Positions 1-64,000 of a stretch of 64,000 nt of DNA are shown here, piece after piece; position 1 is the stretch's first letter; each line of letters opens with the position of its first letter. Source of the stretch: Urechis unicinctus (lineage: Eukaryota; Annelida; Polychaeta; Xenopneusta; Urechidae); the NCBI GenBank assembly GCA_034190875.2, contig CM067354.1, positions 68,529,258-68,593,257 on the forward strand, in the 5' to 3' direction. Position numbers and translations under genes: made by a program. The notes under the pieces are model-generated. The model did not search any database. It was given only the letters and a program-made list of their open reading frames with translations, and was not told where the DNA came from.

Positions 1-1530
<1,530 letters not shown>

Positions 1531-4089
1531 AATAATCAAATCGCGTTGTTTGAACGAAATAGCGGTAAACAATGAATGTCTTCTTATTACCAGTGCTTGT
1601 TATAGTGATGTGCTGTATATATCACGTGAATAAGAAATGCTAATAGTTATCGCACGTTTACATGGAGAATAGCCCTACGCTAAGGCGACAACTTGACTTA
1701 ATATGATCGGTGTGAGAAATGATTTACGAAACCTTATGCAGCACGCTCCCATAACTCTCAAATACAGCAAAGCGCATTAATCTTGAACTACATCTCGGTC
1801 GAGCTGGATAGGAATAGAGCGTGAGTCAATTGCACCTGTTGCCATTTGTCTTTTAATGTCTAATTTAAATATCCAGCACATACTTTAGATCAGACCGCAT
1901 GTGAACAAACATTACCAAAAGTATGTTTACATCATATCCCATTGCATAGTTTAGGTGGATATGTTTAAGACAATGTGATCGTCGTACATGTACTATATTC
2001 TAGTTGTTGGACATTGTGAGAGAATGAGTCAGACTAGAGTCAACTTAGGCTTGACGTGATTGGTTACAGCCTACAGGCTCTGAGACAATAATTTATTGTA
2101 TCAGGCATATTCGAGGACCCCACAATAATGACATAGTCGATTTGACTAATGCCACAACTTGCAAGCGATATCAAGTGTTTTACTTTATTCATAGGATGAC
2201 AAATGGTATGATTACACAAACCAAAGTACCTATTATTAGATACCTTAACAATTTCGCATTCGTTTGTAATTACAAGGCCAGTGTTAAGTTCATCGTTCGT
2301 TATTCGTGCCATTCACGCCCGTAACGAAACATTACGATTACGATGATCGATCGCCTACGTATTCAAGCAAGCATGTCACCATGATGACAAATTGTTACAC
2401 CCCTAGTCGTCGTCTTGTTTAGCAGTCAATGCGGCTTTTTGTCGAAATCATACTTAAGCACACTGCAACCCTTTTTGCTGCAGAGAATTGGATTCGCATT
2501 AACGGCCATTGTGCATAAAAGATTAATTGATTTTTGTTCTTGCTACCAACTATTGTTTTGGTTATGTAGACAATTCACGAGTTGCTGTTTGCAAAACAAA
2601 ACACACTTGCAAACGGCTGTCTACAATTATGCTCTGAATGATAAAAACCTCATCTGTCAGTGATCCCTATCGTAAATCAACATTTTTATGGTTTCCGTAT
2701 TATAACGATATGCACCACTAAAGATAGAGCAGCTCATTCAGACGAAATTCAAATCAAAGCGGAATCACTGTCAATGCGAATTGTGGCAGTCTGGAAACAC
2801 AAATAGACAGCAGCAGGTGTGAGGGCATAATCCGCACAAACTCGTCCAGGCAGTCTGCTCTAGATTGGTGGTAAACTATGTCAATAAATATAGTACAAGA
2901 TTTTAAACATGAGAATTGTTTGTGCTTAAATCCCTTTTCACACTACCAAAAGAACGTGGTTCTGCAGGGAATATTTACAACAGATCTCGACCTTTCGTAA
3001 GGTGCTGAGCCTTCCTGGCAATGCGCCATTGTACTTAGTGCTGTTGTAAAATTGATATACAACATCCTTTCGGCTTTTCTAGGATTACGTTATTGAATAA
3101 ACTCCTGTGATAGGCGGCAAAGAGGAATAAATTTACTTGGACGATAAATGCGGCTCTGCCAGGATTATTTAAAAAATACACACAAAAGCAATGTGCTGCT
3201 ATCACTCATTGACATGATGCCACGAGCTATGTGACAATAAATCATGCAACCATTTATATACTTTACAAAAAGGATTTAAATACAGCGGTGAAATAGCTGG
3301 TAATTATATAGGTATATATTATCGATTGATTGATAAGTGATAATGTCTGATATTTTGAAGCCGCTTTTGATAATAGGACACTAGAGTAGCTGGTAAATGA
3401 TTGTGCTGACAACAGTATCATGTTTTATCCTAGCATAGCCAACATCATTCAGCGGAATACGGAAACTTTAAGAAGCCGGGAATGTAATAGGTCTGTTAAA
3501 TAAAATGTGCTGTACTTTTGGGGCAAGTCCAATCCCCTTAGTAGAACTAATGTAAGAACTGATTTCACAATTCAAGTTTGGTAAACATCATCATAAAGAA
3601 GCCATACCCTCGCTAAAGGTACATACTGTCCGATATTAATCTGAAATATTGCGCCTAGTCTAGCTTGTAATGAAAACAGGATGCATGTAAATGTAAATAA
3701 ATAGATACTGTCGAGCGTTCGTCAACGCCGGAAATAAATGCTTCAATGACAGAACATTGTTGTGTATGCTGCTCATTTGTACACTGTCATATATATATTC
3801 CACTTTAGCATCTATCAATCATAGGGCGACATTATTGTGAGTCAGCGTGAGATGCGCAACTACAGAATTCAGTGAAGCTTCACATTAAAGCGTCGTATAA
3901 AAGTGATTTGGCAGGAATAATTTATACCTTATACAGGTGGATCAGTGTTACTACATATTTGAAACTTTGCGCGCATACAAATGTCACTACCTCATCGCCA
4001 AATCGGACACAGTCATTGATGTGCATCGCCTACTGGAAGAATGAGCGGCTAGTTAGATTCTAGAGAAAGAGGTTGCTGTAGTTGAAGTT
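1531..4089. other. Unassigned AT-rich spacer between family A copies 1 and 2
   Basis: No ORF with recognisable domains, no splice-consistent exon set and no tandem array. The small ORFs of 60-82 codons overlap on both strands and look random. The unit is bounded by the direct repeats at 1-640 and 4090-4705, so it may be the unmatched part of a tandem duplication with a period of about 4.09 kb. Confidence 0.5.
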
Positions 4090-7000
4090 CTTTTGGTGGT
4101 GTTGCTGTGGAGGCAACAGTGGCGGATGGTTGTCCAATAGTCAACGCAGATATTATTTCAAATCATATATTTCTTGCATTCAGGTAAAAAACCATTTGAT
4201 TTCCGAAAAAGAATGCACACAAAATCATATATGCGACTTTACGTCTGATAGGGTACAATGTCAAGAATCGCGTATTCTAACAAGATGCTATAACTATGAA
4301 CATTTGGTGTGATTTGTCTGAATCGAGGATAATTGGCTTTATCCTACTATTGAGCATTTACTTGTCAATGAAATAAAACGCACCGGAAGGGACAAATTCT
4401 CTGGATTTATTTTAATGTATGTACCTTCAATTGTTTGTGCAATATCCGCAAAGATAGTGCAATTTGGGTGTGGAAAGAATATGATGATTCTATATCAGCG
4501 ATCCATTGAGCACCGGATGACAAATTCGTCTGCCACAAGAAGATATATGTCATCCTAGCCTGTAAAATGTCGGACAATAGCTCAATGTATTCATAGCGTC
4601 AGTACAATTTGCATTGGCTCAGGGTTATCTATAAATCTATTTATATATCGATGATAGCCTTGTTTCGGTAATCCGTGTCAATGCTCCGCCATGCTCATTC
4701 GGATGGTTGTGTGTGCATTATACACGTATGGATAAGGTTAAGAAAGGCCGTTTGGTATTTGCCGATTTGCTACAAACAACAGCAGAGGCGTAATCACACT
4801 CCGTTTTTATCGTATACTTCGCTATCAGCATGTTTTAGAATAAGAATGATCCATGCTCGTGCAAAGGCTTTATTAAGCATCGATGTTTAAGGTTGTTTAA
4901 ATTCAAGGTTTTTAATATAAAGTGAAATAATTGTACGAAATACTGCCGGTATGACGTCACCATGCCAATGATTGTTCACATCAGGTCGACAACTGACATA
5001 GGTTCTGATTGCGAATGTTGTACAAATATGCAATATATAACTTTTGAGATTAGTTTTCAGGAATGACCCCGACGCTTAACATAGTATGGAACAAGCTTCC
5101 TAAGTAATATGATATGGATTGGAACAATTATTACCCCTCACAAACAATTTTTACTACTGACGGGTTGCTCATTTGCCCTACGTGTATTGGCATAAATGGT
5201 ATATAAACATGTATTTACGATGTTCAGAGTCGCAATATATTGTGTATATAAACAACCTCTTTGCTGGGCTAGATATTTGATATTAGCATCAAGGGACCAT
5301 GTGGTTCTTTTTACGAATTGCTATTAGGGACCTTACTTAACCAGATTAAGGGTTTCGATGTCAACGCAATAACTTGGCTATACATATATTCTAATTTAGA
5401 GTTGAATTGCAGAATATTGGCAGAATATGCATCGAAATAGCTCACAAGAGAGAGTTACTCCGCGTTGAAATCCATGTCACAAACAATAATCTACTTACTT
5501 CATTTACCAGAATGAAATGTGTTGAGTCATAGATGTGCTATCAATGCGTTTTTGGATATTTCAGATTCACGACAAATAAGCTTACGCCACAAAGTTTGAA
5601 TTCAATTATACCACATCAAATATATTAGGTTGCTAATACAGCTGTTAATATACGATTTAGTAAATAGCACAGATCATAGTTAGAGTACATCAAATAGTGG
5701 AATGCACGTAGATCTCATCACGATTTCCTTCTGCTTTATGGCAATAATTAGCACCGTATGACAAGCGTTGTAGTGAAACTTTAGCCAAGAGCATAACTGT
5801 TAGCGCAGATTGTCCATTTGAGGTGATACGACAAAACAGATAGAAATAACTCATAGTGGTTTGCCTTTAGGATATCAGCAGATACAAGCCGAAAACTGTA
5901 TTCACATACCCATCACACCTCCAATGGCGATCTATATCATACTTTACAATGACACAAATTTTGATGGTGGTACTTTAATCCAAAGTAAGATATGAATAAT
6001 GATGTGCTTATTTAGTAAGAAAACCATGCGTATTCAAGGATGGTATTTGTATGCTGTGGTATTCTAAAATAAGGCAATTTGTTTGCAGACAAACGCACAT
6101 TGGAACAATATACTTGTGCTACCCAGCCCGATCATACGCCTTTGAACAGTTGGTTCAATATATTCCATCTACCTTACATCTCCAAATGACCGTTGAATGA
6201 CTAACACATGGTTTGTGGACATATCTATTGGTCCCATATGCTTCGTAAAATGGCTGGTTATTGAACTACGGTCCGTTTTGTTAGACTAACGATGTAGCTA
6301 ACGTGTTATTGGCAGCTGAACAAATAACATGAACTATATGGGTGCCGCATAGCTAATATGATGACAAAGAGATACCGAGTGAACTGCTATTCGTTTCCAA
6401 TGACAGCTACTGTCTTGTACTAGAATGATACTTAATTGTGCTTTCCATTGTCATTTACATCGCGTGTTCCTCTGTTCACATGTTGATTGATGAGCATTTA
6501 ACACATAATCAAATGATAAATGAGACACGGGCGCACAAAAGACATCCGTTGTATGGATATACGGTTCAAAATACAGCTTAAAGCGCATAATATTTTGATA
6601 TAACTCATTGTATCCGGTTCGACTGATATCTAAATGACAAATAAAACCTTTGAGTGTTCAACAGAATAATCCAATAATCGACTACCTTGTATCGCACACC
6701 GAACATCTGTTTTATTGATATACTATAGCAAAACCATTTAGTGCATATTATGTTAACAGACAACTCCGATTGGTAATAAAATGACATAAAAACCTTGAAT
6801 GTTCGACAGAATAATCAAATCAGAAATGCAACGCCAGCACTCAGTGGACATCTGTTTCACATAATATGTCGATCGAAAACTTATACCATTGGTTTGAATA
6901 TAAAATGAAAGGTAAAACCTTTAACTGCTCGACAGAATCATCAAATGATAGTTTAAACGCCAGCGCATCACGCACATCTCTTTCAAGCATGTACTGTCCA

Positions 7001-7460
7001 TAAAATAGCATGTATCACATAATATATTTATAGAAAACACTTTCGATTGACAATAAATTGACTGCTTAAACATGTGAATGCTCGATAGAGTAATGAAATC
7101 ATCTAAAAACGCCAGCGCTCAGTACACATCTGTTTTAAGTATTAACTGTTCATAATACACCTGCAATCGATGGATGAAAACGTCAGATGAAGAAACTCCT
7201 CAATTATGCAGTTCAATTGTCAGCCATTGATTCAGGAGAAGAAGGTAACCAATACAATCGACTCTGGATCACCATATGATTGTTGGTGCTATTTGATAAT
7301 ACAGGCTGAAGACTATGTCGTCATTCTAGGGTACAGCTAATCTGATGTCCAATGCTGTCAGACATCATAGCCCAAAATACTAGCTCCACTGCAATATGTC
7401 AAACCCTTTTCGTTGCAATGAAAGACAATCATATGGAACTGTATGGGATTGTTTAGTTAG
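4090..7460 (+). repeat. Interspersed repeat family A, copy 2 (most complete plus-strand copy)
   Basis: The order of segments is: 4090-4705 (matches 1-637), 5205-5560 (matches 27590-28190), 5690-6110 (matches 10230-10450 and 28610-28700), 6120-6330 (matches 20615-20780 and 28980-29150; shared GCTTCGTAAAATGGCTGGTTAT type segment), 6480-7180 (internal tandem repeats), and 7180-7440 (matches 21190-21380 and 29600-29820; shared GGGTACAGCTAAT and CAATATGTCAAACC). The same order in other copies shows that this is one long element rather than unrelated repeats. No coding sequence is visible, so it is a non-autonomous or heavily decayed element. The superfamily is unknown. Confidence 0.75.
6480..7180 (+). 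repeat. Internal tandem repeats of about 130-150 bp in family A
   Basis: Four to five diverged units. Each contains, in order, an AAATGAC-type segment, ACCTTTGAATGTTCGACAGA, ATAATCAAATCA, AACGCCAGCGCTCAGTGCA, CATCTGTTTCAAG, and an AATATGT segment. The same units occur at 16140-16640 (minus strand), 20860-21190 and 29180-29600. Such minisatellite blocks inside transposons are common in non-autonomous elements. Unit borders are approximate. Confidence 0.75.
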
Positions 7461-8300
7461 AGGTCTTGACTTTTAATTGACATATAGAACGTTGCTCAGG
7501 ACTTTTAATTATTTGATCAAATAGAATTATATAGACCGTTTGGCTCTGAAGGATCTATGTATGCATTGGCCACTTGTTACGTGTGTCTATTTGCATAATT
7601 ACGTATTTAGTCAGTGTATGTGATAAACGGTGACGAAATAAGAGTATTTTTATTTTTCTGTAGTCAATTAAAATAGTATTATATGCAACAAATGCTTTAA
7701 TTAATACAAAAAAGCATAGAGTGTGTAATATATAAATGAGAGCTATTCGATAATACTATGAAATTAAATTAAGTGAACTCTAGTCACTTTAAAACGAGGC
7801 CAGATTTCAGACTTTATAATATTTTAATATATATAGGAAACTTTAAAGAGCATATGAACGACCCGTAGAACGCCTGCCGACCGCCCGTTAAGCATGTGAC
7901 CACTGCATCGTAAAGGGGATAATTTCGTATGGGCTTCCTATGTGCAAGACTCATCAAGGCGGTACCGGGCCCGTAAGCACCTGTAGGTCTCATCTGACCT
8001 AGGAATCAGTCTATGTACTACGACATCCTTCTGTTTAAATCCACTCAAGACATATTCAATTTTAGTGTATAAGGAGGAATGTGTTCCATGATCATGTTTG
8101 ATTACATGGCTTTAGCCGAATGAAACACTGATTTTATGTTATAAGTTGTGGAACATTATGGCATCTATACCATGCTCAGTGGATTGCTATCAATCGATGA
8201 ACCTTGCAATAAATCGATGAGCCATGGCAGGGCTTCGATAAGAACCTAAGGTATTGCGACGCCACAGAGTTTGCCACCACCACCATGAAATATATTCTTG
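7461..8300. other. Unassigned AT-rich sequence
   Basis: No gene, tandem repeat or clear copy of the local repeat families was recognised here. Confidence 0.4.
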
Positions 8301-9520
8301 CATTAGTTTGCTTGATTATGTCTATTTGATCAGTCCAAAATATTCAGAATTATCTGATGGTAATGGTTTGCCGGTACTTACCGCAAGTTTGCATGTGGCT
8401 GCGAACAATCAGAAATATTATCCGATTTAGGCTTATTTGTTTGTCTTACAGAGTTTCTTATTGGTTGTATGACGTCTCGTACGCACGCAATGTCTCATAT
8501 GGCCATTACATGGCCAATCATGGTCGATGGTGGCAGGGAAGAAACTAATTGGAATGAGGTTGAGGTGAATTTGCTTGTACCATACTCAAACAAAGCGCAC
8601 AATGGTTCAACAAGAAATTATTATTGTGTGCGGTGCTTGTTTGATTACACATCAACAATGCTCCCTGAATCGCCGTTATTCGTATTCAGCGCGCATTAGT
8701 CTTATATTTAGAAAATAGATCAATATGCATTCAACCATGATGGGTTGCAGGTAGGACGCATTGTTCTATAACAATTGACAGACGGTGGTCGGGTAGCATG
8801 TGTGGCAAGACTGAAATTTAAACATAATTATATCATTCGACGCCATACACATGAAACAATTGGCATGGTCTCACTGACAATACAACTGGTGTACAAGGCT
8901 GTACAATGAAGTGATGGCTATCATCTCAACTGCTACGCTATTTCTTCTAGGTTTAAGCCGAGCCGAGTCACTGGCAGCAGAGAAGGTTTGTAGCTCGAAG
9001 TTGAAGCTGACCCAACCATTAAATAAATGTCACATTGAAGGTATAATGGTAAAAACCTGTTTTTAATTGGAGGTGTGACATATTGGGTGTCTTAAAAAGT
9101 CTTTATCATAACCATCAAAGATTAGTATTTCTTCTCCATGAAATCTAGAAGCCCCAATAGATGCTAAATTTGTCAATTTTTTATTAGTTTGTATCACATT
9201 CTGATGAATCAATGAATTTTGCTTTTCATATTATTAAATGAATGTGTCACCTGAACTATCCGTAGTAACAGACCATGCTTGTGTCTGGTCAGACAACTTG
9301 TAAGGGTGTTAACAGTGAAGTATTGACGGCCTGAGGAGGGGCATGAGCACTTGTAAGTACGTATGGAGAACACATATAGCATATGTCATTCCCCGATCAA
9401 AAGGATGGTTCATTGAGCGCAAAATGACTGTCCACCTTGGCATAGTCATGATGACGTAATGAGACCTGCAACCTTGGGTCGACCCGCTCCTGATTTGCTG
9501 CTTGCCGCTCACGTGGCTTG
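8300..9520 (+). repeat. Diverged interspersed repeat family B
   Basis: The segment GAGAAGGTTTGTAGCTCG (about 8980), followed by GACATATTGGGT (about 9079), matches the reverse complement of 13950-14060. The segment with GCGC/TGCTTGTTTGAT near 8630-8700 resembles 25690-25780. The GAGGAGGGGCAT segment near 9330 recurs near 38560. These are old partial copies. No protein is supported. Confidence 0.45.
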
Positions 9521-10229
9521 CATTCTACCAGACTGGCACTGGGATTGGTCGATCACCAGGGGATACAGTGACAACTCTGTCTGCCATATGAGATTGCGAC
9601 ACACCTCCAATTACTGGAATGGAACTGATGAACCAGGTCACTGCGCGTCATTATGACACGCATTTCACGTATGTGTTTGAAATATAAACTTCTAGACTTA
9701 GGTCAGCTCTCAAGCACACTCGATCGTATCGACCAAGTTATTCAGGTTGCAAATAACCAGCGGGCTGATTTATATTTTCAACCATATTTGATATACGCTA
9801 ATCTTTATTTATTTTATCAGAAATCATACGACGCCACAATAATTCAATTTGTATGAAATCACACTCGCGAGTGTTTTCTCTATAAATATCGAATAGTAAT
9901 TGCTTAATTATTGACATAAACTTTGATAAAATTTAAATATCAATTCTTCATATTAAATCAGCAAGATACTGACCATCACAGTAAATCGGAAATGTGCCAT
10001 ATTTATAAGTTATAGTTGCAGTTATTGGAAACCATTATATTTGCATTAATGTCACGTGCGACAAGCCCACAGAATAAACTCACAATAAATAACAAGTGCT
10101 TTATTATTATACAGTTTTATGTCGCAATACGATTCAAATGCCTCTGTGATGTAATTCAATAGATTGACGGCATTGGCAGTAATGGCTGGCTTATGAGGCA
10201 ACGCACTTGCATTAACTGTTGTGCTATTT
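9521..10229. other. Unassigned sequence
   Basis: Two overlapping short ORFs (9459-9656, 9653-9856) lack recognisable domains. Nothing else is seen before the family A match begins near 10230. Confidence 0.35.
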
Positions 10230-10952
10230 CTCCATCGATGTAAATCGGAATTTTGAGCATAGATTACGATCGTCATCAAATACTCAGCTGATGACACAAA
10301 TTATTATGACAGTACTTAAATCCAAAGTAAGATATGAATAATGATGATTCATGGTTAGTGTGTATTTAGTTCGAACATCATCAGTGGTCAAAAATGGCGT
10401 TGGTATGCCATGGTTGTTTCAAAATAAGGTAATTTGCTTCGAGACATACACCATTGGGACAATAAGCTTGCGAGAATTTCGTTAAAACATCGAAAACGAG
10501 TGAAATGTATCCGACCAATATTATATTCTCATCCGGATATGATAATGATGACTGCAGGTGGTGCTTCACAATAAAGCAAATACTCACGATGCTGAAGCGT
10601 CAACACTTTGGAATGCATTTTTGCTCCGATGTACAGTTGGTCGGATGAAAATTGTGCCTCTAGCACCCACCTTATTTTACATTGTCCCGATTGTCAGACT
10701 TCGGGCTAGCAGGTTATGTATTTCCATGCCTCATTCGCTCAGCTTATTTACGAAGTCTCAATAACAAAAAATTGTGTTTCAGGTCTGCTCACTGCCTGCC
10801 TTTGATACATATAAATTGAGACATAAAACAATAGAACTACAATATATATTTACAGAAGTCATTAAAGAGGGCGCAGCTCGTCTATTCGATAGATAGCCCG
10901 GCGTCAGACACGAGTTCCTGGAAATAATTTATCAACACCTTTAGCCTGCAAT
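10230..10952 (+). repeat. Interspersed repeat family A, copy 3a
   Basis: 10270-10450 matches 5950-6110 (shared CCAAAGTAAGATATGAATAA). 10850-10950 matches 20352-20450 (shared AGAAGTCATTAAAGAGGGC, AGCCCGGCGTCAGACAC and TTTAGCCTGCA). The match stops exactly where the LTR sequence begins at 10953, marking an insertion point. Confidence 0.7.
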
Positions 10953-12300
10953 TGTTGTATGCTTCTGACCGTTTATTCAAATGATTATGTAATATGTATT
11001 GGGGTATGTTCGTGGTTGACTGTGATTGTCCAGCCAGTTAATGAATATGGCTGGCTCTAGTTAGGTAATGTGATGTGTGTGGGATATAAATGAATTTTAC
11101 GGGTTGGCTCGAGAGTTCGAATCGAGAGAACGTAAGCGTAATACTGATTGAAAACGGTGCTAGGATGTAGTGCAATAAATATACCTTGCGCTCACCGAAG
11201 TCTTTATATATTTGAGTATACGGCTCAGGCCACTACAGAAGAGATACCGGACAGAAGAGAAATACCCGCACTACCACCAACATAGCCAAGGTCATGTTGA
11301 ACGCGCTCATCGATCAATACTCACTATGTTAAGTTACTTCGTCAGTACAAAACAGAATGATTGGGATCAATTGATTCATACCATGGTGTCGTCACTAAAC
11401 ACGACCGACAATTCCCCTCCAGGATATAGCAGTTATTTCCTTGTGTTCGGTAGAAATCCAGTGTTTCCCACCGATATTACTCTCCCCGACCCCCTTCATC
11501 ATTCAAAAACAGTCATTGAACATTTGGTTGATATCGTCAACAATCAAAATATATCGTCTGAAATTGCCGCGAAGCATCTGCAAGAACAGCAACCCAAAAA
11601 CCTGCAAGCAAGCTATTATGGACCTCACATGGCCATCAGACACGTCACACCCACGACAGTGACTTTGAAACGCCTATCGGACGGCAAAGTGCTCACTAAA
11701 GCAATCAACATACAAAGACTCAAACGAGGGCGAATACGTGAACGTGTAAACGGCTGGGACCCCATCCCCATCGACGATTCCAACATTGACGATGAACCAC
11801 TCGAAGCTGAAGACCTTCCATGAAATAGCTTCAGTGACGAAAACGCCCCTTCAGATAACTTCAGCATCACAAACGATATTGGCTTTGTCTCATCTTCCGA
11901 CGACGAAACCTATTTTGACGCGAGCGCGAAACCAGTTAATGACGCAAACGATGGAAATATTTCATACGCACTACTCCCACCATTATCTTCACCCCCACCA
12001 CAAGGCAAATACCACTAACAACAACGTTCCCACACCACCCAACACAACAAACGATATACCAATGGCAACGAAATCTCGATCCAATGACCCCGATCCATGC
12101 TTTCATGAAATATTACGAATATCTGAAGCAACTAGATCCTCATCTTCAGGACAAATTTCCTACTGCGTTCACTTTGTCGATGGGAGCATGCATTGGCTCC
12201 CTGCCTCGGCATTGAACAAAGCCGCTGCACGAAAAGCCCAAAGATTACAAATTAAAAAAACCACTGTCCCACACTTGGGAAACAGATTTCAATAAATGCG
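10953..12300 (+). mobile_element. Ty3/gypsy-type LTR retrotransposon relic (LTR joined to integrase tail)
   Basis: 10953 to about 11270 is an LTR beginning TGTTGTATGC. It is recognised by its match to the solo LTR at 21455-25030: shared GTAATGTGATGTGTGTGGGA, GCGCTCACCGAAGTCTTTAT and GTATACGGCTCAGGCCAC, with an AATAAA near 11173. It is followed directly by the last part of an integrase gene. The primer-binding site, gag, protease, reverse transcriptase and most of integrase are therefore missing. No matching LTR is seen after 12300. I read this as a deletion derivative. Whether the loss happened by deletion after insertion or during reverse transcription cannot be told from the sequence. Confidence 0.75.
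11230..12295 (+). pseudogene. Integrase C-terminal half with chromodomain-like tail (Ty3/gypsy pol fragment), broken
   Basis: The open frame 11212-11823 carries a YHQHSQGHVERAHRSI motif, the usual C-terminal end of the retroviral-type integrase core around the catalytic glutamate. It is followed by the FGRNP segment and a GPY/F-like region (SYYGPHMAIRHVTP ... LKRGR). A stop lies at 11821. The same frame then continues with an acidic linker to a stop near 12016. A second frame (to 12295) holds DPCFHEILRI ... YCVHFVDGSMHWLPASAL, which resembles the chromodomain-type tail of some gypsy integrases. The stop and frameshift, and the missing first half of the enzyme, make it non-functional. Integrase assignment is firm; the chromodomain reading is weaker. 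Confidence 0.8.
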
Positions 12301-12628
12301 ACCTCCAAGTTAAACCTATCAAAGTATCTCTCCTATTAAATGTTTCCTAGGAAACCGTTACCAAACTTCGGTATTTGACGACACTACGCTCTCCACTACA
12401 CTATTATACGTATATTAACATATTCATATTTCATATATTCTCCCATGGACCCCCATACATCAGGCTATTAACTGATTCTCAGGCATCCAGCTGTGATAAC
12501 AGCCAATGGTATTATTCACAGCTTAACCCAATCGAGGGATTAAGAGTCGCAATTTAAAATGACAATGGAAGCCCATGTTTGCTCATTAGTTCATAATGTA
12601 CATTATTGGATTTAGATATTCAGCAATG
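12301..12628. other. Short unassigned stretch between retroelement tail and inverted-repeat arm
   Basis: No LTR similarity, no coding signal and no repeat match recognised. Confidence 0.4.
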
Positions 12629-15600
12629 ATTGGCTAGCTCTATTTGCGGTGAGGGAAATGCAAATCACAACAGTTACGGACAATTTCGCTGTTATTGAAC
12701 GCCTCATTGGATGATGGGCTGACTATGACTAGAAGGTCATTCAACTGTACATTTACCCCTGGTAAGCTTACAATACCCTCAGCGTAAGCATTACTCATCA
12801 TCAACATTACTAGCCAAACAGGCATTCAATTACGTAGACGTGATTGTGGGATTTATTTTCATTAGCACCCATCTCCACATGTAGCATGTTCGTCTCAACT
12901 TCGTCTACAGTATAATAACTATATGTAGTGAGAAACAATACATAACTCGTATATAATAGTTCTAAATTACTGTCTGAATATCGAGACAATTATTCATACG
13001 TTACCATTAGGTGATTAAAGACATAAAAATTTTTCGAAGATTGTATTTCACTTGCTTTGACACGTTTATAGAACAATGCAGAGTATTATAGACATTCCTA
13101 AACTATGTTTAGCACGTCGTTTAACGACTAATAAAGTGTGAACGATATTCTCAATAACATATAAATTGTTGCTTGGCGTTTCGAGCTGTCACACCTGTCA
13201 TTTTAAAATGCACTATTTATGTCCAGAACGTCTTCGATAATATTATCCAAAATATTGAGAAACATTGGAAAACCGCGATAAATCAATCAAATCCATAATT
13301 TTAGTAATACCTGAATTCTCTTCATAAGCACTGTTTGGTCATCGGGTATCAGTTATTGCTCCGGTCTATACACGGATTTAAAAACATTATGACGTATTTT
13401 CAGATGAACAATTTGTCAGTTTGAGTCAAGAAAGCATAAAACTAGATGCCTGTTGTAACATTATGCACGGACGTATTGGCACCGATGAGTTATGCGTACT
13501 AGCTGGTATGGGCTCCTAAATAAACGCTAGGTTGAGTTGAGGGCCGAACAATGTATTGCTTTACTGGCTGATAAATGGTTGCCCATGGGTTTTAGTTTTT
13601 AGGTCACTTTGATCCTAATAATTGTATATTAACAACCTTACTAGTTGATTCACCAGGACGCAAGGTATGATTTAACTCCACAACTAGAATAAAACAACCA
13701 TTTATAACACATGCCGAATAAACAACGTCTGAAACTGCTTTCTTCTCGCCTGGACTGCTAAAATTCACACGCGTTTATACGGATATACATAAAGATCATG
13801 TTACATATTCAACTAATGATATGTAAAAAAAAGGTTCGGTATTTCATCAGAGTGTGATGCAAACTAAATATGGAAAACACTTGTGATGACAAATTTAACA
13901 TTAATATGGACTTCCAGAGTTCATGGGGCAGAAATACAAATCCTCAATTGTTATGATCAACATACCCAATATGTCCCATTTGTAATGCAAATCATAATAA
14001 TGCGAGCTACAAACCTTCTCTGTTTCACATGACGATCGTCTGTCAATCAATGGAAATTTTAATTTACGGCGGGACTTTTATGTCCCTAGGTGTGCTCATT
14101 TGAGATACGCACGTTGGTATATTGCGTCATACAGTCTGATTGTTAGGGCATAGTTTGATTTTTGTCATGGAAAGAAGATGTATATTCATCAAATTGGATG
14201 AGTGTTACGCGATGCAATAAATCTGTTGACTGTGGGATCGGTGAATTGGGGCGCCATGATTAACGATCATAACATATCAAGGGATAGTGATAATCTCTTT
14301 TCACTGGATCGCGCGTGTGTATTGCTCCAAGTCATTAGTTTGTCATATATATTTGAGCAGTGCAATGTTTTCTTGACATGGGTACGTGTGGAACACAGTG
14401 AGTTGTGCATTGAACGCCCGCTGTTACCAATGTAGCGAATTGCGGCTGGCAAACAAAAGACAAATCTAACACTCGAAACAAAATAATATGCAAAACATAC
14501 TCACATATATGAGCCGGATAGTACATAACGTTTAACACAATTGTACTAGTGTACAGTAACATTTGCCACAGGTTTATAGGATTAACTGAAATACGATATT
14601 GTTTTGTATGATAGGCCTTTCCGATTTCACATTCAAGTACGCAGTCGCATTTAAGAGTTCAACTAGAGCTACACTGGCGCCATGGTCGCTGTAATCCACA
14701 GATTACGTTTGTATTACGTCGCTGATGCAGATCTTGTATATTTCACAACAATGGGTAAGCCAAATATCAAGTAATGGAGCGTATTGAACAAGTTTTTAAT
14801 TGAATGACGAGAGGAGTTTGAATGACAATAAAACTATAACCCTGATTTGCAGCTTCAGTCATCATAATGTTTTAATATATCAATATTAGTATGGTCGGTA
14901 CAATAGCACGGCACGCTACGCTATCGTATCACGTTTAATTCGCGGTGATAATGTTAGCATTGTTGTATGGCGCAACACTGCCAAAAAGAAACACCATATT
15001 CTGAAAGGTGCACGTCGTCAATAAGGCTGAATCAACATGTTTTCTGCTATTACCAAAAGAAAATTATGCATTTGACAAACCATACAATATCCTTTGTTGC
15101 CACAGTCTTCTATGCTGATATCAAACTGTCATGTTTGTAACATAAAATCGCATTGCACGTTAATCAGTTGATCTAATAAACAAAATGATAGTTTGATACG
15201 TAACACGTCTACAAAAAGTAAAACAATCGTTTAAATTATTTATATTATATACCGATTGATATTAATCGCCAATTGGGGAGAATACTGACAATGCAATAAT
15301 CGTTTGATTAATTGCTGGACAGGATCTGCATGTTTGTAATGACCCACGTGCATATATCATGAACAGATGATGTCGACCGAGCCACCAACAAACTGTGCGA
15401 AGCATAGGCACGACAGCAAAACCCTTTTGCCTTCCTAGAACATGGCGCCACCAATGTTGTATACGACAAATGCACAACAAGCGGCATATAATTGTGTCAT
15501 AGTCAAGTGCATGTAAACCCGATGTCCAATATCACGTGATAGCCTACGTCAAACCTATAAGTAGCTCCATCACATATTTGACCAGCATACACAATAGCAT

Positions 15601-18600
15601 GCTAGAATAGCATAGGCCGTCTGCTAATTGTATCTTATCGTGATTATTAATTTAAGCTGCATTTATATTAAGGCTCTATCTTTGCTGATGGATATAGTTA
15701 ATGCAATCATCGACCAATGTGACATGGTTATCAGAAAATCCTACCCTAAAATGCAATGTCCCTATGTACAATGGGCAATACTTCTGAATACTTTTTGTCC
15801 AACACAGCATTTGTTTGGTGCGTTTCCTTATTTATTCGCAAGATAAATCGCTGAACATCAGATGTATAAATGTAAATAGTGTAACAGATTGTTCTGTTGG
15901 CATACTAAGTGTTATAGGAGTTGATTCGTTCAACAGGTAGTGCACACATACATATCAGACAGATATATAATACCATGCATGGATAACGTGATTTTATACA
16001 AAAGCAATAAAAGGGTTTGACATATTGCAATATATTGGACTGTGTTGTCCTACAGCATTGAACATCAAATTAGCAGTACTCTAGAATAACGACATAATCA
16101 GCATCAAATAGCACCAACGGTCATATGGACATTTAGTTGATCCAGAGTTTTATCGATGATTTGATACTCTATCGAGCATTCACAGATGTAAACAGTCATT
16201 TTATTGACAATGGAATTGTGTTTTTACAAACATATTATGTGATACATGCTATATCAATGACGGTGTATGCTTGACAGAGAAGTGCCTTGTGCGCTGGCTT
16301 TTAAAATATGACTTGATTATTCTGTCGAACATTTAAAGATTTTTTAATCTCTCATTTTATATTCAATCGAATCGTATGAGATGAGTTTTTGATCGACATT
16401 GTATCTGCTATGTGCTCTATTTGGGCAGTACATCCATGAAACAGATGATCGTTGTGCTAAGAAGTTTCGTCTAGTATTTGATTTTTATCCTGTCGAACAC
16501 TCAAAGGTTTTATTTGTCCTTTTATTATCAATTGAACCGTATGCAAGGAGTGATTAACTAATATATTACGCACTTAATGCTCTATTTTGAACAGTATATC
16601 CATACAACGGATGTGCTTTGTGCGCTGGCACGTCATATATTATTTTATTATGTGTTTAATGCTAACCCATCAACATATGAGTCGAGGAACACGCGATGTT
16701 TATGCCAATAGAATGCACAATGGAGTATCATGGCCCTTTGCACTTACTTAAGTTTGCAGCCTTTTCCAAAAACTACCCAGAACATCATACGTATCGTGAT
16801 GTCATTGCTGATGTTGTGAAACAAAAATCATATAAAATGCGATGTTTATATCTTGAAGTTAATGGTTATAGAACACGCGGTGAAAGGATCGATTAGACAC
16901 AGCTACGATGCATTTAAGTACAAGACATTATCGTTATGAGAAACGAAGTGCAGTTTGCCCGGAATCACTGTGTCTTCATATTAGCTATGCGCCACCCATA
17001 TAGTTCATTTAATTTGTGCAGCCGTCAGTAACACGTTGGCTACACCCTTGGTTAACGAAATGGACAGTAGTTCAATAACCAGTCACATTACGAAGCATAT
17101 GGGACCAATATGTGTTAGTCCTCCATCAGTCAATTGGAGATGTGAGGGAGGTAGAATATATTGTACTATCTGCTCAAAGACGCATGATCGGGGCTGGATG
17201 ACTATAGTAAGTGCTAGCGACGAGGCTAAATTTAGGAATGCGAATGGTGTTGTATTGTGCTAAGCTGGTGTATTTACATTTTGAGACGGGGCTAGCATAA
17301 AGACAATAGTCAGACGTAGCCGCGTTGGTGGACTGCGTGAGGGATACAGTTATTGTTGCGGCTAAAGCCTATGATATAGCAGATATATTTCTTCCGGAAC
17401 TCGTGTCTGATGCCGTAATATATATCGGATAATTGAGCTGTTCTCTCTTTTCCATTGCTTTTTGTTTCAAATAACATTCTGTTCCAAGGAAATTTGGATT
17501 CAAATAACGTATAGTAAGAAGGAAATTAGGCAGTAGGGCGAATGGTGAATATGGTGGGTGATACAAATTGTATATCGGAGCAAAAATATGTTACAAAGAA
17601 TTGCTATATATTACAGTACTACCTGCAATCACCATCGCAATATATGGATAAGAATATTATAAAGGTCTAATATATTTCCCTCAACGAAAACACATGTATT
17701 CGATTATTCTTTGAGTGCGGAGATCTTTTTGTTCTAATGTGTATTTGTGAGCAACAAATTGCCCAATTTGGTGTTCTAACTAAATAAGCACTAATCATGA
17801 AAACAGATGATATAGATCGCAGTTGGGGGTGTGAGCGGGATGTGAATCCAGTTTTCGGCTTGTTTATTGGCAGCATAGCAGCGAATCTGCTCATTTCCGG
17901 AAAACAAACCACTTTGAGCTCTATCAATCTGTATTGTCATACCACCTCAAATGGCAATCTGTGCTTATAACTATGCTGTTCTCTTTGATGAAGTGTCTAA
18001 AACATTGCTGAACATGCCTGACCGTCCATGTAATTAGCATAAAACATCCATAATAAACAGCCTACATTACTATAAGGCGAGTAGAGTTCTTGTCTAACGG
18101 TGCTGATTATTGCCACAGAGCAAAATGAAATCGTGATGAGATCTACGTGCATACGATAGTGTTCCACTATATATTCTAGCGATGATCTGTATCAATAGAA
18201 TCAATCGCAGAAGTCTAGGATTCGCCTAGTCGTGTTAGCAATTCTAACACTTTTGGCTAATGCGTCATACGATGATGATCGAGTGACTGACATCGTACTA
18301 GTGTAAGCAGTTCTGCGACCGGACATCGATTCGATATTATGAACATTTAGTTTTGAAAAATACTTCGTTAACAACGGCAAAATTGTGTCGATAAGTAAAC
18401 GAACAAAATTTGCCGTTTGTAGATAGTTGGTGTATAATCAAAGTAATAATTGTTTTTCAAATGTCATTTTCTCAATCGATTATTGAAATCTGTATTAGCC
18501 ACCTTATATATATTGTGTGGTGTTATGGAATTCACACTTTACGGCGGTAGCTCATTTGTCGTGAATCTTAAACATGCAAAAAACGCCTTGATGACACATC

Positions 18601-19060
18601 TATGACCATACACGTTCCATTCCTGACTGGTTTCAAAATTTTGCACCATTTCTGGAAAATTTGGTAAGAGGATTATTGTTTGCGACATGGATTACAAAGT
18701 AAAGTATCCCTTTCTTGTGAGCTATTCCGGTGCATATTCTGCCTTGATTCCGCAATTCAACTCGATTGCCGAATATATGTATAACCAAGGAATAGACACC
18801 AACGCTTGAGACATTAAGAGGATGAATTACCGCGGTTATTGCGTTGACACCGAACGCCTTAATCTGGTTATAAAACGAAGGTCCCAAATAGCAATTCGTA
18901 AAATAAAATATAGAATGCCGTAAGGCCCCTTGGTGCAAATATCAGGTATCTAGCAGAGCAAAGAGAATGTTTGTATTCATAATATATTCGACTCTGAACA
19001 TCGTAAATACATGTTCATATACCATTTACGCCTATACACGTAGGGGCAAACTTTGCACAT
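12629..19060 (-). repeat. Large inverted repeat, arm 1 (family A copy, minus orientation)
   Basis: The reverse complement of 27370-32382 is found here in the same order. 12629-13313 matches 32382-31710, 14127-14700 matches 31690-31090, 14880-15640 matches 30970-30170, 15640-15900 matches 30170-29950, 16020-16640 matches 29830-29170, 17340-17930 matches 28800 and neighbours, and 18170-19060 matches 28620-27590. Most of the arm is roughly 85-90% identical by eye. 15262-15760 is nearly identical. The short ORFs at 15262-15480 (minus) and 30345-30563 (plus) translate identically only because the DNA is the same; no family is recognised. Confidence 0.85.
13314..14126 (-). repeat. 813-bp segment present only in arm 1 of the inverted repeat
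   Basis: Arm 2 reads straight through (ACCTG then TCATACAG, near 31700), while arm 1 has 813 extra bases at that exact point. Part of the extra DNA (13950-14060) is the reverse complement of 8975-9090 (family B), which favours an insertion of a family B element over a deletion in arm 2. No clear terminal inverted repeat or target duplication is visible at the two junctions. Confidence 0.6.
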
Positions 19061-19475
19061 AAGTCGACCTCATTTGCTGTTTAACTTGCCTCCATTGCTA
19101 CTGCCGCGGGAACAGCAATCCGTCAATATTAAATTTTTGTATGCGTGCAATGTTTCACATATGTAGTAATGCTGACCCGCTTGCATAAGTTATTTCCGCC
19201 AAATCACTTTAATATGACACTTTAATGTCAAGCTGCGCTGAGTTCTGTATTTGCTAAAACGGCATTGAAACATTATAGTGTAATGGAAGCAGAATACGCA
19301 ACGATGTTCTGCCTTTGAAGCGTTTTTTTCCGGTGTTGATGAACGCTCGACGGAATCCATTTATTAACCTTTGCGAAAATCCTGTTCGCATCATAGGCAG
19401 TTCCAACGTTAGTTTTACGAAGGGGATCGTACTTGACTCAAAACTACAGCACATTTGATTTCACTGACTTATTAA

Positions 19476-19506
19476 ATTCGTTTGATACCACTGGTATCAA
19501 ACGAAT
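19476..19506. repeat. Perfect 14-bp hairpin, 3-base loop
   Basis: ATTCGTTTGATACC, then ACT, then its exact reverse complement GGTATCAAACGAAT. It lies at the end of the (TA)n-bearing element. The copy at 33268-33319 has an even longer, slightly imperfect palindrome. Confidence 0.9.
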
Positions 19507-19791
19507 GTCGTCTAGTAATTTAAGTGCCTATAACTATGCCATGACTTTATTGATACGATTGGTGCAATGCTGTTTTCGGTCCAGGTGCCCTTGTCCCCAA
19601 ACAATCATCAAAGACAATGTGCAATGAGGCATCATGGCAAATTGCTCGCCAGCGGACAGAGAGCTTCTCTGTCAAAGATCAAGGGCAGAGGCACGAGCTA
19701 GCCCTCCTAGCGTGACAAAGGTTTTCTTCAAAGGCCAAAATTATACGAAAGTACACATTGAATGTACTAGAATATAATTTCTTTTTCTGAA

Positions 19792-20055
<264 letters not shown>

Positions 20056-20339
20056 TATACATATATTCGGACATTTGACTATGTATTGGTTCATGTATCG
20101 CGCTCTCTCGGACTGTTTGGGCGGATTACGCCCTGAAATGCAGCACCGCATTCACGAAATAGTGGCAAAGATGTAGGCTTTGAATGAATATGGACATGAG
20201 GGCAGGTTTGCGTCATAAAGTACGGTCGAGTTCGTTATTTCAGCATACCGATTATCCGATGTCGTTATCTTCATTCCAGTATTGCCTTTTTTATAACGAA
20301 ATGTAGTGCCACTGCCTGAAATTATTCATTTATAATGTA

Positions 20340-21454
20340 AATCATTGAATACAGAAGTCATTAAAGAGGGCACAGCTCGTTTATCCGATACATAGCCCGG
20401 CGTCAGACACAAGTTCCTGGAAATGATACAGCATAGACTTTAGCCTGCATCCCCCCGCAGTCCCCCATAGGTACTATGTCGGTAATTGTCTTTACGCTAA
20501 CACAGAATCTTATTACACATACACCGGTTTTAACATATATACCAGTATTCGCTTTCCTGATGGTAGCGTGATCGCTAGCGCTTACTCCAGTTGCCAAGTC
20601 TGATCATGTGGAAGGCCATTGAACAGATTATCAAGTATATTGTACCTCCCTTACATCTCCAATTGACCGTAGAAGGAATCACACATGTGCTGTAGACGTA
20701 TCTATTGGTCTCACATGCTTCGTAAAATAGCTGGTTATAGAACTATGGCCCGTTTTGTTACACTTACGAAGACGTCAACGTGGCATTGATGACTACATAA
20801 ATTACAAGAACCATATGGGTTCCGCAAGTGCTGCCCAAATATAGCTATTAGCACATAATATGTCAATAAAAACTCATACAATTCGACTGACAATCAAATG
20901 ACTGTTTAACCCATTGAATGCTCTATAGTGTAATTAAATCATAGTTTAAACGCCAGCGCTCAATGCACATCTGTTTCAAGCATATACCTTCGAACAAGTA
21001 GCATGTATCACATATTATGTTACTAGCAACCACTATTTCATACGATTCGATTGATAATAACATGCCTGATTAAACCAGTGAATACTTGATAGAGTAATCA
21101 AGTCATCGTTATAAAAGGCCAGTGTTCAGTGCACATCTGTTTGAAGGATAAACGGTTCAAAATACCATAGCAATCAATTGATGAAAACGTCCGTGTTGAA
21201 TCAATAGAGAAAGTTGACTGATTCGTTTGACTCTGTACCAACCGAATGACCATATGATCGTTGATGCTATTTCATCATGCTAGCTGAAGATTTTGTCTTT
21301 ATTCCGGGGTACTGCTAATTTGATGTTCTATGCTCTAGGGCAACAGAGCCCAGTATACTGCCATCACTGCAATACGTCAAAACCTGTTTGATATGTGTAC
21401 ACTACCTGTTCAACGTATTAACTCCTACAACTCTTAGTATGCTAACAGAACAAT
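20340..21454 (+). repeat. Interspersed repeat family A, copy 3b (interrupted by LTR element, resumes at 25035)
   Basis: 20352-20450 matches 10851-10950, 20615-20780 matches 6140-6310 and 28990-29150, 20860-21190 carries the internal tandem repeats, and 21190-21440 matches 29600-29910. The copy breaks at 21454 and continues at 25035-25230, which matches 29945-30130 (shared GGACAAAAAGTAT and AAAGGA/AACA segments). The 3.6 kb between is the later insertion. Confidence 0.8.
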
Positions 21455-21554
21455 TGTTGTATGCTTCTGACCGTTTATTCAAATAATTATGTAACATGTA
21501 TTGGATGTCAGCCCAAGTATATTCGTGGTTGACAGTGATTGGTCAGCCAGTTAA

Positions 21555-21574
21555 AGGTCAACTACAAAGATTTT
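21555..21574 (+). repeat. Left terminal inverted repeat of the nested transposon
   Basis: AGGTCAACTACAAAGATTTT. It is preceded by the target duplication TTAA (21551-21554). Confidence 0.9.
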
Positions 21575-21730
21575 TTTTATTCCATTTTTCCAAAGTTCTA
21601 TGTTTTAAAAGGGTATCGTGACCAAAATAAGGTAACTGCGCGCTTTTTTTCTTTAAGAAAAATGATTTTTAAATGTATATTTCCCACGTCGAATCTGACA
21701 AGATTGGTAAAATTCGTGAATTTCCGTACA

Positions 21731-21742
21731 GTGACGTCATTC
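21731..21742 (+). promoter_or_regulatory. Subterminal CRE-type motif upstream of the THAP gene
   Basis: GTGACGTCATTC contains the full palindrome TGACGTCA, the CREB/ATF consensus. It lies about 107 bp before the THAP start codon (21849) and 176 bp inside the left end. The same 12 bases occur in opposite orientation near the other end. It could be a promoter element or a transposase-binding subterminal repeat. Confidence 0.6.
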
Positions 21743-21848
21743 AGGTTGTTTGCGAATATTCATCGCCATCTTTAGCCTTCCCGGTTGGTTGACAGCGTGT
21801 GACTAATTCGTCTTTCTTCATGGTCTGGTGCGTTTCTTGGTGTGGATT

Positions 21849-23063
21849 ATGCCTTATTGTTGTGCGTTTGGTTGTCGGAACAATGAGAAGTCAGGCGTGA
21901 TTTTTTTTTGTTTCTAAAAGACATATCCGCCGCATATGGGTGTCGAAAGTCAAGCGTAACCCTGGAGTCCTGCCCTTATAGTTATACGACAGTTCTATGT
22001 TCTGATCATTTCGAGAAAAGTGCTTATGAGACTGACCCAGAGCTGCTCAAAAGTCTAGGATTTCGTAAGAAACCTAGGCTCCGAAATGGTATTGGCAGCT
22101 GAGCAGATAGATAAATCAAGTGACAGTGGTGAATCACAGACTGAGGTGTCACATTCAAGTACTGCCGACCTAGGCTAGGCGAAGAAACTTCGCCTCTCAG
22201 CGTCCGCGCTGTTTGCTACACCAGGGGCGAGTGCCTTGCCGTCTGCCGACCATGAAGCTTGCTCTCACTTGTCATTAGGGGTGAAGGCAAATGTTTTGGT
22301 GAGTGTCACAAGGCAACTGCATTATTATATATGATGAAATTGGCAGGGATAACTTCTGTAGTATGTATCCATGTGTCTTTTCAGAGTCAATTTGTAAACA
22401 TTTACATCCTTAAAGGCTATGATGAATGAAATTGTAGCATACTTATTGTATTGATACCATAGATGGCTGACAAGTCTCTACAGACACAGAGTTCTATCTT
22501 TCCTGGCATAAAGAAATATTCAAGAGGTACCCAAGTTGGCCCATCTCACCAAAAGTGTCACCAGGGGCACCCAATATGAGCCCCAGGAGGAATCTGTTGG
22601 ACTGGTGGACAGCGATGATGAGATGGAAACTGACCCTGACTATGACTTCACTGACAAAGTGATGATGCTGAGATGGAAACTGATGATGACATGGCGTTTG
22701 AAGAACTGTTAGGTAAATATTGTTTTGTTTGTAGTGTAATCACAGGGTTTTATTTGATGGAAGAAAAATTTAGCTCACAGAATGCTTATGTACAGTGGTG
22801 TTGATCTGGAGGATGGCCCTAGTCAGAATCAAAGATACTGGGGGAGTTTTGCTTGTTTTGAACAAATCGGCGTGAATGGACACCGTAAGATGTGGGATTG
22901 CCAACTTTTTACAGGAGCTATGCCCGCAGGGTATTTGTTTATGGCTTCAGGGATTTTTGTTAGTGGCAGTAGTGCTATTAGAACACTGAACATGTTCAGG
23001 TATGGGAAAATCCCAAGCCTGTCAAGTACCAATTTCTTTTGGTGTGAACATGCATTAATCTAA
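21849..23063 (+). pseudogene. THAP-domain transposase, 5' part, frameshifted
   Basis: The start codon at 21849 opens MPYCCAFGCRNNEKSGV, the first zinc cysteines of a THAP domain. A nine-T tract near 21901 and a further shift place the middle (IRRIW) in a second frame and the closing CSDHF zinc motif (21908-22102) in a third, so the domain is spread over three frames. An acidic segment (DDEMETDPDYDFTD) lies near 22610-22720, also shifted. The 22782-23063 segment (KMWDCQLFTGAMPAGYLFMA, then SGSSAIRTLNMF) resembles the region that follows the THAP domain in many transposon-derived THAP proteins. Nothing like a DDE catalytic core follows it. THAP assignment is strong. Exon borders are not resolved, and GT..AG introns may separate the blocks. 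Confidence 0.75.
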
Positions 23064-23352
23064 AATGAGACACATGTTATTTTGACATTTATTACCAAAA
23101 CCTGAATAAGTTTCATTTGCACAAACATTGTTACCCAATTAAAAATTGGCATATAATATAACTTACTTATTATATGACTATCATAAAATATGAATATCAT
23201 TGATTTGCTTCAGACTATGTACATCAGGTGCTTGATCTAAGGCAAAAATATCCAAGCTACAGACTTGCTGAGGTCCTTGCAGATGACAGGACTGTCCCAC
23301 CACCTATTGCCTCCCAGTACGAGAAACCTGAAAAGGATCTTCTCGTAGGTGC

Positions 23353-24491
23353 TCACAGGTGTCGATAACCTGTATATTTGCCGCCCGGGTCAGGGAAGGA
23401 TTTTCTAACAGCTGTTACCACACAGGCTGCCAGCACTTTCCTGTTTCTTTTGCCCAGTCTGTGCCATATCCAGAGTGTAAACTGGCAGTAAGCTAGATAC
23501 CTGAATAATCTGAGGCAATATGTCATTTAGTTGTCTATGGTTTTAAAATAAGTTGTATAGCTAAAAAAACAATTGTCATTTGTCAACCATTCCCTCACTT
23601 CATAATTTTATTGTAAGCACTGCCTCTGGAGTTCATGTAACTGGCATTATTTATTCTTGCCTATGTAAAATATATTGTAGTTCATCAATATGAACACTGA
23701 ATATTTTACACAGTGGAATTAATGTTCCCTTTGTAATAAATATGATTGTTCAACCTCAAACCATCCTTTTGGGTAGCAATAATGGCTAACTTACTCATTG
23801 TAGAGACCTCATCTCCAACAGGTCTGTCCATTTGAATAGATTCAAATTTGGACACTTCCAGCACATTTTTATTCATGCAGCTAGCCAGGAATCTGGGATG
23901 CTTGGTGATGCATGTCCATTCCTCCGTTAGAGCCATCACTCTCTCCAAACTTCTGTGGCTGTGTCCATTGGGATGCAGTAATGACATCTACACCTAAGTT
24001 AGAGAAATAATTAAAGAGTCATTGTAAATTTATATTTGTGGTACAATGAATGAATATAAAAGGAAAATACTTTATAAACTGCATGCAAACATCTGTCCAC
24101 AATATTCAATGTGCTCAGGGTACAATGACAAAGCTACATTCACTAGCCAAGTACTATTTGTTGTAGTAGTTAGGTCTGTCAACATACCATCCTCTACTTA
24201 CAGAATGTGTAAATTTATTGGGTAAATGAAACTAACGATTATTTTTTACCAGTTAATATAGTTCAATAAAGCTTGGGAAGTGTATTCTAAAACTTACCAT
24301 TCAACGAAATCTTTTGTTGATTCTTCATCCGAAGCGGAACCTTGAATTAGACTTCGAGCTCCCGGTGTCATTTCGTAGTGTGACTTGGATTTTTCAACTT
24401 CCGTCCGTATTGGCCCAAATAAATAGTCATGGACATGATTTGCCCCAATGTTATGCTATGGGGACTCGTAAACTTCATCAGAAGACGACAT
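23353..24491 (-). pseudogene. P2X7 intracellular (ballast) domain-like protein, three exons, decayed
   Basis: Minus strand. Exon 1 (24491-24298) starts MSSSDEVYESP, has an in-frame TAG, then carries HDYLFGPIRTEVEK (the Y-x-F-x-P motif typical of this family) and an acidic stretch. It ends at a GTAAGT donor. Exon 2 starts at 23993 after an AG; the joined phase gives W followed by CRCHYCIPMDT, the cysteine motif of the family, which confirms the splice. A frameshift follows, then WTCITKHPRFLASCMNK, then a GTAAGT donor at 23794. Exon 3 (about 23505-23353) encodes RYLAYCQFTLWIWHRLGKRN and VTAVRKSFPDP, the conserved C-terminal part. In P2X7 this fold binds zinc and guanine nucleotides. The stop and frameshift make this copy non-functional. 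The exon 2 to 3 junction is not phase-checked. Confidence 0.8.
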
Positions 24492-24582
24492 GGTTTGTCA
24501 AAACGGTGTAATTTTAAAATCCAAACAATCGTTTTTTGCTTCGCTCGCTCGCAGTCAAATTCTCTTGGAGGCAGCGCAGCAG

Positions 24583-24594
24583 GAATGACGTCAC
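24583..24594 (-). promoter_or_regulatory. Subterminal CRE-type motif upstream of the P2X7-ballast-like gene
   Basis: On the minus strand it reads GTGACGTCATTC, identical to 21731-21742. It lies about 92 bp before the start codon at 24491 and 205 bp inside the right end, in a locally CpG-rich stretch. Confidence 0.6.
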
Positions 24595-24779
24595 GCAACG
24601 TGAACCTAGCGGCCAACTGAGGCAAAATGGCATCGAGAAGATGGCTTCGTATTTTCTTCCGAATGAAACCTTATCGGTGGATTTTTAGTACTTATGCATG
24701 CCGTTGCAATGAATAATGGGTCCCCGTTGGTTCATGAGTTATTAATCTTCAATTTGAAACACATTATAAAGAAATGATG

Positions 24780-24799
24780 AAAATCGTTGTAGTTGACCT
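24780..24799 (-). repeat. Right terminal inverted repeat of the nested transposon
   Basis: Read on the minus strand it is AGGTCAACTACAACGATTTT, one mismatch from the left end. It is followed by TTAA (24800-24803). Confidence 0.9.
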
Positions 24800-25034
24800 T
24801 TAAGGAAGAGGGCTGGCCCTTGTTAGGTAATGTGATGTGTGTGGGATATATGTGAATGATACGTGTGGGCTCGAGAGTTCAGATTGAGAGAATGTAAGCG
24901 TAAGACTGATTGCTAGGATGGAGTACAATAAATATATATTGCGCTCACCGAAGTCTTTATATATCTGAGTATACGGCTCAGGCCACTGCAGAACAGAAAC
25001 TGGACCTAAATGAGAATTAGCCTCACATCACAAT

Positions 25035-25230
25035 CGGCTTCACTTTTTACATTTATTCATTTTATGTTCAATGATTTATCGTGAGAATGTATAAGGAAAG
25101 GCACCGACAAATTGCTGTGTTGGACAAAAAGTATCAAGTTTTATTGGCTATTGTACAAAAGGAGCATTGAATATTAAGGTAGGATGTCTTGATATTTATG
25201 CCACACGAGTCGATGATTATATATACTATA
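25035..25230 (+). repeat. Continuation of family A copy 3b after the nested insertions
   Basis: Matches 29945-30130 (TTTACATT near the start, GGACAAAAAGTAT, GGTAGGAT and GTCGATGATT segments). This shows the sequence on the two sides of 21455-25030 was once contiguous. Confidence 0.75.
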
Positions 25231-27369
25231 TCAATCAGCAATGGCCTGTATGTGTATGGGTCAATCAGATTGCAAGACCGGTTTCGGATAGCAGCATTCA
25301 GTAGATACAGGAATATACCCTGTTACAAAAGACTTGCATGTTGATGTTCAATTCCCGACGACATGTCGCATCCATCAACTATAACTTGTAATGCATCCTC
25401 TTTATTTATAAAACGACATCGGTACCGCTTATTATTTGTAACAATTTAATTGCTATGCATTGTTATCTTTCTAGCATGACATCAATATTACAATGGTAAC
25501 ACCATTCTGTATGCTAGTCAATGGCGAAGACCTCAATGATCGCTTTTAACTGTTGGCTTACTTGCGGTCACGATTGACCTGAAACCGGGAGAAAAAAAAA
25601 CATCGCTAATATCTATTATATACTTTCGCGAATTACTTCACACTATTCTCAAGCAAAGCGCAGATTTGTTCAAGGAGAAATTGCTATTTTCTGCGGCGCT
25701 TGTTTGATGAACCACGCTCAGGCTTGTTACACTAGCCATGATCCCCGATTCACCCTCTGCAGCGTTGAACGCACATTAGCATTTTATAAAGGAAATGGAT
25801 TATTACGCATTCAAACAAGATCGATTAAAGTATTATGCATGGTAATTGAAAATTCAGAGTGGCAAACGGCGGCCAGGTTGATTCCCTGGCAAGTAGCGTT
25901 GGTCAATTTTTTGTGGACCAACAGTGAAGTATCTATGTCATTGAAAATCAGCGCCTCAACGCAAAGGGATGTATTGGACATATTGAGAATTAGTGCTTAA
26001 CTTTGAGAAACGGCTTACAAGAAGCAAATTTCAGGGTTCACCGTGACTCGCATCCCTAGAATTCGCAATACTAATATGACGCCGGACAGCGACCCTGGGC
26101 GGCAGCTTATTTGTTGGCCCACGCTGCGCTCGGCAATTGCAATAAAGTAACTCTGACAATGTACGACGAACGCTATTCATTGCAATGTAATTTACAAAAA
26201 AATTATGAAGTTAAACCTAAGATTGAACTGTCCATGTCGAGTAAAATCAGAGCGCGCAGATATTGCTGTAACTTATATGTTACTGCCGTACGTCATCCAA
26301 CTACATGGATCCAACTAATTATTGCATTCATAGTAGTTGGAGGTAATGGCTTCTAGCAAATGTAAATACGATTTAACACGATATTTTATTGCATAATATT
26401 TTGCAATAACTTCAAAATATGCAGTAATATTTGTATGCCAACATCGTGTGATGATTCGCATCATATTAAACACATCATATAGCTGTGGCCGTAAACCTTC
26501 TTTCTCTGGCTATTGCAGCGATGTGTATTTAGTTATGTAAGGACGCGGTATGTCTATTATATAGTCAACATATATGATACATACATTCAATCTATATTTG
26601 GTCTTTGTCTATGGGTTCCGGATGGCAATGAGAGTAGATACATCCACTACAGCTGCAACCTTTGCCCCTAACTATCGTTTTCATGATGGCGCAAGGTTAT
26701 TTTCTGCGTGACTACGACCGTATAGAGATCATATGGCTTACGCTATCAGCCATCAAAAACATCAATGCATCGCTATCTTGGGTTTGTGTCATCTATGCTA
26801 CCAACAGGCAGTCATGATTTTACCTAGGTCACGTTTTACACGTTTGTTGCGGTAGACCAGCCTATTTTTGATTGAGTCCTACATTTGCAAGTGTCTTTAC
26901 TCTGTTTATAAGACAGATTAAGGCTAATTTAAGCGGGTCGACAAAAGTTGCTTTTGCCATTTCAGCGTTTTGTAAAGTTTAATAGCAGATTGATGCAAGG
27001 CTAATCTTAGTGTAGACGCAAAGTAATGAGAGTGTCCAACTGCAGTCCTAACAAAAGCACATAATCTACACAATGCCTTCTAACCTCGACCAAAGTAGAT
27101 AAAATGTTGCATATTCAGCGGTTAAATGTCCCTAGTGACCATGATAAGCTTAGCGACATGCTTTTGGGGGTACATTGTCAAAGAATCGATTCCAACACGA
27201 ATAATCATGCACATCTTGTTTTTCTCTGTGAGCGTCACCTAGTTGAGAATTTACTTGGCAGAATGATGGTCCTAATCCTCTGCGTACTGAGCTTCCTCTT
27301 TTGTGTAGACGACCCGATTAAGGACCCAGAGCATCGGCCCTATGAGATCTACACATCTTTTGTGAATTT
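25231..27369. other. Unassigned sequence with faint family B similarity
   Basis: 25640-25800 resembles 8580-8740 (CAAGCAAAGCGCA; GCGCTTGTTTGATGA). ORFs at 25704-26000, 26111-26356 and 27104-27436 have no recognisable domain, and their codon patterns do not stand out. Confidence 0.4.
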
Positions 27370-30300
27370 GTACCCCGTGTCTATGTTCCTCCATGCTCAT
27401 TTGGCTCGTTGGGTGTGCATTGTCATAAATAATTAGGTTATTTGGTATTTTGCGATTGCCTAAAAGAAGAGCAAATACGTAACTACATCTTTTACTTACA
27501 ATGCCTTCTAAAGAATGATCCATCGACCAGTGATAGCATCGACAACTCTTTCTGCTCGGCTTGAATCCTGGTATTTGCATAAAGGGACCTGATGGCATTC
27601 TATTTTTTATTTTACGAATTGCTATTTGGGACCTTTATTTTATGACCAGATTAGACGTTTACAAAACGGCCCTAGAAGATCTACACATCTTTTTGTGCAA
27701 ATACGTAACTACACTTCCTTTTATCTGAATTATTATTTGGGATTTTGCGATTGCCTACAAAGCAAATACATGGTTATCCTTATATAAGAAGCATGATGTT
27801 TTGACGTCACGATGCTAGTGATAGTTCACATGAGAACGACAACTGACATAAGTTCTGGATGTGAATGTTGTTCACTTTTCACGACTGAGACGAACGGTAA
27901 ACATAGTATGGATTGGCATGATAACTCAATAACGACGGCAATTTGCCCTCTTATGTCTCAAGCATTGTTTCCATTCCTTGGTTATACATATGTTCGACAA
28001 TCGAGCTGAATTGCGGAATAAAGGCAGAATATGCACCGAAATAGCTCACAAGAGAGGGATACTTTGCTTTGAAATCCATGTCGCAAACAATTATCCTCTT
28101 ACCAAATTTACCAGAAATGGTGCAAAATTTTGCAACCAGCCGGTGATGGAACGTGTGAAGTCACAGATGTGTCATCAAGGCGATGCATTTGCATATTCAA
28201 GATTCACAACAGATAACTAACACCGTAAACTTGGAATTCCATTATACCACACCATATATATCAGGTGGCTGATACAGCTGTCAACATACGGTTTAAAAAT
28301 GGCATTGGAAGAACAATTATTATTTCTATGATACGCCAACCATCTTATAACGGTAAATGTTGAACGCTCATTTATCGACACAATGTTGCCGTTGTTAACT
28401 AAGTTTTTTCAAATAAGTGTTTATTATGTTCGAACTCAGAACTGCTTACACTAGTGCAAAACGATGTCAGTCACTCTAGCATCATCGTATGATTAGCCAA
28501 CAGTGTTAGAATAGCTAACACGACTAGGAGAATCCTAGACTTCTCTATCCTTTTATTGATTCTGTTGATTCAGATCATTTCTAGATTACATCATATAGTG
28601 GAACACTATCGAATGCGCGTAGATCTCGATTTCATTTTGCTCTGTTGCAATAATCAGCACCGTTAGAATTTCATGCTAATTGCAAGGACGGTCAGGTATA
28701 TTACGCGTTGTTTGTCACAATTCATCAAAGAGCGCATCATGACTATAAACGCAGATTGCCCATTTTAATTTGAGGTGGTATGACAATTCTGATAAATAAA
28801 GCTCATAGGCTTTAGCCGCAACAATAACAATATCCCTCACACAGTCCACCAACTGTACTACATCTGATTCTTGTATTTATGATGCCCCGTTTCTGAATAA
28901 AGATACAACAGCTTTGCACCACACACCAGTATCCGTGATCCTAATATTAGCCTCGTCACTAGCACTAACTAAAATCATCCAACCCGGTCATACGTCTTTG
29001 AACAGTTAGTACAATATATTCAACTCTGTCACATCTCCAATTGACCCATGAAGGACTCACATATATGCTGTGGGCATTGACCTTGGTCCAATATGCTTCC
29101 TAAAATGGCTGGTTATTGAACTTCTGTCCATTTTGTTACACTAACGATGTATCTTCTGTGTTACTGACGGCTGAACAAATTGAATATAAAATGACTAATA
29201 AACCCCTTGAATGTTCGACAGAAAACTCAAATAATAAACGCACACGCTAGTGCTTAATTCACATCTTTTTCACGGATGTACTGCCAAAAAAGAGCACTTA
29301 GCAGATAATATGTCGATCGAAAACTCATCTCATACGATTCGATTGAATATAAAATGACAGATAAATATGTTTAATGTTCGACAGAATAATCAAATCATAT
29401 TTTACACGCCAGCGCACAATGCACATCTCTTTCAAGCATATACTGTCAATAATATAGCATGTATCACATAATATGTTATAGGAAAACACTATTTCATACG
29501 ATTCGATAGACAATGAAATGACTGTTTAAACCAGTGAATGCTCGGTAGAGAAATCAAATTATCGATAAAACGCCAGGATAAAATGTTCAAAATATAACTG
29601 TCTGACGAAGAAAATCTTCAATTATGGAGTTTCGTTGTCAGCTATTGATCAGGAGAAGAAGGTGGCCGATACATTCGACTCTGGAACAACATAATGACCA
29701 TCAAACCGTTGTTGCTATTTGTTGATGCTAATTATGTTGTTATTCCAGGGTACAGCTAATTTAATGTTCAATTCTGTAGGACAACACATTCCAATATACT
29801 GCAATATGTCAAAACCCTTTCATTGCTTTTGAAAAAAATCACGTTATCCATCCTTATTATATAACTGTTCGATATGCATGTGTACACTACCTGTTCAACA
29901 AATCAACTCCTACTACCCTTACTATGCCAACAGAACAATCTGTTACACTATTTACATTGATACATCTGATGTTCAGCGATAAGTCTTCAAAAAATAAGGA
30001 AACACGCCAAACAATAGCTGTGATGGACAAAAAGTATTCAGAAATATCGGCCATTGTACAAAGGAACACTGCATTTTAGGGTAGGATTTTCTGATAACCA
30101 TGTCACATTGGTCGATGATTGCATTAACTATATCCATCAGCAAAGATAGAGCCTTAATATAAATGCAGCTTAAATTAATAATCACGATAAGATACAATTA
30201 GCAGACGGCCTATGCTATTCTAGCATGCTATTGTGTATGCTGGTCAAATATGTGATGGAGCTACTTACAGGTTTGACGTAGGCTATCACGTGATATTGGA

Positions 30301-32382
30301 CATCGGGTTTACATGCACTTGACTATGACACAATTATATGCCGCTTGTTGTGCATTTGTCGTATACAACATTGGTGGCGCCATGTTCTAGGAAGGCAAAA
30401 GGGTTTTGCTGTCGTGCCTATGCTTCGCACAGTTTGTTGGTGGCTCGGTCGACATCATCTGTTCATGATATATGCACGTGGGTCATTACAAACATGCAGA
30501 TCCTGTCCAGCAATTAATCAAACGATTATTGCATTGTCAGTATTCTCCCCAATTGGCGATTAATATCAATCGGTATATAATATGAATAATTCAAACGATT
30601 GTTATACTTTTTGTTGACGTGTTACGTATCAAACTATCATTTTGTTTAATACTTGATCAACTGATTAACGTGCAATGCGATCTTATGTTACAAGCATGAC
30701 AGTTTGATATCAGCATAGAAGACTGTTGCAATAGAAGCTATGGTCAGGCTTGTCAAATGCATAATTTTCTTTTGACTATAGCAGATAACATGTTGGTTCA
30801 GCCTTATTGACGACGTGCACCTTTCAGAATATGGTGTTTCTTTTTGGCAGTGTTGCGCCATACAACAATGCTAACATTGTCACCGCGCATTAAACGTGAT
30901 ACGATAGCGTAGCGTGCCGTGCTATTGTACCGACCATACTAATATTGATATATTACCACATTATGATGACTGAAGCTGCAAATCAAGGTTACAGCTTTAT
31001 TGTCATTCAAACTCCTCTTGTCATTCAATTAAAAACGCTCCGTCCCTTAATATTTGGCCTTCCCATTGTTGTGAAATATACAAAATAGTGTACAAACGTA
31101 ATCTGTGGTTTATAGTGACCATGGCGCCAGTGTAGCTCTAGTTGAACTCTTAAATGCGACTGCGTACTCGAATGTGAAATACGAAAGGCCTATCATTCAG
31201 AACAACATCATATTTCAGTTAATCATATGAACCTGTGGCAAATGTTACTGTACACTAGTATTTCTTTTCAACATTATCCTGAGTACAATTGTGTTAACCA
31301 TTATGTACTATCCGGCTCATATATGTGAGTATGTTTTGCATATTTCCTTTGTTTCGAGTGTTAGATTTGTCTTTTGTTTGCCAGCCGCAATTCGCTACAT
31401 TGGTAACAGCGGGTGTTCAATGCACAACTCACTGTGCTCCACACGTACCCATGTCAAGAAAACATTGCACTGCTCAAATATATATATGACGAACGACTTG
31501 GAGCTAATACACGCGCGCGATCCAGTGAAAAGAGATTATCACTATCCCTTGATATGTTATGATCGTTACTCATGCCTACCCAATCACCGATCCCACAGTC
31601 AACAGATTTATTGCATCGCGTAACACTCATCCAATTTGATGAATATACATCTTCTTTCCATGACAAAAAATCAAACTATGCCCTAACAATCAGACTGTAT
31701 GACAGGTATTACTAAAATTATGGATTTGATTGATTTATCGCGGTTTTCCAATGTTTCTCAATATTTTGGATAGTATTATCGAAGACGTTCTGGACATAAA
31801 TAGTGCATTTCAAAATGACAGGTGTGACAGCTCGAAACGCCAAGCAACAATTTATATGTTATTGAGAATATCGTTCACACTTTATTAGTCATTATACGAC
31901 GTGCTAAACATAGTTCCGGAATGCCTGTAATACTCTGCATTGTTCTATAAACGTGTCAAAGCAAGTGAAATACAATCTTCGAAAAAATTTTTATGTCTTT
32001 AATCACCTAATGGTAACGTATGCGTAATTGTACCGATATTCAGACAGTAATTGAGAACTATTATATACGAGTTATGTATTGTTCCTCACCACATATAGTT
32101 ATTATACTGTAGACGAAGTTGAGACGGAACATGCTATATGTGGAGATGAGTGCTAATGAAAATAAATCCAAAACCACGTCTGCGTCACTGAATGTCTGAT
32201 TGGCTAGTAATTTGATGATGAGTAATGCTTACGCTGAGGGTATTGTAAGCTTACCAGGCATTAATCAACAGTTGAATGACCCTCTAGTCAAAGTAAGTCC
32301 ATCATCCAATGCGGCGTTCAATAACAGCGAAATCCATCGTAACTGTTGTGATTTGTATTTTCCTCGCCGCAAATAGAGCTAG
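27370..32382 (+). repeat. Large inverted repeat, arm 2 (family A copy, plus orientation)
   Basis: Partner of 12629-19060 in reverse complement. It starts like the other plus copies (CTCCATGCTCATTTGG near 27390, ACGAATTGCTATTTGGGACC near 27615, GGCAGAATATGCACCGAAAT near 28025). It then carries the internal tandem repeats (29180-29600) and the long section 29900-32382 shared only with arm 1. Lacking the 813-bp extra segment of arm 1 and several smaller ones, it is about 1.4 kb shorter. No gene is supported; ORFs at 29973-30197, 30345-30563 and 31291-31623 are repeat sequence. Confidence 0.85.
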
Positions 32383-32647
32383 CCTATTAGGCTAAGGCAC
32401 TATATCTCGTTAAAAAAAATGAACAATACTGGAATGACGATAATCAGTATGCTCCAATAACGAACTCGACTGTACTTTATGAAACAAACCTGCCCTCATA
32501 TCCATATTCATTCAAAGCCAACCTCTTTGCCACTATTTCGTGAATGCCGTGCTGAATTTCAGGGCGTAATCTACCCAAACTGACTGTGAGAGCGCGATAT
32601 AGTAACCACTATAAAAGCCAATGTCCGAATGCACACGCATATATATT

Positions 32648-32666
32648 TATATGACCCGCTTGTATG

Positions 32667-32743
<77 letters not shown>

Positions 32744-32808
32744 GTATATATATATATTTGTATTTATATATATATATACATCTATATATGTATATATATA
32801 CATCTATG

Positions 32809-32848
<40 letters not shown>

Positions 32849-32917
32849 TATATTCATGTATACATATATATATATATATCTATATATGTATATATATGTA
32901 TATATATATATATTCAC

Positions 32918-32995
<78 letters not shown>
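32648..32995. repeat. Imperfect (TA)n microsatellite
   Basis: About 350 bases of TA with GTA, CATC and TTCATG variants. Long ORFs in four frames over it are artefacts. Confidence 0.97.
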
Positions 32996-32998
<3 letters not shown>

Positions 32999-33267
32999 AG
33001 CAGAAATTATATTCAAGTACATTCAGTGTGTACTTTCGTGTAATTTTGGCCTTTGAAGAAAACCTTTGCCACTCTATGAGGACTTGCTCGTGCCTCTGCC
33101 CTTGATCTTTAACAGAGAAGCTCTCTGTCCGCTGGCGAGCAATTAGTCATAATGCCTCATTGCACATGGTCTTTGAGAATTGTTTGAGGACGGGGAAACC
33201 TGGACCGGAGACCGCATTGCACCAACCTTATCAATAAAGTCATGGCGTTGCTTTAGGCGCTTAAATT

Positions 33268-33319
33268 ACTAGACGCGTTCGCGTTTGGTACCAGTGGTAT
33301 CAAGCGAATGTCGTCTAGT
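33268..33319. repeat. 52-bp imperfect palindrome at element end
   Basis: The outer arms are ACTAGACG and CGTCTAGT. The inner arms are GGTACCA and TGGTATC with a few mismatches. It could fold into a long hairpin. Confidence 0.85.
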
Positions 33320-33344
33320 ATTAACTTCGCTCAACTATGAGCAA

Positions 33345-36300
33345 TCCTACACTAACTTAATTAGCGATTCGTTCTACTGAAAAAGAATATATCGATACAC
33401 TTGATATTGAAGAGTTCATAAAGGACTTCCCAATACGAAAAGTCAGAAGGATAAATGCATAGTTGTACAGTGCTTTTCATATTGCCGTTCAATCATATTT
33501 TATGTTGTGTGGGTGAGGTGATAATATCTAAGTTGTTTAGAGTTTTTCATATTTTTGACACGTTCGACTTTTCAGGCATTTTAAACTCTATTGTTGTTTT
33601 AATTGTTTAAATTGATTAAGTAAAAAAAAAAATTAATGTCTGTCTTGATATGTTTAAATTCGTGTCATTATCATATTGTTCATCAATGAATTAATCAATA
33701 AATGAAACGTAAATCTTTCATATACGTGTGTATGTAGCGCTCAAATGTGTGTAACGTTTAAGGAAAGGGGCGGCCAATCAGACCACCGCACATGGTGGCC
33801 AAACCCCACGCTACTCGACTAGATACCAGATAGTCCTCATTTTGTTGATGTTGAGACCATTGCTGTTGAGGTCGCTGGATAAAAATTGATAGATTGGCAA
33901 ACCTACGAGATTTTAATTGCTTCCATAATGATGAACGTCAGAAATATCCCATTTACTACGGCGGATGGTGCAATTGTCTCTACAGATAATGTTGCCGGCA
34001 TTGCGTAAGGTAAAAACCTTCCACAAGGAGCTCTTGTTAGCCACTACAATTGTACACTCTGCATATGCTGCGGACATGAAATGTCATTTGAAGTGGCATG
34101 ACAAGGATTGTGTAAGCTTCCTGAAGGCTTTCGCTGCCATAGGGTTAGGCTTGTGAATATTGGCACTATATAGTCCTTGATTCGTATTTTCCCGATGGAA
34201 ATGAAATTTACACACAGTGTTGACCAATCTCTCCTAGGCGCAACATGTGCAAAGTGAAAATAGATGCCCTCGATGTAAATTATACTCCTGGCAGCTGCTC
34301 AGGAAGCCAGTTAAACGACAGATGTGGTTGGTCAAGTTATTGAGCAGTATTACGTGTATTGAATAAGTGTTCACATTATCGATGTCGCAGCTAGGGCAGG
34401 GAAGGCGCTGCTTGATACGTGATAATGTAGTCTGGTGCGATCTGATTGGAAATATAGGACAACACCAATCAATATGCTGACTCGAACGCAAAGGGTCGAC
34501 ACAATTTATTGACAATTTGACATTAACCGGTCATTTTTTCCAATTGATTCAGACTATGTGAATCTTGTTCATTGCTTCATCATCGCATCGAGTTCTCCGA
34601 TCACGATGAACACCCACAAGAGTGGTAGAGCTACTACCCTTTTTTATATGGGTTATCACGTCATGTTGGACGTCTACGTTCGACTAAACGCCGTTTGATG
34701 CCCTTTATTCAATTGTTGCAGCGAAGGATTTATCAGTCTCATGGCGATAACGATAAAAATGGACAGGTGTGCGTTGTTGGGTTTCCTATGTTCAATGATA
34801 TTTCCCTTCTTTGATGTAGCCATCATCACCACAAATATACCAATTGTCCATGGATTGATCACAAAATCCCTGGCCACTCGAAATTACATCGATTAGATTA
34901 AGGTGGATATAAGAATCGTGTGAAACATGAAGCAGACTGCCTTCATCTATAGAGAAAAAAACCCACGAGTGCTGGAATAAGTCCATATCGGAGATACGAC
35001 CCGTTGATCTATAACTGTGCATTGTTACAAACCGGAAGCAGACGCTCCGAGTTCGCGTTGTTTATACCGATATGAGACACTGGAACATTCCTAGCCCATT
35101 GCACATCTACATATTCCAACTGCTGATGACCCTTCAAAGTGGCCCAATCGTTCTCCAACGCGCATCAATCTAAGTGCATGCAGGCTGTATTAGTACCAAC
35201 GGCAGCGGTATATATTGATTAACTGTTTAGTAGAAGTTCGATTCTGTAGTAAAGCTATGCATGCGTCTGACCGAGGTGGTGTGAGTGGTAAACACGCGAT
35301 TTCCCATGACATTGTTAGCTCTAAAACAGACCGCTGCATGAGAGAAACTTCGTCAATTGCATTGGTCATGTAGGTTTGGCTGTTGACGGTTCTAAGGGTA
35401 TGGCATGTTTACCTTATATAGGCGCAATAGCTTTTCTCAGTCGGGATTTAATAATGTCAGCGCCGCTTAAGGTGTGCAACTGCAAATGTTACATATATAT
35501 GATTCGCAGCCCACGTTGGTACATTTTAAGTTTATATCTTTATTCAGGGATGAAATTTGCAAAAGGATAATTGTAACTTCCAGGCAGTGTCATTCTATAT
35601 ATATGCAATACCATCAATGCCTGGGCGTGCATACCACCCCATCGAATACTAAGCGTGCGTTTGACCACTAGGCAGAACAGCATCTTCGCATTTCCAGCAA
35701 ACCTCATTTGCGGTCATCGATTTTATTTTGGTGGTGTTTTTTAAAGAGGAAGCCATTGACGGATGGTTGTCCAGTTGTCAACGCAGACGACACCGATATA
35801 TGCTATGGCTTGAGTAAGCGAGCCATATCATAACCATTTAACGCAAAGATTAACTACCTTGTACAAAATAGCGAATAGAATTTCAATCGTGAATGCATCA
35901 ACATCCACGATTATCCAAACTCGGCGGAATGCTCGAAATGAGGTTGTTATTACTTGTTGCGACTCAAGTTTTTACAAAAGGCCCTATCGCGTTGGCGTGA
36001 CACAAAAAAATCATGTACGAATCGATTTCTCCTTTATGAGTACTGCCGTATGGCGACGAAGTTTTATCGGTGCTATGTGCCATATACGTCATAATTAATC
36101 TCCGTGATTCACAGGTGAACTAAGGATCTTTATCGAAACATCCTCTGCAGATGATTACATGTTTTGCTCCGCAGTTGAAGCTCACTATCGCAATAGTCGC
36201 ACCGTATTCCTTGTAGGCTTTAGCGTATTCAGCTTGGCATATTGATGATAACACAGACACGCACGTGTAGAGGCGGGTATGCGATTGAACATTGTTTCAA

Positions 36301-38844
36301 AAAAGCCACAGCACATCGGATGGCAAATATTTGTATGTTCCATCGAGTTCGATCTATGAATAACCTGAGCGACGTTATGAATCGAGTGACTTCTGCTTTT
36401 GGTAACAGGTATTTCAAGTTATGTTTGTTTTTAGCTACGTCGCATAACGCTTGTATTGCCATTCCATGCCGTGCCATGCCGTGCCATGCAGTGCCGTGCC
36501 ATACCGTGTTCAAGTGGTAAAAAGAAAAATTAAAATCTAGTTTTTGATGTGTCACATTGCGTGGATGATTATAAAATTCTAAGGCGATCTATCCATCCTA
36601 TAAAAAGTCTTATTGCGCCTTGCTGGTAAATCTTCCACGTAACAATGCTACTCACACTGTTTCGAATATTGATCACTATTCCAGTTTTGCATCATGCATC
36701 GAGTGGGTTTTTAACCTGTCAGTTAATAGTAAAGAAGGCATTCACATGTCTGAGGCTAACTGGACATTGACACGACGTCCAGATGTGCATAATACATCAA
36801 CCAAACGATGTCTGCCCAAAACCAATATGGTATACTGTAAAAACCCGGAGGATAACGCTCCATAGTTGATATGATTGATGTCAATCATTACAGTTCGTGA
36901 CCGGGAACATAATGGATTCTATGAACAATTCCGAGTAACCTTACCTATGTCTATCACAAGCAAATTCGGCAGTGTTTTACCGATGTAAGACACTGGCCCA
37001 CTACCTGTTCCAGAAACAGATGACCCTTAGAAGTGGCTTAATTATATTTGTACACGAATAAATCTATACCGCATGGAGACGAAGTTAGCATTACAGTTAT
37101 ATAGAAATGGTTCGATTGTGTGGTAGAGCTAATGGTAAGTTATATAAGTGGCATATAACGTCAAGTAAACACAAGGCTTCTCATACCACAGTAAGATTCC
37201 ATTTAAAGCACACTGCCACACGAGAGCACTTCATCGAAAAGCGCTTGGCTTGCCTGTTTACTTTGCGTGCGTGATTTTTCATCCGGTCTATATCAATATT
37301 ATGTCAGTATCACACAACGTGCGCTTATTTACATGATACTGTACCTGCAAACCTTAGTTATACTTGATCAGTGGCAAGCTTTTAACCATAGTGGTACGAG
37401 CGGCTTAAACACTGTTAACGCCCAATCAGAATTATACATATCTTTCGGCTTAAGTCACTGTAAACTAGCTCGTTCAGGAGGATGTTTCAACCTTCTACCT
37501 AAACCAGTTATGCACGCGGTCATTCCTAATGTGTCAAGGACCACATGCCAATAAATATCGACTTTTTATACTGCTCTTGGTCATGTTTTGCGCTGCACAC
37601 CTGTATTTTGTTTAGCCATGATGAGCTAACAATTATTGGTTATACTATTAGTTATGATGATTACTAAAGCATTAGATGTCACTTCTGATGTTATCATTGT
37701 CCACCAATTTACAGGTGTACGGATATTTATCTTGCTTTTACATAATGTATAAAGTGATCGCCCTCTATCGATCGAGCCAGTTTGTCTATTTACCCGTTCT
37801 ACCGCATCGATAGCCATCAGGAGTCACTTAACTCTCGCCCACGCATGTTGCATTTCCATCGGCTCTGCGCACCGGTACGGCACCTTGCGTGCTTGTGTGT
37901 GTTCTAATGTACGCTATAAAACCTAATTATTGTTTTGCGGATCACATAGCCTATTTAAAGTACATGACTGCATGGGGAGCCAACCTATTGGTCATGTTTG
38001 TCATTCTTGCCACAACTTGATACTGGCAAACAAGATTTACCAGGTATATCATTTTCCGCTTTGTTTCAACAATACTCCCAGCTGCGAAAACCATGATTGC
38101 GGTTGATTACAAATTGTGTGGCTGAAAAACACTTCATGCACTTATCAAGGTTTGATATTTACCCACTTCAAATATCTATATATTAAATGTGAATGTTTTC
38201 GGTATTTTATTTAAGATTATCAAGTTTCACGTATGTGGACGAATTTGGATTATTTATAATTTGTAAGCTCAGAAAAAAATGTTTTCAATCGCATCTCGTT
38301 GTTGAATAATTAAATAAAGCAAAATCAATATAGATCCCTCAGTGCACAACATAAAGGAAACAATTTTCTATTGCTATCCATTGACCGTCACCAAAATGGA
38401 GCGAATCCATGTTAGTCTACTTGATCCGTCTCCACGGTAAATACGTGCATAACTTGCGCCACAATAGTGCCAACCGTACAATATCTGACGGGTAAATATT
38501 GACTGGCGGCGACATGAACCCCCATTGCAAACAATGAAATAGGCATTATTGACGTGCTTGAGGAGGGGCATTTGTGCTTGCTATAACAGATCGTGAACCT
38601 TTATATGTATTTATATGTCTCTTCGATCTTAAGGACGTCCCATTAAACACCTCTATTAATTTCGTAATGACTTTTCATATGACATTTCGTTGTTCCCTGA
38701 TTAAGTTTATGGGGCACCATGGGTAATGGTGTCTACATCCAGGTATCCACTCGCGAAGCGATTTCTCAGCAAATTTTAGCTTTTGACGGGGATAAGACAA
38801 CTATGGCTCGTATTTCGACAGACGGATACTGGGCCTCATCGCTC
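33345..38844. other. 5.5 kb without a supportable gene; old repeats
   Basis: 35040-35300 and 36900-37140 share a diverged block (TACCGAT-TGAGACACTGG, then GATGACCCTT, A-AAGTGGC). 35730-35800 is a third, diverged copy of the start of family A (TTTTGGTGGTGTT ... GACGGATGGTTGTCCAG). ORFs of 60-108 codons occur on both strands, but none shows a domain, a signal peptide with a partner exon, or protein similarity I recognise. Confidence 0.45.
36460..36512. repeat. 10-bp minisatellite, unit GCCATGCCGT
   Basis: About five tandem units with CCATGCCGTGCCATGCCGTG as the core and single-base variants towards the right. It makes the repetitive GTAWHGMARHG stretch of a spurious minus-strand ORF. Confidence 0.85.
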
Positions 38845-38990
38845 ATCAGGCAGAGACTGTGTCGCTCACCAGGCTGAGACTGTGTCCCTCACCGGGCTGA
38901 GACTGTGTCGCTCACCAGAATAATACTATGACTCGTCGATTACCAGGAATATACTGGGCATCGCCGCTCACCAGGCTGGTACTGGGGCTC
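38845..38990. repeat. 23-bp minisatellite, diverging to the right
   Basis: Units of the form TCGCTCACCAGGCTGAGACT plus GTG, three close copies then decayed ones (ACCAGAATAATACTATG, ACCAGGAATATACTGGG, ACCAGGCTGGTACTGGG). Confidence 0.8.
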
Positions 38991-41449
38991 GTAACAGACT
39001 GAGACAGCAGTTCGCCTGTCACACATATGCGACTGCCTATAAATATGTTGATTCTGTGGTACATCGCTCAACAGGAGGAAATCTCTCACGAGGCTGCCGC
39101 TGCAGCCCATCAGACGTAGACTCACATCAAAAACAGGATCGCATTCACAAATGCAAACCCGTGTCTTCCTTTTCATGGAACCATATTAATAATGACAGCA
39201 AAAACAAGCAGTGTAAGGCGATGCTAAGGGCGTAATCCGCACTATGCAAGTTGTGGTATGCTTTTTTAACCCTACAGTGCTGAGCCTAGTTATACATTAT
39301 AGCAATTAAGCGATGACTAATCCTGTATTATGTGCATAGCGCTCATATCAGACAAATACCCAATGGGCCACAGACTCGGCGCAATCAACTGCAATAGCCA
39401 GCTCCACACAGCATCATGACGTAATGCAGCTGCTCAAGATGACATGGTACTCGACTATTTCATTTCGCTAATTCACATTCTCACAGGTCAAATGTAGACG
39501 TCGACGTTAACCAAAGTTAACGCAAGTGGGGAAACATTTCGGGATTGGAATCAAATCGTTGGAGGCGGAAGAACGGTGACCTATTGATGGGTGTTTTACA
39601 ACATGACTGCATATGGTAACACTCTAGTGGCTATAATTACACGTTGCCCTTGCGAAATGGTACCTAGTTAGCCATACACGGTATTGCGCGTTTCGCTTCA
39701 TGAGCGTTGATGATCAAAGAATACATCATGCGTGATTGATATGGGAAATGTTGTCGTCCACGACACCTGCCATCAGGACCCACATGGTGCGAAAATACAG
39801 GTCTGTGAAGAGCCAATACGAGTTATATTACCAAATGACGCACGTAGCAGCATATTCTGTTGCAGGCCTGGCTGGCTACAAGGCGCGTTGTCGACACGCT
39901 ACTCCGTTAATTGAACACAGAATGTGCGGCAGCTGCATTCGTTTAGACAGAGCGCAATTGAACCTTATCGAATGCCTTTCTCAGATCGCGACACATAAAG
40001 GATTAATATTAACCCAATTAAGTACACAATTGTAATGAATATTTTGTGCAAATAACGTTCAAAATCTCTCATCGGTATACGTTCAAGATCAATATTATTT
40101 ACGGTAATTAGGTAACCCTTTGTGAAGCGCGTTATGTTGGCGCATTTTAGTCCGTAAGACTGCCAACGCTTTCTATCAAATAGATGAAGTAGTAAGGCTG
40201 AGTAGGGTATACGCTCCGAGTGCATTATTGCTGATGAGTTTGCATGTGATCTGGTCGGAGGGGTTCAATGCTAGGTGTCTTAGCCAAGATCTTAATGCCT
40301 GCTTCTTAGTTCAGCACAATTTGTATTCATGTAAACGTTTGAGCACCAGGCAAAAATCGCTGATGAGGTAAAGTACGCGATGAGGGCCACCTGGGTGTGA
40401 GGGCCCTGCTCTCGGTGCATTACGATTGATTTTCCGGGAGGGGGCAGGATATTCATTATAAAAAAGATACAAGAATGTCAATTAAATGGAATCTATAATG
40501 ATTCGATAGGATGTGTATCGCTGCTTAAACAGGCTTAATGTATAATTCTGCTGCTGACTGGATGTGAAGTAACATCACGAAAAGGTTAACAAGTAGATAA
40601 CTTGTTTTGACCACTACACTATGCAGTGTACAATTCAGCACTGTTGCATCCATGCTGTCTGTATGTGTTAAGCTGCATGCAAACGTAAGGCGTTAACAGG
40701 AACAAGACCAAGGCTCGTAGCATAAATATCTAACAAAACACTTTCGTTCACTGACGTTCAAAGTATACACTACCGTATTGGCAGCGACAGAACGGGCACT
40801 TGTAGAGAATAAGCAACGTTGTAAGCGCTCTGTTTAGTGCAGCTCTCAACAAAAGTATGTTTTATGCCACTGCAAAACATTTTCGTAGGCAATGAAGACT
40901 TCTGTTTACATCGGTTGTTGATTGTATCTCATGCCGCTTCTTTGGAATGCTGGTCCAGTGGTTACTGTTGATGTATCTCTCAAAACAGCAATATAATTAT
41001 TCCAGTCGAGCTTGTGCTTGAGGTCTTCTGACCGCGGTCCTATGACCATTCAGCTCTAATGGCCCGTTACACCATTATGTCCACACACACTCTCTTTTAA
41101 ACGCAGAACACCAGGATCAATCACTGAATCGTTAGTGTCGGACCTTGAGGGGCTAATTTTGGAAACCAAAGATTGACCAACAATACCGACTATCTTTATG
41201 TGGTAATTAACTTCAAGTAGGTGTTGTGTAAAACTATCGAGCTTATAAAGTACTAGGATACCATTGCCAAGTCTACTGGTAAGCTGTGTTCACAGTGGCT
41301 CCACATTAGCGGTCTCTATCGGTAACGGACGCAACTACCGAGTGGATACCTCTGCCCAAGCGGCCCCTATCACCCACCAGACGCATGCTCCATCCGTAAG
41401 GTAACGGGTACGAGGGCCAGGCGTGCGGTGGGGCGAAGTTGCTGTAAAG
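38991..41449. other. Unassigned sequence upstream of the receptor cluster
   Basis: No recognisable gene or repeat copy. Scattered short ORFs only. Confidence 0.4.
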
Positions 41450-41905
41450 GATATGCTAGGCGCTTGCCTCAGATGTGTTATGTCGAGTAACCAAACCTGG
41501 TATGCGGAACATGATTGATCTTCCCATGCTGCCCACCAATACTGCCGCACAAGCGAAGTCTTCGCCAGGGAAAAAGTCATAAACAGCTAGAAGGTAGGGC
41601 AAGGGGCTAGATCCATTACAAAGCTAGGTGTCGATCATGTGTCTATCTACAGCAGCGCCCTGGTTATAAGGCTGCAGCGGAGACACGACCACGATTTATC
41701 CCTCGGTTCAACAGTTGCTGCGTGACAGACTGCTGTCGCATACCTGCAGCTATTCTGCAGCTAAACTTGTGATATGCTAGGCGCTTGACTCAGATGTGTT
41801 ATGTCGAGTAACCAAACCTGGTATGCGGAACATGATTGATCTTCCCATGGTAATGACTGCACAAGCGAAGTGCCAGGGAAAAAGTTATAAACAGAGGTAG
41901 GGCGA
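41450..41905 (+). repeat. Local tandem duplication, period 321 bp, in the 5' flank of receptor gene A
   Basis: 41450-41530 and 41771-41851 are nearly identical (GATATGCTAGGCGCTTG, then ATGTCGAGTAACCAAACCTG, GCGGAACATGATTGATCTTC). Both then continue through GCACAAGCGAAGT and CCAGGGAAAAAGT-ATAAACAG. A second local duplication (GAGATGTAAGCTAGAT ... GGGCCC) sits at 41904 and 42076, just before exon 1. Confidence 0.9.
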
Positions 41906-42171
41906 GATGTAAGCTAGATGATGATGTGCTTGAGGGCCCCATAAAGGCTGACGATTTATCCCTCGGTTCAACAGTTGCGGTATGACTGCTAGTGCCATCA
42001 CTATTCCAAGCCAGTGACAGCTATTCCCTGTGAAGATACCCGTCATCATGGATCTGACACCGTGGAGATGAGAGCCGAGATGTAAGCTAGATTGATGAGT
42101 GCTGTGAGGGCCCAATAAAGGCTCATCGTTAATGCTAGTGTTCACGCAAGCCAAGTGGCTAGAGTTCCATC

Positions 42172-49507
<7,336 letters not shown>

Positions 49508-49861
49508 GCACAAACGACCGATATCAGGAGGACTTTATGAGACAGGGGAGCACATCAGGTGGAAGAAACAGAATGGATTGAAATGCAAGGGGCCCAGTTA
49601 CGGGGGGTGTTTGTGGGATTGCATGTGAGGAAACATATTGAGGGTCTGAAATGTCTCGGTTTTAATCATGCATCTGTGTGTTTCGTGATTGCCTGTGCTA
49701 CTTAGAGATTTTTACGGTTTTGTTTCTTCATGTGTATGCTCGTTGCGTTAAATGTACAAACCTTTCCATTCATATAGCCATATATCAGTGTCATGTTATT
49801 TCATACACGACAGGTCGTTTATGCTGTATTGTGCAAATGTGTCATTTTGTAGCCACAGATG

Positions 49862-49878
49862 AATAAAGTTTAAATAAA
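49862..49878 (+). terminator. Candidate polyadenylation signals of gene A
   Basis: Two AATAAA hexamers (49862-49867 and 49873-49878), 355 bp after the stop codon, the first such pair in the 3' flank. Confidence 0.55.
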
Positions 49879-49994
49879 ACATGTAAATCTCGATATTTCC
49901 CCCCGCACATTGATATCTTAGTGCACCACGATCTATTTCAATTGTTGCACACATACATGCATACACACTTAAATGCAGGCATGCATGCATGCAT

Positions 49995-50850
49995 AAATAC
50001 ATACATACATACATACATACATACATACATACATACATACATACATACATACATACATACATACATACATACATACATACATACATACACATACACATAC
50101 ATACATACATACACATACATACATACATACATACATACATACATACATACATACATACATACATACATACATACATACATACATACATACATACATACAT
50201 ACGTACGCACGTACGTACTTACGAACGCACGCACGTGCGTAAATAAATTCATTCATACATACATGAATATATACATACATGCATCAACATTTATATCTAC
50301 ATACAAATGCATACTAGCATACATTCGTATATAAAAATACATGCAGACATGCAGACATGCAAATATGAATATATGCACGCACACATACATGCATACATAC
50401 ATTCATTCATATTCAGGCATGCATTCATGCTTGCATACTTTGATACTTACATACACACATATGATAAACATATATACATTCATGCATACACACATATATA
50501 CATACATGCATATATGCATAGAAGAGTACATACATTCATACATGCACACATACAAACATACATACATACATACATACATACATACATACATACATACATA
50601 CATACATACATACATACATACATACATACATACATACATACATACATACATACATACATACATACATACATACATACATACATACATACATACATACATA
50701 CATACATACATACATACATACATACATACATACATACATACATACATACATACATACATACATACATACATACATACATACATACATACATACGTACGTA
50801 CGTACGTACGTATACAACATACATGCATACATACATACATACATACATTC
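49995..50850. repeat. (ATAC)n tetranucleotide microsatellite, two long blocks
   Basis: Nearly pure ATAC repeats at about 49997-50205 and 50555-50792. Between them lies a decayed middle (50206-50554) still rich in ATAC/ATGC. Both pure blocks end in a run of TACG units. The long ORFs on both strands are artefacts. Confidence 0.97.
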
Positions 50851-50859
50851 ATTTATCAT

Positions 50860-52640
50860 TGACTGAATAGTGTCTGGGGTAATGATAACCAGCTTTATTC
50901 TCACATCATGGGCTGAGTGGCGTACGGGATCCGTGATTGCCATACCTGCATGATAAAACTGTTAGTATCCTTGGTCAATTTTTGTATAAAATATATAGTA
51001 ATGCAAACATCGATCATTGAGTCTTGCTAAGAGCATTGATTAACACAGTTATCCAAGCGTCATCAGTTGAGAGATGGACGGGATCAATGGTTAATACCAA
51101 AAAAGCATACATTATCTGCTGCTCAGTGCCCGTAATGTAAGATTAACTCACTTTACCAAATATCATTAGTTCAGCGGTTGTGTAGGTGACCATTATTACT
51201 TACGTGGTATCTATCTAATCGAATAGTATGAAAGAGTTTATATGGTTGTATAACATTGTGGGCGGTGAATCGGATTAATTGAAGCAATTACTTTGAATAT
51301 ATGTGCAGCAATAACAGCGTCATAAGCCATATTGCAGACATTCATATAAATGGCTAATACCAGGATTTATTTCACACAGTACTGTTTCTGAGCATATCGC
51401 CTGCCAGCATGAAGGAAATTCACCTACAAGAATCGCAGAAAGTCAGAAGCTTACATACGTATTCCTGTCCCTTTATGTATCATTCAAACAATTCGAAATA
51501 TGAAGGGTACTACATTTCGCAACATTTGTGCATCTACAGTTTTCAATAACGCATAAATTTGCGCCATTGCTTACTGTTTCTTAAGTCATAGAAAATAATC
51601 ATCGGCTTTCAGAGATTTGCCAAATGAACATGGCAGTGAATATGCGTACTGAAAACGCTGCTAATGATGTAGCATATTAGCTTTGGTGGAGATTTATGAT
51701 TGGTTAAAAAAGCTCTTGACAATCGTAATTACCTGAGTTTTCTCTAACTGCCATCTGCAACAACTACGGCAGTATCACTTATCACAGGATTGGTAAGTAC
51801 ATGCTTGGTTCTACAATATCATTCAATTCGAATAATCTAAACCTTGAGGTCCCAGATTGTATTTTTCCTGATCACGCAATATACATGCTAGAAACCCAGA
51901 CGATATGTCATGCATCTCAAGCCCAGAGTGTAGCGTTTGTGGCGCATTTCACACTCAAATATGTCGATTATCTTACATATTCTCTCCCCCAGCCAGCTCC
52001 ATATTGAGGCGGACATTTAAACAGTCTGAGAGTGGGGCTTAACTTGCATCAGGTGGTGCTCCAATTGGTAAGGTAAAACAAGGTGGGTGTTTATTATGGC
52101 ACATTTGATGTTGGCTTTGAATGTTTGTCTGGTAACTGAGGAGGTCTATGTTCCTCTAAACACAGCTAGTTGTATCACCGCTCGATGGAAGTTGTAGACC
52201 ATAACGTATATAAGCGTATGAAACAGCACGCCTTAGCCTTGAACCCATCAGCATCTTCAATCATTATTTGGCAGGGTTCTTCAAGTAGGTGCTAGCACTA
52301 TGCTTTGCGAGCTAATAAAACACACGGGCACTATAATCGCAGCTGCTCACAAGACGTGTTCATAATGACTCCCCTCGGGCAGTCCCGATCTGTAAAACAC
52401 ACAACAACAGGAAAAATACCTGCACACGGTCCCTACTCCCAGGTATATAATCTCTTCAATGTGCGGAATGTACAAGGGGTCAGAAGATTGAGAAATAGTG
52501 GTACTTGCCTGAGAGGTGTGATTTAAAATAGCCCCACCTGATATGCATGGTGAGGTATATCTTAAATCACAGCTGTCGGCAAACACCATAGGCAGGATCA
52601 TGCAAAGAGCTCTAAGTTGCCAGTAGCATTAGGATGTCGG
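50860..52640. other. Intergenic sequence between receptor genes A and B
   Basis: No exon or repeat recognised. 52350-52600 holds overlapping ORFs on both strands without domains. Confidence 0.45.
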
Positions 52641-52649
52641 GCCTAAATT

Positions 52650-52993
52650 ATCGCCAGCCTCATGGACGTGGTACCCTGGCTATAGGCCGGCTGCGGAATC
52701 GTACTCGTGATTTATCCCTTCAACAGCTGTTGCTCGCCAGACCGCTCTCCAACCTCTGACACGTTCCATTGCACAGCATCAGCTTAAAACAAGAAAAGGA
52801 TTGATGAAATCAAATGGCTAATGTTTGTGTATTGATAACAATTAATTAGGGTTTACGCCAGGAAGATGAAAGCGAAAGTATAAGCGATGGTGGGATGAGA
52901 GCAACTTGTGAAGCTGGATGATCTGATACGGTATGCTAGTGTCACCACGTACAGACCAGGTGACAGCTATTACCTGTGAAGATACCCGTCATC
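52650..52993 (+). repeat. 5' flank of gene B, paralogous to the 5' flank of gene A
   Basis: Matches 41640-42060: CCTGGCTATAGGC-GGCTGC against CCTGGTTATAAGGCTGC, GATTTATCCC-TTCAACAG-TGTTGC, and GTGACAGCTATT-CCTGTGAA followed by GATACCCGTCATCATG. In gene B the last block runs directly into the start codon. In gene A it stops about 120 bp before the used start. This region likely holds the promoter and 5' UTR of both. Confidence 0.75.
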
Positions 52994-55900
52994 ATGATCA
53001 TCCTCCTCTGGCTACTGGTCATCGTTAATTGTTACGCATTAGAGAGTTCCACCCAAAGGTGAGTGATATGATATCACTACTTGCCTGTTATCGAGTTAAA
53101 TGCATTTGTGGGCACTTCAAGTATTATATAAGCTACGATTATCCAACCGTTTCGTGATCGTGATACGTTTTTATGTAGTTGTAGCGTTGTCGGAATGAAG
53201 TCATCGCAGAAAACAAGTATCGTTCATTCAATGTGATTTATACTGGTACTCTCTAGTTAGTTTCTCTCTTGCCATGTTCACATCGTATCAGTAATATCGG
53301 CGCAGTATTGACATTTAAAAACAATGCCAAGTGCTGTATGCTTACTTTTTCGACGTTTGGCAGTGTGGCCTTTGACAAGTCGCCGAATTTATATTTCATC
53401 AATTATTTATTGTTTGCCATTAAAAAAGGAGTAGTAGACTATACGTGTATCTTATTCAGGAAACCAAACGAAACTCAACGTGAATTGTACTTGTAAACAG
53501 CAGCACATGCAATTTGGGGAGATTTACCTAGCTAACTCGAATGCATCTAACTCAAAGCATCCTACAGTGGATGGGTGCAAACGTACGCACGTATGACGTC
53601 ATCCGACCAGATAGTCAATCATGTTCGTGCAGTAAGTGGAACACTCAAGGCTAATGATGCCAGGTGTTTCAGTACACCTTAACTTATATTCAGAGAGTCG
53701 AAGCGGGAATGTTGTTGTTATGGTAACGTATTCTATTATGTCTTTTGTGTCCAATTCGGGAACTGAACTAAGACAGTTGATTCTGACTTTTATCCTATTT
53801 CTTTTTCGTGAAAACTAATTAGCATTTGGGCCTTATGATCATTTACATTTCATCAGAATGAAAGCTGAATGACTTGCCAATCATTTTAATTAAATCAGGA
53901 ATTTAGCTGAATCAAGTACTGGTCATTCCGATTTAACCAGAAATGAACGGCGCGTCGATTATTCCGATCATTGTAGGTATCCAACCGGCGATCCATTAAC
54001 ATCGGGTATATACTGCCTCCACACATCACTACGTTCTGTCCTTACTGAATAACGCGAAGCAAGGAGGCGATAAGAGTCATCATGTTTCTGATCAATGAGA
54101 TACTTTATTTGGGCAGCAGGGTACATCATACCACTTGATTAGGTATCATCTTATATATGCGGCCCCAATTGAGTTCAGTTAGCCATTTAAAGTCGGGCGC
54201 AGTTGGTGGGCCCAACCGAGTTGGCCTGCGCTCGAAACCTGCGCACCCAAGCACCTTTACGCACTGACGCCGCTTTGATTACACATGATATCCCCTAATT
54301 GATTCGATATGCTAACATTATCACACTCGAACACCATCACCTGAATCACGATTTGCTAAAATATATGTATTATTTCAGCGTTGGTGGAGATGAGATTTGG
54401 CAAGAAGATGAAAGTCACATGGCAATTTCGGATGAGAGCCGCCTTATAAAAATGCTACAGACACGCTATAAGTACTCCAGCAAGCTAGCGAGACCTGTCG
54501 TCGACTCGTCAAAGCCCGTTTCCGTAAAGTTCGGCCTCTCCCTGCAGAAGATTCTCGATTTTGACGAAAGACACCAAGTACTTACCACTTTCGTTTGGAA
54601 GGAACACGTAAGTAATTGACTCGATGGTAGCTAGGCCACACTAGATGTACGGAAGTAAGAGGGAGTGACTGATGCTAGGGTAGCTAGGCCACAATAGATG
54701 TACGGATGTAAAGGCAGTAATGCTAAGGTAGCTAGACCACACTATGTGTACGGGCGGGAGAGGGAGTGACTGATGCTAGGGTAGCTAGACCACACTATGT
54801 GTACGGAAGTAAGAGGGAGTGACTGGTGCTAAGGTAGCTAGGCCACAATAGATGTACGGATGTAAAGGCAATAATGCTAAGGTAGCTAGACCACACTATG
54901 TGTACGGGCGGGAGAGGGAGTGACTGATGCTAGGGTAGTTAGACCACACTATGTGTACGGGCGGGAGAGGGAGTGACTGATGCTAGGGTAGCTAGGTCAC
55001 ACTAGGGAGTAATTTATGCTAGGGTAGGTAGGCCACATGCGATGAACGGAAGTGATAGCTAGTTATTGACGGTAGGGTAGCTAGGCTACACTAGGTGTAC
55101 GGAAGTGGGAGGGAGTGATTTTTGCTAGGGTAGGTAGGCCACATGCGATGAACGGAAATATGAAAATGATTACAATAAGACTCGTTGATTTAAAAGCTAG
55201 TATAATACCTGTAAACGCTGGGTTATGCTCGGTTGTCACACTTTGATTTGTATGTTTTGGTAGATTTGGGTGGATGAGGTTCTACACTGGGACCCCGCCC
55301 AGTTTGGAGGCATCACCACGGTTAGCTTACCCTCAAGTGATGTCTGGACCCCCAACATCTACCTCTATAACAAGTAATAAAATCTATATCAATGCTATCT
55401 TTGTTTCACTTTCATGCCATAGACCTATGGATAATTCGACATTTTTTGTGAGGGAACAATAAATTGTCTCAACCCCCCCTCCTCACTCCCCGTCAGACGG
55501 TTGATTATGTGAGGTGAACGGTGTTGTTATATCTCGGTCAATCATCAATTTTGCTTCATATATCAGTTTTCAGGATGCCAGTCGAACGGAGAACGAAGAG
55601 ATGGTTGTTTTGACGCATACAGGTAGATCTCAGTGGGTGCTGCCCGCCGTCATACAGAGCTCGTGTGACGTCGACCCCACCAACTTCCCTTATGACGAGC
55701 AGGAATGTGGCATGAAATTTGGCTTCTGGGTTTACAGCTCACTTCAAGCTGATATAGTGAGAGCAATGTTTGCTTGGCTAATGCTATATTGATAAAGACA
55801 ACAATAGCTAGGTAAATTAAGCTTTGTTATTCATACATTATAACATGCTTGCGAATCGAATTGTGGAGCGTAGTTGCGTTCCGATGTGACAGACTGTGAA

Positions 55901-57527
55901 TACGTGGTGCTGTAGGACTTTACTCGAGGATTGAAGCAGATGGATCTCAGTGAGTACAAACCTAATGTCGAGTGGGTTATCCGGAACAACACAGCCCAAC
56001 GCAATGACATCATGTACGAATGCTGTGGCAATGCTACCTACCAGTAAGTACATATGTCCAATGCAGGATATTGAAGGGTGCATTATTCGTTTATGGGGAT
56101 GGGATCCCAAGTATCACTTGATAATGATATTTTTAAATATATAGTTTAAGCGAAGAACGATAATTGTTTTATTTGTTAAAATCGACCTTAATTTGCATAA
56201 GTCATGTCCACCTAACATACAATTTCTCAGAATCTTCATATCATATGAATCTTCACACACACACATAGCTGACATTAAATTGCGCGTACCATTACATGCG
56301 CAAAACAATACTTGACTCAAGTGTTATGGCTTGTATTTATTAGGGACCTAACTTTCAATCTCAAGTTGGGTAGACTATCTGGGTTCTATACGAAGGTTAT
56401 ATTGCTGCCGACTTTGCTGTTGTCGCTCATGGTGCTGGCTCTATTCTGGATTCCTCCACAGAGACCTGATAGGATAAGTCTAGGTCAGTAGCAGTATTTT
56501 ATGTCTTGATGTGAACCCCCGTAAACATCTAGACATACTACCAGCTTCTGTGAACCACACCTACAGCTCAAGCAAAATGTTCTGATAATTTTGTCAATTC
56601 GGTTTTGTCTGATCCGGTTCGTCCATGTAATATTCGCTGCTCTATTGATATTCAGCGATAGTTTGATAATAGCATTGGTTCATTATTAATTGAATCATGA
56701 ACGATCCAAATTTAAGTCCAGTTTTTGTTCAACTGCACATAAAACGTTAGGTGTTGATACCGGGGTAGTAATGTTATATGCACTTGCAACTTTCTATAAG
56801 AAATAGTGAGTGATGGTTATAATGTGCCCATCCCATGATGTGTTCACCAGGAATGAGCCTCTTCACCAACTTCTTGCTATTGTTACTACTTGTAGTAGAG
56901 AATATTCCTCCTTCGTCGCGCTCCAAATTAGGTATTGATTTCGCAATGATTTTAAGCACATGTATAATTGGTCTGTGGGTCACCTTCAGTTGAAGGTCAA
57001 AAATGTCGTACATGTTTTAGTCATATGTGGTTGCTATAGCTACATTCTGCTGCTGCAACATCGTGGGGACTTGTTGTGCTATGGTCTTCTCCATCATCAT
57101 GGTCAACATCGCATCACTTAATGCGACCAGTATGCCAGGCTGTATCAAAGCCGTGAGATACTATAGATACTATTGGTAGAATGCCAAATCTGTTTCACTT
57201 GAGCGCATTAACGCTTCCATGTAGTTATTGGCTATTACTCAAGTGTTTGTTTTTCAGGTAATCTACAGCCCCCTCGTACGCTGGTTGTGTGTATGCCCCG
57301 CTAAGTATTCTTATGACCTCAAAAACAGACGGTTTCCCGCTACATCTTCCGGCCCTGAAAACGCGCACCAGTCCGGCTTATCACGGGATACCTCTACCAA
57401 CGCCAATGACTGGATTATGTTGACCTCATCTCTCGACCGGATGTGCTTTCTCATATATATTGTGTTTTTTCTTTTCTCATTTGTATTTGTATTCCCAATT
57501 CCTGGAGTCATTTATCAGTCGGGCTAA
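52994..57527 (+). CDS. Cys-loop ligand-gated ion channel subunit, nicotinic-type, gene B
   Basis: Tandem paralogue of gene A, same strand. Nine exons: 52994-53058, 54379-54607, 55264-55373, 55567-55756, 55916-56043, 56344-56483, 56851-56931, 57040-57152, 57258-57527. The first eight are equal in length to those of gene A and all phases match; the product is 441 residues and intact. The last exon is 30 bases shorter, within the M3-M4 loop. It has a signal peptide (MIILLWLLVIVNCYA), Cys-loop C168-C182, aromatic-box residues W100, Y133, W189, Y232 and Y240, and vicinal C234-C235. M2 again has PDR, T293 at 9' and glutamate at 20'. Loop A reads VWTPN where gene A and most relatives have WxPD. N222 and N237 are in N-glycosylation sequons. 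Alpha-type subunit, able in principle to form homomers or co-assemble with A; the ligand is unknown. Confidence 0.92.
54618..55150 (+). repeat. Minisatellite of about 57 bp, intron 2 of gene B
   Basis: Roughly nine units of the form GACTGATGCTAGGGTAGCTA, then GGCCACACTA, then GTGTACGG and AGAGGGAGT. They are more regular than the homologous array in gene A intron 2. Confidence 0.9.
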
Positions 57528-57746
57528 GTTCAAAATAACGATATGCACAGGAATGCCTGAGCCTGGGGAGCGCAACGAGCGGAGGAGTGAGAGGTACAAA
57601 CCTGTTGGCGGGACATAAAGGGTTACATACGATGTGGAATGATTTCATGTTTGTCATGTTATGTTTCATTGCATCATAGGATCTCCCTGCAATGGGTTAG
57701 TAAGGTTGTAACAGCTTCCCAAGTGAAAATCAGACGGCCATCGTTT

Positions 57747-57752
57747 AATAAA
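57747..57752 (+). terminator. Candidate polyadenylation signal of gene B
   Basis: AATAAA 220 bp after the stop codon at 57525-57527. Confidence 0.5.
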
Positions 57753-57759
57753 TCCATGC

Positions 57760-58744
57760 GGTATGTGTGCTATGAATACCTCGCGTACTGAGTGTGTGTG
57801 AGATAGATATCAATTATGTACAACAGTCTAGATACAAAGTGCAGTTTGTACATTGATATATCCGTTCGAACGTAGAAGTCAGACTACGGGTGATCACATT
57901 AAAAATGCCTGAAGAATCCATCAAGAAATATCTGTGGACAGAAAAGGGGCTATTTGTATGTGCGAAACGTTCTGAACGGATATTAAAATACGTGAAGAGC
58001 AGGCGAACCGCTTTTACATCGTAGCAGTATACAAAGTATTGGGGGGGGGGGGGGGGGTTTCTTTAGTGCCGATTTGGTGTGAATGGTGGCAATCTGATAT
58101 GAGTATCAGACACTTTGGTAACCACGTATATTTCTTAGTTTTGTCAAATTAGTAGAATCCCACTTATTGCGTCCAACTTATTTCGTTAGCTTGGAATAAC
58201 AAACCATGTATCTTAAGGATCTCTCCTACTACTGCTTAGCACACGGCGGGGGGTGCGGGATATCATGAAGAACAATTATTTCAGAGCTCTTGTGGAATAT
58301 ATATGGCTTTGATACCATGACATTTTTAAGAGATTTTAGAAATGATCGGCTATCACGAGAAAATCATACATCTATTTTTTTTACAAATTGTCTGGGAAAT
58401 ATATTCAATGCAATAACCGCCCCCAAATCATTTCCATGTCACTACTTAATCTAGGGAGGTGCATTAAAATAATCTTGGATGGCGATACTGCTGGTAGAGC
58501 TCCTGGGTATGGTAGTATGGTGGCAACAAATCGTAACCAGATTGAGCAAGAATCGTACAATGATGCATTTATATGTAAGTGAACACCTCTGTGAAACATG
58601 TACTATCATTGTAGTCAAATAAGGTCGATTAAGTATTCGCTGAATATGAAAATCCCCTCTCTTCTTTTGTGGAAAGCGATACAATGAGGCATCCGTGTTA
58701 TACCGTGCATATATGCGGAATAAGAGTTATTTAATACTGAGCTG
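57760..58744. other. Intergenic sequence downstream of gene B
   Basis: No gene recognised. Contains a run of about 17 G at 58041-58057. The ORF pair at 58388-58582 and 58405-58599 is the two strands of the same stretch, without a domain. Confidence 0.45.
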
Positions 58745-59056
58745 ATATAACGGTACAAAGTGTGACGTCACATTGCTGATAACGGACATAAGTGGCTACT
58801 TAACACATTTTTGCTGTAGCATTCTAGTCTGGGATCCACTATCTCGGTTGCTATGAATCGGTTGAATGTCAAATATACATGGTGGTTTCACTGGGGTACA
58901 AGCATATGTAAGCAGCTAGAAACAATTTTAAGAACAAAATGCAAGGCGTCAAATTCCTATAACAATGCTATAGGGACCTCATGTCTTGGAGCCAGTCTGA
59001 CTTGTTTCGCACATATTTTGCCCGCGCAGCGTGAGATTATGACGACTTCCCTCTGA
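58745..59056 (+). repeat. Interspersed repeat family C, copy 1
   Basis: Matches 63766-64000: TATCTCGGTTGCTATGAATC against ATATCTCGGTGACTATGAAT, CAGCTAGAAACAATTT, ACAAAATGCAAGGCGTCAAA, and CGCACATATTTTG against CGCACCTTTTTGTG. About 80% identical, same orientation, 5 kb apart. No coding potential; probably a short transposon. Confidence 0.75.
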
Positions 59057-59177
59057 AGTCCCATTCGTTATGCTTCTTGTGACTAGAAGTCGCAGCTGAG
59101 TTATTGGTCAGGTCATTTGATGCTTGGATAAATTATCAGTTGTTGTTGGCGACGCCGTTGGACACCACCAGCAAAGA

Positions 59178-59438
59178 CTAATAAAAATGCTCCGGAGTAT
59201 AAGTTAATACCTCGTTCACACACTCATAAAGCTCCTTATCCCTTATCACACGAATATGTACTTTACCCCAAACGTAGAGCGCGGTAAGCAATATCCACGT
59301 TAACACTGTCATAAAGACAGTAGCCAGTGATTCGGTGCGCGTAGCTTTATGTCTATAGCTCTTGAAAGGTGGGGCTGCGGTTGGCGGCCCACTGGCCAGG
59401 TCCGTCAAGTCAACGTTCCCTGTCACTGTTTGTTGTGC
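59178..59438 (-). CDS. Possible exon of an unrecognised membrane protein
   Basis: Minus-strand open frame of about 87 codons. It begins after a TCCCAG acceptor (exon from 59438), has no ATG in its first part and ends at a TAG (59180-59178). A GT that could serve as donor lies at 59210. It contains TATVFMTVLTWILLTALYVW-like sequence (a single clear transmembrane span near the middle), preceded by a proline-rich and basic segment and followed by a charged tail (VIRDKELYECVNE). The composition looks protein-like, but I recognise no family and see no partner exon. It could also be chance. Confidence 0.3.
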   Translation of the reverse strand, partial: AQQTVTGNVDLTDLASGPPTAAPPFKSYRHKATRTESLATVFMTVLTWILLTALYVWGKVHIRVIRDKELYECVNEVLTYTPEHFY

Positions 59439-59578
59439 CTGGGAATCTCAATACAAACTATCGCCTATTCTTAAATGGAATTTGAAATACATCCTTTTGG
59501 ACGGATTCAAGCTGTTAAACAAGTCACTGGATAGTTTGAAGGCGCACAACGCAGCACACATTGGATATAAACAAAACC

Positions 59579-60956
59579 ATGAGCAGCCCGGATGACAGCT
59601 GTAACAGTCACCCAGCCCAGTGCAACTTTGCTATAATCCCCACAAATATACACCCTATACAGGTGCGCGAGAGGAGCACGGACGGAGAGACCTCAATTAG
59701 GGTGCTACCCATCACCATACCCAAGACGATTGTACTGTTGCAGTACCAATGGTATGGGAGCCATCTGGCTAGCCGTCATTCAGTTAGTGCTGGGTGTCAT
59801 CTGCATCGCCGTCAACTCGGTGGCACTGTCGAACAACTTCTTGGTCGGGTTCGCTCACGTCTGCCATGGGTACTGGGTTGGCGTGTGGGTACGTATAAAA
59901 ACAAACACATTGAACTAGGTGGAGTTTCGCGAGGGAAAACACTAACATGTCAGGAGTGATGTAGTGTAGGAGTACACTAACTGACCCGTTTATCAACCGC
60001 TGTATTGATCAAATGAATTAGTAATGTGGGTGTGCACTGACTGCTGTCAATGAACAAATGAATTAGTAATGTGGGTGTACATTGACTGGTCCGTTCATTA
60101 ACTGATGTGTTAAACAATTGAATTAGTGGGAGTACACTAACGTTAGCATTTATGTCAAACCATTGAGTGATTACGAGTGCTTTAACTCCTCTGTTAAGTC
60201 ACGGTAGCAGGTGTGTGAGAGTACAGAAACTAAAGGGGAAGGAATGCGGGAGTATACTTACTCATCCATTAAACCATGGAGAAAGAAGTGTAGAAATACA
60301 CCAACTCCTTGGATAACCCGTGGGTATAGGAACGCTGGAGGCTCTATGATTGCCACCCATCAATCACATCTTAGGTGGTCGTTTTGTTCCTCCCTTCACG
60401 GCCACATAGAAGCTGTATATCAATACAATAGCGTCGCTCATCGGCTGGCTATCCCATCATCGTGAATGCGTCATCTCAGGATGTCATCTGTTGCAGGTCG
60501 TATGCTGCGGAGTGCTTGGATTTTATGCCGGCAAACACCGCACCTACAACTTGGTGTGTATTTACCGACTCTTTACGTATGTTGTGATGATCACGATGAT
60601 ATGCCTGACAGTAAACGACTTTCTATTTGGTTTCCAGGTGGCGGCGAACATGGCGATGTGTATCGTCGGGGCTGCTGCAGCTGGCTGTGGCATGGCCTTG
60701 TCCATCGCTGGACTAGACCGATCATACGACTATAACTACATCTACGATTGGAGAGTAGGTTGATCCATGGCGATATCGAGAGGTAAACGCGATGGATATC
60801 AGGTTTTCTTGGTAATATGTACGCGATGATAACCTATGTGTTTGATGGTACATGTGACAGACCCTGAACGGCGTGCTAGTTGGTACCCTGTTCGTGGTGA
60901 CTATGTTTCTCATCGGTATCGTGTGCATCGTGGCCGCTGTGCTCTGTTGCCTATAG
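59579..60956 (+). CDS. Four-transmembrane (MS4A/CD20-like or similar tetraspan) protein, one frameshift
   Basis: Three exons: 59579-59888, 60497-60754, 60861-60956, all with GT..AG borders and phase 0. The ATG at 59579 is the first in frame, with a cytoplasmic polar N-terminus (MSSPDDSCNSH). The frame runs to ITIPKTIVLLQ; then a one-base shift near 59740 is needed to enter NGMGAIWLAVIQLVLGVICI, the first transmembrane span. Exon 2 gives spans two and three (VVCCGVLGFYAGK; YVVMITMICL; MCIVGAAAAGCGMALSIAG). Exon 3 gives span four (FVVTMFLIGIVCIVAAVLCC), ending two residues later. Four spans, cysteine-rich inner faces and the exon pattern suggest an MS4A-type protein, but that label is tentative. 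The shift may be a real mutation, an unseen small intron or an assembly error. Confidence 0.65.
59960..60190. repeat. Diverged tandem repeat of about 60 bp, intron 1 of the tetraspan gene
   Basis: About four units with GGGTGTACATTGACTG-type segments, then TTATCAAC/TTAA, then AAATGAATTAGTAATGTGGG. Confidence 0.7.
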
Positions 60957-61929
60957 CCAAGTGTGCTGCGCCCCGGCAACAGTCTGCCGCATGTGTGACT
61001 GTCCTGGTTTCCAGCCACAGGTAACAGCTCTTTGTGTTCTTCTCGTGTAGTAGGTCGCTTTTTACAGAGCGGCCATGGTTAAAATTGGAATATTAAGGTA
61101 ACTGCGTTTAAACTATTTTTGTTTAAACAAATGTGGAGCTTTTAGAATATCTCATAATGAGTTGAGCTGGTTTGAATCGTATATTGTACTGTTTTGACAA
61201 TTCAAGTGTGTTACACAAAATCACATGAGCTGGGAGGCAGCGCCCCCTGATTTTGTAGAAGCTATTCGGCGCGCAGCAGCCGACCAACTTCGTTATAACT
61301 TGCGAGTATGTCTGACAAGAAGTCAAACACAAATGGGCATTTCTGCGCTGCAATAAACAGTTTGAATTGACAAAGGCCTTATCACCCAGGAAGTGAATGT
61401 TCTAGCATATATTGCCCGGAAATTAAGTTGTGTGCAATATGCGGAAACAAAATTTCTCTAGTCAATGTTATACATGACCAAAGAATTATGCAGGCTCAAG
61501 GAACATTGCCGCAAATTCATTGACACAGAATTATACAGTAAGCAAGTGAAAGCCAGCGTTGTAAGCATGCTAGCTAAAGAGGTCTCATTAGAGAAACTCC
61601 AATGAGAATCATGCAGGTGTCATGTTTTTGTAATATGTATTCTGGTGAACATCAGGTTGCATCATTCCCCGAGAGAGGCTAACTGTTAGTTAAGGGACCA
61701 TAAGGAGAGAAAAATCGTAAGACATTGACGTTTTCCCACACATGAAATTGTGCTCTTATTTGTTTTAAGTGCTGTTGTATGTGTAGATTTCCGAAAAATC
61801 CAATATTGATATTTGTTTACTTGGTTCCTTGAAAGCCCTTTATGACAGATGTACAAGGACTATTCTATCATAAATCCACACCAGTACATAGGACAACTGC
61901 TCCTTAGATTGTAGTGGTGGGGGAGCTTG
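60957..61929. other. 3' flank of the tetraspan gene
   Basis: No further exon is recognised. A CG-rich patch with GCAGCGCCCCCTGATTTTG near 61240 looks repeat-derived, but I have no second copy in the window. Confidence 0.4.
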
Positions 61930-62211
61930 TCGAACAAAGGTGTCCCTAGTTATACTGTTAGAATGGTTGGTTGCATGGTACCCCAATCAGATGTGTGTAA
62001 GATGGGGCAGAACGATGAATGGCTGATTTGGTGTGTTTAATGGCATAAGACAGGGAGGCATATTGTCAACCTATCGGTTCAGTGTTTACATGGATGAATT
62101 GAGCTCTGGTTTTAGATAATTGTTGTGTTCAGTGTAGTTTTAGTGTGCTAATCTTCTAATGTATGCTGATGATCTCATTTCATTTGTGGTTGTTCAGAGT
62201 AAGCTATTAAG
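61930..62211 (+). pseudogene. Non-LTR retrotransposon (LINE) reverse transcriptase fragment
   Basis: Plus-strand pieces in shifted frames read WYPNQMCVRWG, an in-frame stop, then FNGIRQGGILSTYRFSVYMD and, after further damage, LMYADDLISF. These are the RT blocks around the NGxRQGG motif and the catalytic YADD box, in the correct order and roughly the correct spacing. Several stops and frameshifts; no 5' part or endonuclease is seen. The LINE clade is not determined. Confidence 0.85.
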
Positions 62212-62232
62212 AGTGAGAGTTTAATTTGTGAT

Positions 62233-62233
<1 letters not shown>

Positions 62234-62330
<97 letters not shown>

Positions 62331-62382
62331 GTGAGACAGAGAGAGAGAGACAGAAATACAGAGAGAGAAACAGAGAGAGAGA
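62234..62382. repeat. (TA)n followed by (GA)n microsatellite
   Basis: About 92 bases of TA, then about 50 bases of GA-rich repeats (GAGAGAGAGACAGAAATACAG). It directly follows the LINE fragment. Confidence 0.96.
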
Positions 62383-62389
62383 GTGTTAA

Positions 62390-63765
62390 TGATGATTAAA
62401 ATCATGCTGCATCAATGTTTATAGTATATGCTATGTCCTGGAATAATTCATTATTATATTGTTATTCAAAATAAGCAAGAATATATGTTACAGTACTATA
62501 TACCAAAATGATACGTCTGCACAGGGCACCCCATCAGCCGACAATGCAGCTTGTTGATTTGGTGGAGGTTCGGGTGACAAAGCAAATATCATACAATCCG
62601 GAAATCATGTGCATGTATTTAAATCTACTTCTTATATTCCGCCGCAAATATGTCCACACTAAAGACAAAACTAATATGATACAGATTAATCTTTTAACAT
62701 CAAATAAGGGTAAACTAGACGTCCGACTGGGTCTTAAAAAGGGGTAAATTCAGCCCTACAGGACGTCTGAGTAAGAATGTATTTTACCGTCCGATCGGGG
62801 CTAGGCCTGGGGTAGATGCTGATATATGCGACTTCGTTCAACCGTTCATAAAAAAATATTGCAGTAAATAAATCGTCACACAAATTGATAAAAAGGTGTC
62901 AATAGTAATTGGCTTTGTTGTTATGTATCGGCTCTATCAAAAAGTCGTTAAATTTTACCATTGAGCCACGCGCTTTTGTTTACAATTTAGCTTCCACGAA
63001 ACCAGGTGGCGCGCTGGTCGCGGGCTTGGAGGTCATGTCATAATGAAGTATCGGCTCGCCGTTACGAGTTGTATAAACCATTGTCTCGCGCCGACTTTCG
63101 ACAGCAGCAAATCCATCCGATAATACTCTAACCCTATCAAAATATATTATTCCGACGATAGTATTCAACAGGAAAAGCTCGATTCGAGGAGAAGTATTCA
63201 TACAATTTCTGGATATTGTATTACGGTAAACATAAGTTAATTGTCCTCCATATATTCACCACCTCAACGATCACTCTCAAAATTATCTCTAGGGCTACAA
63301 AGAGTGACGATCCTAACTGGTTCCTTAAAAGTGCATTCCATAAAAAATAATCGAAATATTTCAATCGATTTACTACTAGGTTCAGGATATCCAAAAACTA
63401 AAGTACAATCGGTCACACCGGCTGTGTTCATGGCCTTTGTAAAGTTCGATTTCTTATTTTTGACGGAACGTAAATTTTAACCCAAATATGGCGCACGATA
63501 GACATAGTTCGAGCGATAATACCAGAAAAGGGTAGTTTTGCGCATGCTTAGTTACAGGTTCAGTTCGCTATTTATTTTAACATGTTTGTAAACGAAGTTC
63601 GGAAGCTGTGTTCAGTGCGCCTTAATCGATTAATTATCAATGATTTGGTGTTCCCAGTTACGTGTAAGGAATATAGACGAGTCATTGTAGCTACTACACA
63701 AAAATAGAAGCAAAATTAAGATTTCACAAAATCGCCGTGTGTCATGTCATGGCGACGTGTCATGT
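62390..63765. other. Unassigned 3' region with short ORFs
   Basis: The minus-strand frame 63201-62980 (73 codons, starting MNTSPRIELFLLNTIVG and ending PPGFVEAKL) and a frame near 63430-63260 on the same strand have protein-like composition, but I recognise neither. An overlapping plus ORF at 63241-63480 is the opposite reading. They might be decayed transposon ORFs. Confidence 0.3.
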
Positions 63766-64000
63766 GTGGGAGGCAATATCTCGGTGACTATGAATCGGAT
63801 AAATTTCAAAATTACATTGCAATCTAGAAAATCACCGGGGTTTTAACACATGGATGATTCACCAGCTAGAAACAATTTAAAGGACAAAATGCAAGGCGTC
63901 AAAGTCCTTATCTTATATATCAATGCCTTAGGGATCCCCTGCGATCGGAACAAGGCTGGCTTTTTTCGCACCTTTTTGTGGGCCCAACGTGGGGACGACA
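63766..64000 (+). repeat. Interspersed repeat family C, copy 2 (cut by window end)
   Basis: Partner of 58830-59040. Continues to the end of the window. Confidence 0.75.

Follow-up and report, generated by a model that had tools for sequence, protein, structure and literature searches.

Between positions 21551 and 24803 of a 64,000-nucleotide stretch of the Urechis unicinctus genome (the window), remnants of a transposase gene and of a gene for a P2X7-type ballast domain converge inside a common pair of inverted ends, and this raises the question whether the ballast-like gene belongs to the transposon or was caught by it accidentally. A connection of this kind has been described before. In the sections of Kojima & Bao 2022 (PMC9587614) on this subject, Kol0 Kolobok elements are stated to encode a protein, KolX, beside the transposase, KolX is stated to resemble positions 476-595 of human P2X7, and Nanor is regarded as a likely domesticated KolX; the origin of P2X7 from a P2X4-like gene to which KolX became fused, and thus a transposon as the source of the P2X7 tail, is already in print there (sections 12 and 16). 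The sections of Rump 2020 (PMC7016195) on the ballast domain report it from many animals, in short stand-alone proteins with one or few (<10) genes per species, and place that of P2X7 in the last exon (section 14); the text contains no word beginning with "transpos". Searches of the literature on P2X7, the ballast domain and transposons returned Kojima & Bao alone, those on P2X7 together with Kolobok returned the same paper plus one review that mentions each once, and among the matches listed for KolX none was related by title besides Kojima & Bao. The central idea is therefore published; the present analysis adds one more family, the finding that it is dead, and relatives in a single genome that are better preserved.

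The element has a length of 3,253 bp and carries TTAA on either flank and matching inverted ends (Table 1). Both the TTAA duplications and the inverted termini had been claimed in the earlier note, and both were verified. The duplications are exact, and the inverted arms including the TTAA (21551-21586 and 24768-24803) comprise 36 nt with 83% complementarity, within which the 13-bp AGGTCAACTACAA is perfect on both sides. The termini read 5'-AG...CT-3', in agreement with the rule given for Kolobok elements in the corresponding part of PMC9587614 (5'-RR and YY-3'). Long terminal direct repeats are absent, the longest direct repeat within 21300-25100 having 27 nt. Two further features of the window were observed at a distance from the element: a plus-strand reading frame at 11179-11823 that by eye resembles the end of a retroelement integrase (GHVERAHRSILTMLSYFV) and gave no Pfam match with an E-value of 1 or lower, and a long ACAT tetranucleotide array of about 227 copies at 49951-50852.

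Table 1. Features of the element, given as positions in the window.
Feature	Position	Strand	Basis
Left TTAA target-site duplication	21551-21554		sequence and repeat comparison; TTAA at both ends in 17/18 copies
Left terminal inverted repeat, AGGTCAACTACAA with an imperfect extension	21555-21586	+	repeat and copy comparison
THAP domain remnant of the transposase, frame broken	21849-22102	+	PF05485, relatives, reading frames
Central transposase remnant, before the catalytic core	22758-23063	+	open reading frame; by-eye likeness to the L059 transposase
Transposase C-terminal remnant (by eye)	23204-23368	+	open reading frame; L074-L076 have a closely similar reading on the strand of the transposase
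KolX exon 3, C-terminal part of P2X7-type ballast domain (YCQFTLWIWHRLGKRN), borders uncertain	23353-23526	-	PF20478 2.1e-7
KolX exon 2, CRCHYC and CITKHP; acceptor AG 23995-23996; 5' splice site at low end uncertain	23795-23994	-	sequence, copies, relatives with open exon 2
KolX exon 1, ATG 24491, YLFGP motif, donor GTAAGT from 24297	24298-24491	-	sequence
Right terminal inverted repeat	24768-24799	-	repeat and copy comparison
Right TTAA target-site duplication	24800-24803		sequence and repeat comparison; copy comparison

A THAP domain is common on Kolobok transposases, and zinc motifs of such a domain had been noticed on the plus strand. Their identity was confirmed with PF05485 in the equivalent region of two related elements, L075 and L076 (8.9e-13 and 8.9e-17; the L-numbers denote individual loci), but in the window itself the score at 21887-22102 was only 0.034, below the cut-off, because the frame is broken. 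Among 19 copies (the 18 bounded ones introduced below and L081), 18 do not keep a single frame between PYCC and CSDHF. The exception is L017, in which the region is open in a single frame, but F replaces the second zinc cysteine; no Pfam family was matched by the initial 40 residues of this open reading when taken alone. In all 19 copies the reading ends at an identical stop just past the THAP domain, where L074-L076 continue. No Pfam family exceeded the cut-off for the central remnant, and a homologue search with it was empty. The catalytic middle of the transposase (DDE core) was looked for between 23063 and 23204 and was not found.

The minus strand had been read as a three-exon gene, and this reading was upheld with respect to the exons, but the gene is not intact. 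The search for the P2X7 C-terminal domain, as the earlier note had proposed, identified PF20478 on exon 3. The junction of exons 1 and 2 also stood as read from the sequence, i.e., a W codon is split in consistent phase by a GT-AG intron, where TG, followed by GTAAGT, closes exon 1 at 24298, and G, preceded by AG, opens exon 2 at 23994. However, exon 1 has a premature TAG at codon 12, which is present in 18 of 19 copies, while L018 is shifted and stops earlier. Exon 2 contains a frame break near 23933-23950, which in the window copy disrupts the region of the CC pair among the seven zinc cysteines; an equal out-of-frame spacing was found in 17 of the 18 copies having this exon. In L081 the spacing differs by one base, and from L022 the exon is missing. 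When exon 3 of one window-family copy (61 aa) was compared with solved structures, no match was obtained, while the one-exon relatives described below do match P2X7. A P2X channel domain was absent from the Pfam-scanned readings of the window and of the relatives. Since the exon 1 stop and the exon 2 break are common to the copies, they predate the amplification of the family. Taken together, the gene content needs a correction: with the core missing and both genes broken, the whole subfamily, the window copy included, is dead and non-autonomous.

To find copies, 1,190,315,542 bases in 926 contigs were searched. The left 250 bp of the element yielded 40 scored places, the window's own and 39 others with 96-97% identity, and this count is a lower bound because only 40 of 921 first-look candidates were scored. 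The best-scoring 20 of the 39 other places were used as a sample, which, being chosen by the left end, is informative on copies that possess this end. Both ends were present in 17 of the 20, so that together with the window 18 bounded copies of 2.4-3.9 kb were available. In L013, L021 and L023 the right end was absent from the stretch examined. A 4-bp duplication borders all 18 bounded copies, and it is TTAA in 17 of them, as expected for Kolobok, and TAAA on both sides in L020. Common flanks were found in none of the 153 copy pairs (150 bp per side, shared 12-mers), and therefore the bounded copies are separate insertions.

The gene content of the copies was compared with eight probes, which covered the THAP domain, two transposase stretches and KolX exons 1-3. 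All eight were kept in 15 of the 18 bounded copies. L027 was devoid of one of two exon 3 probes, exon 3 was gone from L009, and exons 2 and 3 were gone from L022; of the places without a right end, L013 had all eight probes, L023 seven, and L021 the THAP probe only. The earlier note had asked whether copies with the same ends lack the ballast-like gene. Ballast-gene sequence was present inside the ends in 18 of 18 copies, but L009 and L022 have lost exons. The copies have a mean pairwise identity of 97.9% and a distance of 0.7-1.6% from the column majority, and this low divergence reads as a recent burst. Several copies showed peculiarities of their own. L013 has a second left end about 1.7 kb past the first and was apparently inserted into, or nested with, another copy. 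L028 contains a 577-bp unrelated insertion after alignment column 766, which is flanked by the 10-bp direct repeat GCTCTCACTT. The L081 copy (483-3914 of L081:1-7901) lies amid reading frames of a virus-like large transposon, including an integrase core (PF00665, 5.5e-8), and its host is apparently a Polinton-like element, as judged by eye.

The ballast domain is by no means restricted to this family. PF20478 exceeded the cut-off at 150 of 150 scored places in the genome (of 2591 candidates), while a signal was found in none of 14 control genomes. Three further ballast types were examined, represented by L059, L060 and L074-L076. The L059 element spans 6.77 kb between TTAA-AGAGGCTGTTCAGCC ends, and these ends recur in two more copies (3/3). 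Its minus strand contains transposase exons in which GDGRSDSPG (D), TDAHPQI (D), DVWH (DxxH) and LENF (E) were recognized, so that the DDD/E signature with C/DxxH is seen by eye only. In the Pfam scan the two matches of the longest of these exons, to a Mutator-like transposase (5e-4) and to Stereocilin (8.2e-5), remained below the cut-offs. A THAP domain was not seen in the L059 readings examined, and the N-terminus differs from that of the window family or was missed. Convergent with the transposase, the plus strand carries an open ballast exon (PF20478, 7.6e-29), which matches P2X7 chains at 2.5e-16, seven cysteines being common to both. Upstream of this exon on the same strand there is a cysteine-rich reading (L059:1783-2100; also in L031 and L032) with CRCKGQCVRRCPCKKNGTNCSTRCFCKVKFCRN, which resembles a CXC (tesmin/TSO1-type) motif; it gave no Pfam match with an E-value of 1 or lower and may be an N-terminal exon of the L059 KolX.

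The L060 type likewise has an open one-exon ballast gene (PF20478, 2.6e-30; P2X7, 4.2e-18), and pieces of a transposase lie on the other strand. No ends were identified for this type, as the TTAA search gave only other inverted repeats. Downstream of this ballast gene, at L060:5194-8318, a large inverted repeat with several mirrored matches of 20/20 was noted, which is a separate palindromic structure. In L074-L076 all three copies are bounded by TTAA-AGATCA ends. They contain a THAP domain (score up to 8.9e-17), a reading for the C-terminal end of the transposase and, convergent with it, a ballast gene split by an intron, which is most like the one in the window; a complete transposase core was not seen in them. 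Further searches were performed with ballast sequences. The L059 KolX query yielded one protein among 7 candidates (P0001, 135 aa, 50% identity, PF20478), and a scan of viral contigs with the L060 ballast gave 6 pattern matches and 0 confirmed relatives. With exon 2 of the window as query, 150 of 1664 candidates were scored; 129 were free of stops, and 113 of those were open over nearly the whole query (hand count). Therefore, open exon 2 copies are common in the genome. The top open match (C4:38634121, in L081) was considered as a living relative and was rejected, as it is a copy of the dead subfamily that was opened by a private change.

These elements can be compared with known systems. With Kol0 (Kolobok-1_XT) the window element shares the TTAA target site, the AG...CT termini and a transposase with a separate protein that belongs, by sequence, to the ballast fold, and it differs in its missing core and its two broken genes, whereas L059 fits the published plan of transposase and KolX. 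The alignment of L059 and L060 with the P2X7 ballast (PF20478; PDB 6u9v, 8tr5, 9e3m, 9e3q) extends over about 120 residues; by eye, all seven conserved zinc cysteines are present in both, and the last is missing from L034. In P2X7 the channel is fused to the ballast, whereas the transposon KolX is stand-alone with no channel part seen, and the domain is split by an intron in the window family and forms one open frame in L059 and L060. Nanor and the stand-alone ZCD proteins of Rump 2020 contain the same domain, and the difference is one of number, as at least 150 places were found here in one genome.

Could the ballast gene have been caught by accident? A host (nanor-like) gene would then have been captured once and amplified as a passenger unrelated to Kolobok biology. 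This would agree with a gene that is dead in the subfamily, dispensable in cis, and deprived of exons in 2 of 18 copies. However, the convergent transposase/ballast pair lies inside the ends of two other TTAA families with different termini, which largely refutes a single capture; exon 2 has stayed open at the many places counted above, and the relevant section of PMC9587614 describes the association with KolX in Kol0 elements from a variety of animals. Accidental capture is thus very improbable, and the claim that the ballast-like protein belongs to the transposon family held. A further consideration was that the element might be a piggyBac or a KolobokP element instead of Kol0. We regard this as slightly less probable still, because the ends follow the Kolobok rule, long terminal direct repeats are lacking, a THAP domain was confirmed in relatives, and the L059 transposase is by eye of the DxxH type; a KolobokP-type His-Me finger nuclease was absent from the eight readings scanned with Pfam. 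That the ballast-like segment is native to a host locus and the TTAA ends are paired by chance can practically be dismissed, as no support for it was found and 17 further copies have the same ends and largely the same contents in unrelated flanks.

The element is thus, very probably, an internally deleted, non-autonomous Kolobok of the Kol0 lineage, descended from a dead master that was presumably moved in trans by intact relatives. The ancestor would have inserted at TTAA and encoded a THAP-DDE transposase, with the accessory KolX convergent to it on the opposite strand and the 3' ends of the two genes overlapping or nearly touching. Later the catalytic core would have been deleted from its transposase gene, and the frames of both genes would have been interrupted. 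The dead master could nevertheless have multiplied many times, being cut and pasted by the transposase of intact relatives that recognizes the shared ends; we infer a source in trans because none of the retrieved elements is an intact autonomous parent that has exactly these ends. KolX would act together with the transposase and is probably a helper of transposition, putatively binding nucleic acid or nucleotide via a zinc-stabilized fold. The loss of KolX exons from L009 and L022 is expected, because the protein would be supplied in trans, and as both copies retain both ends, an intact KolX is dispensable in cis. Besides the missing parent and the two copies with lost exons, further points count against this explanation. 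No THAP domain was seen in the L059 readings examined, the core of L059 had no Pfam match over the cut-off, and the open region of L017 means that THAP decay has not reached every copy in full; the last point leaves the odds as before, because the shared stop past the domain and the missing core remain.

Selection on KolX was approached with dN/dS comparisons of copies that had been picked for an open frame, a choice that biases the values. An excess of synonymous changes was found for L059-L038 (0.085/0.308), L060-L041 (0.048/0.142), L060-L033 (0.039/0.092) and L059-L034 (0.028/0.060), and no such excess for other close pairs (L031-L034, 0.033/0.029; L032-L034, 0.031/0.030; L031-L032, 0.007/0.000). 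This hints at constraint on open-frame KolX, within the bias of the open-copy choice. It is tempting to speculate that KolX exists in two gene forms, intron-split in the window family and L074-L076 and one-exon in L059 and L060, that the one-exon form has been kept open as a partner of the transposase, possibly by purifying selection, and that the P2X7 tail descends from it, but we consider this proposal rather unlikely as a whole. If it were true, the function that the ballast had prior to its fusion with a channel could best be studied in the one-exon elements that are still living. Independently of this proposal, the presence of the domain at so many places in one genome supports an affiliation of the P2X7 ballast domain with a class of transposons, and the L059-type relatives, with an open ballast gene beside a transposase, would permit a direct test of the role of KolX and of the original role of the P2X7 tail.
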